Source of the DNA: Pseudomonas sp. StFLB209
GTDB lineage: Bacteria; Pseudomonadota; Gammaproteobacteria; Pseudomonadales; Pseudomonadaceae
Assembly (NCBI RefSeq): GCF_000829415.1
Contig: NZ_AP014637.1
Location: 973,501 to 1,037,500, forward strand
Direction of reading: 5' to 3'
DNA: 64,000 nt
The position numbers were made by a program, and so were the translations under genes. The notes under the pieces are model-generated. The model had not been told where the DNA came from. It ran no database searches and saw only the letters and a list, made by a program, of their open reading frames with translations. Shown one piece after another: positions 1-64,000 of the stretch. Position 1 is the first letter of the stretch; the number at the start of each line of letters is the position of its first letter.

Positions 1-123
1 ACACCGGGTCGGCGTAGGCGATGCGCAGGGTCTTGTCGGCGTCGGCGGCCAGCGCGTGGTTGGCGCTTAGCAGGGCCAGGGTCAGCGCGCTTGTCAGTAA
101 GGGTTTCAAATGGCGTTCCTCGT

Positions 124-127
<4 letters not shown>
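1..127 (-). CDS. ABC transporter substrate-binding protein, N-terminal fragment
   Basis: Only the first ~42 codons are inside the window. They encode a Sec-type signal peptide (a basic start, a Leu/Ala-rich core, then an ALA-AD cleavage region) followed by DKTLRIAYADPV, the usual start of a mature periplasmic peptide/opine-binding protein of the SBP_bac_5 family. The ATG at 127 overlaps the stop of the preceding ATPase gene (ATGA). A TTG at 109, seven bases after a GAGGA, would give a tidier signal peptide and may be the real start. As the last gene of the cluster it would supply the ligand-binding component. The family call rests on context plus this short stretch. Confidence 0.7.
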
Positions 128-1120
<993 letters not shown>

Positions 1121-1131
<11 letters not shown>

Positions 1132-2125
1132 GCGCTTCTCCTGCTCCGGCGCCGGGATGAAAACAACGCACACTGCGTCCCTCAAGCAACTGCAATGGCG
1201 GCTCGACAACGCAGGCGTCGCTGGCCCGCGGGCAGCGTGGGGCGAAGGCACAGCCGTTGGGCAGGTTGCCCAGCGACGGCGCCATGCCGGGGATCTGCCG
1301 CAGCCGTTCGCCGCGCTTGTTACGGCTCGGCAGGCTGTCGATCAAACCTTGCGTATAGGGGTGCTGCGGGTTATCCAGCAGCGCGTCCACCGGACCTTGT
1401 TCGACGATGCGCCCGGCATACATCACCGCCAGTTCATCGGCGAGCCCGGCGACCACCGACAGGTCGTGGGTAATCCATAGCAGCGAGGTGCCTTGCTCAC
1501 GCACCAGTTTCTGCACCTCGGCGAGGATCTGCGCCTGAATGGTCACGTCCAGTGCGGTGGTCGGCTCGTCGGCGATAATCAGGTCCGGGCGGTGCAGCAA
1601 GGCAATGGCGATCGCCACCCGCTGGCGCATGCCGCCAGACAACTGATGCGGGTAGGCGCGCAGACGTTCATCCGGGCTGGCAATGCCCATGCTCGCCAGG
1701 GTGTTGCTGGCCAGGGTCCGGGCCTCAGCCTGGCTAACCCGCCGATGCGCGCGCACCGCCTCGATCATCTGGGTGTCGACCCGCAACACCGGATTGAGGG
1801 TCATCATCGGGTCCTGGAAAATCATCGCCAGCCGGTCGCCCTGCAACTCGCGCAGCTCACGGGGCTTGAGCCGGCGCAGGTCGCGGCCCTGGAACAGGAT
1901 CTCGCCGGCGGTGATCCGTCCGGGTTTATCCAGCAGACCCAAAATGGAAAAGCCGGTCACCGATTTGCCCGAACCAGACTCACCGACCAGCCCCAGAATG
2001 CGCCCCGGTGCCAGTGTCAGCGACAGGTCGCGCACCGCCGGCAGCAGGCCGTCGCGGGTCTGAAAGGCGGCGCTCAGGCCACGCACTTCCAGGGTAGCCG
2101 GCCGTACTTCAAGAACGGCCGTCAT
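1121..2125 (-). CDS. Peptide/opine ABC transporter ATP-binding protein (DppD/OppD type)
   Basis: The second ATPase of the importer, 334 residues, the normal family length. Walker [10 protein letters not shown] lies at about residues 48-56; the signature is [15 protein letters not shown] and Walker B is LIIADEP. The C-terminus has the family's Cys-bearing extension ([15 protein letters not shown]), which in DppD-type proteins can hold an iron-sulfur cluster. The start codon overlaps the stop of the upstream permease gene (ATGA). It probably forms an ATPase heterodimer with the protein encoded next. Confidence 0.94.
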
Positions 2126-3024
2126 GCTTGCAGCCTCGGGTTGAGCACATCGCGCAGGCGGTCGCCCACCAGATTGATGGCGACAATGGTCAGCAGCAGG
2201 GCCAGCCCCGGAAACACACTGATCCAGTATTCATCGCCGAGCATGTACTGAAAGCCGTTGGCGATCAGCAGGCCCAGCGAGGGTTCGGTGATCGGCACGC
2301 CCAGGCCGAGGAACGACAGGGTCGCTTCCAGGGTGATAGCGCGGGCGATCTGCAATGCGCCGATGACGATCAGCGGCGGCAGGCAGTTGGGCAGGATATG
2401 ACCGAGCAGAATGCGCCAGCGGGTAATACCCTGGCCGCGTGCGGCCTCAACGTATTCACGACGGCTCTCGACCAGCGCCTGGCCGCGGGCGGTGCGCGCG
2501 TAGTAGGCCCATTCCAGCACCACCAGGGTCAGCATCACGTTGCCAACGCCCTTGCCCAGCCAGGCGAGGATCATCAGCGCCATGAGGATGCCGGGGAACG
2601 ACAGCAGCATGTCGACCAGACGCATCAGCAGCGCATCGACCCAGCCACCGGCGTATGCCGCAGCCAGGCCGATCACGGTGCCGACCACCGCTGCAATCAA
2701 CGCCGAGCCCAGCCCCACGACCAGGCTGATGCGCAGGCCATAGGCGATCGCCGAGTACAGGTCGCGGCCCTGGCCGTCGGTGCCCAGCCAGTAAGTGAAA
2801 CCGCCACTCATGCTCTCGCTGCCCGGTGCCAGCCGTGCGTCTAGCACATCCAGTTGCAGCAGGTCATAGGGATTTTGCGGGGTGACCCACGGCGCCCGCA
2901 CCGCCAACAGGACGATGCCCAGCAACAGCACTAGCCCCAGCAAGGCCGAAGGCGAGCGCAAGAAATCGCCCAGAGCGCGCTGCCAGGGCGAAACGACAGA
3001 CACGGCAGACACAGCACCACTCAT
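2122..3024 (-). CDS. ABC transporter inner-membrane permease (DppC/OppC type)
   Basis: A 300-residue BPD_transp_1 permease. An N-terminal membrane segment (around residues 29-45) is followed by the DppC/OppC-type periplasmic stretch (HWLGTDGQGRD-like, here YWLGTDGQGRDLYS) and then the transmembrane core. The cytoplasmic coupling loop is EAARGQGITRWRILLGHILPN, matching the EAA motif that docks on the ATPases. Start and stop codons overlap both neighbours by four bases. It is expected to pair with the DppB-type permease encoded just upstream. Confidence 0.93.
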   Translation of the reverse strand: MSGAVSAVSVVSPWQRALGDFLRSPSALLGLVLLLGIVLLAVRAPWVTPQNPYDLLQLDVLDARLAPGSESMSGGFTYWLGTDGQGRDLYSAIAYGLRISLVVGLGSALIAAVVGTVIGLAAAYAGGWVDALLMRLVDMLLSFPGILMALMILAWLGKGVGNVMLTLVVLEWAYYARTARGQALVESRREYVEAARGQGITRWRILLGHILPNCLPPLIVIGALQIARAITLEATLSFLGLGVPITEPSLGLLIANGFQYMLGDEYWISVFPGLALLLTIVAINLVGDRLRDVLNPRLQA

Positions 3025-3995
3025 CGCGCAGCCTCCAGACGAACCCGCGGGTCAAGCACGCGGTACAAGATATCGACGATCAGGTTGAGGGTGACGAAGA
3101 TCACCACCACGACCATCAGGTAGGCGACCACCACCGGGCGGTCCAGGCTGTTGATGCTGTCGAGGATCAGCTTGCCGGAACCGGGCCAGGCAAAGATGTT
3201 CTCGGTGACCACCGCGTAGGCGATGGTCGAGCCCAGCTCCAGGCCCAGCACGGTGACCAGCGGAATCAGGGTGTTGCGCAGCACGTGCATCAGCACCACG
3301 CGCAGCGGCGACAGGCCCTTGGCACGGGCAAACCGGACGAAGTCCTGAGGCAGAATCTCGCGCACCCCGGCGCGGGTCAGGCGCAGGATCAGCGAGACCT
3401 TGAACAGCGCCAGGTTCAGCGCTGGCAGCAGCAGGTGCTGCCAGCCGTCGAGGGTGAACCACGACCACTGGATACCGAACAGCTCACGGGTTTCGCCCCG
3501 GCCACTGGCCGGCAGCCAGCCCAGATGCACCGAGAAAAACAGCACCAGCATCAGCGCCACCCAGAACGACGGCAGCGAGAAACCGATGATGCTGGTGGCC
3601 ATCATCAGCTTTGACAACGGGTGGTCAGGATACAGCCCGGCAAACAGCCCCAGCGGCACGCCGACCAGAATCGCCAGCAGCAGCGCCGTGACCGCCAGTT
3701 CAACGGTGGCCGGCAGGCGGTTGAGGACCAGTTGCAAGGCATCTTCGTGATGCACATAGCTCTTGCCCAGATGCCCGTCCAGCGCCCCGCCGATGAAGTG
3801 CAGGTACTGTTGCCACAGCGGCTGATCCAGACCCAGTCGGGCAATTGCCGCCGCCCGTTCAGCCTGATTGAGGTCTTCGCCGATCAGGATATCCAGCGGG
3901 TTACCGATGGCATTGAGGCCGACGAACACGATCAGCGACATCAGCACCAGCACGATGAACGCCTGGCCGATACGGCGCAGCAGCCAGCCGGTCAC
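3021..3995 (-). CDS. ABC transporter inner-membrane permease (DppB/OppB type)
   Basis: The other permease half of the importer, ~324 residues. Features are the N-terminal LLRRIGQAFIVLVLMSLIVF membrane anchor, a periplasmic region and the EAA-like loop FARAKGLSPLRVVLMHVLRN. The open frame extends to 4034, but the GTG at 3995 overlaps the monooxygenase stop codon as GTGA and places VTGWLLRRIGQ at the N-terminus, as is typical of DppB. This four-base overlap ties the transporter to the upstream flavin monooxygenase. Confidence 0.92.
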   Translation of the reverse strand: MTGWLLRRIGQAFIVLVLMSLIVFVGLNAIGNPLDILIGEDLNQAERAAAIARLGLDQPLWQQYLHFIGGALDGHLGKSYVHHEDALQLVLNRLPATVELAVTALLLAILVGVPLGLFAGLYPDHPLSKLMMATSIIGFSLPSFWVALMLVLFFSVHLGWLPASGRGETRELFGIQWSWFTLDGWQHLLLPALNLALFKVSLILRLTRAGVREILPQDFVRFARAKGLSPLRVVLMHVLRNTLIPLVTVLGLELGSTIAYAVVTENIFAWPGSGKLILDSINSLDRPVVVAYLMVVVVIFVTLNLIVDILYRVLDPRVRLEAAR

Positions 3996-5452
3996 GTGCG
4001 CAGCTCCCCGGCCCGCAACCGGCCGGCCTGCCACTCATCACCGAGCAGCTCTGGGTCGGCATAGTCCTGCATCGCCCGGAAGTGATACTCGATGTCTTCA
4101 TTGAACAACTGGCCGGCCAGGCCTTGGGCGATGCGCTTGGCGCCGTCGCTGATCGCCGGGATATCTCCCGACACGCCGCCGTAGGTCAGCGCAGCGGGAT
4201 AGTTGAAGCAGTGGATGCGCTCCAGCCCCGGACAGGCACCTGGCTCACGCGGCAGAAATTCAAACAGCGGGCCCAGGTCGGGCAGTTGCGCGGCTTCGCT
4301 GTCGAGTTGGTCGGCCGGCAACGGAAAACGCTCGGACCAGCGCCGGATGTACGGCGCGAACGGGGCGAATTCCGGGCGTTTGTCCAGGTCGGTGCGAAAG
4401 CCGGTGGCGAAGACAATGAAGTCATAAACCAGATTGGCTTGTGAGGTGCGCACCTGCAACTGGCCCTGGCTGTCGAGTTCGACCGCTTCCAAGGCGTTGT
4501 CCAGCAGCAAGCGGGCATTGGCGTGGCGCGCCACCCGCAAGGTACTGCCGCGTGGCGGCGGGGTCTGCTGGGCATTGAGGTATTCGCGGATCTGCCATTT
4601 CCAGGCATCGGGCAGGCGCCAGTAACCGTGGGTCATGCCGGGGCTGCCGGCCCCCTTGCCCTTGTTGATGCGCGGCAGTTCACGGCGGCGCACCAGCATG
4701 TCGACCGAGACCGCACCAGCTTCCAGCGCCGTACCGGCAGCGTCCATCGCCGAAGCGCCGCCGCCGATGACGGCCACGCGCTTGCCGGTAAACCAGGCGT
4801 CCTGCAGGCCATCGGCCGAATGCGCCCAGTACTGGCGCGGCAAGGCCAGCGCCAGATCCGGCACCCAAGGGCCGCCCATGCCGTCGCGGCCGGTGGCGAG
4901 TACCACGTGCCGGGCGAGCACTTCCTGAAGGCCGTCAGGCGCATCGATCAGCAAGCGCACGAAGCCTTCGGCGGTCGGTTGCACACTGGCGATGCGGTGC
5001 TGGTTGCGTACATCCAGGTTCAGTACCTGGCGATACCAGCGCAGGTACTCGGCCCATTGCAGGCGCGGAATCTTGTCCAGCGCCTGCCATTGCGCAAGAC
5101 CGAAACGGGCTTGATACCAGGCCCGGAACGTCAGGGCCGGCAAGCCCAGCGCGGGACCTGCCAGTTGTTTGGGCGAGCGCAGGGTCTGCATCCGTGCCGT
5201 GGTCGCCCACGGCCCTTCAAAACCCGGCTCGGACTGATCGAACAGCACGCTGCGCACGCCCAGGTGATGCAACTCGGCAGCGGCGGCCATCCCGGCCATG
5301 CCGGCGCCGACGATGGCGACATCGAGCAGTTCGGTGTCGCCATGCTGCTGAGTCTTGACCCAGGGTTGTGCGGGCAGGCCGAGCCATTCCAGGTCTTCGC
5401 GCAAGCGTGCTTCGAGGGCAGGCAGGCCGATGGGGGTATGGGTGTCAGGCAT
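3992..5452 (-). CDS. Flavin-containing monooxygenase / FAD-NAD(P)-dependent oxidoreductase
   Basis: A 486-residue protein with two dinucleotide-binding folds. GAGMAGMAAAAELHHLGV near residue 50 is the FAD Rossmann motif, and VAVIGGGASAMDAA around residue 228 is the NAD(P)H motif. FATGF near residue 350 is the conserved ATG motif of class B flavin monooxygenases. These enzymes hydroxylate or oxygenate N, S or ketone substrates. It sits between the TonB receptor gene and the ABC permeases and overlaps the permease gene by four bases. Inference: it oxidises the imported compound. The substrate is unknown; an N-hydroxylase or Baeyer-Villiger enzyme is possible. Confidence 0.8.
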   Translation of the reverse strand: MPDTHTPIGLPALEARLREDLEWLGLPAQPWVKTQQHGDTELLDVAIVGAGMAGMAAAAELHHLGVRSVLFDQSEPGFEGPWATTARMQTLRSPKQLAGPALGLPALTFRAWYQARFGLAQWQALDKIPRLQWAEYLRWYRQVLNLDVRNQHRIASVQPTAEGFVRLLIDAPDGLQEVLARHVVLATGRDGMGGPWVPDLALALPRQYWAHSADGLQDAWFTGKRVAVIGGGASAMDAAGTALEAGAVSVDMLVRRRELPRINKGKGAGSPGMTHGYWRLPDAWKWQIREYLNAQQTPPPRGSTLRVARHANARLLLDNALEAVELDSQGQLQVRTSQANLVYDFIVFATGFRTDLDKRPEFAPFAPYIRRWSERFPLPADQLDSEAAQLPDLGPLFEFLPREPGACPGLERIHCFNYPAALTYGGVSGDIPAISDGAKRIAQGLAGQLFNEDIEYHFRAMQDYADPELLGDEWQAGRLRAGELRT

Positions 5453-5498
5453 GGGTGTGCGGTCTCGGTAAAGGAAGTCGTGTGGTCTTACTCGGCCT

Positions 5499-5558
5499 GT
5501 AGGAGCGGCTTCAGCCGCGAAGGCAAATACCGTGATTCGCGGCTGAAGCCGCTCCTAC
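5499..5558. repeat. REP pair (inverted, BIME-like)
   Basis: Two head-to-head copies of the Pseudomonas REP unit, GTAGGAGCGGCTTCAGCCGC on one side and its complement on the other, separated by about 15 bases. It lies between the TonB receptor stop and the monooxygenase start, so the receptor transcript may end or be trimmed here. Confidence 0.9.
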
Positions 5559-5571
5559 GACGAAACAGTTA

Positions 5572-8043
5572 TCAAAAATCGATATTCAACCGCCCATAGT
5601 AAAAAGCCCCGTATGAGCCAAACGGCGAGATCGATGAGTAATAGGAAGCGCCCGATACGTCGGTGACGGTGTGTTTGTCCGGGTAGACGTTGAACACGTT
5701 GTCCGCGCCCAGCGAGACTTTGACGTTGTCGGTGATCTGGTAGCCGACGTCGATGTCGGTGATCCATTTGGCGCCAAAGCGTTCGTCCACCCCGCCGTTG
5801 GTGTCACCCAGGCGTTTGACTTCGCCGTAACGGGTGGTGCGCAGCCCCACGTCCCAGTCGCCACGCTGCCAGTTCACTCCCAACAGAAACTTGGTTTTCG
5901 GCGTCAGGTCGGTGATGCCGCCCAGACCGCTGCGCTCAAAGCGCGACAGGCCAAGGCTCTGCAACTGGGCGGGGTTGTCTTTCTGATCGGTGATGGTTGC
6001 CTTGTTCCAGTTGGCGCCAAGGTTGTAACGCAGGCGGCCGAACTCGCCCAGGTGCTGGGTGTAGTCCACCACCAGGTCCACACCGCGGGTGCGGGTGTCG
6101 AAGGCGTTGGCGTAATACTGCACTTGTTGCACATGGGAAAAGCCGTAGGTCGCCAGGATGCCGTCCACCGCCGCGCCTTGCAGCGGGCTGACCAGGGCGA
6201 TGCGGTCTTGCAGGTCGATCAGGTAGGCATCCAGCGAGACGTTAAGGTTTTTCAGCGGGTTCCAGGTCAGGCCGGCCGACAGGCTCTGCGAGCGCACCGG
6301 TTCCAGGTCTTCGGCGCCCAGTGCCCGGCCGATGGCCGAGTCCGGCTGGACGCGCTTGATCATGATGTCGCGGGTTTCATTGCCAATGGTGCGACGGCCC
6401 AGGCCAGTCTTGGCGTAGCCCTGCTGGATCATCGACGGCGCCACGAAGCCGCTGCTCAATGCACCGCGAGCCGCCAGTTCCGGGGTGAAGGCATAACGGG
6501 TGGAAAGCTTGCCGGTCCAGGTATTGCCCGAGCTGTCGGTGTAATGCTCGAAACGCCCGGCCGCACCGACAAACCATTTGTCAGTAACGTCCAGACCGAA
6601 GTCCACATAGGCTGCGGTGTTGCTGCGGCGCAGATTGACTTCGTCTTCAGGCAGCAACAGGTAGTTGCCCAGCGCGCCGATAGCCGCCTGCTGGCCGGCA
6701 CGCGGGTGGCCGGCCGGGTAACGGTAGCCGCCGCTGGCGTAGGAGTCCGGGTCGCCGGATTCGGTACGGTAATGCTCGAAGCGATGCTCCAGACCAGTGG
6801 CGAAGGTCAACGGGTTGCTCAGGCCGATGTCCAGGGTCCGGTTCAGGTCCAGGTTGGTGGTCCACTGATCGAAGGTGTTGGTCTGCAACCAGAAGTCGGT
6901 GGGGCTGCTGGTGCCCAGCGACGGGTTGAGGTTGTTATCGGTCAGTTGCTTCTGGCGGTTGCGGCCATACGAGGTGCTCAGATCCCAGTCCCAACCGGCC
7001 ACGTCCTTGCCACGGGCGCCAAACACGGCCTGGTAATCAAGGCTTTCAAAGGTGAAATTCGGCGCAATGCCATCGGGATACAGCTCATTGATGATGGTGT
7101 TGGAGTTGGGCCGGCGAAAGCCGATGGACACCAGCGCGTCCTGCTTACCCAGGGTGCTGAACGAATACAGGGTGGTGTCGTCGGTGATCGGCAGCTCGGC
7201 GTTGTAGGCCAGGTTGTATTGCTCGATCTCCGGCAGGCCGCCGCCGTAGTTGCGCCGCTCGACGGTGGTTTCGCGTGGGTCAGGCTGGCCGTTGACCGGA
7301 TAATAGAAACTGCCAGTGGCCTCGGCGGAGCGCTTGGTACTGTCCTGGTTCTTGGCGTCCAGGGTGAAGTTGAAGAAGCCGCCATTGGGCAGCTCAAAGC
7401 CTTTGTTGATGCTTTGCTGATAAGTCTCGCCGTTGGAGCCGACCCCGTGATAGCCGGAACGACGGCCGACCAGCGTCGTGGCGCTGCCGCCGCTGCTGTC
7501 CTTTTTCAGGATGATATTGATCACCCCGGCGATCGCGTCAGAGCCGTATTGGGCAGCAGCGCCGTCGCGCAATACTTCGACGCGGTCCACCGCCGCCACC
7601 GGAATCAGCTCAAGGTCAGCGGGGTTCCAGCCTTCGACCAGCACCGAGTTTTCCGAGGCCACCGAGCCGCCATGGCGGCGCTTGCCGTTGACCAGCACCA
7701 GCACATAACCGCCCCCCAGCCCCCGCAGGCCCGCCGCACGGGCGACGTTGCTGTAGGCGCCGCCGGTGACCTTGGCCACGTTGAACGACGGCAACAGATT
7801 GGCCAGCGCATCGCGCAGGCTGACGCTGGCGCCCTGTTTCTCCAGGTCCTGGCCGCCAATCACATCGATTGGCACGGCGCTTTCGGCCACGGTGCGCTCG
7901 ACACCACGGTTACCCACGGACACCACGGTCTGCAACTGGACCGCCTGCTCTTGCTGGTCTGCCGCCTGGGCACCGCTTGCGCAGCACAGACCGGCCAGGG
8001 TCAGGAGCGCGGGCGTTGAAACCGTTGAAAACTTCGCTTGCAT
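5572..8043 (-). CDS. TonB-dependent outer-membrane receptor
   Basis: An 823-residue outer-membrane active transporter. It has a signal peptide ending ASGAQA, a TonB-box-like segment QTVVSV near the mature N-terminus, a plug domain (DALANLLPSFNV through RVEVLRDGAAAQYGSDAIAGVINIIL), then the beta-barrel, ending in the C-terminal aromatic residue of RLNIDF. The ATG at 8043 is preferred over the one six codons earlier because GGAGGG sits seven bases before it. It precedes the monooxygenase/ABC genes on the same strand and is followed by a REP pair. No siderophore biosynthesis genes are nearby, and an organic substrate (peptide-, opine- or sulfur-type) is as likely as a ferric chelate. Confidence 0.92.
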   Translation of the reverse strand: MQAKFSTVSTPALLTLAGLCCASGAQAADQQEQAVQLQTVVSVGNRGVERTVAESAVPIDVIGGQDLEKQGASVSLRDALANLLPSFNVAKVTGGAYSNVARAAGLRGLGGGYVLVLVNGKRRHGGSVASENSVLVEGWNPADLELIPVAAVDRVEVLRDGAAAQYGSDAIAGVINIILKKDSSGGSATTLVGRRSGYHGVGSNGETYQQSINKGFELPNGGFFNFTLDAKNQDSTKRSAEATGSFYYPVNGQPDPRETTVERRNYGGGLPEIEQYNLAYNAELPITDDTTLYSFSTLGKQDALVSIGFRRPNSNTIINELYPDGIAPNFTFESLDYQAVFGARGKDVAGWDWDLSTSYGRNRQKQLTDNNLNPSLGTSSPTDFWLQTNTFDQWTTNLDLNRTLDIGLSNPLTFATGLEHRFEHYRTESGDPDSYASGGYRYPAGHPRAGQQAAIGALGNYLLLPEDEVNLRRSNTAAYVDFGLDVTDKWFVGAAGRFEHYTDSSGNTWTGKLSTRYAFTPELAARGALSSGFVAPSMIQQGYAKTGLGRRTIGNETRDIMIKRVQPDSAIGRALGAEDLEPVRSQSLSAGLTWNPLKNLNVSLDAYLIDLQDRIALVSPLQGAAVDGILATYGFSHVQQVQYYANAFDTRTRGVDLVVDYTQHLGEFGRLRYNLGANWNKATITDQKDNPAQLQSLGLSRFERSGLGGITDLTPKTKFLLGVNWQRGDWDVGLRTTRYGEVKRLGDTNGGVDERFGAKWITDIDVGYQITDNVKVSLGADNVFNVYPDKHTVTDVSGASYYSSISPFGSYGAFYYGRLNIDF

Positions 8044-8172
8044 GAAACATCCCTCCGACAAGTCGCCGTGAAAAGTGATGCGGCGATTTGCCGAGGTCGG
8101 CTGGATTTCCGCTAAGCAGGATTGTGGTCTGAGCCATATAATCCATTTTTCGTATATTCAAAGCCGTTTCAT

Positions 8173-8250
8173 TTGGTAATCGAATACTAAGAGACGCGAC
8201 TTATCACCACAACAACTTAAAAATGCTATGGATATTCAGTATTGGAATAT
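8173..8250. promoter_or_regulatory. Candidate operators upstream of the TonB receptor
   Basis: This gap, between the LysR stop and the receptor start, holds two dyads: TTGGTA-N6-TACTAA (8173-8190, one mismatch) and a perfect ATATTC-N7-GAATAT (8232-8250). The stretch is AT-rich for this genome. Either could bind the LysR regulator encoded just upstream. No clear -35/-10 pair was assigned. The rest of the gap holds only a REP-like hairpin. Confidence 0.35.
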
Positions 8251-8260
8251 GAGCGATGCA

Positions 8261-8349
8261 GGAGCGAGCGCTGCTCGCGAAAGGGCCAACCCAGGCGCAA
8301 CATCTGTAGCGTGTGAAAAATGGCCTTCGCGAGCAGAGCTCGCTCCCAC
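8261..8349. repeat. REP-like inverted pair, GAGCGAGC variant
   Basis: GGAGCGAGCGCTGCTCGCGAA faces its near-complement TTCGCGAGCAGAGCTCGCTCC across about 45 bases. It lies just past the LysR stop codon. This is a variant REP family distinct from the GGAGCGGCTTCAGCCGC units elsewhere in the window. Confidence 0.75.
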
Positions 8350-8361
8350 AAGAACCTGCGA

Positions 8362-9312
8362 TCAGCTGGCGTAAATCGCCTGCATCAACACATCGTGACG
8401 GTTGGCCGGGTGCAGGGTCATGCCGGGCAGCAGTGACTGCGAGGTGGTTTTCAGGGCCTCGACCAGCGCCTTGGCGACATCCGACAGCGGGCTGGCGTGG
8501 GCTGAGACCAGGCCGAAATAGAACGGAATCGCCGACTCGATGGGCCTGACCACCACGCCTTGCAACGGCACACCGAAGGCGGTGAACGGATCGACCAGCG
8601 CGACGCCCAACCCGACCCGCGCCATCTGCATGGCGATCAGCGAGGTGTTGGTATCCAGAATGTGTGCCGGTTCAAGACCTGCGCGCTCGAAGGCCTTGTT
8701 GATCCGGCGGCGAAAGCGGAACGGGTTGGAAATGCTCACCAGCGTCTGCCCCGCCAGTTGCGCCATGCTCAACACCGGCTCGCCCGCCAGCTCGCTGTCT
8801 GCGGCCAGCACCGCCACGCAAGGTGCCTCACCAATCCAGTGCAGTTCCAGGCCGCGATGCTCCAGTGGCAGGCTGATCATGCCCAGGTCGAAGGTTTTCG
8901 ACAGCACTGCCTGCACCGCCGCCTCCGGCGACAGGCTCTGGATTTGCAGCTGTTGGGCGCGCAGGTCTTCAGTCAGCAGCGCCAGCGCCGGCGGTAACAG
9001 GCCGGCGGCCAGCGCCGGGGTGGCGACCAGACGCAGGCTGCGGTTTTCGTCGCGGGTCAGGTTCAGCGCGCGTTGATGCACATGCCGCACCCCTTGCAGG
9101 GCGCTCTCGACCTCGGCGGTCATCATGAAAGCTTTTTGGGTCGGGGTGACCTTGGGGCCGCTGCGTTCGAACAGAGCAAAGCCCAGTTCCTGCTCAAGTT
9201 CCTGGATCTGCCGGGTAATGGTCGGTTGCGAACGCCCGAGCATCTGCCCGGCACCGGTCACGCTACCGGCCGACATCACGGCGGCAAAGGCTTCGAGTTG
9301 ACGCAGATCCAC
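8362..9312 (-). CDS. LysR-family transcriptional regulator
   Basis: A 316-residue LTTR. The N-terminal winged helix-turn-helix covers about residues 3-60 (LEAFAAVMSAGSVTGAGQML then RSQPTITRQIQELEQELG), followed by the effector-binding domain. It is encoded on the same strand directly upstream of the receptor gene, so regulation of the receptor/monooxygenase/ABC genes is a reasonable inference. Autoregulation is typical of the family. The effector is unknown. Confidence 0.92.
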   Translation of the reverse strand: MDLRQLEAFAAVMSAGSVTGAGQMLGRSQPTITRQIQELEQELGFALFERSGPKVTPTQKAFMMTAEVESALQGVRHVHQRALNLTRDENRSLRLVATPALAAGLLPPALALLTEDLRAQQLQIQSLSPEAAVQAVLSKTFDLGMISLPLEHRGLELHWIGEAPCVAVLAADSELAGEPVLSMAQLAGQTLVSISNPFRFRRRINKAFERAGLEPAHILDTNTSLIAMQMARVGLGVALVDPFTAFGVPLQGVVVRPIESAIPFYFGLVSAHASPLSDVAKALVEALKTTSQSLLPGMTLHPANRHDVLMQAIYAS

Positions 9313-9386
9313 AAAAGCTCCTGATCGATGGGGAATCGAGAGACGAGGAGCCTACAGGTTTGTCGCGGATCTGGCACGTATCGATG

Positions 9387-9449
9387 TTTCGCGGCTGAAG
9401 CCGCTCCTACGGTTGTCGCAAACCCCGTAGGAGCGGCTTTAGCCGCGAA
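9387..9449. repeat. REP pair (inverted)
   Basis: TTCGCGGCTGAAGCCGCTCC and its inverted partner, with one base change, lie about 16 bases apart between the acetolactate-synthase-like stop and the LysR start. The position fits a transcript-end REP pair for the operon to the right. Confidence 0.9.
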
Positions 9450-9456
9450 GACCGAA

Positions 9457-11115
9457 TTACACCGCCAGACTGCGCTCGCGCAGTTCGGTGTTGAGGATGC
9501 GGTCGTTCTCGCTGTAATCGACCGGGCAGTCGATCACGTGCACGCCTGGGGTGCTGATGCATTTCTCCAGCAGCGGCAGGAACTCGGCAGCGCTTTCGAC
9601 GCGGTGGCCAAAGGCACCGTAGGCTTCGGCGTATTTGACGAAGTCAGGGTTGCCGTAGTCCAGGCCGAAATCGGTGAAGCCCATGTTGGCCTGCTTCCAG
9701 CGGATCATGCCGTAGCCGTCGTCACGCAGAATGACCACGGTCAGGTTCATGTTCAGGCGCACGGCTGTTTCCAGCTCCTGGCTGTTCATCATGAAACCGC
9801 CGTCACCGCACACCGAGATCACCGGACGCTGCGGATACACCAGGTGCGAGGCCATTGCCGATGGCAGGCCGGCACCCATGGTCGCCAGGGCGTTGTCGAG
9901 CAGCACGGTGTTGGGCTTGTGCGCCTTGTAGTTGCGGGCGAACCAGATTTTGTAGATGCCGTTGTCCAGCGCCACGATGCCTTCGGAAGGCAGCGCGCGA
10001 CGGATGTCGGCCACCAGACGCTGTGGATACACCGGGAAGCGGTCGTCATCGGCGCCTTCGGCAATTTGCGCTTCGTTGGCTTCACGGATCGCCATCAGGC
10101 GGGTGAAGTCCCACTGCGCGCTGCCGTCGAATGCCGCAGCATCCAGCGCTTCGCCGATCTGCCAGATGGCGTTGGCGATGTCGCCGATCACTTCGATCTG
10201 CGGGAAGTACACCGCATCGACTTCGGCACTGCGGAAGCTGATGTGGATCACTTCAGTGCCGCCACGGACCATGAAGAACGGCGGCTTTTCGATCACATCG
10301 TGGCCGATGTTGATGATCAGGTCGGCTGCCTCTACCGCGCGGTGTACGAAGTCACCGGACGACAGTGCGGCGTTGCCGAGGAAGCGCGGGTGGCGCTCGT
10401 CGACCACACCTTTACCCATTTGCGTGGTGACAAACGGGATGCCGGTCTTGTCGATCAGTTGCTTGAGGACCTTGGCGGTCATCTTGCGGTTGGCACCGGC
10501 ACCGATCACCAGGATCGGGCTGCGCGCGGCCTTGAGTTTGGCCACGGCGGCTTCGATGGACTTGTGCTCGGCCAGCGGACGACGGTGCACGCTGCGCGGA
10601 ATCGGCATCACGTCGGTCTGTTCGGCGGCGATGTCTTCAGGCAGTTCCAGGTGCACGGCGCCGGGCTTTTCTTCTTCGGCCAGGCGGAAAGCTTCACGCA
10701 CCCGCGACGGGATGTTGTCCGCGCTCGCCAGCTGGTGGGTGTACTTGGTCAGCGGCTGCATCATGCCGACCACATCCAGAATCTGGAAACGACCTTGCTT
10801 GGATTTCTTGATCGGCTTTTGGCCGGTAATCATCAGCATTGGCATACCGCCCAGGTATGCATAGGCGCCCGCGGTGACCAGGTTGGTGGCACCGGGGCCC
10901 AGGGTCGACAGGCTCACGCCGGTCTTGCCGGTCAGGCGACCATAGGTAGCGGCCATGAAGCCGGCGGACTGCTCGTGGCGAGTCAGCACCAGCTTGATCT
11001 GCGACTTGCGCAGGGACTCGAGCAGGTCGAGGTTCTCTTCACCCGGAATACCGAATACGTACTCGACGCCTTCGTTTTCCAGACATTGCACTACCACATC
11101 GGCGGCCTTGGCCAT
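9457..11115 (-). CDS. Acetolactate-synthase-like thiamine pyrophosphate enzyme
   Basis: 552 residues with the three-domain layout of the TPP decarboxylase/ligase family: an N-terminal PYR domain (YVFGIPGEENLDLLESL, with the catalytic Glu in TRHEQSAGFMA), a central domain, and a C-terminal PP domain with the GDGGFMMNSQELETAVRL Mg/TPP motif. It resembles catabolic AlsS-type enzymes more than IlvB, and no small subunit gene is adjacent. The ATG at 11115 follows GAGGAGC at proper spacing and is preferred to the upstream ATG at 11130. It is last in a row after an oxidase and two dehydrogenases. A 2-oxoacid such as pyruvate is a likely substrate, though another 2-oxoacid is possible. Confidence 0.85.
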   Translation of the reverse strand: MAKAADVVVQCLENEGVEYVFGIPGEENLDLLESLRKSQIKLVLTRHEQSAGFMAATYGRLTGKTGVSLSTLGPGATNLVTAGAYAYLGGMPMLMITGQKPIKKSKQGRFQILDVVGMMQPLTKYTHQLASADNIPSRVREAFRLAEEEKPGAVHLELPEDIAAEQTDVMPIPRSVHRRPLAEHKSIEAAVAKLKAARSPILVIGAGANRKMTAKVLKQLIDKTGIPFVTTQMGKGVVDERHPRFLGNAALSSGDFVHRAVEAADLIINIGHDVIEKPPFFMVRGGTEVIHISFRSAEVDAVYFPQIEVIGDIANAIWQIGEALDAAAFDGSAQWDFTRLMAIREANEAQIAEGADDDRFPVYPQRLVADIRRALPSEGIVALDNGIYKIWFARNYKAHKPNTVLLDNALATMGAGLPSAMASHLVYPQRPVISVCGDGGFMMNSQELETAVRLNMNLTVVILRDDGYGMIRWKQANMGFTDFGLDYGNPDFVKYAEAYGAFGHRVESAAEFLPLLEKCISTPGVHVIDCPVDYSENDRILNTELRERSLAV

Positions 11116-11148
11116 GATGCTCCTCGTCATTTAATAGGTTAAGAACAG

Positions 11149-11302
11149 CAGACGGTTTGAAAACGTCGCGAGCGAAGGTCAGGCAAGGCGAAAGCAGGCG
11201 AGGAACGGTCGGAGTCGCGGGCGACTTGACTGGTTGTCAATGAGCATTCCGAGCCTGCTTTCAACGCAGCATCACCGAGCGCAGCAGTTTTCATGCGGTC
11301 TG
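11149..11302. repeat. 154-bp intergenic element with terminal inverted repeats
   Basis: The gap in front of the acetolactate-synthase-like gene is bounded by imperfect inverted ends, CAGACGGTTTGAAAAC at the left and GTTTTCATGCGGTCTG at the right. Inside, the two halves (AAAGCAGG..., CCTGCTTTC...) are also complementary in part, so the transcript could fold into a long hairpin in the 5' leader. From memory, similar GAAAGCAGGC...CCTGCTTTCGCC blocks recur in Pseudomonas intergenic DNA. An open frame on the minus strand across it looks spurious. Confidence 0.55.
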
Positions 11303-11339
11303 AGCGTAGACGCGCTTGCATGTCAAAAGGTAACAGTGC

Positions 11340-12791
11340 TCAGGCCAACTGATAAGTGGTTTTGACCCGGGTAAAGAAATGCCGGGCATGGGTGCCCTGC
11401 TCCCGCGAGCCAAGGCTGGAGGCGCCGTTGCCGCCAAACGGCACGTGGTAATCGACGCCGGCGGTGGGCAGGTTGACCATCACCATGCCGGCCGAACTGT
11501 GGCGTTTGAAGTGCTCGGCGTACTTGAGCGAGGTGGTGACGATGCCGGCCGACAGCCCGAACGGCGTGTCTTCGGCGGCAGCGAAGGCCTGTTCATAGTT
11601 GTGCACCTTGAGCACGCTGAGCACCGGGCCGAAGATTTCTTCGCGGTAGATGCGCATCTCGGGACGCACCTCGGTGAACAGCGCCGGGGTGAAGTAGAAC
11701 GCACCGGCCTGGTTGTCGATGCGCTCGCCGCCACACACAAGCCTGGCGCCTTCTTGCTGACCAATGGTCACGTACGACAGGTTCTGCTCCAGTTGCTTGC
11801 CATCCACCACCGGGCCGATGTCGGTGTCGGCGGCCAGCGCTTCGCCGACTTTCAGGGCACGGGTGCGCTCGGCCAGACGCGCGACAAACGCATCATGAAT
11901 ACCGGCGGTGACAATCACCCTGGAGCTGGCTGTGCAGCGCTGGCCGGTACTGAAGAACGAGCCGTTGAGCGCCACATCGACCGCCTGCTCCAGATCGGCG
12001 TCGTCGAGGACGATCAGCGGGTTCTTGCCGCCCATTTCCAGTTGCACGCGGGTCATGTTCTCGGCGGCCAGCCTGGCAATCTGCTTGCCAGTGCCTTCGG
12101 AGCCGGTAAAGCTGATGGCGTCGATATCGGGTGAGCGAATAATGGTGTCACCCACGCTGCGACCGGGGCCGACCAGCATGTTGAACACACCCGCTGGCAG
12201 GCCGGCACGCGAAATGATCTCGGCCAGCGCCCAGGCCGAGGACGGCACCAGTTCGGCCGGCTTGAACACCACGCAGTTGCCGAAGCACAGCGCCGGGGCG
12301 ATCTTCCACGCCGGGATGGCAATCGGGAAGTTCCATGGCGCGATGATGCCCACTACGCCCACCGGCTGGGTGAACACATCAATACCCACCTCAGCACGCA
12401 CCGACTGGTACTTCTCGCCTTCAGCACGCAGCACTTCCTGGGCGTAGAACTTGAACGAGCGACCGGCGCGGTCCACCTCGCCCAAGGCCTCACGAACGAT
12501 CTTGCCTTCTTCGCGAGACAGCAAACGCGCCAACTCTTCGCGGCGGGCGAGAATCTCGGTGCCGATAAAGTCCAGCGCATCGGCGCGCACTTGCGGGTTG
12601 CTGCGTGCCCAGCCGGGTGCTGCACGGCGGGCGGCGGCGATGGCCTGTTCGGTGAGGTCCCTGTCGGCGCGCACAAAGCGCTCGATCACTTCACCAGGGT
12701 TGGACGGGTTGCGGTTTTCCAGCAGTTCGTTGCTGCTTTGAAGGGCAACGAAAGCGCCGTCTACATAGCTGCTCTTGGTCACGATGGTCAT
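11340..12791 (-). CDS. Aldehyde dehydrogenase, NAD(P)-dependent
   Basis: A 483-residue ALDH-superfamily enzyme oxidising an aldehyde to the acid. The catalytic residues are in place: Asn154 (APWNFP), Glu252 (LEMGGKNP) and Cys286 (TGQRCTASS), with the cofactor motif FTGSEGTGK at 228-236. The C-terminal VPFGGNGASSLGSREQG resembles the 2-oxoglutarate-semialdehyde / 2,5-dioxovalerate dehydrogenase branch, but the substrate is not determined. The start overlaps the stop of the hydroxyacid dehydrogenase gene (ATGA). Confidence 0.92.
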   Translation of the reverse strand: MTIVTKSSYVDGAFVALQSSNELLENRNPSNPGEVIERFVRADRDLTEQAIAAARRAAPGWARSNPQVRADALDFIGTEILARREELARLLSREEGKIVREALGEVDRAGRSFKFYAQEVLRAEGEKYQSVRAEVGIDVFTQPVGVVGIIAPWNFPIAIPAWKIAPALCFGNCVVFKPAELVPSSAWALAEIISRAGLPAGVFNMLVGPGRSVGDTIIRSPDIDAISFTGSEGTGKQIARLAAENMTRVQLEMGGKNPLIVLDDADLEQAVDVALNGSFFSTGQRCTASSRVIVTAGIHDAFVARLAERTRALKVGEALAADTDIGPVVDGKQLEQNLSYVTIGQQEGARLVCGGERIDNQAGAFYFTPALFTEVRPEMRIYREEIFGPVLSVLKVHNYEQAFAAAEDTPFGLSAGIVTTSLKYAEHFKRHSSAGMVMVNLPTAGVDYHVPFGGNGASSLGSREQGTHARHFFTRVKTTYQLA

Positions 12792-13768
12792 GCGCTCTGG
12801 GTCCTTTTGACTGGCAGTTCAGCCTGGCCGTTGATGAAGTGGGTGATGTTGTCCACGGCGCTGTCCATCAACTGCTGCATGGCATCTTCACTGCTCCAGG
12901 CAATGTGCGGGTTGAGGATGAAGTCATCGCGGTCGAGCAACTGGAACAGCGGGTTGCTCGGGTGCAGCGGCTCGTGCTCGACCACGTCCAGGGCCACGCC
13001 ACCAAGGCGGTTGCCCTGCAGCGCGTCGATCAGTGCGGCTTCGTTGACCACACCGCCACGCCCGGTGTTGATCAGCAACGCATCAGGCTTCATCAGCGCC
13101 AACTGGTCGGCGTCGATCAGGTTGTAGGTTTGCGGGGTCAGCGGGCAGTTGATCGACAGCACGTCGCAGCTTTTCAGCAGCTCATTGAGCGGCCGCACAT
13201 CAGCGCCCTGGCGCTTGCCGCCACGGTCTTCGAACAGCACCTGCATGCCCAGATGCCGGGCCAGTTCAGCCAGACGGATGGCAATCGGGCCGCTGCCGAT
13301 GATCGCCAGTTGCCGCCCGCGCACGTCACGAATGCGGTGGTCGAAATAGATGTTCTTGAACGGCGCCTGGCCGTCGCGCACCTGGCGCATCAGCCGGGTG
13401 AAGGCGGCCGGGCGGCGGAACAGTTCGAGGATCATCGCCAGGCTGTGCTCGGCCACGGTGTTGGCGGCATAACCGGGGACGCTCGACACCTGAATGCCAT
13501 GCGCCTCGCAATAATCGACATCGACGATATCGCGGCCAGTCAGCGCCAGCGAGATCATCTTCAGCTTCGGCAACTGGCGCAGGTGCTCTTCACGCAATGG
13601 CACGCTGCAGGTCAGCGCCACCGTGGCGTCCTTGAGGTGCTCCAGCACCTGGTCAGGCTGGGTATAGGCGTACTGTTGCCACTGATGCTCAAAACCTGGG
13701 CGTTTGAGCTGCGTCGAGGCGGCCAGGCCGTCGTCGTCGAGGAATACGACTTTCTCGGTCATCGTCAT
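12788..13768 (-). CDS. D-isomer-specific 2-hydroxyacid dehydrogenase
   Basis: A ~326-residue NAD(P)-dependent dehydrogenase interconverting a 2-oxoacid and a D-2-hydroxyacid. The nucleotide-binding motif is unusual (IIGSGPIAIRLAEL, where most members have GxGxxG). The catalytic Arg (NTGRGG), Glu (VEHEP) and His (NPHIAWSS) are present, with the C-terminal arrangement of glycerate/hydroxypyruvate dehydrogenases. Starts at 13768 or 13762 are both possible; the second has better spacing to AAGGA. It lies five bases after the FAD oxidase gene and overlaps the aldehyde dehydrogenase gene. Confidence 0.88.
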   Translation of the reverse strand: MTMTEKVVFLDDDGLAASTQLKRPGFEHQWQQYAYTQPDQVLEHLKDATVALTCSVPLREEHLRQLPKLKMISLALTGRDIVDVDYCEAHGIQVSSVPGYAANTVAEHSLAMILELFRRPAAFTRLMRQVRDGQAPFKNIYFDHRIRDVRGRQLAIIGSGPIAIRLAELARHLGMQVLFEDRGGKRQGADVRPLNELLKSCDVLSINCPLTPQTYNLIDADQLALMKPDALLINTGRGGVVNEAALIDALQGNRLGGVALDVVEHEPLHPSNPLFQLLDRDDFILNPHIAWSSEDAMQQLMDSAVDNITHFINGQAELPVKRTQSA

Positions 13769-13773
13769 CGTCC

Positions 13774-15165
13774 TTATTTTTTCTGCGCCGGCACGTAACC
13801 GGCCGGGGCCATGGCCACCAGCTGTTTGGTGATGAACCCGGCGTCCTGATCGACGTCTTCCAGGCTCTCTTTGCGCACCAGCGCGTCACGCACCATGTGC
13901 GCGCCGAAGAAGCGGAACGGCTCTGGCGGCAGCAGTTTCATTTTCTGGTTGACCAGGCCGCAGTTGGACCACTCGTCATTGGCATGGGTGGCCAGCGACT
14001 TGATGATGCGGCTGGCAAATACGGTGGTCGCCACGCCGTTACCGGAGAAGCCGATGCCATAGCTGATGGTGCCGTGGTGGTCGAGGTAACCGAAGTTCGG
14101 CAGGCCTTTCATGGCCCGGTCAATCGGCCCGGTCCAGCTGCTGACCACCGGCACGTCGGCCAGTTGCGGGTACAGCCGGCGCAGTTCGGCGGCGACGCGA
14201 TCGGCGGCCGGCGAGGGTTTTTCGTACAGGTTGCCGATGCGCCCGGCATAGGCGAACTGGCCCAGCGGCTTGCCGAACACCACACGGCCATCCGGGGTGT
14301 TGCGCCAGTAGTTGAGCACGGTGCGCGAGTCGGTCATGCACTCGCCGCCGCGAAAACCGATGGCATCGAGTTTGGCTTTGACCGGCGCGGTGGCGACCAT
14401 GTCGCTGGACATGATCGCGATCATGCGGCGCAGCTCAGGAAATTGTGCGCCCCAGGCGTTGAGTGCCAGCACCACGTGATCGGCCTTCACATGGCCTTTG
14501 GCGGTATGCACCACCGGGTTCTTGCCGCGCTCAAGGTGAGTGAACGGCGATTTTTCGAAAATCTGCACACCGAGCTTGAGCGCGACACGGCGCAGGCCAC
14601 GGGCGAGCATGGCCGGTTGTACGGTGGCGGCGTTGGGGTCAAAGATACCGCCGAGCACCAGTGGCGAGCCCATGCGGCCGGCGATGGTCTGGCGATCCAG
14701 TTCCCGGAACGGGTTGACACCCAGATTCTGCAGGCCGTCGGTGAGGACCTTCCAGGAGTTCATCTGCCGCTGGTTGGTTGCGCTCCACAGCCAGCCATCC
14801 TTGCGGTACTGGGCGTCGATGCCATGTTCCTGGCAGAAGCTGCCGATCTCGTCGATGGCCGACTCGGCGGCCTCGCAGATACGCCGCGCTTCCACGTCGC
14901 CGCAGATGGTGCGTACCGACAGGTACTTGCCCCACCAGTTAGTCGCCACGCCGCCGTTACGGCCGCTGGCACCAGAGCCGCAACGGTCGCGCTCGACGAT
15001 GACGATGTTCTTTTCCGGGTGTGCCTGCTTGAGACGGATGGCCGACCAGAGGCCGAGAAAGCCGCCGCCGACAATGCAGACGTCAGCCTGGATGGATTGT
15101 TCGAGGGCGGGAGCGAGATCGCTGTCCAGATCGAGGGCCTGCGCATACCAGAATCCACGGTACAT
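13774..15165 (-). CDS. FAD-dependent amine/amino-acid oxidase (DAO family)
   Basis: 463 residues. The N-terminal FAD motif is VCIVGGGFLGLWSAIRL at about residues 30-46, followed by the GSGASGRNGG segment typical of glycine/D-amino-acid oxidase (DadA/PuuB-like) proteins. These deaminate amino acids or secondary amines to oxoacids or aldehydes plus ammonia or amine. The ATG at 15165 (MYRGFWYAQ) is chosen over upstream codons; the ribosome site is weak. It is first in the operon, and its expected product type (aldehyde or oxoacid) suits the enzymes encoded next. The substrate is unknown. Confidence 0.85.
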   Translation of the reverse strand: MYRGFWYAQALDLDSDLAPALEQSIQADVCIVGGGFLGLWSAIRLKQAHPEKNIVIVERDRCGSGASGRNGGVATNWWGKYLSVRTICGDVEARRICEAAESAIDEIGSFCQEHGIDAQYRKDGWLWSATNQRQMNSWKVLTDGLQNLGVNPFRELDRQTIAGRMGSPLVLGGIFDPNAATVQPAMLARGLRRVALKLGVQIFEKSPFTHLERGKNPVVHTAKGHVKADHVVLALNAWGAQFPELRRMIAIMSSDMVATAPVKAKLDAIGFRGGECMTDSRTVLNYWRNTPDGRVVFGKPLGQFAYAGRIGNLYEKPSPAADRVAAELRRLYPQLADVPVVSSWTGPIDRAMKGLPNFGYLDHHGTISYGIGFSGNGVATTVFASRIIKSLATHANDEWSNCGLVNQKMKLLPPEPFRFFGAHMVRDALVRKESLEDVDQDAGFITKQLVAMAPAGYVPAQKK

Positions 15166-15245
15166 AGGAGTGCTGCCTTGGTGAGTGGTTTTTTCAGCAT
15201 GATGCGCAGCCACCCGGCAGAGCGGCTATTACAGCAATGACAATT

Positions 15246-15266
15246 GATCGTAGGTTGCGACCGATC
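15246..15266. promoter_or_regulatory. Candidate operator in the oxidase/GlxA divergent region
   Basis: The 207-base divergent gap contains the dyad GATCG-N11-CGATC at its oxidase-proximal side. GlxA/GbdR-type regulators bind near the divergent promoters they control, so this is a reasonable place for a site. The match to any known operator is not established. Confidence 0.25.
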
Positions 15267-15372
15267 GTCCTTCACGTCCTGTTTATGGGGCTAAATATGA
15301 TATTCAGGACAACCCGGCAGGCCTAGAATCGACACCACGGCATCGATGCCGGACGCTTGGAGATTGCCGATC

Positions 15373-16446
15373 ATGGCCCTTGTCGATGCCCCGGATGCCG
15401 TTGCGGATGCGCCCTTGCCGACTCCGGTCAAACCGGACCTGCGGGTCGGTTTCATCCTGCTCAATCACTTCACTCTGGTGCCGGTGGCAGGCCTGGTGGA
15501 CTCCTTGCGCTTTGCGGCCGACAAGTCGTTTCGCAGCCAGCAGGTGCATTGCCAGTGGGACTGGATGACCTGCCATGACCTGCCGGTGACCGCCAGTTGC
15601 GGCATGCCGATTTCGCCGACCAAGCCGCTCAATGTCTGGGCGCAATACGATTACATCGTGGTCGCCGGCGGGCTGATGGGCGAGACCCGCAACCCGCCGC
15701 AGTGGCTGCTCGATGCACTGTGCGACCTGCATGCCGCCAAGGTGCCGATCATCGCCCTGTGCTCGGCGTCGTTTGTGCTCGGTAAAGCCGGGTTGCTCAA
15801 CGGCAAGCGCTGCGCGGTGCACTTCACCATTCTTGATGAGTTCAAGCAGTTGTACCCCGAAGCCGTTGCGGTGCTGGACAAAAGCTACGTGGACGACGGC
15901 GGGATCATCACCTGCCCCGGCGGCACCGCCATCGACCTGGCGGCCAGCCTGATCAGCCGCCACTGCGGGGCGATCCGGGCGCAGAAGGGCCTGGAATATC
16001 TGCTGGTGGAAAAACAGGCCGACACTCATACCCAGGCCGAGTCGGCTGCCCAGTCAGCCATTTACGAGAACGACCGGGTCAGCCGCGCGATCAGGTTCAT
16101 GCGCGAGAACCTCGACACGCCGCTGTCGCTCAAGGAGGTGGCGCTGGCCGTCGGCACTCAGCCGCGCCAGTTACACCGTGAATTTGTCGCCAACACCCAA
16201 GAGCCACCGGCCAACTACTGGCGCAAACTGCGCCTGGACCACGCCCGGCGGCTGTTGGTCAACACCAGCCAGAACATCACCACCATCGCCCTGGCCTGCG
16301 GCTTCTCGGACGCTTCGCACTTCATTCTGTGGTTTCGCAAACAGTATGGTGAAACGCCGTATTCGTACCGCAAGCGCCGCCATGAGGTGGAGCGGTTCAA
16401 GACCGACTGGCAGGATGGACCGGTGGGGCTGGATCCGGAGTTGTAG
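15373..16446 (+). CDS. GlxA-family AraC-type transcriptional regulator
   Basis: 357 residues. The N-terminal half is a DJ-1/PfpI-like (class I glutamine-amidotransferase-like) domain (RVGFILLNHFTLVPVAGLVD ... ALCSASFVLGKAGLL), and the C-terminal ~100 residues are an AraC double helix-turn-helix (DTPLSLKEVALAVGTQPRQL ... ITTIALACGFSDASHFILWF). The start at 15373 has GGAG ten bases upstream. It is divergent from the oxidase/dehydrogenase operon and is its probable activator. Relatives respond to quaternary amines and amino acid derivatives (GbdR, CdhR, ArgR). Confidence 0.92.
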   Translation: MALVDAPDAVADAPLPTPVKPDLRVGFILLNHFTLVPVAGLVDSLRFAADKSFRSQQVHCQWDWMTCHDLPVTASCGMPISPTKPLNVWAQYDYIVVAGGLMGETRNPPQWLLDALCDLHAAKVPIIALCSASFVLGKAGLLNGKRCAVHFTILDEFKQLYPEAVAVLDKSYVDDGGIITCPGGTAIDLAASLISRHCGAIRAQKGLEYLLVEKQADTHTQAESAAQSAIYENDRVSRAIRFMRENLDTPLSLKEVALAVGTQPRQLHREFVANTQEPPANYWRKLRLDHARRLLVNTSQNITTIALACGFSDASHFILWFRKQYGETPYSYRKRRHEVERFKTDWQDGPVGLDPEL

Positions 16447-16485
16447 GCAATCAGGCTCGGCGTCGCGCTGCAAACACGGAACATT

Positions 16486-16548
16486 GCAGGAGCCGCTTCA
16501 GCGGCGAAGCTTTAGCTGCGAAAGCTTCGCCGCTGAAGCGGCTCCTAC
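16486..16548. repeat. REP-like inverted pair
   Basis: GCAGGAGCCGCTTCAGCGGC and its inverted partner are separated by a short AT-containing loop. The arms match over about 24 bases, so the RNA would form a strong hairpin just after the GlxA-type regulator gene. Confidence 0.85.
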
Positions 16549-16677
16549 GAGATCGGGTAGCATTTCGGCCCGTCTGCGGCCTGCAATTGCAAGATGCCTC
16601 TCTTTCTCTTGAAGGAAATTTCCGAGAAAATCCCGACCGCTTGCGCCCGTGAGTTTCGCTATCTACCCTCTGGCCGT

Positions 16678-16903
16678 CGCTGTAAATCCAGCGATCAGGT
16701 TTGGTAGGCCTGGGGTTCAGCGGCGCAAGGCGCCACCTTTTGCGAGGCGCTTTTATTCGGCCTGCAGTTATGGTGGCCGTGCGCAGGGTGCCTTCGGGCA
16801 CGCCGGGTTCCGTTGACCGGTCCTACCAACTTGTGCACGGTCGCCACCCGGCGTTTGGTAGGCAATGGGTGACGGCTCCATCAGCATTAACGGAGTTGTA
16901 CTC
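16678..16903 (+). ncRNA. Structured, possibly switching leader RNA of the DUF6124 gene
   Basis: This leader is dense with pairing elements. Hairpin CGCTG/CAGCG spans 16678-16693. GGCG/CGCC at 16722-16734 competes with GCGCC/GGCGC followed by TTTTATT (16730-16757), a terminator-like shape. A UUCG tetraloop hairpin GTGCC/GGCAC sits at 16788-16801. CCTACCAA (16822-16829) can pair with either of two identical TTGGTAGG copies, at 16701-16708 or 16855-16862. GGTGGC...CGTGC near 16772 can pair with GCACG...GCCACC near 16834. A GGAG at 16891 is the ribosome site of the next gene. Function and exact ends are inference. Confidence 0.55.
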
Positions 16904-17167
16904 ATGAAAAAGATCGTTCCCGATCCACCCTCGCTCGAATCGTCCCTTACCCTTGTTGAAGGCCGCCTGGCCCATGCCGTGGAGTTGCTGCGATGCGCCA
17001 CCGCCACGGTTTATGAAAGCGCCGATGCGCTGCAAGGCCCGCCGCGTCACTTGGCCATGGCCGGCATGCACCTGATCACCCAGGCGCATCTGGTGCTGGA
17101 CCAGGTGCTCGATCAGTGGCCGGTCATACACCGTGAAAGCCAGGAGCAAGCGCAACTGCCGGCCTGA
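16904..17167 (+). CDS. DUF6124-type (formerly DUF3077) small protein
   Basis: An 87-residue, probably cytoplasmic helical protein. The MKKIVPDPP start and the alternating Ala/Leu helices (LAHAVELLRCATATVYESAD ... LITQAHLVLDQVLDQW) match what I recall of the Pseudomonas DUF3077/DUF6124 family, usually present in several copies per genome. The ATG at 16904 is preferred over an in-frame ATG at 16865 because it follows ACGGAG and the family begins with MKKIVPDPP or similar. Function is unknown. The elaborate leader in front suggests post-transcriptional control. Confidence 0.75.
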   Translation: MKKIVPDPPSLESSLTLVEGRLAHAVELLRCATATVYESADALQGPPRHLAMAGMHLITQAHLVLDQVLDQWPVIHRESQEQAQLPA

Positions 17168-17189
17168 CAGCTTCCGGGGCGAAGCATGA

Positions 17190-17984
17190 TTACAGCAGCC
17201 CGCGCTGTACCAGCAGATTGCGAATGGTACTGGCCGCGATGGCCTGGTTAGAGCCGTCGAGCGGCCCACCGAGGAAATGCAGGCCGACAACCTCGCCGCT
17301 GTTGAGGTCGAGCAGCGGCGAGCCGGAGTTGCCGCGCAGGGTGCTGCAATCATGCAATACCGTGCCGGTGAAGCCGCTTACCATGCCAGGTGACAAGCAC
17401 TTGTAGGTGTAGAGCTCCTGAAAAATCTGCTCCATCAGTTGCTGATCTTCAACTTCGGCGTCACGCACCGGGTAGCCAGCCGCTACGACGTGGGTGTTGG
17501 TCTGGGGGGGCTCTTTGGCAAGCAGCAGCGGTTCAATCCCGCTGTCCTGCGCCAGACGCAGAAACGCGATATCCGGTTTCCAGTCGCGGGCGATCCAGAG
17601 CACTTCGCTGATCGCTACCTTGCGGGTGAGCGCATTGCCGGCCTCTGCGAGAAAGTTGATGGCCGCGCTCTGCCGCCCGCTGCCCGATGTCGCTGAGCGA
17701 AAGCGGAAGCCATTGCCGTAGGGCATGGCGAACTTGTCGGCGACATGGGCGTTGGTCACCACGATGTCCTTGCTCACCAGCCAGCCCGTGCCGGCCAGCT
17801 CGTCGTCAGCATTACCCTGCAGCTCGATCCGGCCAATGGCAGGCAGGCATTGCTCAAGACGTGTACGCGCCTGCTCAAGCCGTTGCACGAGTGCACTGGC
17901 CGAACCGTCGTTGAGTGCATGGATATCGAAACTGCCTTGGCGTACCGCGAGGGCCGGCCGACCTTGGCGCAGGATGATAGACAT
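17190..17984 (-). CDS. Trypsin-like serine protease
   Basis: A ~264-residue chymotrypsin-fold peptidase with a visible triad: His in VTNAHVADKF, Asp in KPDIAFLRL and Ser in TLRGNSGSPLLDL. No signal peptide or PDZ domain is apparent, so it may act in the cytoplasm or be exported another way. The ATG at 17984 (MSIILRQ) is chosen because upstream codons add a low-complexity stretch; no strong ribosome site was found. It lies downstream of, and is read in the same direction as, the multicopper oxidase gene. Its target is unknown. Confidence 0.82.
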   Translation of the reverse strand: MSIILRQGRPALAVRQGSFDIHALNDGSASALVQRLEQARTRLEQCLPAIGRIELQGNADDELAGTGWLVSKDIVVTNAHVADKFAMPYGNGFRFRSATSGSGRQSAAINFLAEAGNALTRKVAISEVLWIARDWKPDIAFLRLAQDSGIEPLLLAKEPPQTNTHVVAAGYPVRDAEVEDQQLMEQIFQELYTYKCLSPGMVSGFTGTVLHDCSTLRGNSGSPLLDLNSGEVVGLHFLGGPLDGSNQAIAASTIRNLLVQRGLL

Positions 17985-18135
17985 AAATGTGAAATCCGTA
18001 CTTGCGCGGTTTAATACCGGATCACGGCGCGCAGCCGGATCGACACGTGCCCCCCCTGGGCATGCGTGCGCCACGTTCAATTATGAAACCGTGGCGCAGC
18101 ATGTCAGCCTCCTTTAGCCTCTATCGACGCAAGCC

Positions 18136-20457
18136 TCAGTGGGAATGGGCTGAGCCTGCGGCCTCCCGGTTGCGCTTTTCGATGCCGTCCAGCCCGCCCG
18201 GAATGCCGGGATCGAAGATCTCGACCAGACGCATCATCCCCTTGTCTTCATGGGGCAGGATGTGGCAATGCAAGACGAAGCGTCCGACGTAGCGCTCGTA
18301 GTGCGAGCGCACGACGACTTCGACGTCCGACTCCACCATGATGGTGTCCTTGTAGACGTCCTTCATGCCGAAATACTGCGAGGCGGGGTCCTGGGTCAGA
18401 TCCTTGCCATCCTTGCCCGTTACGCGCACCACCTGGAACGGGTTGATATGAATATGGAAGGGGTGAGCAAAATCGGCGGTCCGCAGGCGCCACTCATCAG
18501 TGTCGCCAAGCTGCAGGGCGATCAGTTCGTCCGGTCTGGTGCTGAAGCGCACATCCTCGACCTTGGCCCAAGGGGCTTGCGGATCGGGATCAGACGCCAC
18601 TTCGAAATCGCTACGGGAAAAACGTGTATGTCCGATTCCCGGTCCAGGGGAAGGCGGGGACATACCTTCCTGCACCGAATTATTGAAATCGAATCGCAGC
18701 AAGCGGACATTGTCCACGTGCAACCAGGCATCCTCCTGCTCGCGCGTGGTCTGGCCTGTCAGCCTCTCGTGCGGCGAGAAATTCTCAAGCTTCAGGCCTG
18801 CGTCGAGATCGGCCAGGATCGCTGGCAGTTTCGAGACGTCGAGCCCCTGCCTTTGACGGTCTGCGGCCAGTCGCTTGGCGGCGCTGGAGAGGGTTTCATG
18901 AATCACGACTTTGGCCTCGGGAATCTGCGGCCGGGCATCGTTGCGCTCGACCCTGACAGAGAAGAGCAGGCGCCGGCTGTCCACCGAGCCTTCCACGCTG
19001 GCCTCGCCCTTGAGGGGTGAATCAATGACGCAGTAATCCTGATGGCGCAGGTTGCCGGCAGGCTGAGGGAAAGACACCAGCACGTCACTGCGGTAGCCCG
19101 GCTGCAGGACCCGCGCATCAGTTTCCAAGGCCTGGTATCGGGTCAGCCCATCGGCAGCGATCTCGAACACCTTCAGTGGCGGGCCATCGACGTCGCAGAC
19201 GCGTGCGATTGTACGGTCATTGTCAGTGGCGGAGGTTTTGCTGAACAGCGCCTTGAGCGAGCTTGCCTCGCCTTTTTCCGGGTTTGGTTTGGCAGGATAG
19301 ATCTGCACCTTGATGCTGTCATTGAAGCCGGCATGGATAAACCGCCAGCGCTCAGGCTGGCCGGCGATGACTTTCTCCTGACCAGGCTCACTGCCAATGC
19401 CCAGCATGTCAGCGACTCGGCCGTTGACCGTGGTGAAGCGCCCCGAATTTGTCCAGTTTTTCGGTCCGCCCAAATTTTCATAGTTCACGATGGCGCCGAT
19501 ATCGCCCTCGGCGCAATTCCATTTGTCATCTTTGGGCGTACCGTCGGGCTTGAAGCATTCGTACTGGATCTGCTGGAGCATGAAGACCCGATCGGGAATC
19601 GGTTTGCCGTCGGGTTTGCTCAACAACACATCAATGTCGCCGCTGCGAAAACCTTGACCGTTCGCTCCCGGAACCGGCCACCGATCGCCGTTGACGATCA
19701 ATGCGCCAGACAGGCCACTGGCGACCTGCAGGGCGGTGGAGCCGTGAATGTGCGGGTGATACCAGAAGGTGCCGGCAGGATGATCGGCCGGAATGTTGTA
19801 TTCGTATTCGTGTGCAACACCTGCGCCGGGATACAGGCTGCGCAGCACGTTGTCACTGTTGCCGGCCGGATTCACCCAACTGCCGTGAAAGTGGTTGTTG
19901 GTGACATTGAAGCAACCGGGGCGGCTGTTAGGCGTGTTCATTGAGCCGGCGTCATGCGCCGGGTCGCACTCCTGCGGCGGGATCAGCTTTTCGTACACGT
20001 CCTTGCCTAGCCCGGCCCGGGTGTAGTCCTGGCGCAGGTTGTCTGGCAGATGGTCCCAAGGCAGCAAATGATTGTAGATATCGAAGCGTACCGTCTGGCC
20101 GGGAAGTGCCTTGATCAGCGGGGCCGCGACCAGATTGCCAGGGGCATTGCTGTTATTGGGATCCGCATAACCGCGTAGCCAGACCGTGTCCTTGATACCC
20201 TTCTTCGGGTCCTGGATCCGGGCCTGCTTCAGACGCAGTTCCAGTTGTGCACCAGGGTCGTTCTGGCGAACGGCTGTGCGTGAGGTAACACCGGGAGCTT
20301 CACGCACACCGGTTACCGCTGCCGGCGCGTTGCGGTCAATCCCCATCCTCAGTGTCGGCGGGTTGCTGATGCCCTCCTCCTGAGCAGACAGGGCGGTAGC
20401 GACCCAGAAAAGCGATGCCAGCGACACGCCGCATCGAACCAATCCTTTGGACTGCAT
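18136..20457 (-). CDS. Multicopper oxidase, exported
   Basis: A ~773-residue cupredoxin-domain oxidase with a signal peptide (SLASLFWVATALSAQEEG). The copper-ligand motifs are complete: HFHGSW, WYHPHIHG, HPFHIHINPFQV and HCHILPHEDKG, giving the type 1 and trinuclear centres. The ATG at 20457 follows AGGAAGGAA. It is longer than CueO or CopA (about 500-600), with extra sequence between the second and last motif pairs. Such enzymes oxidise phenolics, Mn(II), Cu(I) or bilirubin-like substrates in the periplasm or outside. No copper resistance genes accompany it. Confidence 0.9.
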   Translation of the reverse strand: MQSKGLVRCGVSLASLFWVATALSAQEEGISNPPTLRMGIDRNAPAAVTGVREAPGVTSRTAVRQNDPGAQLELRLKQARIQDPKKGIKDTVWLRGYADPNNSNAPGNLVAAPLIKALPGQTVRFDIYNHLLPWDHLPDNLRQDYTRAGLGKDVYEKLIPPQECDPAHDAGSMNTPNSRPGCFNVTNNHFHGSWVNPAGNSDNVLRSLYPGAGVAHEYEYNIPADHPAGTFWYHPHIHGSTALQVASGLSGALIVNGDRWPVPGANGQGFRSGDIDVLLSKPDGKPIPDRVFMLQQIQYECFKPDGTPKDDKWNCAEGDIGAIVNYENLGGPKNWTNSGRFTTVNGRVADMLGIGSEPGQEKVIAGQPERWRFIHAGFNDSIKVQIYPAKPNPEKGEASSLKALFSKTSATDNDRTIARVCDVDGPPLKVFEIAADGLTRYQALETDARVLQPGYRSDVLVSFPQPAGNLRHQDYCVIDSPLKGEASVEGSVDSRRLLFSVRVERNDARPQIPEAKVVIHETLSSAAKRLAADRQRQGLDVSKLPAILADLDAGLKLENFSPHERLTGQTTREQEDAWLHVDNVRLLRFDFNNSVQEGMSPPSPGPGIGHTRFSRSDFEVASDPDPQAPWAKVEDVRFSTRPDELIALQLGDTDEWRLRTADFAHPFHIHINPFQVVRVTGKDGKDLTQDPASQYFGMKDVYKDTIMVESDVEVVVRSHYERYVGRFVLHCHILPHEDKGMMRLVEIFDPGIPGGLDGIEKRNREAAGSAHSH

Positions 20458-20705
20458 AGTAAGGTTCCTTCCTGAGAGATCGCCGCAAGCTGGCAATATG
20501 ATATTCAGACGGGAAAGTAGCCTTTCCTTAGGAAAACGCAAGCGAATTTGAAATGTCCATCACAAGACGCCCCCGCCCAGCACCCGATCGGGTCAGGCGC
20601 TGGGCGGCTGCAGGCAATGTGAGAAAGCTGAGAAGTGCACCTGTAATGCGTAAATCCATTGAATAGATGCCTGCTGCACAACGTCTCACGGACAACAGCT
20701 AAAAC

Positions 20706-21476
20706 TTACTTACCGGGAAAGTATTTGGCGACCAGTGCATAAACAATGGCTGCAGTTTCAAGATCAACTACGCCGTTATAGTTCTCAGGTCTGAAGTGCA
20801 ACTGAAAGGCTCTGACCAACCCACGATAACCACTGTCACCGGCGGCAGTAGAGGTGTCGTAGCCGTAGGTTTTTAGTTTGGCTGTTATATCGGCCCGCGA
20901 TGGTAAACCAGCGCTGAACTGTTGCTTGAAGGTTTGTACCGTGGCCGCGTCGTACCAGGCGCCCACGCCTGCTTCGTAAAGCGCTTTCCATGGAAAAGCC
21001 GCGCCGGGGTCGCTCTTGCGGCCGGGTGAAATATCCGCATGCCCGACCACATTGACCGGGCTGATGTCCGGGTAGCGCTGCAGGATATCGCGGCCCAGTT
21101 GTTTGATAGCTTCGATTTGCTCAGGATGGTACGGCGGGAACTTGAATACGCCGCCTTCGTCGGTGGCCAGATTGACGATCTCGATGCCAATCGAGGTGTC
21201 GTTGAGGCTATTGCGGTTGCCCCAGGTGCTGACCCCCGCATGCCAGGCCCGCTCGCTTTCATCGACCAGGTTGAAGATGCGCAAGGTATTGAAACCTGCA
21301 TCCTGATAGTCCTTTTCCGACGGGTCGGGAATCAGGTAGTGGGCACTGACGGCAGGTCCGGTCAGGGCATTGACCGAGCCTCGAAAACCGATGGCCGTAT
21401 AGTGCATGATCAGAAAACGAACACGACGGTTGAAACCTTTTACAGAGCGATAAGTAGTGCGATCAACTTCGTACAC
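20706..21476 (-). CDS. N-acetylmuramoyl-L-alanine amidase (AmiD/AmpD type) with peptidoglycan-binding domain
   Basis: A ~256-residue murein amidase. The Amidase_2 domain carries its zinc ligands (MHYTA His, VVGHADI His and the Asp of GRKSDPG) and the Glu of SIGIEIVN. The last ~60 residues (LKTYGYD ... RAFQLHF ... DLETAAIVYALVAKY) form a PG_binding_1 repeat. The GTG at 21476 is selected because GGAGG precedes it by five bases; the frame opens 20 codons earlier at an ATG without such a site. No lipobox or signal peptide is seen, unlike E. coli AmiD. Its role would be murein turnover or recycling. Confidence 0.88.
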   Translation of the reverse strand: MYEVDRTTYRSVKGFNRRVRFLIMHYTAIGFRGSVNALTGPAVSAHYLIPDPSEKDYQDAGFNTLRIFNLVDESERAWHAGVSTWGNRNSLNDTSIGIEIVNLATDEGGVFKFPPYHPEQIEAIKQLGRDILQRYPDISPVNVVGHADISPGRKSDPGAAFPWKALYEAGVGAWYDAATVQTFKQQFSAGLPSRADITAKLKTYGYDTSTAAGDSGYRGLVRAFQLHFRPENYNGVVDLETAAIVYALVAKYFPGK

Positions 21477-21824
21477 AAGCGCCTCCAATGGCGGGCTAAT
21501 ACATTTAAAAAGCCCGATCAAACTAGCACCGTACAAAGCCCGTCAGCGTATCGACTCCGTTACGTGGCACGACTAACGCACGCAGCATGTTTCATGATTA
21601 AGCGTTGCACCGCCTGGGTCTGGTTTGATGCGGTGACTTAAACCGGCCTCTTCGTCGCAATGCCGCCCAGACCAAGCGCCCACAGGGGTGTGTGATGCTT
21701 AATCGAACAGTATCGGCTTTAACCCGCACTGGGCATTCTTTGTGGACCGACTACCAATGACTTGCATACCCCGGTCTTGAACTAGCCACAGCGCGGTTTG
21801 GTTGTAGCGGTTTTATCGGCTCTG
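21477..21824. other. Intergenic region, no gene recognised
   Basis: This lies between the amidase start and the RidA stop and should hold the amidase promoter and the end of the imine-handling operon. No convincing RNA gene, REP unit or open frame with a ribosome site was found. Confidence 0.5.
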
Positions 21825-22178
21825 TTACAGGTACCCGCTGGCCTGAATCTCGATCAGGTACTGCGGCGTCACCAGTTGCGCCCCCACACATGCGCGAGTC
21901 GGCGGTGCTTCGGCGGCCCAGGCGTCGTAGATCAGGTTCATGGCGTCGAAATCGGCCATGTCACTGAGCCAGATCTGCACCCGAGTCACACGTTCCTTGC
22001 CGACGCCGATCCGCGCCAGCATCGCCTCCAGCTGCCTCAGTACACACTGGGTCTGGGCGGTGATATCGGTATCGGACTCAGGCTTGAGCGCCACCATGCC
22101 GGAGGTTTCGAAGCGGTCACCGGCAATGATGATCTGGCTGGCACGGGGGCCGGCGTTGATGCGTTCGATAGGTGTCAT
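21825..22178 (-). CDS. RidA-family (YjgF/UK114) imine deaminase
   Basis: A 117-residue RidA-superfamily protein with the core patterns FETSGMVALKPESDTDITAQT and RVQIWLSDMADFDAMN and the C-terminal RACVGAQLVTPQYLIEIQASGYL. RidA-type proteins hydrolyse reactive imines or enamines to ketones; the key Arg (here in TRACVGAQ) is present. It begins nine bases after the cupin gene, last in an operon headed by an FAD-dependent amine oxidase, so it likely removes the imine that oxidase makes. Confidence 0.88.
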   Translation of the reverse strand: MTPIERINAGPRASQIIIAGDRFETSGMVALKPESDTDITAQTQCVLRQLEAMLARIGVGKERVTRVQIWLSDMADFDAMNLIYDAWAAEAPPTRACVGAQLVTPQYLIEIQASGYL

Positions 22179-22187
22179 CGCCCGCTC

Positions 22188-22538
22188 CTAGAACAGCACG
22201 TAGGTTTTGCGGAAGTTCTCGCGGATGTCCCACACGCCTTCGCAGTTCTCCGGGAACAGCACCGCATCACCGGCGCTGAGTTTGACCGGCTCGCCACCGT
22301 CGGGAGTGAAGATGCACCAGCCGCTGATGATGTGGCTGAATTCGCGGTTCTTCAGGTGCCGACGAAACACACCGGGACTGCTTTCCCAGATGCCGATGCT
22401 CGCGCCGACGGCTTCGTTGGTCTGGTCCTGGGCGGTACGTGCCTGGGCGATAATGTCGCCGATCGGCAGCTTGGCCGGGGCCGGCTCGCCCAGCTCGGCG
22501 TGGTCAGCGTTGCGTACAACGGTCAGTACATTACTCAT
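22188..22538 (-). CDS. Cupin-domain protein
   Basis: 116 residues forming one small beta-barrel of the DUF861/EutQ-like cupin type: NREFSHIISGWCIFTPDGGEPVKLSAGDAVLFPENCEGVWDIRENFRKTYV. Only some of the classical metal ligands are recognisable. GAGG precedes the ATG. It lies between the P5C-reductase-like and RidA genes in an amine-catabolic operon. Catalytic and ligand-sensing roles are both possible. Confidence 0.85.
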   Translation of the reverse strand: MSNVLTVVRNADHAELGEPAPAKLPIGDIIAQARTAQDQTNEAVGASIGIWESSPGVFRRHLKNREFSHIISGWCIFTPDGGEPVKLSAGDAVLFPENCEGVWDIRENFRKTYVLF

Positions 22539-22632
22539 GGGTATCGGGGCCTCGTTGGCAGGGTTGAGTCAGGCCCGCTCCTGCTGGCCTGCCAGCAAGG
22601 AGTCGAAGCCCGGTGCAGGAAAAACGGAGGGC

Positions 22633-23409
22633 TCAGTGGCCGGCAGAACGGCTCAGCAGGGCATCGAGCACCACTTCACAAGCTGCTTTCCATTGCGCGC
22701 CGGCCTGGGAGTGGTTGAGCAGCGCCAGCCCGTCGGCAGTGTAGGTGCCTGGTGTGGCGATGCGCTCGCCGAGGGCCTTGAGGCTCTCGTGCTGTTGTTC
22801 TTCAGAACAGGCCAGGCAGTCCTTGAGGCTACTGAGCACCAGTTGCCGCGCCTGCTGCTGCGGCAAGCCTTTATCGGCCAGCCACTCTTGCAAGTCGTGC
22901 AGCAGGAAATAGAACCAGCCGTTCATGCAGGCGGCCACGGTGCCCAGTTCGAACTGCGTGTCATCGGCCAGCACCACCAGACGCCCCAGCAACCCCAACA
23001 GCGGTTCCAGCTCAGGGGTCGGGGGGGTCAGGGCAACCGTCGACTGGCCGAACTCGGCAGCGTACGACAGCATGACGCGCACGCAACGAGCGCCCGGAAA
23101 CAACTCGGCAAGCCGGCTCAGACTTTCGCCGGCCACCACCGACACCAGCCATTGACCGGGCCTGACCTGAACCTCAGCGGCCAGACTGACCAGGTCGGCC
23201 GGGCGCACGCCAACGACTAACAGCTGTGCCTGTTCGGCCACTGCCGCGTTGCTTTGCAGCGTGCTACAGCCGTAGTCGGCGAGCAGTGCCGCAGCCCGTT
23301 CGCGATTGCGCGGCGAGAGCAGGATCGGCCCGTCAAAACCGCCGTTACGCAGCCCGCGAACGAGTTTTTCGGTCAGTTCGCCAACGCCCAGAATGCCGAT
23401 GCTGTGCAT
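22633..23409 (-). CDS. Pyrroline-5-carboxylate-reductase-like NAD(P)-binding protein
   Basis: 258 residues. The N-terminal Rossmann motif is SIGILGVGELTEKLVRGL, followed by the P5CR-type pattern SPRNRERAAALLADYG ... VVGVRPADL. The C-terminal helical domain is divergent from ProC, and this is not the housekeeping enzyme. Members reduce cyclic imines such as pyrroline or piperideine carboxylates. Its placement between an oxidase and RidA supports an imine-reducing or imine-handling role. The specific substrate is unknown. Confidence 0.75.
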   Translation of the reverse strand: MHSIGILGVGELTEKLVRGLRNGGFDGPILLSPRNRERAAALLADYGCSTLQSNAAVAEQAQLLVVGVRPADLVSLAAEVQVRPGQWLVSVVAGESLSRLAELFPGARCVRVMLSYAAEFGQSTVALTPPTPELEPLLGLLGRLVVLADDTQFELGTVAACMNGWFYFLLHDLQEWLADKGLPQQQARQLVLSSLKDCLACSEEQQHESLKALGERIATPGTYTADGLALLNHSQAGAQWKAACEVVLDALLSRSAGH

Positions 23410-23429
23410 ATGTTGCTCTCCTTGGCGGC

Positions 23430-24752
23430 TCAGCTTTCCTGACCCGCACGGTGTTGGCCCAGGCGCAGGTTGAAGTTCACTCCCAGGCTCAGGAACGGCT
23501 CTGGCGGGTTGGCATTCGGCCCTTTGGAAGAGAGCAGAAAATCAATCAGTTCATCGCGCTCACCGGCCAGCCAGTCGGCCAGCAGCGTGCCGGTGATGGT
23601 GCCTCGGGTGATGCCCAGACCGTTGCAGCACAACGCGCCGTGAATGCGCGGCGCCAGCGTGCCGAAAAACGATTCATGGTTGCGCGACAGGCACATTGAG
23701 CCACCCCAGGTGTAATCGAATGGCGTGCCGGACAACATCGGGAAACGTCGTTCGAAGGATTCGCGCTGCTGACGTTCGGCACGCTCCAGATACTTCTTGT
23801 GGCTACGCCCGTCGGGGTTGAAGCTGAAGCTGTTGCGCACCAGCAGGCGCTGATCCGGAGTACGGCGCAAGGTGCTGCCGAACGGGTCCGCCGGGATAAT
23901 GCCCCAAGTGCTCTTGCCACCCAGACGCGCCTGTTCCTGTTCGGTCAGGGGCCGGGTCATACTGGCGTAGGTGAACACCGGCAGCAGGCGGCCCTTGAGG
24001 AAGCCGAAGTGCGAGGCGAAAGCGTTGTTGGTCAGCAGCAACTGGTCGGCGATCAACCGGCCGTTGTCGTGGATCAGGGTGACCTTGTCGGCGCCCTGCT
24101 CGATGCTGTGAATGCGGGTGTTCTCGAACAGCGTGACGTTGGCCGGCAGGCTCTCGGCCAGCCCTTTGACCAGTGCCGCAGGCTGCAGCAGGTAAGTGCC
24201 GGGGGTGTACAACCCGCGCTTGTAGAAGTGCGTGCCGACATGCTCGGGCATGTCTTTGCCATCGATCACCTGGTAGGCCTGGCCGAGCTTGTCCAGGCCG
24301 CTGCGATAGGCTTCCAGCACCGCAATGCCCTTGGGCTCGATGGCCGCCTGGTACTTGCCGGCGGCCTGCAACTGGCAATCGATGCCGTGCTCGGCAATCA
24401 GTTTTTTCAGCAACGCTTGCGCGCGCAGGTTGAGCTTGAGGCTCATGCGCGCGGTGGCCAGGTCGCCGATGTAGTCCGGGGCGCCGATGTCGTGGGGCAA
24501 ATCGATGGCGAAGCCGGAGTTGCGCCCCGATGCACCGAAACCGACCTGTTGGGCTTCGACCAGCACAATCTGGTCGTTGGGGTAATGCAGGGCCAGTTGC
24601 CGGGCTGCGGCCACACCGGTAAAGCCTGCGCCCAGCACCACCCAGCGCGCCGAGGTGGTACCCGAATGCGCCGGACGCACTTTGCGCCCCAGGCTGAGGT
24701 GGAACCAGCCACAACCGTTGTCGTCTGCCGGGGTTACAGTGCGCTCGAACAT
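23430..24752 (-). CDS. FAD-dependent oxidoreductase, PuuB/OrdL-like amine oxidase
   Basis: A 440-residue DAO-family flavoenzyme. The FAD motif is WVVLGAGFTGVAAARQLA near residue 33, with the GFGASGRNSGF signature that marks the gamma-glutamylputrescine oxidase (PuuB)/OrdL branch. The C-terminal NGLGITRGTITGTLLADWL is also typical. The ATG follows AGGA at seven bases. It heads an operon with a P5CR-like reductase, a cupin and RidA. It should oxidise an amine to an imine/aldehyde with H2O2 release. No Puu ligase or aldehyde dehydrogenase gene is adjacent, so the polyamine pathway is not proven. Confidence 0.87.
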   Translation of the reverse strand: MFERTVTPADDNGCGWFHLSLGRKVRPAHSGTTSARWVVLGAGFTGVAAARQLALHYPNDQIVLVEAQQVGFGASGRNSGFAIDLPHDIGAPDYIGDLATARMSLKLNLRAQALLKKLIAEHGIDCQLQAAGKYQAAIEPKGIAVLEAYRSGLDKLGQAYQVIDGKDMPEHVGTHFYKRGLYTPGTYLLQPAALVKGLAESLPANVTLFENTRIHSIEQGADKVTLIHDNGRLIADQLLLTNNAFASHFGFLKGRLLPVFTYASMTRPLTEQEQARLGGKSTWGIIPADPFGSTLRRTPDQRLLVRNSFSFNPDGRSHKKYLERAERQQRESFERRFPMLSGTPFDYTWGGSMCLSRNHESFFGTLAPRIHGALCCNGLGITRGTITGTLLADWLAGERDELIDFLLSSKGPNANPPEPFLSLGVNFNLRLGQHRAGQES

Positions 24753-24927
24753 GCTCGAATCCTTTTATTTTGGCCACTATCGCATCGGCTGCGGGGTGAG
24801 CCATATAACAAACGGGACGAGTCATAGGAGATGTGGGTGGCGGCCAGCCTCACAGTTCTGCCAGTCGCCAGATTGCCTGTTCGCAGTGAAACTTCAGCCT
24901 GAGCATGATTGGCCGAGGCTTTCACAT

Positions 24928-25851
24928 ATGCCTGCACACAACTGGCTTTGCCGTTATCAATACGACGCCCTTGATCGCCTGGCAGGTTGGCTGCCCGGTG
25001 AAACAAGCAACGAGCAGTGTTTCTATCAAGAGAAGCGACTGACGACCATCGTCCAACAACAGCGCAGCACCTCCTGGCTGAATACGGCGCACTCGATCCT
25101 GTCGCAACAGCAGCGAGAACAGCGCAAGACGCTATGTGCACTGGTCGGTAGCGATCCGTCAGGTTCGGTGATCCATAGCGTTGCGACGTCAGGACTAAGC
25201 GTCTGTACCTATGCACCCTACGGCCACCGGCACCCTGTCGCTGCCTTTGAGCAGTTACCGGGTTTCAATCGCGAGCGAGCGGATCCAGTCACAGGTCATT
25301 ATTTATTAGGCAGCGGTTACCGATCGTTCAATCCGGTGCTGATGAGGTTCAACAGCCCGGATGATATGAGTCCGTTTACCGAAGGCGCACTGAACGCCTA
25401 CGCCTACTGCGTGGGCGACCCGATTAACCGTTTTGACCCGACCGGGCACCTGCCGACGTTTCTGAAAAAGATTCTTCGCCCTGCCGGTTTGATCAGAACC
25501 CGTAGTCAGGTTCGGATGCAGAGCTACTTGAGAGACATAAGCCCGAGAGCTTCGGTTGCATCGACCGATACGCTAACGACTGTGGTTTCAGACTCGCAGG
25601 ACTTCGACCTCATCCAACTGACCAGGCAATCATCCCAACCCGCCATTGAAAGCAGATCTGTCGTTGAGTTGAAGCCTGCCATCGAGCCAACCGCCAAGGC
25701 CGGTGTGCAGCCCACCACCAGTTCGAGTCTGGGTATGGATTATTGGGAAAAAAGAGCGGCGTCCCGACAAGCGCAGATATCTTTCGGAGAACCCGTTCAG
25801 AGCAGGCAGGCATCGGTCAGGGGGAGCAGGAGCGTTCAGAAACGCCCCTGA
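24928..25851 (+). CDS. Stand-alone RHS repeat-associated core protein with variable tail
   Basis: 307 residues. The first ~170 contain a YD-repeat-like start (RYQYDALDRLAGW) and the RHS core signature (DPVTGHYLLGSGYRSFNPVL ... NAYAYCVGDPINRFDPTGH). The remaining ~135 residues, rich in Ser/Thr/Gln, match nothing I recognise. The ATG at 24928 has GAGG nine bases ahead. Full Rhs proteins are >1000 residues and deliver C-terminal toxins; this is a short single-gene version of a kind common in Pseudomonas. There is no adjacent immunity-like gene, VgrG or PAAR. Base composition looks less GC-rich than its neighbours, suggesting transfer. Confidence 0.78.
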   Translation: MPAHNWLCRYQYDALDRLAGWLPGETSNEQCFYQEKRLTTIVQQQRSTSWLNTAHSILSQQQREQRKTLCALVGSDPSGSVIHSVATSGLSVCTYAPYGHRHPVAAFEQLPGFNRERADPVTGHYLLGSGYRSFNPVLMRFNSPDDMSPFTEGALNAYAYCVGDPINRFDPTGHLPTFLKKILRPAGLIRTRSQVRMQSYLRDISPRASVASTDTLTTVVSDSQDFDLIQLTRQSSQPAIESRSVVELKPAIEPTAKAGVQPTTSSSLGMDYWEKRAASRQAQISFGEPVQSRQASVRGSRSVQKRP

Positions 25852-25863
25852 AACACTGCCTAC

Positions 25864-26820
25864 TTAACCGGTCACACAGGCTTGCGGCTTCTTGCCGGCA
25901 AAGGTATCCACCAGGCTGGTAATTACCATCTCGCCCATCCGCGTGCGGGTCTGCACCGTGGCGCTGGCGCGGTGGGGTTGCAGCACCACGTGCTCGTTGT
26001 CGAACAGCGCATCGGGCACGCGCGGTTCATCGACGAACACATCCAGTGCCGCGCCGGCGATGCTGCCGGCCTTGAGTGCGGCGACCAGCGCGTCTTCGTC
26101 GACCAGCTTGCCCCGTGCCACGTTGACCAGGTAGCCGTCCGGGCCCAGCGCTTCGAGCACTTTGGCATCGATGATCGCTTTGCCGCCGTCGGCGGCGGCG
26201 GCGAGGATCAGGGCGTCGCTGTTGCGGGCCAGTTCGCTCAGGTCGGCGACGTAGCTGTAGTTGACGTCGCTGATCGGTTGCAGGTCGGTGTAGCTGATCG
26301 GGCAGCCGAAGGCGGCGGCGCGGGTGGCCACGGCGCGCCCTACCCGGCCCAGGCCGACGATACCAACGCGCATGCCGCTGAACTGACGGGCCAGCGGTAG
26401 CGGCGCCAGCGGGGTCGGGCTGTGCTGCCACTGACCGCTGCGCACATAGCGGTCGCTGGTGCACAGGCCACGGCAGGCCGCGATCAACAGACCGATGGCC
26501 AGATCGGCAACATCGTCGGTCAGCGCGCCGATGGTGGCGGTGACGTGGATGCCCAGGTCGCGGCAGTAAGCCAGGTCTACCGCATCGGTGCCGACCCCGT
26601 TGACCGCCACCACTTCGACGCGGGGCAACTTCGACAGCAATTCACGGGTGATGCCGGTGTGGCCGCCGGTGATCACGCCACGGATGTTCGGGCCGTGTTC
26701 GGCCAGGTAAGCGGCTTTGTCGGTCTGCTGGAAGTACGGGCGAATGGTGAAGAGCTCGGCGAGGCGTTCGCGGATTTCAGGGATGAGGATCGGGCTCAGT
26801 TGCAGGACTTCTGGTTTCAT
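25864..26820 (-). CDS. 2-hydroxyacid dehydrogenase (hydroxypyruvate/glyoxylate reductase type)
   Basis: 318 residues with all hallmarks: GVGTDAVDL, the nucleotide motif VGIVGLGRVGRAVA, the catalytic Arg (NVARGKLVDEDAL), the Glu (VDEPRVP) and the His (LQPHRASATVQT). The QPHRAS form with HPR-like spacing points to hydroxypyruvate or glyoxylate reduction. The ATG at 26820 follows GAGG. It ends a four-gene leftward set (MFS carrier, FAH-type hydrolase, SDR, this gene). A second copy of the same branch is encoded at 32403-33344. Confidence 0.9.
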   Translation of the reverse strand: MKPEVLQLSPILIPEIRERLAELFTIRPYFQQTDKAAYLAEHGPNIRGVITGGHTGITRELLSKLPRVEVVAVNGVGTDAVDLAYCRDLGIHVTATIGALTDDVADLAIGLLIAACRGLCTSDRYVRSGQWQHSPTPLAPLPLARQFSGMRVGIVGLGRVGRAVATRAAAFGCPISYTDLQPISDVNYSYVADLSELARNSDALILAAAADGGKAIIDAKVLEALGPDGYLVNVARGKLVDEDALVAALKAGSIAGAALDVFVDEPRVPDALFDNEHVVLQPHRASATVQTRTRMGEMVITSLVDTFAGKKPQACVTG

Positions 26821-26911
26821 GGGGTACCTCGTTTGATTCGGATAATGGGGGCGAGCGCTGCGCGCTCGGTCGCGAGCAGAGCTCCCTCCCACAAATGTGG
26901 TGTGTCAAGCG

Positions 26912-27676
26912 TCAGCCACGGCCTACGAACGGCATCTTGGTGGCCATGACGGTCATGTTCAGGACGTTGGCCGACAGCGGCAGCGCGGCGATGTAGCGCA
27001 CTGCGTCGGCGACGTGCTGGACGTCGACCATGGGTTCTACGGCGATTTCGCCGTTGGCCTGGCGCACGCCACGGGTCATGCGTTCGGAGAGTTCGGTCAG
27101 GGCGTTGCCGATGTCGATCTGGCTGCAGGCGATGTCGAATTCACGGCCGTCCAGGGCCAAGGCTTTGGTCAGGCCGAGTACCGCGTGTTTGCTGGCGGTG
27201 TAGGGCGCGGTAAAGGGGCGCGGGGTATGCGCGGAGATCGAACCGTTGTTGATGATCCGCCCGCCTTGCGGTTGCTGGCGGCGCATCAGGCCGAAGGCTT
27301 CGCGACAGCACAGGAACACGCCATTGACGTTGGTGGCGATGACGTTGTCCCAGGTGTCGAGCGGCAGTTCGTCCATGGGCACGGCCGGGGCGTTGACGCC
27401 GGCGTTGTTGAAGATCACATCCAGACGGCCGTAGCGTTCTTCGACGGTGGCGAACAAGGCTTTGACACTGGCCGGGTCACGTACGTCGGTCACCACCGGC
27501 GTGGCTTCCCAACCTTGCGCTGCGGCCTGTTCGGCCACGTTCAGCAGCGGCTCCAGACGCCGCCCGGCGAGGACCACGCGGTAGCCGTCTTGCAGCAGGC
27601 CCAGCGCCACGGCTTTGCCGATACCGCTGCCAGCCCCGGTGACCAGGGCGATTTTCGAGGAGGATTTATTGGACAT
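26912..27676 (-). CDS. Short-chain dehydrogenase/reductase (SDR)
   Basis: A 254-residue classical [11 protein letters not shown] at 13-20 binds NAD(P), NNAGVN follows, and the catalytic Ser/Tyr/Lys are in NNGSISAHT and [10 protein letters not shown]. It sits between the hydroxyacid dehydrogenase and FAH-type genes, likely co-transcribed, and would oxidise a hydroxyl of the imported sugar acid or hydroxyacid. The substrate is unknown. Confidence 0.92.
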
Positions 27677-27705
27677 TGTGACGCTCCTGTTGATGTTCGC
27701 TGAAT

Positions 27706-28392
27706 TCAGGCGGCGCGCTGGCCGACCCGGACGTCGATCTGCCCGACCCCTTCTACGCCGGCGCTGATCCGGTCGCCGGGTTCTAGCGCTGCGACGCCTT
27801 CCGGGGTGCCGGTCATGATCAGGTCGCCGGGCAGCAAGGTGATGCTGCGCGACAGGTGGCTGATGATCTCCGCCACCGACCAGAGCTGGCTCTCCAGGCG
27901 CGAGCGCTGGCGTTCGGTGTCGTTGACCATCAACCAGACTGCACCCTGTTGGGCATGGCCCTGACGGCTCACCGGCTGGATCGCGGTGATCGGTGCCGAA
28001 CCATCAAAGGCCTTGGCGCCCTCCCATGGCATGCCGGCCTGTTTGGCGCTGCGCTGCTGGTCACGGCGGGTCAGGTCCAGACCGGCGGCGTAGCCCCAGA
28101 CATGCTCCAACGCCTGGCTTTCCGGGATGTCCGCCCCGCCGCTGCCGATGGCCACGACCAGTTCGATTTCATGGCAGAACTCTTCGGTCTGCGGCGGGTA
28201 GGCGATCTCGCTGCGGGCTTCGATCACCGCCGAGGCGGGCTTCATGAAAAACAGCGGCACACTACGACCCTGGCCGTCGCTCCAGGGGTAGTTGCGGCCG
28301 ACGCAGAACACCCGGCTGACCGGAAAGCGCTGATCGCTGCCGACCACTGGCAGGCTGGGTTGCGGAACGGGGCTGAAGACAAAATCGCTCAT
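27706..28392 (-). CDS. Fumarylacetoacetate-hydrolase-family protein
   Basis: 228 residues matching the FAHD1/fumarylpyruvate-hydrolase size class. The metal-binding acid set is visible ([12 protein letters not shown]lu-x-Glu, [12 protein letters not shown]sp), plus the FCVGRNY start and [15 protein letters not shown] near the end. The open frame reaches 28728, but [18 protein letters not shown] at 28392 is the natural N-terminus for the family. It cleaves C-C bonds of acylpyruvates or decarboxylates oxoacids. It likely acts in the pathway fed by the MFS carrier encoded just upstream. Confidence 0.88.
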
Positions 28393-28490
28393 GGTGGTTT
28401 GACTCGGTAGGTACGGTCGATAGGTCCAGCCTAAAGCGGCTTTGCCCGGCAAAGTTGGACGAAAGCCGCTTCGTTTTGGAGTTAACAGCC

Positions 28491-29840
28491 TTATTGAGTC
28501 TTCAACTCGATGCGGTACAGGCGACCCAGCAGCAGCGAGTACGACAACGTGCCCATCAGCGCTACGCCGCCAATGAACCAGAACGCCAGGGCGAACGAGC
28601 CGGTGGCCTGGACGATGGCGCCGATCACAATCGGGCAGACAATCCCGCCGATATTGGCCGCCAGGCTGGTGACCCCGCCGGTCAGGCCGATCAGCTCTTT
28701 GGGCGCAACTTCCGAGACCGCCGCCCACGACGACGAGGCGATGCCCTGAGCGAAGAAGGCGATGGTCAGAATGGCGATGCAGACCAGGTTCGAATCAGTG
28801 AAATTGACCAGCACAATGGACATACCGAGCATTGAACCGACCACCAGCGGCAGTTTGCGGGCAAATGACATGCTATAGCCGCGGCGGATCAACAGGTCCG
28901 AGATGATCCCGGCGAGCAAAATGCCGATGGTGGCGCCGATGAACGGCAGCACGGCGAAGATGCCCACCTTGATGGTGGTCAACTGGCGTTCTTCGATCAG
29001 GTAGGTCGGGAACCAGGTGAGGAAGAAGTACAGCGCCGAGGTGCTGGCGAACTTGCCGATGCAGATCGCCCAGATCTGCCGGTAGCGGAACAGCTCGGCA
29101 ATCTGCCGCCAATTGAATTTGGTACGTTCCTGGCTGCTTTTGACCAGGCCGCCGCCGTCTTCGATGTACTTGAGTTCTTCCTTGCTGACCTTCTTGCAGC
29201 TCAGCGGGTCGCGATACAGGAACAGCCAGACCACGCCGAACAGGATGCCGACCAGGCCGGTGCTGTAGAACACGTGGCGCCAGTCATAGGTGGTGGCCAG
29301 CCAGAGCAACGCGCCGGTGAACAGCGCGGTGCCCAGGTACTGGCCGCACACATACACGCTACTGGCCATGCCGCGCTCGCGGGCCGGGAACCAGACGGTC
29401 ACCGCCCGGCTATTGGCCGGAAATGCCGGCGCTTCCATGGCCCCGACCGCCAGGCGCAGACCGAACAGTGCCGCGAAGCCGCTGGCCAGGCCCTGGCAGA
29501 CGGTCACCGCCGACCAACTGATCAGCGACACACCGTAGGTCACCCGTGAGCCGAAGCGGTCAGCGATGAACCCGGCTGGCACCAGGGCCAGGGCGTAGGT
29601 CCAGGCGAAGGCGGAAAAGATCAGGCCCATCTGGATCTTGTCCAGCCCCAGGTCCTTGGCCATGAAGGGCGCAGCGATGGAGATATTCACCCGGTCGACG
29701 TAGTTGATGATGGTCGCGATCAACAGCAGGCTGAGCATGAACCAGCGTCGGCGGGTGGGCAGCCGGGTGGTGCCGGCGGCATCAAGGGGGGCGGCGCTGG
29801 TGGCGACAGACGCAGCCTGGGAATTGGGAAGGCTCGACAT
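28491..29840 (-). CDS. MFS transporter, anion:cation symporter type
   Basis: A 449-residue, 12-helix MFS carrier. IINYVDRVNISIAAPFMAKDLGLDKIQMGLIFSAF-type sequence at the first helices, the loop 2-3 motif GFIADRFGSR and ERGMASSVYVCGQYLG place it with the hexuronate/glucarate/galactonate/phthalate symporters. It is first of the leftward four-gene set and divergent from an AraC-type regulator. The exact sugar acid or aromatic acid cannot be read from sequence. Confidence 0.9.
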   Translation of the reverse strand: MSSLPNSQAASVATSAAPLDAAGTTRLPTRRRWFMLSLLLIATIINYVDRVNISIAAPFMAKDLGLDKIQMGLIFSAFAWTYALALVPAGFIADRFGSRVTYGVSLISWSAVTVCQGLASGFAALFGLRLAVGAMEAPAFPANSRAVTVWFPARERGMASSVYVCGQYLGTALFTGALLWLATTYDWRHVFYSTGLVGILFGVVWLFLYRDPLSCKKVSKEELKYIEDGGGLVKSSQERTKFNWRQIAELFRYRQIWAICIGKFASTSALYFFLTWFPTYLIEERQLTTIKVGIFAVLPFIGATIGILLAGIISDLLIRRGYSMSFARKLPLVVGSMLGMSIVLVNFTDSNLVCIAILTIAFFAQGIASSSWAAVSEVAPKELIGLTGGVTSLAANIGGIVCPIVIGAIVQATGSFALAFWFIGGVALMGTLSYSLLLGRLYRIELKTQ

Positions 29841-30400
29841 GGGTTGACCTCATTGTTGTTGGGATATCGAGGTTTTCAGGCAAGACAGCGCCGTCCCTGC
29901 GTGGCGCGCAAGGCATGGACTGTGTGTGTTGGCGATGTGGGTCAGGCGCGACGGGGCGGCCTGGCATGCAGATGCGGCGGCGGTGGCCACCAGCGAAGCG
30001 TGGTTTTCATTGGGCGAGCACCTTGTGATTATTGTTGATAGATGTCTGCGGCAACGCTTATCAAGGTGGTCGTACGACCGAAAAAAATCAACGCAAGGGT
30101 TAGATCGTTTTTTCACCAGAGACCGGTGTATTTTCCGGATGTCCAAAAACTCCTGCCACTGCCGGGATTCTGAACAACAACTTAAAACCTGCTGAAAACA
30201 CCGTAATAGAGCCTTTAAACAGTGACCAGTAGCGACTATGGTGGTTTACCGGTGCCTCGCGATTGTCCAAACGGAACCCGCGAGATGAGCACCACGGTCA
30301 TCGTACAATCGCTTGTCAGCTTGACCCGCGCCTGTACAAAATCAGCTCTGCAACCCTGGCTGCGACATCGGGCAGCCGTCGAACAAGAAGGGAGATGAAC
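29841..30400. promoter_or_regulatory. Long divergent control region, MFS operon / AraC regulator
   Basis: 560 bases without a credible gene. It is less GC-rich than flanking DNA towards the middle. TGTCCAAA occurs twice in direct orientation (30140-30147 and 30264-30271), the sort of half-site an AraC protein could use. No REP unit or terminator was seen. A longer in-frame extension of the AraC gene (from 30263) exists but lacks a ribosome site. Confidence 0.4.
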
Positions 30401-31318
30401 ATGCAGTCAGTCAGCCGGGTACCGACCTACGGCATGCAGCAACGCAGTGAGCGGGCGGACTTTTATATCCGCGATGAGCAGGCGCGGATCGCCGAAACCG
30501 CCCTGCACCGCCACGAATATTTCCAGATCCAGGTCAATCTCGGTGGCGATACGGTGCAGCATATCGGCTCTGTGCAGCGGCCATTCCCGCGTAACGCCCT
30601 GGCGTTTATCCTGCCGCATCGCATGCACATGATCCCGCACCCGGCCGACAGCCATTTCGTGGTGATCAACTTTTCCCAGACCTTTCTGCTGCCGCACCTG
30701 GAGTGCGACCCGATGGATCTTGAAGAGGTGTCGATCCTGCTGGCACCGGAGCTGTCGCCGTTTCGCTTTCAGGAGCATCTGGACTTTATCCTCGACCAGG
30801 ATGACTTCCAGGTGATCTGCACGCTGGTACAGCAGATGCGCGACCTCGACCCGCAGCGCCAGTTCGGCAGCCGGGAAATCATCAAGGGCCTGTTACTGCA
30901 ACTGATCGGCAAGGTGTGCCTGAGGTTTGCCGAGCCGCTCAAGCAACTGGCCCAGGACAACGCCGCACAGACCAGCCGCCGCGATGCGCTGACGCGCATG
31001 TCGGAGTATGTGCGCAAGAACCTCGCCGACCCGGACCTGAGCCTGACCAAGGCCGCCGCCGCGACCTACCTGTCGCCCACCTACCTGACCCACTGGTTGC
31101 GCAAGGAGATCGGCAAGACCTTCAGTGAACTGGTCCTGGAGCGGCGCATGCATGCTGCGCGCAGTTATCTGCTGGGTGGCTCCAGGCCGGTGGGCGAAGT
31201 GGCGCGGCTATGTGGCTTTGCCGATGAAGCCTATTTCTCGCGGCGCTTCCGGCAGATTCATGGGTTACCGCCGGGCCAGTTCCGCCGCCAGCAGCTGGAT
31301 ATGGCGGTGATGCCGTAG
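30401..31318 (+). CDS. AraC-family transcriptional regulator
   Basis: 305 residues. The N-terminal cupin-like ligand domain (ALHRHEYFQIQVNLGGDTVQH ... HRMHMIPHP) is followed by an AraC DNA-binding domain (DPDLSLTKAAAATYLSPTYL ... VGEVARLCGFADEAYFSRRF). The start at 30401 follows AAGGGAG by six bases. It is divergent from the MFS/FAH/SDR/hydroxyacid dehydrogenase set and is its likely activator. The effector is probably the imported acid. Confidence 0.92.
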   Translation: MQSVSRVPTYGMQQRSERADFYIRDEQARIAETALHRHEYFQIQVNLGGDTVQHIGSVQRPFPRNALAFILPHRMHMIPHPADSHFVVINFSQTFLLPHLECDPMDLEEVSILLAPELSPFRFQEHLDFILDQDDFQVICTLVQQMRDLDPQRQFGSREIIKGLLLQLIGKVCLRFAEPLKQLAQDNAAQTSRRDALTRMSEYVRKNLADPDLSLTKAAAATYLSPTYLTHWLRKEIGKTFSELVLERRMHAARSYLLGGSRPVGEVARLCGFADEAYFSRRFRQIHGLPPGQFRRQQLDMAVMP

Positions 31319-31391
31319 CAGCGTAGGACCTGCTTTAGCAGGGAACTCCCCCCATTCGCGACTCAAGCCGCTCCTACCGGGTTAATGCCGA

Positions 31392-32297
31392 TCAAAGGGG
31401 AGCGGCGGTTTGCTGTTCGCTGAAATGCCCACGGGCCATGTTGATGAAGCGTGGCAGCGCCGGGTTGTCGTTGTCGTCACGGTATACCATGTACATGTCA
31501 GCCGACAGTTGAGCATCGGCCAGGGGGCGAAACTGCAGGTGGCCGATGTACAGCTCTCGCGCCGAGGCCGGCACAATACCGATGCCCAGCCCGGCGCGCA
31601 CCAGGCCCAGAATCGAGTGGGTCTGTTTGAGGTAGTACAGGTAGCGCGGCAGCACCCCGGCGCTGGCGAACAGGCCGACGATGCAGTCGTAGAAATAGCG
31701 GCCCTCTTTGGGCGAATACATCACGAACGGCTGGTGCGCCAGGTCGGTAACGGCGAGCGTTTGCCGCTCGGCCAGCGGATGACCGTCAGGCATCACCACC
31801 ACCAGCGGCTCGCGGCTGGCCAGTTGGTAGCTCCAGCCCGGACGCGGCTCGGCGTGGCGCACAAAACCGATGTCGATCATGTTGGCGGCCAGCGCTTCGG
31901 TCTGGTCGCTGGAGACCATTTCATGCAGTTCGAAGCCGATATCCGGCAGTGACTGGCCCGCCGCCCGAAGCAGTTCGGGAACCATGTTGTAACCACTGAC
32001 TGCCGTGAAGCCGATCACCAATTGCCCCGCCTCGCCACTGGCCAGCCGCCGGGCACTGTCGCTGGCCTGTTCGGTGTAGGCCAGCAGATGCTGGGCATCA
32101 CGCAAGAACTGCCGACCGGCCACCGTCAGGCGTACCTGACGGTTACTGCGGTCAAGCAATTGCACACCCAGCGAGCGCTCCAGCAACTGGATCTGGCGGC
32201 TCAGCGGTGGCTGGGTCATGAACAAACGCTGGGCCGCGCGACCGAAGTGCAGCTCTTCGGCGACCATCACAAAACAACGAAGTTGGTGGAGTTCCAC
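31392..32297 (-). CDS. LysR-family transcriptional regulator
   Basis: A 301-residue LTTR. The winged helix is MELHQLRCFVMVAEELHFGRAAQRLFMTQPPLSRQIQLLE-like over residues 1-60, of the CatR/BenM-like branch (HFGRAAQRL, QPPLSRQI), many of which control acid catabolism. It is divergent by ~105 bases from the hydroxyacid dehydrogenase/MFS pair, and a perfect palindrome lies between them. Control of that pair is the obvious inference. Confidence 0.93.
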   Translation of the reverse strand: MELHQLRCFVMVAEELHFGRAAQRLFMTQPPLSRQIQLLERSLGVQLLDRSNRQVRLTVAGRQFLRDAQHLLAYTEQASDSARRLASGEAGQLVIGFTAVSGYNMVPELLRAAGQSLPDIGFELHEMVSSDQTEALAANMIDIGFVRHAEPRPGWSYQLASREPLVVVMPDGHPLAERQTLAVTDLAHQPFVMYSPKEGRYFYDCIVGLFASAGVLPRYLYYLKQTHSILGLVRAGLGIGIVPASARELYIGHLQFRPLADAQLSADMYMVYRDDNDNPALPRFINMARGHFSEQQTAAPL

Positions 32298-32316
32298 GAT
32301 TCAATTCTTGTATCGA

Positions 32317-32335
32317 AACATTCAGGATGAATGTT
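32317..32335. promoter_or_regulatory. Palindromic operator candidate AACATTC-N5-GAATGTT
   Basis: A perfect seven-base inverted repeat with a five-base spacer, placed 20 bases from the LysR start and ~70 bases before the divergent dehydrogenase. It is a natural binding site for the adjacent regulator, although its spacing is not the standard T-N11-A. Confidence 0.5.
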
Positions 32336-32402
32336 AGACGTGAATCGATGCTTTTCCTAGGCTGTCGTCCAGTCCTCTACAACGACAACTCACAGGAAGA
32401 CG

Positions 32403-33344
32403 ATGATGACCCACGACATCCTGCTTACCCAGCCGGTCCCGGCACCGATCGATGCGCAGTTGCTACAGAGCTACAACGTGCATCGCCTGTATCAGGCCGA
32501 TGATCAGGACGCGCTGCTCAATGCCGTCGGCGCGCGCATTCGCGGCGTGGTGACCGGCGGCGCCAAGGGCCTGTCCAACGCGCTGATGGACCGCTTGCCT
32601 AACCTGCAGATCATCGCCATCAGCGGTATCGGCACTGATGCGGTGGATCTCGATCACGCCGCCCAACGCGGGGTAAGGGTCACCACGACCCCCGGCGTAC
32701 TCACCGATGATGTGGCCGATATGGCCATGGGGCTACTGATCATGAGCCTGCGTGAGCTGGGCGTGGGCGAACGTATCGTGCGCAGCGGCCAGTGGGGCAC
32801 GGTCAACCAGCCGCTGGCGCGCAAGGTCAGCGGCACCCGGCTGGGCATTGTCGGCCTGGGTCAGGTCGGCCATGCCATCGCCCGCCGTGCCCAGGCGTTC
32901 GGCATGAGCATTCAGTACAACGACCTGCGCGAACAGCCGCAGACCGGCTATCGGTTCTTTGCCGACCTGCTGGACCTGGCCCGTAACAGCGATGTGCTGG
33001 TGCTGGCGGCTTCCGCTGATCTGGGCCGGGCGATCATCACCGCGCCGGTGCTCGAGGCGCTCGGGCCGCAGGGTTATTTCATCAACGTGGCGCGCGGCAA
33101 GCTGGTCGACGAACAGGCGCTGATCACCGCCCTGCAGACCCGCACTATCGCCGGGGCCGGGCTGGATGTGTTTGTCGATGAGCCCAACGTACCGCAAGCC
33201 CTGCGCGAGCTGGACAACGTCGTGCTGCAACCGCACCGCGCCAGTGCCACCGAACAGACCCGCCTGGCCATGGGTGAAATCGTGCTGTCGCACTTGCAGG
33301 CCTGCTTCGCCGAACCGCAACTGCGGGCAGCCATTCCGGCCTGA
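32403..33344 (+). CDS. 2-hydroxyacid dehydrogenase (hydroxypyruvate/glyoxylate reductase type)
   Basis: 313 residues, clearly a paralogue of the dehydrogenase at 25864-26820: GIGTDAVDL, LGIVGLGQVGHAIA, NVARGKLVDEQAL, VDEPNVPQAL and LQPHRASATEQT are all shared. AGGAAG precedes tandem ATGs at 32403 and 32406; the second has better spacing. It precedes an MFS gene on the same strand and is divergent from a LysR regulator. It probably reduces or oxidises a 2-oxo/2-hydroxyacid taken up by that carrier. Confidence 0.92.
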   Translation: MMTHDILLTQPVPAPIDAQLLQSYNVHRLYQADDQDALLNAVGARIRGVVTGGAKGLSNALMDRLPNLQIIAISGIGTDAVDLDHAAQRGVRVTTTPGVLTDDVADMAMGLLIMSLRELGVGERIVRSGQWGTVNQPLARKVSGTRLGIVGLGQVGHAIARRAQAFGMSIQYNDLREQPQTGYRFFADLLDLARNSDVLVLAASADLGRAIITAPVLEALGPQGYFINVARGKLVDEQALITALQTRTIAGAGLDVFVDEPNVPQALRELDNVVLQPHRASATEQTRLAMGEIVLSHLQACFAEPQLRAAIPA

Positions 33345-33399
33345 TGCCCGCTTCTCCAGCCAATAACAACACAGCCCCTTGAGGGCATCGGAGAACACC

Positions 33400-34749
33400 A
33401 TGAATAGCAAGACTGCGCCCATTGAGGCTGCGGTGGCAGAGACTCGCGTCGGCCGCCAGCGCTTCGTCATCCTCGCGCTGATTTTTGTCGTCACCGTACT
33501 CAACTACGCCGACCGCGCGACCATGTCGATTGCCGGCACTGAAGTGGTCAAGGAACTGGGGCTGGATCCGATCATGCTCGGCATGATCTTTTCGGCCTTC
33601 GCCTGGGCCTACGCGCTGGGGCAGATCCCCGGCGGCTGGCTGCTGGACCGCTTCGGCGCACGCCGGGTGTACGGCTGGAGCCTGTTTCTGTGGTCGCTGT
33701 TCACCATGCTGCAAGGCACGGTGGGCTGGATCGGCCTGGTCGGTTCGACCGCAGCCATTACCTTGTTTGGCATGCGTTTCATGCTGGGCCTGGTCGAGTC
33801 ACCGGCCTTCCCGGCCAATAACCGTATCGTCGCCAGCTGGTTCCCGACCCGCGAACGCGGCACGGCTTCGGCGCTGTTCAACTCGGCGCAGTACATGGCC
33901 GTGGTGGTGTTTGCGCCGTTGATGGCCTGGCTGACCCACAGCATGGGCTGGGAGCATGTGTTCCTGTGGATGGGCGGCCTGGGTATTGTCGCGACCTTCT
34001 TCTGGTTCGCCCTGTACCACGACCCGGCCAGCCACCCGCGCCTGCAAAAGGCCGAACTGGACTACATGCGTGAAGGCGGCGCACTGGTCAGCCTGGAAGC
34101 CACGCGCAAAACCGAAAAACCCAAGCTGAAATGGGCCGAGGTCAAACAGCTGTTCACCAGCCGCACCCTGTGGGGCATCTATCTGGGCCAGTACTGCATT
34201 ACTGCCCTGACCTACTTCTTCATCACCTGGTTTCCGATCTACCTGATCAAGGGTCGCGGCATGACCATCATGGAGGCCGGCTGGGTTGCGGCACTGCCTG
34301 CGATCTGCGGTTTTTCCGGCGGGGTGTTGGGCGGCGTGGTCTCTGACTGGCTGATCCGCCGCGGCGTCCACCCTTCGCGCGCGCGCAAGACACCGTTCGT
34401 GATCGGCATGGCGTTGTCGGCCACGCTGGTGTCGGCCAATTATGTAGACGCCAACTGGATGGTCATTGCCCTGATGGCACTGGCGTTCTTCGGCAAGGGG
34501 CTGGCCGCCGTCGGCTGGGCAGTGCTCTCCGATACCGCACCGAAAAACATGGTGGGCCTCAGTGGCGGCGTGTTCAACGGCATCGGCAACACGGCGGGGA
34601 TCATCACCCCGGTGGTGATCGGCTACTTCGTTGCAACCACAGGTTCGTTCAACGCCGCACTGTGGTTTGTCGCCGCCCACGGGCTGGTCGCAATCCTGGC
34701 CTATACCGTGATTGCCGGGCGCTTCGAGCGGGTGGAGATAGCCAAATAA
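33400..34749 (+). CDS. MFS transporter, anion:cation symporter type
   Basis: 449 residues, 12 predicted helices. VLNYADRATMSIAGTEVVKELGLDP, the GGWLLDRFGARRVYGWSLFLWS loop and RERGTASALFNSAQYMA place it in the glucarate/galactonate branch of the ACS family, the same group as the carrier at 28491-29840. The ATG at 33400 follows GGAG. It lies 55 bases after the dehydrogenase gene and is likely co-transcribed. Confidence 0.91.
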   Translation: MNSKTAPIEAAVAETRVGRQRFVILALIFVVTVLNYADRATMSIAGTEVVKELGLDPIMLGMIFSAFAWAYALGQIPGGWLLDRFGARRVYGWSLFLWSLFTMLQGTVGWIGLVGSTAAITLFGMRFMLGLVESPAFPANNRIVASWFPTRERGTASALFNSAQYMAVVVFAPLMAWLTHSMGWEHVFLWMGGLGIVATFFWFALYHDPASHPRLQKAELDYMREGGALVSLEATRKTEKPKLKWAEVKQLFTSRTLWGIYLGQYCITALTYFFITWFPIYLIKGRGMTIMEAGWVAALPAICGFSGGVLGGVVSDWLIRRGVHPSRARKTPFVIGMALSATLVSANYVDANWMVIALMALAFFGKGLAAVGWAVLSDTAPKNMVGLSGGVFNGIGNTAGIITPVVIGYFVATTGSFNAALWFVAAHGLVAILAYTVIAGRFERVEIAK

Positions 34750-34764
34750 CCCGCACTGCCGGGG

Positions 34765-35103
34765 TCAGGCATCCGACGCAGCCTCGCCAATATGGATGGC
34801 CAGCCATACGGTGGGCTGCGCCGGGTCGGTAAAGGTGACGCGGTGTTGCCTGCCTGCCGGAATGAACAGATGATCGCCAGGCGCCAGGGCGGTTTCGACA
34901 TCGTCCATCAGCACCCTGGCCGAACCGCTCAACACCACGACCCATTCATCATGGGCCTGCTGATACGGACGCTCAGGCGGCGTGACCTGCCCTTGGGAGA
35001 CGATCCGCTCGACCCGACAGCCTGGCCTGACCAGCAGATCGGTGAAAACCTCTGCCTGACGGGCATCGGGAAGCGGGGTGAACAGGTTGGCGGGGGTCGG
35101 CAT
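34765..35103 (-). CDS. Small cupin-domain protein
   Basis: 112 residues, a single cupin: VVLSGSARVLMDDVETALAPGDHLFIPAGRQHRVTF carries the G-x5-H-x3,4-E-x6-G / G-x5-P-x4-H-like pattern in relaxed form. It is convergent with the MFS gene. The sequence resembles phosphoribosylaminoimidazole-type and phosphomannose-isomerase-like cupins annotated in many bacteria. Function is unknown. Confidence 0.85.
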   Translation of the reverse strand: MPTPANLFTPLPDARQAEVFTDLLVRPGCRVERIVSQGQVTPPERPYQQAHDEWVVVLSGSARVLMDDVETALAPGDHLFIPAGRQHRVTFTDPAQPTVWLAIHIGEAASDA

Positions 35104-35144
35104 GGGGGCTGGCTCGTGCGTGAAAGGCTGGCGCCCAACCTTAC

Positions 35145-35227
35145 CGCAGGAGCAGCCGGGCGGCGATTCGCTTTAGCTGCGATGATGCCTTCGCGGCTAA
35201 AGCGGATCGCCGCCCGGCCGCTCCTAC
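35145..35227. repeat. REP-like inverted pair
   Basis: GGAGCAGCCGGGCGGCGATT and an inverted partner, followed on each side by CGCTTTAGCTGCGA-type REP sequence, lie between the cupin start and the chemoreceptor stop. The GGGCGGCGAT variant recurs near 63171. Confidence 0.8.
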
Positions 35228-35247
35228 GGGTACCGGTCCAAGCACCA

Positions 35248-37305
35248 TCAGCTCAGATGAAAGCGCGCCGTGTTGTCGTTCAGTGCCCGGCTGCCTTTGC
35301 TCAGGGTATCGGCGGCCTGGTTGACTGCCCGGGCGCCGTCGAGCAACCGCCCGGCAGCCTGATCGACCTGCTGGATACTGCCACTGACCTGGTCAGCCGT
35401 GGAGGCTTGCTCTTCCACCGCCGTGAGGATCTGCGCCAGGGTGTCGGTCACGCTCTGTACTGCGCTGGCGATTTCGCCCAGCCGCACGCCCAGGCCGGTC
35501 ACTGACTGCGCGTCGTCCACGGCCTGGCCACACGCGGCTTCCATCAACTGGACAGCCTGGGTCACGGTGCTGCGCAGGCTGTCGACGGTGTTGGCAATCT
35601 GTGCAGTAGAGGCCTGGGTTCGCTGCGACAGGCTGCGTACTTCATCGGCCACCACGGCAAAGCCGCGCCCCTGTTCGCCCGCCCGCGCCGCCTCGATGGC
35701 CGCATTGAGCGCCAGCAGGTTGGTCTGTTCGGCGATGCCGCGAATGGCATCGACCACCGACTGGATCTGCTGACCTTGCTCGCTGACCCGCCCCAATGCC
35801 GCCGCAGTGTCGGTCAAACGACGATTGAGCTGCTGGATACTGTCGGTGGTGCGCTGGCTGTCGCGGCTGCTCTCTTCGGCAATCTTGCGAGTCTGCCGGG
35901 CACTGTCGGAAGCCTGCTCGCAGCTCTTGGCCACGCCCTGGGAAGTGGCGGCCAGCTGTGTGGCGGCTGCCGCAATCTGGCTGATCTGTTGCTGCTGGTC
36001 CTCAACCTCGCCCAGAGTGTCGTTGGACTGCGCATTGAGGGTCTGCACGGCCGAGCCCAGTTGCAGGGTCTCGTGATTGACGCCCAGCAGGCTGGTCCGC
36101 AATTGCACCACCGCGACGTTCAGCGCCTGGCTGATGACGGCCAGTTCGTCGCGGCCCTGCACCGAAACCTCGACGCACAGATCGCCGTCACGCAGCGACT
36201 CGGCCAGGGTGGTGATACCGCTGGCACTGCGGCGGATCGACGCTTGCAGGCAGGCAAACAGATAGAGCGCAGCGATCAGCAACACGCCGAAGGTCACCCC
36301 GACCGGGATAAATTCCCGATTGGACTTGTTATGGTAGTAGCCCAGGCGCTCGTTGAGCGACACCAGAGACTGATTTCGCAGCCCGGCCATCTCGTCCAGC
36401 AGGCGGTCGACACTGCGCTCGAACTCCACCGGCTTGAGCTTGATCGTGCCGCCAAACACACCGTCATCGAGCACCTTCAGTTCTTCCGCGAGCACCTGCA
36501 TGCTCGCCGCGTAACGGTTGGCCCAGGGTTGCAGCTCTGGCGGCAGCCGGGTTTGCAGAATGTTTGCAGTCTTGACCATCTGGTCGCGGGCATCGTCAAT
36601 GCGGCTGCGCAGGTCACGCATCTGCAGCCGGCTTTGCAGGCTGAACTGGCCGCTGACCACGGACGTCTGGCCAACACTGGCCATGCGCCCGATGCGCTCG
36701 ATCAGGTCGGGGGTCTGCTGGGTGGAGAGCTGCATCAGCAGGTAGGTTTCCAGCCACGGATCCAGGATCAGGCCGGTGTCGATCGCGACCTGTTCGCGCA
36801 CACCTTGCAAATGACTGATCGCGGCGGTGAAGCGCTCATAGCCATCCGGCCACCAGCCCACACTGCGCAGCGATTGCGTATCCATACCGGTAACAGAAGC
36901 CTCCAGGACTTTGTAACGGGCAAAGGTGTCGGCACTGGCCTGTTCCGCCTTCAGCGCAGCGCCGAGGCGTTCCAGCGCCTGCTTGATGCGCGGCACCGCA
37001 GCGTCGATCTGCTCCATGATCTGCCGCGCTTCGGGAGTCGGCTCACGCAGGATGTCCACGGCCTTCCAGCGCGCCGCACGGTCGCGCTGGGCGACCAGTT
37101 CTCGATCCAGATCTTCGAGCACCAGCAATTGGCGCACGCCCGATTGCTCACCGGCGATCACTGCCAGCTTGGCGCGATATTCACTGCCGATCATCCACAG
37201 GCTGCCCACCAGAGGCAGCATGAACAAGAGAAATAACAGCTGAAACTTGCGAGCAAACCCAAAGCGCCCCAGCAGGCGCATACCCGGCGACAACAAGCTG
37301 TCCAT
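35248..37305 (-). CDS. Methyl-accepting chemotaxis protein, large periplasmic sensor
   Basis: A 685-residue transmembrane chemoreceptor. TM1 is at about 20-42 ([20 protein letters not shown]) and TM2 at about 335-355 ([19 protein letters not shown]), enclosing a ~290-residue helical periplasmic domain. HAMP follows, then the signalling domain with the hairpin [20 protein letters not shown] and [20 protein letters not shown]. No C-terminal CheR-tethering pentapeptide is present. GGGGGAAG precedes the ATG. The ligand is unknown; the sensor domain is longer than the common four-helix bundle. Confidence 0.93.
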
Positions 37306-37667
37306 GGACTTCCCCCAACACGTGGATACCTTTGCGGCACAGCCTGCTCAGGTATCTTTCTTATAAATTAGAAGCAAAATGCCATGCTTATGTTTCCGAT
37401 CCAGGTCGGCATCTGTCCGATGCTACGGGCACGACACTGACCCGCCTGAAAACGTCATGGCAATTCGATAGCAAGATCCGGACCGAAGCGCATCGGGTAA
37501 TGATCAGCGGCACCCGCCTGACGTCCACGACCAAAAACGCACCATTTGTGTGCGCGGTTACACAGCAGACGTCACTGGAAGAAACAACCGGTGGGAAGGC
37601 AACGACAGGGACCACAGCGCAAATCGCTAAGCGATTGATCGCATGGAAATATTTTTAAGATATTCGC
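37306..37667. other. Intergenic region, no gene recognised
   Basis: Between the chemoreceptor start and the tRNA promoter. A TATAAA near 37362 could serve the chemoreceptor. An open frame at 37332-37658 lacks a ribosome site and family resemblance. The stretch is less GC-rich than its surroundings. Confidence 0.5.
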
Positions 37668-37696
37668 TTGACACCTATCTGATATCGGCGAATAAT
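37668..37696 (+). promoter_or_regulatory. Sigma-70 promoter of tRNA-Met
   Basis: TTGACA and AATAAT are separated by exactly 17 bases, followed by a GC-rich discriminator (GCGCGCC), as in growth-rate-controlled stable RNA promoters. Transcription should begin about five bases before the tRNA. Confidence 0.8.
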
Positions 37697-37707
37697 GCGC
37701 GCCACTT

Positions 37708-37784
37708 GGCTACATAGCTCAGTTGGTTAGAGCATAGCATTCATAATGCTGGGGTCCGGGGTTCAAGTCCCTGTGTAGCCACCA
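37708..37784 (+). tRNA. tRNA-Met (anticodon CAT)
   Basis: A 77-nt cloverleaf: acceptor GGCTACA/TGTAGCC, D-arm GCTC...GAGC, anticodon stem TAGCA/TGCTG with loop TTCATAA, T-arm CGGGG/CCCTG with TTCAAGT, and an encoded CCA end. The acceptor GGCTAC resembles elongator tRNA-Met (metT type) rather than the lysidine tRNA-Ile2, which also has CAT. Confidence 0.95.
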
Positions 37785-37794
37785 AGTTCACAAT

Positions 37795-37825
37795 AAAGCC
37801 CGCCTAGTGCGGGCTTTGTTGTTTC
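37795..37825 (+). terminator. Rho-independent terminator of tRNA-Met
   Basis: A nine-base stem AAAGCCCGC/GCGGGCTTT with a CTAGT loop, followed by GTTGTTT, begins ten bases after the tRNA CCA end. Confidence 0.88.
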
Positions 37826-37918
37826 TGGGGATCTGCAATCGCTCTTCCCCGCGCCCGCCCTGCCGTTTACGCTCATTCAAATAACGCCCTGCTCCATCGC
37901 TCAGGTAAAGGAATCCCT

Positions 37919-38647
37919 ATGCGCTGTGCTCTAGCTCTGACCTTGTTCTGCCTGCCCGCTGTCGCTTCTGCCGATTGCACCGCACAGCTGGCCGGTTGGG
38001 CGAAAAAGCTGCATCCCGATCTGACCTTCTCTGCCCAACATTCGGTGTGCAAGGCCTCTCCTGTCGATGCCAAGCGAACCCTGGCAGCCTTGGCGTTTGT
38101 TGAAAGCGGCGATGAGGAGGACGGCGCGACCTACGGGCTGGAGGTTCTCAGCGCTGTAGGTGGCCAGATCGAGCAGCACGTCTATGAAAGTGCGGCGATC
38201 AGTTCCGATGCAGTGCGCTTCGAAAGTCTGAGCCTGGACACTGCACGCTATCACCTGACACCTGAGCTGCGCGCATTTGGGGTGCGTGCCAGTTATGTCG
38301 GCTCATCACGTGTGAACCCGTTCTCCTCCACCGACCTGAGCCTGTATGTGCTCGACGGCGCCAAGCCGCGCAAGGTTCTGGACAAGCTGGAAGTACAACG
38401 TTCAGGCGGTGAGTGGGATGGCAACTGCCAGGGCGAGTTCTATGACATTACCAGCAGCCTGGCGATCGACAAGACGCTTAGCCATGGTTATGCGGGCCTG
38501 GCGGTGACGGAAAAGACGGTAGAGTCGCGCTCGTTCGCGAAGCACGATGATTGCAGTAACAGCGAGAGCAAGCCGGTGACCAAGAGGTACCTGGTGACCT
38601 ACGATGGCACCCACTATGTAGTGCCAGGCCAGGGCAAGCATCAGTGA
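37919..38647 (+). CDS. Exported hypothetical protein
   Basis: 242 residues with a clear signal peptide (MRCALALTLFCLPAVASA-DC). Four cysteines in the mature part (DCTAQ, SVCKA, GNCQG, HDDCS) suggest two disulfides in a periplasmic protein. AAAGGA precedes the ATG at seven bases. I do not recognise a catalytic domain; the C-terminal YLVTYDGTHYVV looks beta-rich. It stands alone between the tRNA and a DUF1652 gene. Confidence 0.85.
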   Translation: MRCALALTLFCLPAVASADCTAQLAGWAKKLHPDLTFSAQHSVCKASPVDAKRTLAALAFVESGDEEDGATYGLEVLSAVGGQIEQHVYESAAISSDAVRFESLSLDTARYHLTPELRAFGVRASYVGSSRVNPFSSTDLSLYVLDGAKPRKVLDKLEVQRSGGEWDGNCQGEFYDITSSLAIDKTLSHGYAGLAVTEKTVESRSFAKHDDCSNSESKPVTKRYLVTYDGTHYVVPGQGKHQ

Positions 38648-38808
38648 TGCAGAATGGGCCTGAGTGAAATCGGCAGCGCATCACATTTCTGACGTGTTGC
38701 CCGCAAACAGCCAGGGATGCGGGACGACATATCGACAGACTTGGACTAGATTGGTGAACGCTCTCCTATTTCCAAGCGCCCGGCACCCGCAGTGCCAAGG
38801 ATGCCCAG

Positions 38809-39072
38809 ATGCTGCTTTCCCATGCCGATCTGCGCCACATCATGGAAACCGCGTTCGTCCCGTCACTGTGCAAGTGCACCATCACTGCCGACGGGCTGAT
38901 GAGTCTCGAACTGAGCCATCCCAGAACCCAGGCTGAGGAATTCAGCCTGAGCGGCATTCCGGTCGCTCAGCTGGACACCGGACGCGCCATTGCATCGCTG
39001 GTGCTGGGCATCCGCGAAGAGGTCAGGTTGCGTCAGGTGGCCCGGCCGCTGCGAGCCATGCATCAGGCCTGA
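38809..39072 (+). CDS. DUF1652 protein
   Basis: 87 residues matching the Pseudomonas DUF1652 family: LRHIMETAFVPSLCKCTIT ... LSGIPVAQLDTGRAIASLVLGIREEVR. AAGGA sits seven bases before the ATG. Such genes are numerous and small, with no known function. Its last 50 bases overlap the end of the convergent NIPSNAP gene. Confidence 0.87.
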   Translation: MLLSHADLRHIMETAFVPSLCKCTITADGLMSLELSHPRTQAEEFSLSGIPVAQLDTGRAIASLVLGIREEVRLRQVARPLRAMHQA

Positions 39073-39406
39073 GTTCGCTCGGCCAGCGCGGCTGGTCGTA
39101 CCAGTCGAGCAGCGGGCGCATAAAACTGCGCTCGTAACTGATGATGAATTTTTTCTCGGTTGCCAGTTGCACGGCCTCGATGCATTCAGGGTCAGTGGCG
39201 GCCTGTTCGCGATAACGTTCGTAGTCGGCCAGGCTGGGGAAGCTGAACAGGCAGTAGGCGACGTTATTGGCACCTTCTGACGGCAGGAAGTAGCCGTGGT
39301 GCAGCCCTCCCATGCGCCCGACCAGATGAATCCAGCGACGGCAATAGGCTTCGAAATCGACCAGTTGATAAGGGTCAATGATGTAGCGGACGTGGCAGGT
39401 GATCAC
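39023..39406 (-). CDS. NIPSNAP-family protein
   Basis: ~127 residues of the NIPSNAP/dimeric alpha-beta barrel class: ITCHVRYIIDPYQLVDFEAYCRRWI-type start and a FSFPSLADYERYREQA middle. The GTG at 39406 is chosen over the ATG at 39439 because AGGAA precedes it at proper spacing and family members start with the beta strand ITCHVRY. Function is unknown; relatives form ferredoxin-like dimers. Its 3' end overlaps the DUF1652 gene tail to tail. Confidence 0.85.
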   Translation of the reverse strand: MITCHVRYIIDPYQLVDFEAYCRRWIHLVGRMGGLHHGYFLPSEGANNVAYCLFSFPSLADYERYREQAATDPECIEAVQLATEKKFIISYERSFMRPLLDWYDQPRWPSELRPDAWLAAAGPPDAT

Positions 39407-39475
39407 TGGATCATTCCTTTGAAAAAACCGGGGCGCCATTCTAACCCGGCGTTCAGCCCACTCTTCTTGAGTTAC

Positions 39476-39691
39476 TCAGAAGACAAACTGATTGAGCGCT
39501 GCAAGCCCACCGACTATCCAGACCGCCGCGCCCAACGCGGTGACCCATTCCGAGCTCGGCTTGCCTGATAACCATGACTCACGAGGTGACCATTGACCCA
39601 GCGTTATCAGTTTGAGCAACAGCCAGCCAGCGGGATAGAAAAGACAACGCAGGACAAACTCAACAATGAGTTCCAGCAATGCGTCCAGCAT
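39476..39691 (-). CDS. Small membrane protein
   Basis: 71 residues with two hydrophobic stretches, LLELIVEFVLRCLFYPAGW and ALGAAVWIVGGLAALNQF, so it is probably an inner-membrane hairpin protein. The ATG at 39691 has GGGAG nine bases upstream. The family is unknown to me; similar short proteins with a GQWSPRESW-like loop occur in Pseudomonas. Confidence 0.7.
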   Translation of the reverse strand: MLDALLELIVEFVLRCLFYPAGWLLLKLITLGQWSPRESWLSGKPSSEWVTALGAAVWIVGGLAALNQFVF

Positions 39692-39856
39692 CAAAACTAC
39701 TCCCTGATAGAGGCCATCGAAAATGGCCGCATGATCTTATCAGGTCACAGACCGTCATAAATCACCTGCAATTACCCTAATGGCCAGTATCGCCTTGCAA
39801 GGTGCGCGGCTGGCAAAGTGAAGGCCTTTTTTCAGGCCCCCAAGGAACACCACCCA

Positions 39857-40678
39857 ATGCTGACCCTGAACATCGGCCCTCTGGCACTGGCCATGCAGCA
39901 TGTGCTGATCATTGGCAGCCTGCTGCTGGCGAGCCTGACCGGCTGGCGTGTGGGCCGCCGTCAGGGGCTTAACCCGGAGAAGCAACTGTTTGGCCTGCTG
40001 ATTACGGCATTGCTGGCGGCTCGTCTGGCCTTCGTGGCGGTGTATTTCCAGCATTACCGAGACCAGCTCTGGGGAATTGTCGATATCCGTGACGGCGGCT
40101 TTATCGCTGAGGCGGGGCTGTTGGCTGCGCTGCTTATGGGCGCCTGGAAGCTGTATAAAAACCCGCCGCTGCGCAAGCCGTTGGGCATAGCGATGATGGT
40201 CGGTTTATTCGCCTGGGGTGCGGGTAATCTTGTCTTGCACTGGCAGGAACGAGAATCACGCCTGCCTGATCTGGCGTTGGTCGAGCTGGACGGCAAGCCG
40301 GTCAACCTGCAGGCGTATCGTGGCACGCCGCTGGTCATCAATTTGTGGGCAACCTGGTGCCCGCCGTGCAGGCGCGAGATGCCGGTGCTGATGAAAGCCC
40401 AGGCCGAACATCCGCAGATGACCTTCCTGTTCGTCAATCAGGGTGAAACAACGGATGAGATCCAGCGCTTCATGCAGTCCCAAGGGCTGGAGTTGAGCAA
40501 TGTACTGCTCGACCGACACAACCAACTCGGCAAGCTGGCCGGCTCCATGGCCTTGCCAACCACCTTGTACTTCGACAGTGAGGGTCGGCAGGTCGGCAAT
40601 CACTTGGGTGAGCTGTCGCAGGCCAGCCTGGCGCGGGCCTTGAAAAGCCTGCAAAACAGTGAGGAGTCAGGCCAGTGA
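39857..40678 (+). CDS. TlpA-like thiol:disulfide oxidoreductase with membrane-spanning N-terminal domain
   Basis: 273 residues. The first ~125 form three or four membrane helices with an Lgt-like look (HVLIIGSLLLASLTGWRVGRRQGL ... GFIAEAGLLAAL). The C-terminal ~145 residues are a thioredoxin fold with WATWCPPCRREMP and the cis-Pro loop MALPTTLYF, so the redox domain faces the periplasm. The ATG at 39857 is chosen from the AAGGAA and the membrane-helix start; an upstream ATG at 39818 adds an unlikely tail. No cytochrome c maturation or DsbD gene is nearby. Confidence 0.88.
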   Translation: MLTLNIGPLALAMQHVLIIGSLLLASLTGWRVGRRQGLNPEKQLFGLLITALLAARLAFVAVYFQHYRDQLWGIVDIRDGGFIAEAGLLAALLMGAWKLYKNPPLRKPLGIAMMVGLFAWGAGNLVLHWQERESRLPDLALVELDGKPVNLQAYRGTPLVINLWATWCPPCRREMPVLMKAQAEHPQMTFLFVNQGETTDEIQRFMQSQGLELSNVLLDRHNQLGKLAGSMALPTTLYFDSEGRQVGNHLGELSQASLARALKSLQNSEESGQ

Positions 40679-40683
40679 AGCGG

Positions 40684-40712
40684 TTGCCATCCTCTTACGG
40701 ATTGACTAGTCT
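40684..40712 (+). promoter_or_regulatory. Candidate promoter for the threonine leader
   Basis: TTGCCA and TAGTCT are 17 bases apart, six bases after the TlpA stop. The predicted start site falls at or just before the leader ATG at 40720, which also lacks a Shine-Dalgarno sequence, so the leader may be translated from a leaderless message. Confidence 0.4.
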
Positions 40713-40719
40713 CGCCCCC

Positions 40720-40791
40720 ATGATCATTTTCGCGCTGACCTCGACCACCACTACCACGACCGCCCATGGCGGGTCGCGTGCGGTGTCGTGA
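40720..40791 (+). CDS. Putative threonine-rich attenuator leader peptide
   Basis: A 23-codon frame (ATG at 40720, TGA at 40789) with seven threonine codons, six of them consecutive (40744-40761). This is the layout of thrL-type leader peptides, where scarce charged tRNA-Thr stalls the ribosome. Directly after the Thr run come complementary segments and a terminator. No Shine-Dalgarno is evident. The downstream gene is an isochorismatase-fold hydrolase, not a threonine biosynthesis gene. Translation is not proven. Confidence 0.6.
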   Translation: MIIFALTSTTTTTTAHGGSRAVS

Positions 40792-40812
40792 GTAACTGAA
40801 GCACGATCCCCC

Positions 40813-40847
40813 AAGGCCCCGCCAGCGATGGACGGGGCCTTTTTATT
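40813..40847 (+). terminator. Terminator/attenuator with alternative antiterminator pairing
   Basis: AAGGCCCCG/CGGGGCCTT (nine pairs) is followed by TTTTATT. The upstream TGGCGGG (40767-40773) can pair with CCCGCCA (40818-40824) and would break the terminator. That same upstream segment can instead pair with CCGCC at 40760-40764, which overlaps the last Thr codon. This is the 1:2, 2:3, 3:4 arrangement of a classical attenuator. As a simple terminator it could also serve the TlpA gene. Confidence 0.75.
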
Positions 40848-40884
40848 GCCCGTGTCGCTGGCTTTTCAAGCAAGGAGAAGCGAC

Positions 40885-41406
40885 ATGCACGCACTATTGG
40901 TTCTGGATATGCAGGTCGGGCTGTTCCATGGCCCGGACACGCCTTGGCAAGCCGAGCGGCTGCTCAATACGGTCAATGAATTGCTGGGCAAGGCCCAGGC
41001 AGCGGGAGCACCGGTGTTCCTGGCCCGTCACGTCGGCCCGTCTGGCTCGCCCATCGAACCGGGCAGCAACCTGACCCGCCTGATCGATGAACTGCATCTG
41101 AGCGGCAACGAGCATATTTTCGAGAAAACCCGCCCCAGCGCGTTTGCCGGCACTGATCTGGTTGAACGCCTGCACGCGGCAGGCACAAAAAGCCTGGTGA
41201 TCGTCGGCCTGAAGACTCAGTACTGCGTGGACAGCACCTGCCGCGCCGCACGCGAGCTGGGCTTCGATGCGGTGCTTATCGAAGACGGCCATAGCTGCTC
41301 TGACACGCCAGCTCTCAAGGCCGAACATATTGTTGCCCACCATAATGCGACCCTCGCCGGGCCGTTTTGCCGAGTGGTGCATTCACAGGACTGGCAGTTC
41401 GATTGA
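40885..41406 (+). CDS. Cysteine hydrolase, isochorismatase family
   Basis: A 173-residue isochorismatase-fold amidohydrolase with the full triad: Asp8 (VLDMQ), Lys81 (FEKTRPSAF) and Cys114 (TQYCVDST). Relatives cleave amides or ureides such as nicotinamide, N-carbamoyl compounds or oxamate. The ATG at 40885 follows AAGGAG; an earlier in-frame ATG lies inside the terminator. It begins 38 bases after the attenuator-like terminator and may be under its control. Confidence 0.9.
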   Translation: MHALLVLDMQVGLFHGPDTPWQAERLLNTVNELLGKAQAAGAPVFLARHVGPSGSPIEPGSNLTRLIDELHLSGNEHIFEKTRPSAFAGTDLVERLHAAGTKSLVIVGLKTQYCVDSTCRAARELGFDAVLIEDGHSCSDTPALKAEHIVAHHNATLAGPFCRVVHSQDWQFD

Positions 41407-41542
41407 GCTACGATTGTCTCCTTCAGAGTGACAGTAAAACGCTTTTCAGCCGATTTATCCCATCCCGGTAAATCCTTAATCTGTGTCCAAGTTGAACGCA
41501 ACGCCACTTACCCCACAACTTCTCAGATAAAGGATCTACCCC

Positions 41543-42169
41543 ATGGCCAACTTCACCTACAACCGCCTGAACAAAGACGACGCCGCTGTACTGCTGATCG
41601 ACCACCAGACCGGCCTCATTTCGCTGGTGCAGGACTTCTCGCCCAACGAGTTCAAGAACAACGTGCTGGCGCTGGGTGACCTGGCCAAATTCTTCGAGCT
41701 GCCAACCATCCTCACCACCAGCTTCGAGCAAGGCCCCAACGGCCCGCTGGTGCCGGAGCTCAAAGAGCAGTTCCCGGATGCGCCGTACATCGCCCGCCCT
41801 GGCCAGATCAACGCTTGGGACAACGAAGACTTCGTCAAGGCGATCAAGGCCACCGGCCGCAAGCAACTGATCATCGCCGGTGTCGTCACCGACGTGTGCG
41901 TGACCTTCCCGGTGCTGTCGGCCCTGGAAGAAGGTTTTGAAGTGTTCGTGGTGACCGATGCTTCCGGCACCTTCAATGAAACCGTGCAACAGGCCGCGTG
42001 GAACCGTATGAGCCAGGCTGGCGCCCAACTGATGAACTGGTTCTCGGTGGCGTGTGAGCTGCACCGCGACTGGCGCAACGATATCGAAGGCTTGGGCAAC
42101 CTGCTGAGCCAGCGCATTCCCAACTACCGCAACCTGATGAACAGCTATGCAGCGCTGGCTTCGCACTGA
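41543..42169 (+). CDS. ycaC: YcaC-type isochorismatase-family hydrolase
   Basis: 208 residues, close to E. coli YcaC over its whole length (AAVLLIDHQTGL, NNVLALGDLAKFFELPTILT, IARPGQINAWDNEDFVKA, SQAGAQLMNWFSVACELHRDWR). Asp20 and Cys119 (VVTDVCVTF) are the catalytic positions. YcaC forms octameric rings; its substrate is still not known. AAGGA precedes the ATG. It lies 136 bases after another isochorismatase-fold gene, but the two are not close relatives. Confidence 0.92.
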   Translation: MANFTYNRLNKDDAAVLLIDHQTGLISLVQDFSPNEFKNNVLALGDLAKFFELPTILTTSFEQGPNGPLVPELKEQFPDAPYIARPGQINAWDNEDFVKAIKATGRKQLIIAGVVTDVCVTFPVLSALEEGFEVFVVTDASGTFNETVQQAAWNRMSQAGAQLMNWFSVACELHRDWRNDIEGLGNLLSQRIPNYRNLMNSYAALASH

Positions 42170-42184
42170 TTGACGCAATACCCG

Positions 42185-42262
42185 GTAGGAGCGGCTTCAG
42201 CCGCGAACGCTTCAGCAGCGAAGCTTTAACCACGAAAGATTCGCGGCTGAAGCCGCTCCTAC
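42185..42262. repeat. REP pair (inverted)
   Basis: GTAGGAGCGGCTTCAGCCGC and its inverted copy are about 32 bases apart, between the convergent ycaC and receiver genes, where a bidirectional transcript end is expected. The spacer holds degenerate REP remnants. Confidence 0.9.
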
Positions 42263-42294
42263 GAGGTTCCGTGCTTAGCGCAGGATACGACCGG

Positions 42295-42654
42295 TTACTC
42301 GTTGAGCAGCTTTTTCACGCTCTCGACCATGGCTTCGATTTCGAACGGTTTTTCAAAGACCTTGGTGAACAGCTCAGGCCTGGCCGAGCCCAGGTGTGCC
42401 TGGGCGCCACTCATCAAGACAATGGGAATGGTGGAAAACTGAGGGTTTTCCCGCACGGCAGCGGCGAACTCCATGCCGTTCATGCCCGGCATCATGTAGT
42501 CGGTGATAATCAGGCCCGGTCTTTCCCGGTCCAGGATCGTCAGCGCCTTTTGCGCAGTGCCCGCGGTGACAGTCAGAAAGCCCTCATCCTCCAGCGCGAA
42601 GCTCAGGATCTCAGCGATCAGGTACTCATCATCGACAATCAGAATCGTGGTCAT
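42295..42654 (-). CDS. Stand-alone response regulator receiver
   Basis: A 119-residue CheY-like receiver with no output domain. Acidic pocket residues Asp8/Asp9, phospho-acceptor Asp52 (LIITDYMMPG), Ser82 (MSG) and Lys102 (EKPFE) are present. It starts 24 bases after the KaiC-like ATPase gene on the same strand, so the two are likely one operon. No histidine kinase gene is adjacent. Confidence 0.93.
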   Translation of the reverse strand: MTTILIVDDEYLIAEILSFALEDEGFLTVTAGTAQKALTILDRERPGLIITDYMMPGMNGMEFAAAVRENPQFSTIPIVLMSGAQAHLGSARPELFTKVFEKPFEIEAMVESVKKLLNE

Positions 42655-42678
42655 AGCGCGCCCACCCTGCTCAATGAG

Positions 42679-44124
42679 TCATGGGCGAGATGACGGTTGT
42701 GAATCTGCACCGTTGTCGTCGTTGAATACATGAGAAAAAGCCTTGCGAACGTCTATGCCCTGATTACCTATCACCAGCTCGAGAAGCGCAGGATCATAAG
42801 CACTGTCCCTAACTTTAAGGATGGACAGGTGCCGTTTAAGTTCAGAGTCTGATTCTGCGAATCTGACCAGCAGCAGGTTATCGACAATTCCGGACAAATC
42901 CGAAGCCGGGGCATCGACCACTTCACCCAGGATACTGCGCACCTCCCAGGAAGCGATCACGGTGACGTTGCGGCTGCGCAGCTCTCCCATCAACGCCGTG
43001 TACAGATCGAGAATCCGCGATCGGTCTGCTGCCGTTCTGGCCATGCCACCAAGGCTGTCGATGAACACCCGGCGGATGGATTTCTGCTCGACCAAGCGCA
43101 GCAGTTCGAGGGCCAGTTTGTCGATCTTTTCCGTGGTGACCGAACGCCAGAGCAGTGTCAGTGCACCCTCAGCCTCCAGCGACGCGAAATCACGTCCCAG
43201 CGCTTTGGCTTTCAGCCGCAGGCGCTGGGGAGACTCGTAGAAACCGAAGTGCAGCCCCGGCTCTGCTACCGTGGACTCGGCCAGGAAGTTGATGCCTATA
43301 GACGTCTTGCCCGAGCCGGAAGGCCCCATGATCAGCGAGACCGAGGAGGACACCAGACCACCGCCGATGAGCGGGTCAAGCGAAGCCAGGCCACTGGGCA
43401 CCAGCCCCAGCGTGTCGCTGTCACGCATGGCTGAATGAGTCACGGTGCTCTCAAGGCGCGGATAGACCACCAGGCCGTCATCGGTGATCTCGCACTCATG
43501 ATCGCCGGCCAATGCCGCACTGCCGCGGGTTTTGCGCATCTTGATGCGGCGTACCAGCCGTGAGCCGAGCTGTTCTTCACCCAGTTCCAGCACGCCATCG
43601 ACCATGGTGTGCTCCGGGCTGCCGTCGTCGAGTTGCGAGCTGGTCAGGAAGAATACCGTGCAGCCGGCAAAGGCGGCATGGCCCTGCAATTCGGAAATGA
43701 AACGCTTGGTATTGAGCGGCGAGTCGGCCTTGGAGCGGGCGTTGAGCAGGCCGTCGAGAATCATCACTGTCGATTTTTGCCGCGAGATTTCCCGCCGCAG
43801 CAGCTTCACGACTTCATCCAGACCTTCGTTTTCCATGGTGTCGAAGGCGCTGATGAACTGGATCTCTTCGCCGATCCGGTCTTTGTCGAAAAAGCTTAGG
43901 GTCGAAAGGAACTGGAACAAACGTTCATGAGGTTCGGCCAGCAGGGTCGCGAACAACACGCGCCCGCCGTCGCGCACGTGGTTGAAGCCAATCTGATTGG
44001 CCAGGATCGTCTTGCCCGATCCGGGGCGCCCCTGAATGATGTAGGAGGATCCTGAAACGAAGCCTCCCTTCAGCAGCTCATCAAGCCCTTCAATTCCGCT
44101 CTGAAGGCGTTTTAGCTGGTTCAA
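42679..44124 (-). CDS. KaiC-like double-domain RecA-family ATPase
   Basis: 481 residues with two KaiC domains in tandem. The first has Walker A GRPGSGKT at 32-39 and Walker B ending Asp124; the second has Walker A GPSGSGKT at 267-274 and Walker B at RRVFIDSL (Asp356). It lacks the second catalytic Glu of cyanobacterial KaiC (AEPHERL and YESPQRL in place of EE pairs). The start is a TTG at 44124 with GGGAG nine to ten bases upstream; no ATG or GTG fits in frame after the preceding stop. KaiA and KaiB are absent. A signalling role with the receiver encoded next is likely. Confidence 0.88.
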   Translation of the reverse strand: MNQLKRLQSGIEGLDELLKGGFVSGSSYIIQGRPGSGKTILANQIGFNHVRDGGRVLFATLLAEPHERLFQFLSTLSFFDKDRIGEEIQFISAFDTMENEGLDEVVKLLRREISRQKSTVMILDGLLNARSKADSPLNTKRFISELQGHAAFAGCTVFFLTSSQLDDGSPEHTMVDGVLELGEEQLGSRLVRRIKMRKTRGSAALAGDHECEITDDGLVVYPRLESTVTHSAMRDSDTLGLVPSGLASLDPLIGGGLVSSSVSLIMGPSGSGKTSIGINFLAESTVAEPGLHFGFYESPQRLRLKAKALGRDFASLEAEGALTLLWRSVTTEKIDKLALELLRLVEQKSIRRVFIDSLGGMARTAADRSRILDLYTALMGELRSRNVTVIASWEVRSILGEVVDAPASDLSGIVDNLLLVRFAESDSELKRHLSILKVRDSAYDPALLELVIGNQGIDVRKAFSHVFNDDNGADSQPSSRP

Positions 44125-44550
44125 GATCTCTTTCTCCCGGTATTCGGCAACGCCGGCATGCTCGTTCAGAACACGCTCAAGTGACGCATTCTGGCTCTGT
44201 TATAAAAGCTTCTCAACCCTGAGCTCTTGTGATCTTTCAAGTCCGTGGTCGCGAACGACCTTTGATCTGGACAACAAACCAATTGAAAAGATCTTGAACG
44301 GTTACAGAAAATCCTTGTCGGGCCACGACTCAGAGTGACAGGGCACTTTAACGAGCACTGCTCGATGGCTGGCGGTCTGAACCGTCTTCACCCGGCGAAA
44401 TAGCTCAATGCCATCAAGCAATTATTGGAGGCTGTCATGCACGGGCGGTAGGATAAGCCCTGGCAGCCATTAGTCAGCCGGTCATTTTTGACCGCAGGTC
44501 TTCAGGGAAAGGGGGCACTGTCATTTTTCAACCGGTTTTCAGGTGTCCCC
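44125..44550. promoter_or_regulatory. Divergent control region, KaiC-like / GGDEF genes
   Basis: 426 bases without a recognisable gene. The middle is AT-richer (for example around 44240-44320) and should hold both promoters, but no strong sigma-70 pair or known operator was assigned. Confidence 0.4.
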
Positions 44551-45963
44551 ATGCTAAATCCCACATTGACCCGCTGGGTGGCTACACAGCACAGCCGTCA
44601 GTTGATCCTGCGCCTGCTCCCGGCGATTGCGGCGCTGGCGCTGTTAATCGGCCTGGGTTGTTACTTGCTGATCAAAAACGCCCTGAGTCAGGATGCCGAT
44701 GTCCAGCAGCGCTCGCGGGTGTTCATCGCACGCACCCTCGATCAGGTGCGCAATGAAGTGGGCCGCAACATCATCAACTACAGCAAGTGGGGCGAGGCCT
44801 ATAAGAACCTGCACCTGAAAGTGGACAAGGTCTGGGCCGATGACCAGCGTAATGTCGGCGACATTCCGTTCGACCTGTATGGCTACAACGCGGTGCTGGT
44901 GGTCAACCCGCAGGACCAGACCGTCTACTCAGTGATTGATGGCAAGGCGTCCAACGTACAGGCCAGCCAGTGGCTGCAAGGCGACCTGGCCGCGCTGCTG
45001 GCCGATGCGCGGGCCACTGACAAGGAAGAAGGCAGTATTGTGCGGGCCATGCAGGTGGGCGATACCCCGGCGCTGGTGGCGGCGGCCGCTATCACGCCGG
45101 GCTGGGACCCGGCGATCCAGGCCACTACCGGGCCGCCATCCGTGATGATTTTCGCGACCCTGCTTGATCGCGACGAGCTGGCACATCTGAGCGAAACCTA
45201 TGGTTTGCCCGCCATGACCCTGGCAGCCAGTGCGCTGCCCGGTCAGGAGTCGATGCGCCTGCCGGACTCAACGCTGCTGTTGCACTGGACGCCGCCCCAT
45301 CCGGGTATGGACCTGCTGCGCCAGACCCTGCCGCTGTTCATCGCGGCGGTGCTGGCCCTGATCGGCGTGCTGACCGTGCTGCTACGCCACGCCCTGGCGT
45401 CGGCACGGCAGATTGATGCGCAGTTCGAGGCACTGCTGCGCAGTCAGGCCGAAGCCCGGCACCTTTCCCAACATGATTTTCTGACCGGCCTGCCCAATCG
45501 CTATCAGCTGACCCGCCACCTTGGTGATCTGCTGGAGCAGACGCCGGCTCGCCCGCTGGCCTTGCTGTATCTGGATCTGGACCGGTTCAAGCCGGTCAAC
45601 GACGCGCTGGGCCATGCTGCTGGCGATCAGGTGCTGCAGGAAGTCGCGCATCGTTTGCAAGCGCAACTGGGCGAGCAAGCCATGGCTGCGCGACTGGGCG
45701 GGGACGAATTCGTGGTTGTGCTGCAGGGCAATCCGGCACCTGCCAGCCTCGATCAACTGTGCGCACGCCTGATAGGCACACTCAGCCAGCCGATCAGGGT
45801 GCAGGAGCGCGACGTGCTGATCGGCGCCAGCATCGGCATCGCTTTGGCCCCGCAACAGGCGCATACCGTCAGCGAACTGCTGCGCCTGGGCGACCAGGCG
45901 CTGTACCAGGCCAAAACCGCCGGGCGCAATACCTGGCGGATCTACACCGCAGAGCCTGGCTGA
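44551..45963 (+). CDS. Diguanylate cyclase with CHASE4-like periplasmic sensor
   Basis: 470 residues. TM1 is at about 20-41 and TM2 near 275-295, enclosing a CHASE4-type domain (NIINYSKWGEAYKNL). The C-terminal GGDEF domain (LSQHDFLTGLPNRYQL start, LGGDEFVV at 382-389) has an intact catalytic motif and should make c-di-GMP. The RxxD inhibitory site is missing (GEQA at that position), so product feedback may be absent. No EAL domain follows. The ATG at 44551 has AGGTG before it. Its neighbours are a KaiC-like protein and a chemoreceptor. Confidence 0.9.
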   Translation: MLNPTLTRWVATQHSRQLILRLLPAIAALALLIGLGCYLLIKNALSQDADVQQRSRVFIARTLDQVRNEVGRNIINYSKWGEAYKNLHLKVDKVWADDQRNVGDIPFDLYGYNAVLVVNPQDQTVYSVIDGKASNVQASQWLQGDLAALLADARATDKEEGSIVRAMQVGDTPALVAAAAITPGWDPAIQATTGPPSVMIFATLLDRDELAHLSETYGLPAMTLAASALPGQESMRLPDSTLLLHWTPPHPGMDLLRQTLPLFIAAVLALIGVLTVLLRHALASARQIDAQFEALLRSQAEARHLSQHDFLTGLPNRYQLTRHLGDLLEQTPARPLALLYLDLDRFKPVNDALGHAAGDQVLQEVAHRLQAQLGEQAMAARLGGDEFVVVLQGNPAPASLDQLCARLIGTLSQPIRVQERDVLIGASIGIALAPQQAHTVSELLRLGDQALYQAKTAGRNTWRIYTAEPG

Positions 45964-45981
45964 CGCCTTTGGCTGTCTTGC

Positions 45982-47622
45982 TTAAAGCCGGAACTTGCCC
46001 ACCAGGCCATTGAACGACACGGCCAGGCGCGACAATTCCTGACTTGAAGCGCTGGTCTGATTGGCACCTGCGGCGGTCTGGGTCGACAGGTCCTGGATAT
46101 TGACAAGGTTACGGTCCACCTCACGAGCCACATGGGCCTGCTGTTCGGATGCCGTCGCAATCAACAGATTGCGATCGTTGATTTGCGCGATGCTCTGCGC
46201 GATGCGCTCCAGTGACTGACCGGTGGCCTGGGCCAGGGTCTGGGTCTCGCTGGCCAGGCTGCGACTGTTGCCCATGGCCCGCACGGCCTGGTCAGCGCTG
46301 CTCTGCACCGAGCCGATCATGGCTTCGATTTCACCGGTGGACGCCTGGGTACGCGCGGCCAGGGCGCGGACCTCGTCGGCGACCACGGCAAAACCGCGCC
46401 CCTGCTCGCCGGCACGGGCCGCTTCAATGGCCGCGTTGAGGGCCAGCAGGTTGGTCTGTTCGGCGATGCCGCGAATCACGTCCAGCACCTTGCCGATCTC
46501 GCGCACTTGCCCTGCCAGCTCTTCGACCTGGGTGGTGGAGCTGGAAATCTCGGCACTGACCGTATCGATGGCCTTGACCGCGTTGCGGGCCTGGTCGCGG
46601 CCACTGGCTGCTTCGTCACTGGTGAGCTTGGAGGCATCGGAGGTCGACATGGCATTGCGAGCCACCTCTTCAACGGCGGCAGTCATTTCGGTCACCGCGG
46701 TTGCCGCCAGCTGAATTTCATCGTTCTGACGGGTCAGGCCGCGGCTGCTTTCTTCTGTGACGGCATTGAGTTCTTCAGCGGCGGAAGCCAGTTGGTCGGC
46801 TGCGCTGGCAATCTGCTGGATGGTGCCTTTCAGACCGTTTTGCATATCGCCCAGGGCCGCGAGCAACTGACCGGCTTCGTCGCGACGGGTGCTGACAATG
46901 GGCTGGGTCAGGTCGCCACTGGCGACCCGTTGGGCACTGATCACAGCGCTGGAAATCGGTGCGCTGATGATCCGGCTGATGAATAGACCAAGAGCGAACG
47001 CGGCGATAAAAGCGATGGCGATACCGATATACAGGGTCAGCTTGGCCGAAGCCTCTTGCTGGGTGGCATCAGCCGCACCTTCACCGATCTGGCGGTTGTT
47101 CGATTCGACCATGATGGTCAATTCGTCGATGACTTTGACATAAGCACGGTGTACATCAGCATCGATGAACGCGCGGGCGGCTGCCAGGTCACCCGAACCG
47201 AGCAGGGTCACAGCGCGATCAACCAACGCCTGATAGGCCGGCCAGTCCTGCTCCATCTTGTCACCGGCTGCACGCTCGTCGTCGGCCAGCGGCGTGGCGC
47301 GATACTGGGCAAAGGCTTTTTCAGCTGCACTGCGGCTTTCACGCATCTTGCCGATGATTTCATCGCGAGCGCTTTGCGGCGCATTGGATGCATAGGCGGA
47401 TACCAGGCGATACAAGTCGCGGCTCTGGGTGACCGCGCTGGTCTTGGTTTCGGCGGTCTTGGCCACCGAAATGAGGTTATTGGTGAACACCAGGCGCAGA
47501 CTGTCGGACAGTTCGCCGATACCCCGGCTGCCTATCAGGCCCACCACAAGAGTAATCACGGCGCACAGCGCAAAGGACAGCAGCAGCTTGGTCGAGAGTT
47601 TCGCATCGTAGAACCAATTCAT
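45982..47622 (-). CDS. Methyl-accepting chemotaxis protein, four-helix-bundle sensor
   Basis: 546 residues, the usual size. TM1 is [20 protein letters not shown] near the N-terminus and TM2 is [18 protein letters not shown] near 190-210, enclosing a 4HB_MCP sensor. HAMP and the signalling hairpin ([40 protein letters not shown]) follow. The ATG at 47622 is chosen over 47700 because GGAAGG lies eight bases upstream and [13 protein letters not shown] is the usual start. There is no CheR pentapeptide. The ligand is unknown. Confidence 0.92.
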
Positions 47623-47834
47623 ACGCAGAGCCTTCCAGAGATCATCAGGGTTGAACCAGGCACGGTTTGCCAAACGTGTGTTCATGACGCTATCGGCCAC
47701 GTTCGATCAGCGTTGAGGGATGGACGAAGGTTTTTCTGCCGTACGGTCATCGGCGCAGAGGTTGGCGGTCGAGGAAATTTTCACACTGGCCGGGTTACCA
47801 TGGCCGCCCATTCTGTAGAGAGCCATAAACCCGG

Positions 47835-49826
47835 ATGTGCGCTGCAATCAATGCAACCTCTGCGTTACCCAGTGTTCTTGCAGGCCCGATCCTGCGTCGT
47901 CAGGAGAGCAATCGGCTAGTGTTGTGGCTGGTCGGTTCACGGCCGCTTGCACCAACCCTGCGGCTGATATTCAACGATGCTCAGGGCCAGCGGCAGCAGC
48001 ACGACTATGCGCTGAACGACGAGCAGTGCCAGGTGATCGCCATTGGTCGCCATGCTTTCGTGCACCTGATTGACCTGCAGCTCGACAACCCGCTGCCGTG
48101 CGACGTGCAGATCGACTATGACCTGCTGCTCGACGAAGCACAGGCGTCGATAGCGAACTGGGCGCCACATTTGCTGTATGCCAGTGCAGCGCTGCCGAAC
48201 TTCGTGATTCGCAGCCGGATCGATCACATGCTGCATGGCTCGTGCCGCAAACCGCACCATCCAGCCGCCGAAGGGCTGCTGTGTGCCGACCGCTTGCTGG
48301 CCGCCGGGCCCAGGCCGCAGGAGCGCCCGGCCCTGCTGATGATGAGTGGCGATCAGGTCTACGCCGACGACGTCGCAGGTCCCATGCTGCGTGCCATTCA
48401 TGCCTTGATCCAGCGCCTGGAGCTGTTCGACGAACAGCTTGAGGGCGCGGTGGTGGACGACAGTATTCAGCTCTACGACCACCCGGCCAGCTATTACCGC
48501 CGCGCCGAGCTGCTGCCGGCACTCAAGAGCAACGAAACCCTGCGCGAACGCTTCTTTGGCGGGGTCAACAAGCCGGTGTTCACCAGCAGCAACGCCGATA
48601 ACCATCTGGTGACCCTGGCCGAGATCATGGCCATGTACCTGCTGGTCTGGTCGCCGGTGCCCTGGACACTGATCGACATCAGCGCACCGCAACTCGATGA
48701 GCAGCGCCGCGAGCGTTATCGATATGAACAGGAACTGGTCGAAGGTTTCAGGCAAGGCCTGCAAGGCAGCGCACGGGTCATGGCTCATTTGCAGTGCCTG
48801 ATGATCTTCGATGACCACGATGTCACTGACGACTGGAACCTGTCGGCCAGTTGGGAAGAAACTGCCTATGGCCACCCGTTTTCACGGCGCATCATCGGCA
48901 ATGCGCTGGTCGGCTATCTGTTGTGTCAGGGTTGGGGCAATAACCCGGACGTCTTTACCGAGGCCACCGAACAGTTCCATGCCCTGAGCTGCCGCGCCAT
49001 GAATAACGACGGCATGCTCGATAACCAGACGCTGGACGCGCTGATCGACAGTTTGCTGCGCTTTGAGCAATGGCATTACGTGTTGCCCACCGAGCCGGCG
49101 CTGGTGGTGCTCGACACCCGCACCCGGCGCTGGCGCAGCGAGTCGAATCTGGCTCAGCCTTCCGGGCTGCTCGATTGGGAGGCGCTGTGCGAGCTGCAGC
49201 AGGAGTTGATCGATCACAAGAGCGCGATCATCGTGTCACCGGCACCGGTGTTCGGGGTCAAGCTGATCGAGGCCATCCAGCGAATTTTCAGCTGGTGCGG
49301 CTACCCGTTGCTGGTCGATGCGGAAAACTGGATGGCCCACCGCGGCGCGGCCCAGGTGATCCTGAATATCTTTCGGCATTCACGCACGCCGGGCAATTAC
49401 GTGATTCTGTCCGGCGATGTGCACTACTCGTTTGTCTACGAAATCCTGATCCGTCATCGCAAGGGCGCACCGCATATCTGGCAGATCACCAGCAGCGGGA
49501 TCAAAAATGAATTCCCGCAGCGTCTGCTGGCTATATTCGACCGGCTCAACCGCTGGCTATACTCACCGCGTTCCCCACTGAACTGGTTCACCAAGCGGCG
49601 CTTGATGAAGGTCATTCCGCGCACGCCGGAACACAGCAAGGCCGGCGAACGGTTGTGGAACTCGGCAGGCCTCGGCCAAGTGTTCTTCAATGAGCAAGGG
49701 CAACCTACCCTGATCAACCAGCTCAATGCCGACGGCACCCCGCCGACCCGCTTCATGGAGCCGGATCAGGACCAGAAAGGTCTGGACCGTAGTTGGTTCA
49801 ATGAACCCGGGCAAAGTCAGCGCTGA
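47835..49826 (+). CDS. PhoD-like metallophosphohydrolase
   Basis: A 663-residue protein with PhoD-superfamily metal motifs spread along its length: SGDQVYADD near 170, FDDHDVTDDWN near 325 and LSGDVHYSF near 525. No signal or Tat sequence is visible, so it may be cytoplasmic, unlike classical PhoD. It is larger than PhoD (~550). These enzymes cleave phosphomonoesters or phosphodiesters, including teichoic acids and phospholipids. The phosphatidylcholine synthase gene starts 75 bases downstream. Confidence 0.85.
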   Translation: MCAAINATSALPSVLAGPILRRQESNRLVLWLVGSRPLAPTLRLIFNDAQGQRQQHDYALNDEQCQVIAIGRHAFVHLIDLQLDNPLPCDVQIDYDLLLDEAQASIANWAPHLLYASAALPNFVIRSRIDHMLHGSCRKPHHPAAEGLLCADRLLAAGPRPQERPALLMMSGDQVYADDVAGPMLRAIHALIQRLELFDEQLEGAVVDDSIQLYDHPASYYRRAELLPALKSNETLRERFFGGVNKPVFTSSNADNHLVTLAEIMAMYLLVWSPVPWTLIDISAPQLDEQRRERYRYEQELVEGFRQGLQGSARVMAHLQCLMIFDDHDVTDDWNLSASWEETAYGHPFSRRIIGNALVGYLLCQGWGNNPDVFTEATEQFHALSCRAMNNDGMLDNQTLDALIDSLLRFEQWHYVLPTEPALVVLDTRTRRWRSESNLAQPSGLLDWEALCELQQELIDHKSAIIVSPAPVFGVKLIEAIQRIFSWCGYPLLVDAENWMAHRGAAQVILNIFRHSRTPGNYVILSGDVHYSFVYEILIRHRKGAPHIWQITSSGIKNEFPQRLLAIFDRLNRWLYSPRSPLNWFTKRRLMKVIPRTPEHSKAGERLWNSAGLGQVFFNEQGQPTLINQLNADGTPPTRFMEPDQDQKGLDRSWFNEPGQSQR

Positions 49827-49900
49827 ACCTTATGGCGCTTGGCCCGGTCGATAGCTCACTGGCCAGGGACTCCCTGGCATGGCTTCCTGGAGAACAGCAA

Positions 49901-50620
49901 GTGATATCCAACCCACGTATCGCCAGGCTCAATGCCTGGGGCGCCCACGGTTTCACTGCCACCGGCGTGGTTCTGGCGTTTCTGGCCACCATTGCACTGT
50001 TCGAGAATCAGCCCAAGGCCTGCCTGTTATGGCTGGGCGTGGCGCTGATCGTGGACGGCGTGGACGGCTCGCTGGCGCGCAAGCTCAATACCAGTTCGGT
50101 GCTGCCGCATTTCGACGGCTCTACCCTGGATCTGGTGATCGACTACCTGACCTACGTGTTTATCCCGGCGCTGTTCATCTACTGGTATATCCCGCTGCCC
50201 GATTACACCAAACTGCTGAGCACCTCGATCATCCTGGTGTCATCGCTGTTCTGCTTTTGCAACGTCGACATGAAAAGCAAGGACAACTACTTCCAGGGCT
50301 TTCCAGCCGCCTGGAACGTGGTCGCGCTGTGCCTGTTCATCCTGCCGATATCACCTTGGGCAACCTTCCTGACCATCGTCGCGCTGGCACTGCTGACTGT
50401 GACCCGGGTGAAGTTCCTGCACCCGTTCCGGGTGCGTCGCTTCATGCCGGTCAATATTGCCGTGACCACGGTATGGCTGGTGTGCAGCGGCTGGCTGATC
50501 ATGACCCACCCCCATGAAAGCGCAGTGGTGATGGGGATATGGCTGCTGATGTCGGCTTATTTCCTGGGCGTGTGTATCTGGCGCACCTCGCTGGAATGGC
50601 TGGGGCGGCTCAAGGGCTAG
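49901..50620 (+). CDS. pcs: Phosphatidylcholine synthase
   Basis: A ~239-residue inner-membrane CDP-alcohol phosphatidyltransferase. The active-site motif [20 protein letters not shown] through [11 protein letters not shown] follows the DGx2ARx8Gx3Dx3D pattern in the Pcs form. It joins choline to CDP-diacylglycerol. The GTG at 49901 follows CTGGAG by eight bases and gives the family length; the frame otherwise opens at 49832. It overlaps the 3' end of the convergent MFS gene by 11 bases. Confidence 0.88.
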
Positions 50621-51803
50621 CCTGCGGGTCCGGTTGCCTGGCGAAGCGGTAAGTGGCCGTACAACACAGCAACAACCCGACGCCAGCCAGTAGCCCGCCG
50701 ACGATGCCAACATTGGCCACGCCCAACTGGCTGCTGACCACACTGCCCAGCAGCGCCCCACCACCGATGCCGATATTGAAGATGCCGGAAAACAGCGACA
50801 TCGCCACATCGGTGGCATCCGGCGCCAGGTTCAGCACCCGAGCCTGCTGGAGCAGGCCGAAACACATCATCGCCACGCCCCACACCACGCCCAGTGCCGT
50901 AATCGCCGCGGTACTGCCCGATACCGGCAGCAAGAGCAGCAGGCACAGCGCAAGAACACTGATGGTGCCGATCAGCAGGCCATTGGGAAAGCGGCTGCTG
51001 AACAGGCTGAAGATGACCGAACCGATGACTCCGGCCCCACCGAACACCAAGAGCAACAACGTCGTCATTGCACCTGACAGGTGGGCGACGGTCTGGGTAA
51101 AAGGTTCGATGTAGGTGTAGGCAGTAAAATGCGCCGTGACCACCGTTGCGGTCAGCACATACAGCACGACCAGACGTGGACGCTTGAACAGCATCGGCAA
51201 GCTGCGCAACGAGCCGGAGTTCTGGCTGGGCAACAACGGCAAGGCGCGCCAGATCAGCAATAGCGTCAGGCCCGACACGCCTGCAATGACCAGAAATGTG
51301 GTGCGCCAGCCCAGCGCCTCGCCGAGCATGCGCCCCAACGGAATCCCCAGCACCATGGCCAGCGAAGTACCGGTGGCCAGCAAGCCCAGCGCCTGCACTT
51401 GCTTGCCTGGCGGCGCAACGCGCACTGCCAGCGATGCGGTGATCGACCAGAACACCGCATGGGCAAAGGCGATCCCGACCCGGCTGACCAGCAACATGCC
51501 AAAGCTGCTGGCAACGGCCGATACCAAGTGACTGAAGACAAATAACCCGAAGAGCGCAATCAATAGCTTGCGCCGCTCGATATTTCGGGTAAGCAGCATC
51601 ATCGGCAGCGACATCAGCGACACCACCCAGGCGTAGATGGTCACCATCAGGCCGACTTGTGCAGGCGTCATAGCGAAGCTGTCGCCGATATTGCTCAACA
51701 GGCCGATGGGCACAAACTCAGTGGTGTTGAAGATAAAAGCTGCCAGCGCCAGCGCGATTACGCCAAGCCAGCTACCGCCATGAGCAGTCGTGGTTGTATT
51801 CAT
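50610..51803 (-). CDS. sotB: MFS sugar efflux transporter, SotB type
   Basis: ~397 residues, 12 helices. The N-terminal [28 protein letters not shown] segment ([19 protein letters not shown]) and the loop [23 protein letters not shown] are typical of SotB/YdeA arabinose- and IPTG-efflux proteins (DHA1 branch). The ATG at 51803 ([12 protein letters not shown]) is favoured over 51827 by length; the ribosome site is weak. It is divergent from a universal stress gene. Confidence 0.85.
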
Positions 51804-52121
51804 CAGGGATAGGCAACGCTCGATCAAAACGGCCAGGCACTGCGCCCGACACCATTACGTACAGTCCATACCCCTGCAACCAGGCAAGAAAAAACGCCAC
51901 GCAGCACACCGCGCTCATGGCCTGCGCCAGAACGAAGCATGGAGGGGCGGATTCTTGTGGGTATGGAACAACAGCGGACAGCGCAAAGTCTACGTGCGCA
52001 CAGGCATCATCACAACCGGCTCATCAATTGCGCTCGCCACAATGCATAGTTGCAGGTGACGGCATTTACCGACCGTGCGCCAGGCGGTCAGACTGCCCGC
52101 AGTCGAACGCTGGGAGTCTGC
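51804..52121. promoter_or_regulatory. Divergent control region, sotB / universal stress gene
   Basis: 318 bases, no gene recognised. I looked for an Anr/FNR box (TTGAT-N4-ATCAA), which often controls stress genes in Pseudomonas, and did not find one. Confidence 0.4.
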
Positions 52122-52547
52122 ATGTTCACCACCATTCTGGTTGCCCTCGATGGCAGCACGCAAAGCATCAAGGTTCTTGAACTGGCCAGTTCGCTGACCG
52201 GTCCCGACACCACGCTGCATCTGGTGTGTGTAGTCGACCCGGCCTATGCGCTGGACAATCCCGACGATGCCTTTGAGCAGCAACAGTACCCCGCCGCTGC
52301 CGCTGAGCAGCATCACGCGCAAGACCTGATCGAGCAGGCCCGGCAACGGCTGGGCCTGGCCTGTGTGCGCACCACGCTGAGTGGCGAACCGGCCGAGGCC
52401 ATTTGCGCCGAGGCACGACGCATCGGCAGCGACCTGATTGTCATCGGCCACCGCCACCTGTCATTTCTCGCACGGTTGCTTGACCCGTCGGTGGGCAGCA
52501 AGGTACTCGATGCTGCGCCCTGCCCGGTGCTGGTGGAGGTTCGTTAG
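52122..52547 (+). CDS. Universal stress protein (UspA family)
   Basis: 141 residues, one Usp domain: MFTTILVALDGSTQSIKVLE start and the nucleotide-binding pattern GHRHLSFLARLLDPSVGSKVL near the end, in which the G-2x-G-9x-G(S/T) motif is altered (His for the second Gly), so ATP binding is uncertain. GGGAG precedes the ATG. It is convergent with yjdM. Confidence 0.9.
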   Translation: MFTTILVALDGSTQSIKVLELASSLTGPDTTLHLVCVVDPAYALDNPDDAFEQQQYPAAAAEQHHAQDLIEQARQRLGLACVRTTLSGEPAEAICAEARRIGSDLIVIGHRHLSFLARLLDPSVGSKVLDAAPCPVLVEVR

Positions 52548-52569
52548 CAGGCCGTTGGAAAACTACCTG

Positions 52570-52908
52570 TTAGGCCTTTTTGACGAACTCGGACTTGAGC
52601 TTCATTGCGCCGATACCGTCGATCTTGCAGTCGATGTCGTGATCACCCTCGACCAGGCGGATATTCTTGACCTTGGTGCCGACCTTGACCACCAGCGACG
52701 AGCCCTTGACCTTGAGGTCTTTGATCACAGTAACGGTGTCGCCGTCCTGCAGCACATTGCCGGTGGCGTCCTTGATGACTTTTACATCGTCAGCATCACC
52801 CCCATCCCCCTCGGCAGACCATTCATGGGCGCACTCCGGGCAGATCAGCAGGCTGCCATCTTCGTAGGTGTATTCGGAGTTGCATTTCGGGCAGGACGGT
52901 AAGCTCAC
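52570..52908 (-). CDS. yjdM: YjdM (PhnA-type) zinc-ribbon protein
   Basis: 112 residues, nearly co-linear with E. coli YjdM (111). The N-terminal zinc ribbon has CPKC and CPEC pairs; the C-terminal SH3-like PhnA domain has [33 protein letters not shown] and KSEFVKK. The GTG at 52908 replaces the ATG of the family (VSLPSCPKC versus MSLPHCPKC). Despite the PhnA label, a role in phosphonate use is not supported. Confidence 0.93.
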
Positions 52909-53060
52909 AGCAGTTCTCGCATCAAAGGGTGGAAAAACCATGAAGTATAAAGGGTTTTTACCGCCTTCGGGAAAAGCACGGCCTTTTGCCGCACCGGCCT
53001 TGCACTGCACCACGGCCTGGCGGCAAGCTAGAGCGCGGATCCGATCGCAGGAGCGCCGTG

Positions 53061-53738
53061 ATGCCTGACCATCTTTTCGAGCCTTTCCAGGACCTGGCCA
53101 GCCTGTTGCTGCCGCATACCCGTGCAGGCCGCAGCGACGCGGCCCATGATCTCTCACATCTGTTGCGGGTCTGGCGCAACGTCTGCGCGATTCGCAATCA
53201 TGAAGGCGGCGACCCGCACATTCTGGTGGCAGCTACCTTGCTGCACGATTGTGTCGAGGTGGAGAAAAACTCGCCGTTTCGCAGCAGCGCCTCGCGTCTG
53301 GCGGCGGCCAGAGCCAGTGAACTGTTGACCGAAAAAGGCTGGGACGAGCAGCGTGTCGCGGCCGTCGCCCATGTGATCGAAGCCCACAGCTTTTCTGCCG
53401 GCATTGCGCCACAGACCCTGGAAGCGCAGATACTGCAAGACGCCGACCGCCTCGATGCGCTGGGCATGGTCGGCGTGGCGCGGATGTTTCATGTCTCAGG
53501 CCGGCTGGGCAGCCGCCTTTACGATCCCTTCGACCCGCAGGCCGGGCAGCGGCCCCTGGACGATCAGCAGTACGCCATTGATCACTTTCAAACCAAGCTG
53601 CTGCATTTGGCCAAAGGCTTCCAGACCGCCACCGGGGCCCGAATGGCCAATGTTCGTCATGCCCGGATGCAGCGCTTCCTGGAGGAACTGCTCGAAGAGA
53701 TCGGCGCACAACCGCCCGTCGCAAAATCAGATTTTTGA
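53061..53738 (+). CDS. HD-domain phosphohydrolase
   Basis: 225 residues with the HD metal set: His in [12 protein letters not shown], the HD pair in [10 protein letters not shown] and the last Asp in [11 protein letters not shown]. It resembles E. coli YedJ-like putative nucleotide phosphohydrolases. The ATG at 53061 is preceded by GGAG at seven bases. Its substrate is unknown. It is encoded 98 bases upstream of a chemoreceptor gene. Confidence 0.88.
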
Positions 53739-53836
53739 CGTCAAACAAAGACTTAGTGCTATCGATGTCACAAAGACATCATCAAACAGCCTTATAAACG
53801 GACAGCTCTACAAATCCGCTGATAGGGGTCTGCGCT

Positions 53837-55510
53837 GTGAAAAAATTCCTGGCTCGTGTATTTCGTCGCTCCTCGAAGACGACGTTGCTGCGCCGTTTCA
53901 GGATTACCCCCAGGCTGGTGCTGTGCCTGGGTTTTTCGTCGGTGTTGACCGTCGCCCTCGGCGCGTTTTGCCTGCTGCAGATGCAGGCCATCCGTAATCA
54001 GGGCGAAGCGGTGCAAAGCGGCTCCCTGCCCAGTATTGCCATGGCCGACGCGCTGGCCATTGCACTGGTCAAACTGCGCGCCGAATCAGCGCGGCTGGTG
54101 GCCAATGCCGACGATCCCGGCGCAGTGATCAACAGCAAGATCAACGTCGAGCAGCTCAGGAATGAGGTCGAAAAGGGCTTCGAAGAGTATCTGGCACATG
54201 CCAAGCCGGTGGCCGAACGGGACTCGATCAAGGCCCTGCAAGACGCTTACAAGGCGTTCATGCCCGCCCTGCACGACCAGATGGGGCTGATTGAGCAACG
54301 TAACCTGCCCCAGGCAAGAATGCTGGCCGACACGACCCTGGCGATTCAGGGCGACCTGATGGACATGCAGGTGCAACTGCTGCGTGAACTCAACCGCCAG
54401 AGCGCGGCGGTGGCGGTACAGATTGCCGATGAAAGCTACGCCCAGACGCGCATCATCGCCTTGGTGGCGATTGCCGGCGTGCTGCTTTTGACCTTGCTGC
54501 TGGCCTGGCGCCTGAGCGTGAGTATCATCCAGCCCATGCGCGATGCGTTGCATATCGCCAATACCATTGCCGAGGGCGACCTGACCGAACACGATATCGC
54601 CCCCGGCACCGACGAGCCGGCACAACTGCTCCATACGCTGGAACGCATGCGCAGTAACCTGCACAGCACCATTGACCAGATATACGCCGCAGCCGGTCAG
54701 TTGTCCGAGGCGGTACAGGAAATGGGCAGCATCGCCGAAGCCAGCGCCAGCAACCTCAAGCTGCAAAATACCGAGATCGAACAGGCTGCGGTGGCAATCA
54801 ACCAAATGAGCCAGGCGGCGGTCGAGGTGGCCGATAACGCCAGCACTACCGTGAACGAGTCGCAAGCCTCCAGCCAGGCGGCGGCTCAGGGGCAGGAACG
54901 GTTGTCGGCGACCATCGTGTCGATCAAGGACCTGACCGACAACGTGCTGGACTCCTCACACCAGGCAGAAGGTCTGGCCGAACAGACCCAGAGCATCAGC
55001 AGTATCCTGGATGTGATCCGTGCGATCGCCAACCAGACCAACCTGCTGGCCCTCAACGCCGCCATTGAAGCGGCGCGGGCCGGCGAGGCCGGGCGCGGAT
55101 TTGCCGTAGTGGCCGATGAAGTACGCTCACTGGCGCAACGTACCAGCGCATCGACCACCGAGATCGAGAACTTGATCAGCGGCGTACAAAAAAGCACTCA
55201 GGACACCGCTAACTCACTGCGCCATACCGCCACCCAGGCCAACCAGACCCTGGAACAGGCGGCCGCCACCGGTGAGGCACTGACAGTAATCATCAGTTCG
55301 ACCACCACCATCAACGGTCGCAATCTGCAGATTGCCAGCGCAGCCGAACAGCAGGCCCAAGTGGCCAATGAAGTGGACCGCAACCTCAACAGCATCCGCG
55401 ACCTGTCGACCCAGACCGCTTCAGGGGCCAGACAGACAACCGTGGCCAGCAATGAGTTGTCGATGCTGGCCAATGATCTGAATAGCATGGTGCAGCGGTT
55501 CGTGTTGTAA
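53837..55510 (+). CDS. Methyl-accepting chemotaxis protein
   Basis: 557 residues. TM1 is at about 27-48 ([20 protein letters not shown]) and TM2 near 205-228 ([19 protein letters not shown]), around a ~155-residue helical sensor. HAMP and the signalling hairpin ([40 protein letters not shown]) follow. The start is GTG. The C-terminus lacks a CheR pentapeptide. It is the third chemoreceptor gene of the window; the three sensor domains are not alike. Confidence 0.93.
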
Positions 55511-55561
55511 CGGTACGGGTCAGGCGCCAGCAATGTGTTGTCTGGCCTGGCGCCCTCACAA

Positions 55562-55665
55562 CCAAGACGGAGCGCCGCCCGGTCGTTCCCACCTCAATCC
55601 TGACTTGAAATACGGTGGGAACGAGCTCGCTCGTGAAGGCTTTGGGAGCCGCTTTAGCCGCAAAC
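55562..55665. repeat. Degenerate REP-like sequence
   Basis: GAGCGCCGCCCGGTCGTTCCCAC-type sequence, GGGAACGAGCTCGCTCGTGAA and GGGAGCCGCTTTAGCCGCAAA follow each other between the convergent chemoreceptor and carbonic anhydrase genes. These are mutated members of the two REP styles seen elsewhere here. Confidence 0.55.
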
Positions 55666-55667
55666 GG

Positions 55668-56306
55668 TCAAAGCGGGCGCAGGCGGTACTGTGGCGGCAA
55701 CTGGTCCATGCCGCTGACGGTCGCATTCAGACTCTTCCAGCGGCCGTCCTTGATCCCGTAAATGCAGCCATGCACCGACAGGCTCTGGCCGCGGTGCCAG
55801 GCATTCTGCACGATAGTCGTGTGGCTGACGTTGGCCACCTGCTGGATCACATTGAGCTCACACAGACGGTCGACGCGCTCTTCTTCGGTGGTCAGCTTGC
55901 TCAGCGCTTCGCGGTTCTCGTAGTACAGGTCACGGATCGAGCGCAGCCAGCCGTCGATAAGCCCGTACTGCTGGTCCTGCATCGAGGCGCGTACGCCGCC
56001 GCAGCCGTAGTGACCGGTGACCAGAATGTGTTTGACCTTCAGGACATCCACTGCGTACTGGATGACCGACAGGCAGTTCAGGTCGGTGTGCAGGACCACG
56101 TTGGCCACGTTGCGGTGCACGAATAGATCGCCCGGCAGCATGCCGACGATCTCGTTGGCCGGCACCCGGGCATCGGAACAGCCGATCCACAGGTATTCGG
56201 GAGTCTGCTGGCGAGCCAGCTTGGCAAAGAAGTCAGGGTCTTCCTGCTTGATTGCCTCGGCCCAGCGTTCGTTGTTGTCGATCAATTCTTGTAGTGCGTA
56301 GGTCAC
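55668..56306 (-). CDS. can: Beta-class carbonic anhydrase
   Basis: A 212-residue beta-carbonic anhydrase interconverting CO2 and bicarbonate in the cytoplasm. The zinc ligands Cys43, His99 and Cys102 (GHYGCGG) and the Asp45/Arg47 pair (CSDARV) are present. Length and the WIGCSDARVPANEI region match E. coli Can (YadF). The start is GTG at 56306 with GAGG about nine bases ahead. Confidence 0.95.
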   Translation of the reverse strand: MTYALQELIDNNERWAEAIKQEDPDFFAKLARQQTPEYLWIGCSDARVPANEIVGMLPGDLFVHRNVANVVLHTDLNCLSVIQYAVDVLKVKHILVTGHYGCGGVRASMQDQQYGLIDGWLRSIRDLYYENREALSKLTTEEERVDRLCELNVIQQVANVSHTTIVQNAWHRGQSLSVHGCIYGIKDGRWKSLNATVSGMDQLPPQYRLRPL

Positions 56307-56442
56307 GGCTCGATACCTCAGAGATGATGCTCAAGGTTTGACTGGCGCAATCGACGCCGGGTCACGGCACCGGTCGATTGGAAGGAATCTTCTACCCGCG
56401 GGCCGGTCCACCCTGCATACCCCGCATCAAGAGGATTGTGCC

Positions 56443-56847
56443 ATGAGCGAGCAACGCCGACCGTTTCACGCCGAACAACCGGAGCCCATCGACGACATTC
56501 AGGACCGCATGGGCTCAATGGAAACCCTCGACTTCGATGACGACGACACGGCACGTATTGGCGACGAACTGCCCGGGGCAGAGCGGCAGCAGGCGCTTCC
56601 CGAGCGCCGGGTACGTGAAGCGGGCCTGACCGGGGCCTCGACCACTGATCATCACCCGACCGACGATGACCTGGCGCCAGAGGTGTTGATCCGCGAAGAC
56701 GGCGCCCGGTCGCCAGCGGAGCTCGGTGCAGACCGCCCCGCCGACTTTGAACTGAGCGTAGCTGACCAGGCCGACATCGGCGCCGGCCACGGGCTGGATG
56801 AAGAGGAGCTGGCGAATCTGGACCCGCTCGACGGCAAGCGCGAGTGA
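56443..56847 (+). CDS. Small acidic Pseudomonas protein of unknown function
   Basis: 134 residues, strongly acidic and probably disordered (IDDIQDRMGSMETLDFDDDD, then DDLAPEVLIREDGARSPAE and GLDEEELANLDPLD). It resembles proteins often labelled HPr-related in Pseudomonas, but I see no HPr phospho-His motif. GAGGA precedes the ATG. It ends exactly where rimI ends on the other strand. Function is unknown. Confidence 0.78.
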   Translation: MSEQRRPFHAEQPEPIDDIQDRMGSMETLDFDDDDTARIGDELPGAERQQALPERRVREAGLTGASTTDHHPTDDDLAPEVLIREDGARSPAELGADRPADFELSVADQADIGAGHGLDEEELANLDPLDGKRE

Positions 56848-57300
56848 TCAGTCCAGCAAGGTGCAGGCCATGACCACCGCGTCTTCACGCCCGTCAGCAG
56901 ACGGGTAGTAGTCGCGACGACGACCGACCTCGTTGAACCCGTATTGCTCATAGAGCCGGTAAGCGGGTCGGTTGCTGTCGCGCAACTCCAGAAAGCACTC
57001 TCTGCCGTTGAGCTGGTAAGCGCGCTTCATCAGATGATCGAGCAACCGGTAGCCCAGGCCTCGGCCCTGATTTTCCGGCTTGACCGTGATGTTGAGCAGA
57101 TGCGCTTCATCAATGATGACCTGGATGACGCCATGGCCAACCTGTTGTGCACCGTCGAACATCAGCCAGACTTCATAGGACTTGAGGGCATCGAGGAAGA
57201 TGCCACGGGTCCAGGGATGACTGAACGCTGCGTATTCGATCTTCAATACCGCATCCAGGTCTGCCTCGGCCATGCGGCGAAAGGTAATTGCATCACTCAT
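56848..57300 (-). CDS. rimI: Ribosomal protein S18-alanine N-acetyltransferase
   Basis: A 150-residue GNAT enzyme that acetylates the N-terminal Ala of ribosomal protein S18. The acetyl-CoA loop is VKPENQGRGLGYRLLDHLM, with ECFLELRDSNRPAYRLYEQYGFNEVGRR following as in RimI. Its start overlaps the end of the HolD-like gene by eight bases. The holD-rimI order is as in E. coli. Confidence 0.92.
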   Translation of the reverse strand: MSDAITFRRMAEADLDAVLKIEYAAFSHPWTRGIFLDALKSYEVWLMFDGAQQVGHGVIQVIIDEAHLLNITVKPENQGRGLGYRLLDHLMKRAYQLNGRECFLELRDSNRPAYRLYEQYGFNEVGRRRDYYPSADGREDAVVMACTLLD

Positions 57301-58120
57301 TGATCGTATTCCAGCGCGTCATCAGACGCCGCATTGCCTGCCAGACGTCAGCCTTGCGCTGCGGCTCGTCCATCAACAATTCAAGGCTTGGCAGCGCCCA
57401 GGCCGAACCCAGGCCTTCGACCTGAAGCTCACGATAAAACGCCTCGCCATCGGCCTCACCGGCAAAACGCACCGCCGGCAAGCCAATCAGCCACAGGCAG
57501 GCGCAAGGCTGGTCTTCCAGCCGTGCGGCGACGAACCCTTGAACGAAATCCCGCGCAGCTTCCGGGCCCTGGTCCATTTGCCCCCGTACCAGCAACGGCC
57601 AGCGCACCGGCTCGCCAATGATTTGCGGGCTGTCGGGCAAGCCGGCCGCACGCAGCATGTCCTTGAGCAGCAGATAGGATGGGTCGCGGCTCTGGAACGG
57701 CTGGCCGGTGGATAACTCGACCAATAGCAGGCAATGCCCGGCGCGCAATAATTGCAGGGCAAAACGCGGTGGTGGAACCACTGGAGCCCTGGGCGCTGGG
57801 ACAGACTCGACGTCATCCTTGCTGGCCAGCGGTTTGGGCGAGGCTTTAGGAGCTGACGATGAGGGTCGCGGGACTTCAATCTTCGGCCGCTCGGACGGCT
57901 GGCGGGCCTGGGGCGCTGTTACGGGCACAGCGTTGTCCGATACTGCAGCATTTGGCGCCCTTACCGGTGCCGCAGCCGGCTCTGGCTCAGGCTGCCACTC
58001 CAGCAGCTGCGGCCGCGAAGGCGCGGCGAAAGGCAGTTCGGTGCGCGGCAGCCAGCTCACCACTTGCATGGCGCTCAGATAGTCGCGACGACGAGACTCG
58101 TTCAGCAAAAGATCGGCCAC
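57293..58120 (-). CDS. holD: DNA polymerase III psi subunit (cryptic HolD)
   Basis: 275 residues. The N-terminal SRRRDYLSAMQVVSWLPRTE matches the psi start (SRRDWQLQQLGITQW in E. coli), which contacts the clamp loader. After a ~90-residue Pro/Ala/Ser-rich linker (about 45-120), the fold region LLKDMLRAAGLPDSPQII and the end LPSLELLMDEPQRKADVWQAMRRL align by eye with E. coli psi (DVLRALTVSPDQVLQL; SPALTDLRANPTARAALWQQI). It should bridge clamp loader and chi/SSB. The start is GTG with a weak ribosome site; the exact N-terminus is uncertain. Databases may label it unknown or TonB-like because of the linker. Confidence 0.75.
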   Translation of the reverse strand: MADLLLNESRRRDYLSAMQVVSWLPRTELPFAAPSRPQLLEWQPEPEPAAAPVRAPNAAVSDNAVPVTAPQARQPSERPKIEVPRPSSSAPKASPKPLASKDDVESVPAPRAPVVPPPRFALQLLRAGHCLLLVELSTGQPFQSRDPSYLLLKDMLRAAGLPDSPQIIGEPVRWPLLVRGQMDQGPEAARDFVQGFVAARLEDQPCACLWLIGLPAVRFAGEADGEAFYRELQVEGLGSAWALPSLELLMDEPQRKADVWQAMRRLMTRWNTINE

Positions 58121-58121
58121 T

Positions 58122-58130
58122 TGTGGATAA
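58122..58130 (-). promoter_or_regulatory. Perfect DnaA box at the holD start
   Basis: TTATCCACA, the consensus DnaA 9-mer, reads on the minus strand and ends two bases before the holD GTG. DnaA bound here could repress or tune holD. Occurrence by chance is possible. Confidence 0.5.
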
Positions 58131-58308
58131 GTCAGGCGCGCAAGTTTAGGGACTCTGGAAGTTTACTGCCAGTGCTGTTCCACCCACCGTTCATCCGCTT
58201 GGCCGCAGATTGCCGTGTTCCGGCGCAAGGTTGATCTGCCGGGGTGAAACCTTGCAGTGTTGATGCAGTACAATCGGCGCCTTTCATTTGCCAACGGTCG
58301 AGCTTTTC

Positions 58309-59586
58309 ATGATCGAACCCAAGCGAGTCCTGCGCGCCCTGGCCGAACACTGGTCGCTGCTCGAGCCTCTTTGCGAGCATTTCGACCAGGGCACCATGAG
58401 CCTGAGCGAGCTGCGCCAGCAACTGGCAGGCCAGCAGCAGGAAAGCACCCCGCAAGATATTACCCACCTGCTGGACGTCTGGATTCGCCTGGACATCCTG
58501 GTGCCGGTCGCCAAAAGCCCGAACCGCTTCGAACTCAACGCACAGATTCATGACTTCATGTCTTACCTGCGCCGCGAGCACCGGTTGGGCCTGTGCCTGG
58601 AAATAGAAGCTTATCTACGCCACCTGGAGCGTCTGGCCGGACACATCCAGGATGCTTTCGACATCCGCGATGCCAACGACCTGGCTCGCCAGTTGCGGCT
58701 GCTCGACATGCGCGTGCGCGACGTGCTGAAAAAGCTCGGTAACGACGAGCAGGCACTGGTGGCCGTGGCCGAGCGGGCCAAGACCAGCGACCGGCAGATT
58801 CCGCTGCGTCAGCGCTATGCCGAGGTACTGGCGACCTGGGACGAATACGTCGAGCCGATGATCCAGCTGGTCGCGGCCGATGGCGCGTTCGAACAGGGCG
58901 TGCGCAAGGTCGAGAAGGTGCTGTTGCGCCTGCTCACCGAACAGCAACGCCTCGGCCATCTGGTGGACGACGACATGCTGCTGCGCACCCATGCGCGCAT
59001 TCTGGAGATGCAGACCAACGCGCAACTGACTCTGCGCCATGCCCGCGAACTGCTACTGCCGCTGCGCGAAGAAGCGCGTCGGCACAATGCGGTGACCCGT
59101 GGCGCCGCGCTGGCCCTGGCGGCCATCCGGCGTAAAGGTATCGATGCCGTACCGCAGGCGGCCATGCCGATGTTTACCCGGCCGCAAAGCACCTTTCTCG
59201 GCAGTGCCAGCCAGGTTGAAGCCTATGTTTATGCCTTGGCACGCTTCGAACCCAAACCTGCGAAGTTTCCCAAGGCCAGCAGCACCCGCAAGGGTGAACC
59301 ACCTCGGGCACCGCGCACGGTCAAGGAAATGCTGGAGCGCTGTGAAAGCGCCCTGCCGCTGCCGGACCTTATGAACTGGCTGCTGGAACAGGAGCCCGAT
59401 GGCGCGACCGACGAACTGCTGTACTGGTTCTCCCGCCTGTCGCGCGACAAACGCTTTGCACGCCAGCGCCTGGAGCGCCGCGAGTATTTCACCCAGGAGC
59501 ATCGCGTCAGCCTGCGCTCCTTCGCCCTGCTGTCTGCCAACGGCGAGCAGCCAGAGAATTCCGAGAGCGTCACTCATGCATCTTGA
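58309..59586 (+). CDS. mksF: MksF, kleisin-like condensin subunit
   Basis: 425 residues, largely helical, with a winged-helix start (KRVLRALAEHWSLLEPLCEHF) and long helices through the middle, as in MksF/JetA proteins that bridge the MksB heads. The ATG at 58309 begins the family-typical MIEPKRVLRAL. Its last 11 bases overlap mksE. It is the first gene of the Mks operon and divergent from holD. Confidence 0.9.
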   Translation: MIEPKRVLRALAEHWSLLEPLCEHFDQGTMSLSELRQQLAGQQQESTPQDITHLLDVWIRLDILVPVAKSPNRFELNAQIHDFMSYLRREHRLGLCLEIEAYLRHLERLAGHIQDAFDIRDANDLARQLRLLDMRVRDVLKKLGNDEQALVAVAERAKTSDRQIPLRQRYAEVLATWDEYVEPMIQLVAADGAFEQGVRKVEKVLLRLLTEQQRLGHLVDDDMLLRTHARILEMQTNAQLTLRHARELLLPLREEARRHNAVTRGAALALAAIRRKGIDAVPQAAMPMFTRPQSTFLGSASQVEAYVYALARFEPKPAKFPKASSTRKGEPPRAPRTVKEMLERCESALPLPDLMNWLLEQEPDGATDELLYWFSRLSRDKRFARQRLERREYFTQEHRVSLRSFALLSANGEQPENSESVTHAS

Positions 59587-60283
59587 TCTGTCTGAAATGT
59601 CCCAACTGGCTCCGATCTTTCGCGAGCTGTTCAAGGGTTACCACATCAGCCGCCGCGACCCGGAGCTGTATGCCCAGTTGTCCAATGCTCAGGACCAGTA
59701 CCGCACGCTGTTCAAGGCGCTGGGCTTCGAGCTGGTCTGCGACACTCGCGGCTTCTATTACTTCGTGCCTGAACAGGCTGCCGCGCAGGTCAACAAGACC
59801 GCCCAGCGTCTGGCGCTGTTCACCTTCATTCTGGTCGAGCATCTGGCCGACCAGGGCCGCGACCCGATGAACGTGCTCGATGGCGGCAGCCTGGGCCGTG
59901 ATGAACTGCCTTCGTTGCTGGACAAGTACCGCGACCTGTTTCTGCAGGCCGAAGTACAGACCCAGGAAGAACTTGAAGAAAAGATCATGCGGCGCATGAC
60001 GCAACTGGGTTTTGCCAACGAAGAACTGGGCATCTATCGCTTCCTGCCGCCGATGCACCGCTTCCTCGATGTGTGCCTGTCGGTGCAGCAAGACCGCGAC
60101 CTGGCCGCCACGCTGCATAGCGACCTGCCGCTGCCGACGCCGATCCTGGTCGACGATGACAGTGACGAGAAGCTGCTGCACACCGACGACCCGCTGGACC
60201 TTGCTCCGTTTGATGAGCAGGAAACCGAGGAGCAGGCGCTGGCCCGCGCCATTGCCGAAGAACAACAGGAGATCAATGCATGA
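59576..60283 (+). CDS. mksE: MksE, winged-helix condensin subunit
   Basis: 235 residues. FRELFKGYHISRRDPELYAQL and QLGFANEELGIYRFLPPMHRFLDVC are MksE/JetB-like, ending in an acidic tail (DEQETEEQALARAIAEEQQE). The ATG at 59576 lies inside the end of mksF. The stop overlaps the mksB start as ATGA, so all three are translationally coupled. It binds MksF as a dimer in the condensin. Confidence 0.9.
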   Translation: MHLDLSEMSQLAPIFRELFKGYHISRRDPELYAQLSNAQDQYRTLFKALGFELVCDTRGFYYFVPEQAAAQVNKTAQRLALFTFILVEHLADQGRDPMNVLDGGSLGRDELPSLLDKYRDLFLQAEVQTQEELEEKIMRRMTQLGFANEELGIYRFLPPMHRFLDVCLSVQQDRDLAATLHSDLPLPTPILVDDDSDEKLLHTDDPLDLAPFDEQETEEQALARAIAEEQQEINA

Positions 60284-63111
60284 GCCAGGAACGCTACGGC
60301 ATCCGCCGCTTTGCCCTGCTCAATACGGCAGGCTACAGCCTGGGGCTGTTCCCGCTGGAACATCCGCTGTCGGTCTATGGCGCCAATAACCTGGGCAAAA
60401 GTGCGTCGATCAACGCGTTGCAGTTCCCGATTCTGGCGCGCATGTCAGACATGAGTTTCGGCCGCTACAACCTGGAACAATCGCGGCGCTTCTACTTTGC
60501 CTCGGACACCAGTTACATTTTGGTCGAAGTATCACTGCCCCATGGACCGCATGTGATCGGCGTGGTAGGTCGCGGCCCGGGCGGCGGCTTCGGTCACCAG
60601 TTCTTCGCCTATGCCGGCAGCCTCGACCTGGCCCATTACCAGAAAAACGACACCTGCCTGCGTCAGAAAGAGCTGTTCAACAACCTTGAAAGCCATGGGC
60701 TGAAAGCCTACGAACTCAAGCCCGACGAGCTGCGCCGGCTACTGGTCGGCGGTCATACGTCGATTCCGCTGGACCTGACCCTGATTCCGCTGCGCTCGAC
60801 CAGCGAACAGAGCCTGAAGACCTTCCGCGCCCTGTTCATCAACCTGCTGCACATGCGCGAGATCACTGCGGCGAAACTCAAGCAGTTGTTCCTCGATGCG
60901 TTCGAGCACAGCCTGCGCTCCGGCAACGTGGACTATATCGCCGCCTGTGAAGAAGCCTTCCGCGATGTACGACGCATGGAGCAGGACTATAACTCGCTGG
61001 TCCAGGCCGGCCCGCTGGTCGAGGCCTTGGCCAATGGCGTGCGTCAGCGTGATGCCCTGCGCGGCAAGCTGCATCGCCTGTCGCCGCTGCTCGACTCGCT
61101 GCTCGGCACCTGGTCGGATTATTCCGGGGCACGCAAGGAAGAACTGGTCATCCAGGCTGAGCACTACCGTGCCCAGCAAGACGTCATGCAGAACGACCAG
61201 CGCAACAGCACTCAGGAACTGATGCGGCTGGAACGTGAGATCAGCAGCATCCAGCGCTGGCTGGGTGAGTTGTCAGTGCTCAAGAACCGCTTCGCACTGG
61301 TCGAGGACGCCAAGGTGCTGGAGCAGCAGTTGCTTGCAGCCAAGGATGCCCACGACGAACTGGCCGGCGCCCTGGCGCAGTCGCGGCAGTTCAGCGCCGA
61401 GGATCTGGAAGAGCGACTGAGGGATCTGGAAAAACGCCTCAAGTCGGTCAAGCAGCAACTCGACCATGCGGACAACAACAGCTATGCGCGTCTGCGTGAA
61501 GAGTTCTCGCAACCGGATGTCGAACGCTTGATGCGTCTTTTCAATGGCGCGCTGTTCAGCCTGCCGCTGGGCGAGCAAGGCATCGCCATAGACGACGGTG
61601 ATGCATGGGTCAAATCGCTGGAAGCCTTGCTTGATGGCTTCAAGGGCGAGCAATTCGAAGTACCGGGCCTGTCGATCAACCTGTCGAGCATCGAGCCACC
61701 GGCCTTGCAGGCGCTGGCCGACCGCGCTGCATTGCGTGATCAGAAAGACCGCCTGGAAAAAGAACTCAAGCAGCTCAAGACCCAGCAGTCCGTGGCAGCC
61801 GACCGCACCGCCAGCAAGAGTCAGACCGAAGCCCTCTATCAACAGGTGCTTGATGCACAAAAGGCTCTGGAAGATTTCCGCCGCAGCCAGACCCTGAGTG
61901 CTGAAGAACCGGGCAAGCTCGAAGAACTGGCGCAGATGGAAGCCGCTCAGGACGAGCTCAAGCGCTCCAGCGATGCCTTTACCGAACGAGTCCAGCAGTT
62001 GTCGGCCAAGCTGCAACTGGTGGCACGCCAGATCGGCGATCTGGAGGCCAAGCAACGCACCCTCGATGACGCGCTGCGTCGCCGGCAGTTGCTACCAGCC
62101 GACTTGCCGCTGGGCACCCCGTTCATGGAAGCGGTCGACGACTCGATGGACAACCTGTTGCCGCTGCTCAACGACTATCAAGACAGCTGGCAGGCACTGC
62201 TGCGCTGTGACGGTCAGATCGATGCGCTGTATGCCCAGGTGCGCCTGAAGGGCGTGGCCAAGTTCGACAGTGAAGAAGACGTCGAACGTCGTCTGCAGTT
62301 GTTGATCAATGCTTATGCCCACCGTAGCGACGAAGCCCTGACGCTGGGCAAGGCGCGCCGGGCGGCTGTTACCGATATTGCCCGGACCCTGCGCAATATC
62401 CGTAGCGACTACGAGAGCCTGGAACACCAGTTGGCACTGTTCAACCGCGAGATCAACCGCCGACAGGTTTCCAACCTGGCAAGCTTCCGGATCGTGCTGG
62501 CACCGAACAAGGAGGCGCTCAAGCACATCGACCAGATTATCCACAGCGCCGGCCAGTACGAAGAAGGCGAGACCCTGTCGGTATTCGACCTGAGTCAGAG
62601 TGCCGAGCAGGATCACAAGAACGAAGAGGCCAAGGAGTATCTGGCGCGGCTAGTGGCAGCGAACCATAACCAGCTGGGCCTGAAGGACCTGTTTGAACTG
62701 GCGTTCGAGATCACCAAGGTCAACGGCCAGCCGGTAATCCACACCGACATCGACGGTGCGGCCTCGAACGGCACGACCATGACCATCAAGGCACTGACCA
62801 ACATGTACTTGTTGCTGCACTTGATGGACCGCGACCTGGCTGGCCGGGTGCGGCTGCCTTACTACCTGGATGAAGCAGCAGATATCGACGAGAAGAACCA
62901 GTCGGCACTGCTGGAAACCAGCCAGCAACTGGGCTTTGTGCCGATTCTGGCGAGTGTGAAGCCTCAGGTATCAGCGCATGTGGCCATTGACCTGGAAGGC
63001 GGTAGCGGGCCGAACGGTATCTATATCGATGAGGCAGACTGGAAGTACATTCAACGCCGGGAAGAGCCTGTGAAGGCTGAAGCGGTGGTGGAAGCAGAAG
63101 CAGTGCTCTGA
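60280..63111 (+). CDS. mksB: MksB, SMC-like condensin ATPase
   Basis: 943 residues with SMC-like architecture. The N-terminal head has Walker A GANNLGKS (34-41), long heptad-rich arms run through about 220-700 with a mid break near 410-470, and the C-terminal head has YYLDEAADIDEKN as Walker B. MksB with MksF and MksE compacts and segregates the chromosome in pseudomonads. A terminator follows the stop. No TOPRIM nuclease gene (mksG/jetD) is attached, so this is the Wadjet-like core without its DNA-cutting partner. Confidence 0.93.
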   Translation: MSQERYGIRRFALLNTAGYSLGLFPLEHPLSVYGANNLGKSASINALQFPILARMSDMSFGRYNLEQSRRFYFASDTSYILVEVSLPHGPHVIGVVGRGPGGGFGHQFFAYAGSLDLAHYQKNDTCLRQKELFNNLESHGLKAYELKPDELRRLLVGGHTSIPLDLTLIPLRSTSEQSLKTFRALFINLLHMREITAAKLKQLFLDAFEHSLRSGNVDYIAACEEAFRDVRRMEQDYNSLVQAGPLVEALANGVRQRDALRGKLHRLSPLLDSLLGTWSDYSGARKEELVIQAEHYRAQQDVMQNDQRNSTQELMRLEREISSIQRWLGELSVLKNRFALVEDAKVLEQQLLAAKDAHDELAGALAQSRQFSAEDLEERLRDLEKRLKSVKQQLDHADNNSYARLREEFSQPDVERLMRLFNGALFSLPLGEQGIAIDDGDAWVKSLEALLDGFKGEQFEVPGLSINLSSIEPPALQALADRAALRDQKDRLEKELKQLKTQQSVAADRTASKSQTEALYQQVLDAQKALEDFRRSQTLSAEEPGKLEELAQMEAAQDELKRSSDAFTERVQQLSAKLQLVARQIGDLEAKQRTLDDALRRRQLLPADLPLGTPFMEAVDDSMDNLLPLLNDYQDSWQALLRCDGQIDALYAQVRLKGVAKFDSEEDVERRLQLLINAYAHRSDEALTLGKARRAAVTDIARTLRNIRSDYESLEHQLALFNREINRRQVSNLASFRIVLAPNKEALKHIDQIIHSAGQYEEGETLSVFDLSQSAEQDHKNEEAKEYLARLVAANHNQLGLKDLFELAFEITKVNGQPVIHTDIDGAASNGTTMTIKALTNMYLLLHLMDRDLAGRVRLPYYLDEAADIDEKNQSALLETSQQLGFVPILASVKPQVSAHVAIDLEGGSGPNGIYIDEADWKYIQRREEPVKAEAVVEAEAVL

Positions 63112-63129
63112 GGTTTGGAGTGTTGCCGG

Positions 63130-63156
63130 GACCGCCCTTCGGGGCGGTCTTTTTTT
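63130..63156 (+). terminator. Rho-independent terminator of mksFEB
   Basis: GACCGCCC/GGGCGGTC stem with a TTCG tetraloop, followed by seven T residues, begins 19 bases after the mksB stop. Confidence 0.95.
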
Positions 63157-63170
63157 GTCTGCAGGATCGG

Positions 63171-63226
63171 CCGGGCGGCGATCCGTTTCAGCCGCAAACA
63201 GCTTCGCGAGCAAGCTCGCTCCCCCA
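63171..63226. repeat. REP-like unit, variant
   Basis: GGGCGGCGATCCGTTTCAGC then CTTCGCGAGCAAGCTCGCTCCC, a mix of the two REP styles seen elsewhere, sits between the mks and rRNA terminators. Confidence 0.6.
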
Positions 63227-63248
63227 TGCATACGGCATGTTTTCCGCG

Positions 63249-63288
63249 CGCAAAAGCAAAACCCCTGATCGCAGAGCGATCAGGGGTT
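63249..63288 (-). terminator. Terminator of the rRNA operon
   Basis: A perfect 13-base stem AACCCCTGATCGC with a three-base loop, followed on the minus strand by TTTTGCTTTTG, lies just beyond the 5S 3' end. Confidence 0.92.
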
Positions 63289-63300
63289 CTGTGTTTGAAT

Positions 63301-63416
63301 CTTGACGATGACCTACTCTCACATGGGGAAGCCCCACACTACCATCGGAGATGTATCGTTTCACTACTGAGTTCGGGATGGGATCAGGTGGTTCCAACAC
63401 TCTATGGTCGTCAAGA
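63301..63416 (-). rRNA. rrf: 5S ribosomal RNA
   Basis: Read on the minus strand, the ends CTTGACGAC and GTCATCGTCAAG pair, and the interior has GGTTCCAACCACCTGATCCC-like and CCCGAACTCAGTAGTGAAAC sequence of gammaproteobacterial 5S rRNA (here GAGTGTTGGAACCACCTGAT). About 115 nt. The 5S-23S spacer (63417-63548) holds no tRNA. Confidence 0.95.
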
Positions 63417-63548
63417 AATTCGGTAGCCAGTGCGTTTTCACACGCTGGCAAATTCGGTTATGTGAACATTTTTCGGCGTTTGTTGATCAGCTTTCGGCTG
63501 TATCGTCTTCACACACCGCCACTGCTGTGCAGATGGCTTGGGTGTTAT

Positions 63549-64000
<452 letters not shown>

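Follow-up and report, generated by a model that had tools for sequence, protein, structure and literature searches.

Attenuators that respond to amino acids belong to the textbook repertoire for the control of biosynthetic operons, and the locus described here raises the question of why a switch predicted to be of this kind should stand before a lone hydrolase gene and, in a sister form, before a lone acetyltransferase gene, in neighbourhoods which differ between genomes. In the present study, we analysed a window of 64,000 nucleotides from Pseudomonas sp. StFLB209 (contig NZ_AP014637.1, positions 973,501 to 1,037,500, forward strand) and compared it with its relatives. Judged from sequence comparison, the conserved promoter-leader-terminator unit is very probably a ribosome-mediated transcription attenuator, which would read charged threonine tRNA and control a single gene for an isochorismatase-fold hydrolase.

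Parts of the unit and the predicted switch

All parts of the unit lie on the forward strand of the window. The candidate promoter has a -35 hexamer TTGCCA (40684..40689) and, after a spacer of 17 bases, a -10 hexamer TAGTCT (40707..40712), which agrees with the consensus at three of six positions and is followed 7 bases on by the leader ATG. The A of this ATG (40720) is the predicted transcription start, given the promoter geometry and the lack of a Shine-Dalgarno site. The leader frame has 23 codons and a stop (40720..40791), and it contains six consecutive Thr codons (40744..40761) and a further one at 40738, just as the earlier note had described. Segment 1 (CGACCGCC, 40757..40764) overlaps the last Thr codons, and segment 2 (TGGCGGGTCG, 40767..40776) is predicted by fold and pair counts to pair either with segment 1 or with segment 3. 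For the 1:2 stem a pairing of 5 bp, CCGCC/GGCGG, had been proposed; the pairing stands but its length does not, as the fold gives eight pairs (CGACCGCC/GGCGGGUCG) with one bulge. The alternative 2:3 pairing TGGCGGG/CCCGCCA was found as proposed (40767-40773 with 40818-40824), and in the fold it is extended by an antiterminator inner stem, GTCGTG/CACGAT (40785..40807; 40785-40790 with 40802-40807), which has a counterpart in group 1. Segment 3 (AAGGCCCCGCCA, 40813..40824) is by the fold both the 5' arm of the terminator and the partner of segment 2, and segment 4 with the T-run (40829..40844), assigned from fold and alignment, is the 3' arm; the terminator of the earlier note is thus present at 40813-40841 and runs into T's. 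The Shine-Dalgarno site AAGGAGA (40872..40878) and the predicted regulated gene, a hydrolase of 173 aa (40885..41406), follow. An in-frame ATG inside the terminator opens a reading frame of 192 residues (40828-41406); it is likely a false start and may mislead automatic annotation. Scans of the window for consensus promoters and terminators found neither element here, so both assignments rest on comparison and not on the scan; the unbroken terminator stem encloses 11 bases, and the limit of the terminator scan is 8.

The layout follows the logic of the thr and trp attenuators. The stop codon is close behind segment 2, the Thr run extends into segment 1, and by prediction and conservation the 1:2, 2:3 and 3:4 pairings exclude one another and are joined to an intrinsic terminator. 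The stalling positions and footprints of ribosomes used here come from general knowledge. When threonyl-tRNA is ample, the ribosome would translate through to the stop codon and cover segment 2, the 3:4 terminator would form and the hydrolase would be off. When it is scarce, the ribosome would stall in the Thr run and mask segment 1, and the resulting 2:3 pairing would block the terminator and turn the hydrolase on. If the leader is not translated at all, 1:2 and 3:4 would form and the hydrolase would be off. The pairings are predictions; stalling, termination, induction and threonine control are what we infer.

The thr operon attenuator of enterobacteria (thrL) combines a Thr-codon run in a short leader with alternative stems and an intrinsic terminator, and the present unit resembles it (Rfam Thr_leader) in all of these. 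Unlike thrL, it governs a lone hydrolase and not threonine synthesis, and it is leaderless by prediction. The control of synthesis or import is the usual trait of thr and trp attenuators and is not essential to the mechanism; the hydrolase gene is not a threonine biosynthesis gene. Rfam 15 gave no match, Thr_leader included, at E up to 1 in positions 38000-44000 of the window, and Thr_leader gave none at E up to 0.1 in four loci (L002, L084, L209 and L248).

Conservation of leader, promoter and stems

At most loci, the hydrolase is preceded by a short leader frame in which codons for a single amino acid are clustered. In the named Pseudomonas set, which was retrieved by protein and is free of leader-search bias (the best 80 of 272 confirmed matches), a Thr-rich leader was found at 78 of 80 loci, L163 and L193 being the exceptions. 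Over all collected loci, with duplicates removed, it was found at 153 of 157 distinct hydrolase loci, which is not an unbiased frequency because many of them were retrieved by the leader search itself. The four without it under the rule are L025, L193, L204 and L393; in L204 the chassis is present and the Thr run deleted, and in L393 a leader with FTTQTTTTAFGGS can be seen by eye, though missed by the rule. Among 86 distinct upstream regions of the hydrolase, a collection separate from the named set, the automatic rule recovered 83 Thr-rich leaders; the other three were L063 and L090, positive under a looser rule, and L025, negative. A DNA search with positions 40600-40900 matched 236 of 398 genus genomes at E 1e-3, some matches being the terminator only.

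The leader peptides are 18-28 residues long (83 loci) and contain 5 to 9 Thr, once 12. In alignments of relatives, the length of the Thr run changes in-frame, by whole codons. One run position outside the stem is ACC in 38 loci, ACT in 15, ACG in 11 and ACA in 11, with a non-Thr codon in 8 of 83; since this tally was counted backwards from the last Thr, its rows from different subgroups are imperfectly in register. On these alignments the Thr run is conserved beyond chance, and the check in relatives which had been suggested for the run and the alternative stems found both conserved.

The promoter keeps its place as well. A -35/-10 pair lying 5-8 bases before the leader ATG, which puts the start at the ATG, was found in 117 of 127 distinct upstream sequences; the same geometry occurred in single-base shuffles with a mean of 0.3 and a maximum of 3, a comparison that is optimistic because the promoter patterns were picked after the sequences were seen. 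Most group-1 loci have a -35 like TTGCCA or TTGTCA and a -10 like TACTGT or TAGTGT, and most group-2 loci have TTGACA and CATGAT. All 31 rule-recovered leaders of the Met type (below) fit a looser promoter pattern, which was also picked afterwards. Shine-Dalgarno-like tetramers stand before 9 of 127 leader ATGs, compared with 76 of 80 hydrolase ATGs in the named loci. The likely transcription start is the leader ATG itself, and the leader message would therefore be leaderless, a prediction of the earlier note that is now backed by comparison. In the available part of the report on Sinorhizobium meliloti, the trpLE(G) attenuator RNA likewise starts at the ATG of the leader frame and is a leaderless leader message (PMC7298713); the likeness is predicted here from promoter geometry, and that system differs from the hydrolase unit in its Trp codons and its biosynthesis gene trpE(G).

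Folded in isolation, the 2:3 segment of the window reached -25.7 kcal/mol (z -2.6) and that of L002 -26.7 kcal/mol (z -4.6); across four such segments, of which two belong to group 1, one to group 2 and one to the Met type, the antiterminator fold had z from -2.5 to -4.6. In 44 group-1 sequences, 84.5% of cells were paired in the 2:3 stem and 86.4% in the 1:2 stem, compared with 27-48% and 21-43% when the stems were slid, and the off-state structure (1:2 plus terminator) was paired in 91.3% over 45 mixed sequences. One group-1 clade has a weaker 2:3 stem, two flanking G-C pairs being lost in 15 of 44 sequences. As to the covarying stems for which a check had been suggested, pairing is conserved, but covariation inside the helices is modest, and controls with shuffled 3' letters were exceeded on some measures only. 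For 13 group-2 sequences, RNAalifold predicted pairs without any double change. The near invariance of the stems leaves few double changes. The threonine attenuator with shared segments 2 and 3 stands as a prediction backed by comparison.

A methionine-codon sister and the distribution of the unit

The Thr model (R1) gave second matches on single genomes, at E about 1e-18 to 7e-10. Most of them have the same chassis with Met-codon leaders (MNMMCSSMTASGGP; others like MTYTRRMNMMCSSMTASGGP) and, downstream, a GNAT acetyltransferase, an enzyme different from the hydrolase. This Met-codon sister of the Thr attenuator is new here and, together with the single-gene unit in changing neighbourhoods and the antiterminator inner stem, goes beyond the earlier note. 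In the accessible parts of the open-licence literature, we found no published report of a Thr/Met attenuator; the available text of Naville and Gautheret 2010 (PMC2965389) has no mention of isochorismatase, threonine, thrA or hydrolase and names Pseudomonas twice, for other leaders. Four of the downstream proteins have Pfam GNAT domains above cut-off, and their NCBIfam matches, including PRK09831, are sub-threshold only.

A Met leader was found by rule in 31 of 37 loci tested. Among the six that failed, L202, L217, L263 and L272 have a Met leader by eye, and L253 and L269 are remnants; in three of the 31 (L252, L259 and L271), a GNAT frame longer than 120 codons is missing immediately downstream. 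A search with the GNAT protein matched 64 of 199 genomes at E 1e-15, and the rule found a Met leader at 20 of 59 retrieved loci, most of the others lying behind unrelated upstream sequence. Over all collected loci, the 77 GNAT loci comprise 41 with a Met leader, 36 with none and 0 with a Thr leader, and no hydrolase locus has a Met leader; leader type and gene type are never cross-paired. The Met-codon paralogue loci, including L206, L209, L248, L256 and L384, come from two genera.

In stem 1 (alignment A6), column 44 pairs with column 63 as C-G in 17 of 20 Thr types and as U-A in 21 of 25 Met types. In this alignment, the change of codon from ACG to ATG goes together with a compensating base change in the partner strand, and this would make the family a natural codon-swap experiment, one RNA being reset from threonine to methionine and its stem kept by the matching change. 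The pair two steps deeper in the stem (columns 46 and 61) is a counter-case: it is A-U in 9 of the 20 Thr types, and 22 of the 25 Met types have an A-C mismatch there. A single case, L294:1498-1760, has Ile codons at the places of Met (MTTQSRMHIIRSSIFAFGGA) and a truncated GNAT reading frame downstream. Decayed forms were also seen (L204, L214, L215, L253, L269, L271 and L279), in which the Thr run is deleted (L204), the start codon or the regulated gene is absent, or the leader is degraded.

At E 1e-12, R1 matched 165 of 398 genus genomes, Thr and Met types pooled. In the order-wide search, 8 of 293 genomes matched at E 1e-4, and G000, G083 and G187 are convincing; L112-L114 were rejected as attenuators, as they proved on reading to be plain terminators, and L115 (E 9.6e-6) and L116 (6.2e-5) lie outside the set classified by reading. 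The own genome gave 17 matches at E up to 10, the unit included, and the two best others (L103 and L104), considered as further units, are plain terminators. The combined model R2 matched 13 of the 148 genomes of the family. Six of these belong to other genera; five of the six matches are Thr leaders with a hydrolase start downstream, and L384 is a Met leader with GNAT. Among G001-G198, 118 genomes lack an R1 match at E 1e-12; R2 was applied to 80 of these in search of other codon types and gave 21 matches in 18 genomes. Of the 11 that were read, six are plain terminators, three are of the Met type, L294 is Ile-like and L279 is a decayed Met-like form; the reading left out the ten weakest, and two of the plain terminators, L295 and L284, are similar to these in strength.

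Flanks of up to 8 kb were compared on either side of the 80 named loci, and no gene family recurred there in more than 11 loci, in a count that leaves out reading frames overlapping the hydrolase itself. Three within-genome copy pairs have in common one block of 665-713 alignment columns, which begins at the leader or at its promoter and ends near the stop codon, and pieces of 36-54 bases. Together with the gene, the promoter, leader, alternative stems and terminator give the impression of a stand-alone unit, and the changing neighbourhoods may be read as lateral movement or repeated relocation of this unit. A fourth copy pair (L148 and L150, P. frederiksbergensis 36C6, one joined contig) is identical over 16.5 kb, perhaps by true duplication or by an assembly fault. 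An empty site for the unit of the window was sought in relatives with tlpA, and none was found in the same setting.

The surroundings of the unit gave some further observations. Upstream in the window, positions 39857-40678 encode a TlpA-like protein with a C-terminal thioredoxin-like domain, whose N-terminal part has weak similarity to prolipoprotein diacylglyceryl transferase (PF01790, below cut-off). The gene next after the hydrolase (41543-42169) encodes a second isochorismatase-fold hydrolase, YcaC (NCBIfam NF041461, 402.8 bits vs a cut-off of 310), and two other loci, L126 and L129, likewise have a match to YcaC (about 93%) close to the unit. In L002, a C4 antisense RNA with its target repeats (579-768), a phage element, lies about 570 bases upstream of the unit.

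The hydrolase and the possible purpose of the unit

The family assigned to the target gene in the earlier note was confirmed (Pfam PF00857, E 1.3e-35). D8, K81 and C114 are invariant in 13 aligned hydrolase sequences, and they correspond to the Asp-Lys-Cys triad of isochorismatase-fold cysteine hydrolases. The earlier note had suggested that this enzyme might make or use a threonine-related amide. The AlphaFold model has a pLDDT of 88.5, and its nearest solved folds are isochorismatase-family structures (3oqp, 2a67, 3mcw, 4h17 and 8cib; 26-32% identity among the 13 top matches), mostly without a stated substrate. One environmental homologue, P0010, among the best 120 of 410 matches, is labelled streptothricin hydrolase by its source. 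Streptothricin hydrolases open the streptolidine lactam, and SttH is of the same family by name. According to the available part of the report on SttH, the KM of this enzyme is high and its natural substrate is perhaps a different one (PMC11702664).

As to purpose, we propose tentatively, and with less than even confidence, that the unit serves as a self-contained response to conditions or compounds which deplete one aminoacyl-tRNA, and that the hydrolase may inactivate the agent. The lone-gene layout, the patchy distribution, the lack of widely shared neighbours and the pair of hydrolase and acetyltransferase favour inactivation of starvation-causing compounds over amino acid supply. Supply is what amino-acid attenuators normally serve, each for its own amino acid, and by the names of its members the hydrolase family includes amidases of N-carbamoyl and other amides. 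The same switch could on these grounds serve nutrient salvage, in which threonine shortage would induce the hydrolase to free threonine or a precursor from an amide, ureido compound or ester. We consider this rather unlikely: transporters, catabolic genes or other neighbours are not widely shared among the loci, and the Met sister governs an acetyltransferase, which is not expected to release methionine.

It is also conceivable that the leader is a general sensor of ribosome-targeting antibiotics, in which any stalled or failed translation would switch the gene on and the Thr codons would be incidental. For the Pseudomonas leader peptide PA5471.1, the accessible text describes a 3:4 terminator whose readthrough depends on antibiotics (PMC13041342), and streptothricins are, in the part available, inactivated by hydrolases as well as acetyltransferases (PMC11702664). 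The hydrolase unit is like PA5471.1-armZ of Pseudomonas aeruginosa in being a Pseudomonas leader-peptide attenuator, and the armZ one controls a resistance function; it differs in that PA5471.1-armZ reportedly senses ribosome-targeting drugs and governs an anti-repressor, and that no single-amino-acid run is described for it in the accessible text (PMC13041342). A general sensor is, in our judgement, very improbable here because it would need neither the upkeep of the Thr run through synonymous change and in-frame indels nor a sister chassis with Met codons at the control positions and a different gene.

A reading in which the hairpin does no more than terminate tlpA, which ends just upstream at 40678, and in which the Thr run is low-complexity sequence without function, has a negligible probability. 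It is rejected on the tally of Thr codons and because the block precedes the hydrolase in loci without tlpA: within flanks of up to 8 kb, none of the 80 named loci has a tlpA match (E 1e-20), and 26 other tlpA loci from 21 relatives have no hydrolase within about 1.5 kb on each side.

Returning to the inactivation of a starvation-causing agent, threonine, methionine and isoleucine share the homoserine pathway, and Thr, Met and the single Ile-like case, all from homoserine, would point to toxins aimed at this pathway. Obafluorin, a Pseudomonas product, inhibits ThrRS according to the available part of its report (PMC10619133), and its link to the hydrolase is hypothetical. On a wider scale, the units may possibly form a modular family of codon-swapped leaderless attenuators driving portable one-gene detoxification units, Thr for the hydrolase and Met for the acetyltransferase, each induced at its own aminoacyl-tRNA shortage. 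The cell would then read the symptom, a shortage of one amino acid brought on by an antimetabolite or by an inhibitor of a tRNA synthetase (obafluorin, for example), and produce the enzyme which destroys the cause. Since the leader indicates which starvation to apply, the function of two uncharacterised enzyme groups becomes testable. If true, this would be resistance induced by the symptom rather than by drug binding.
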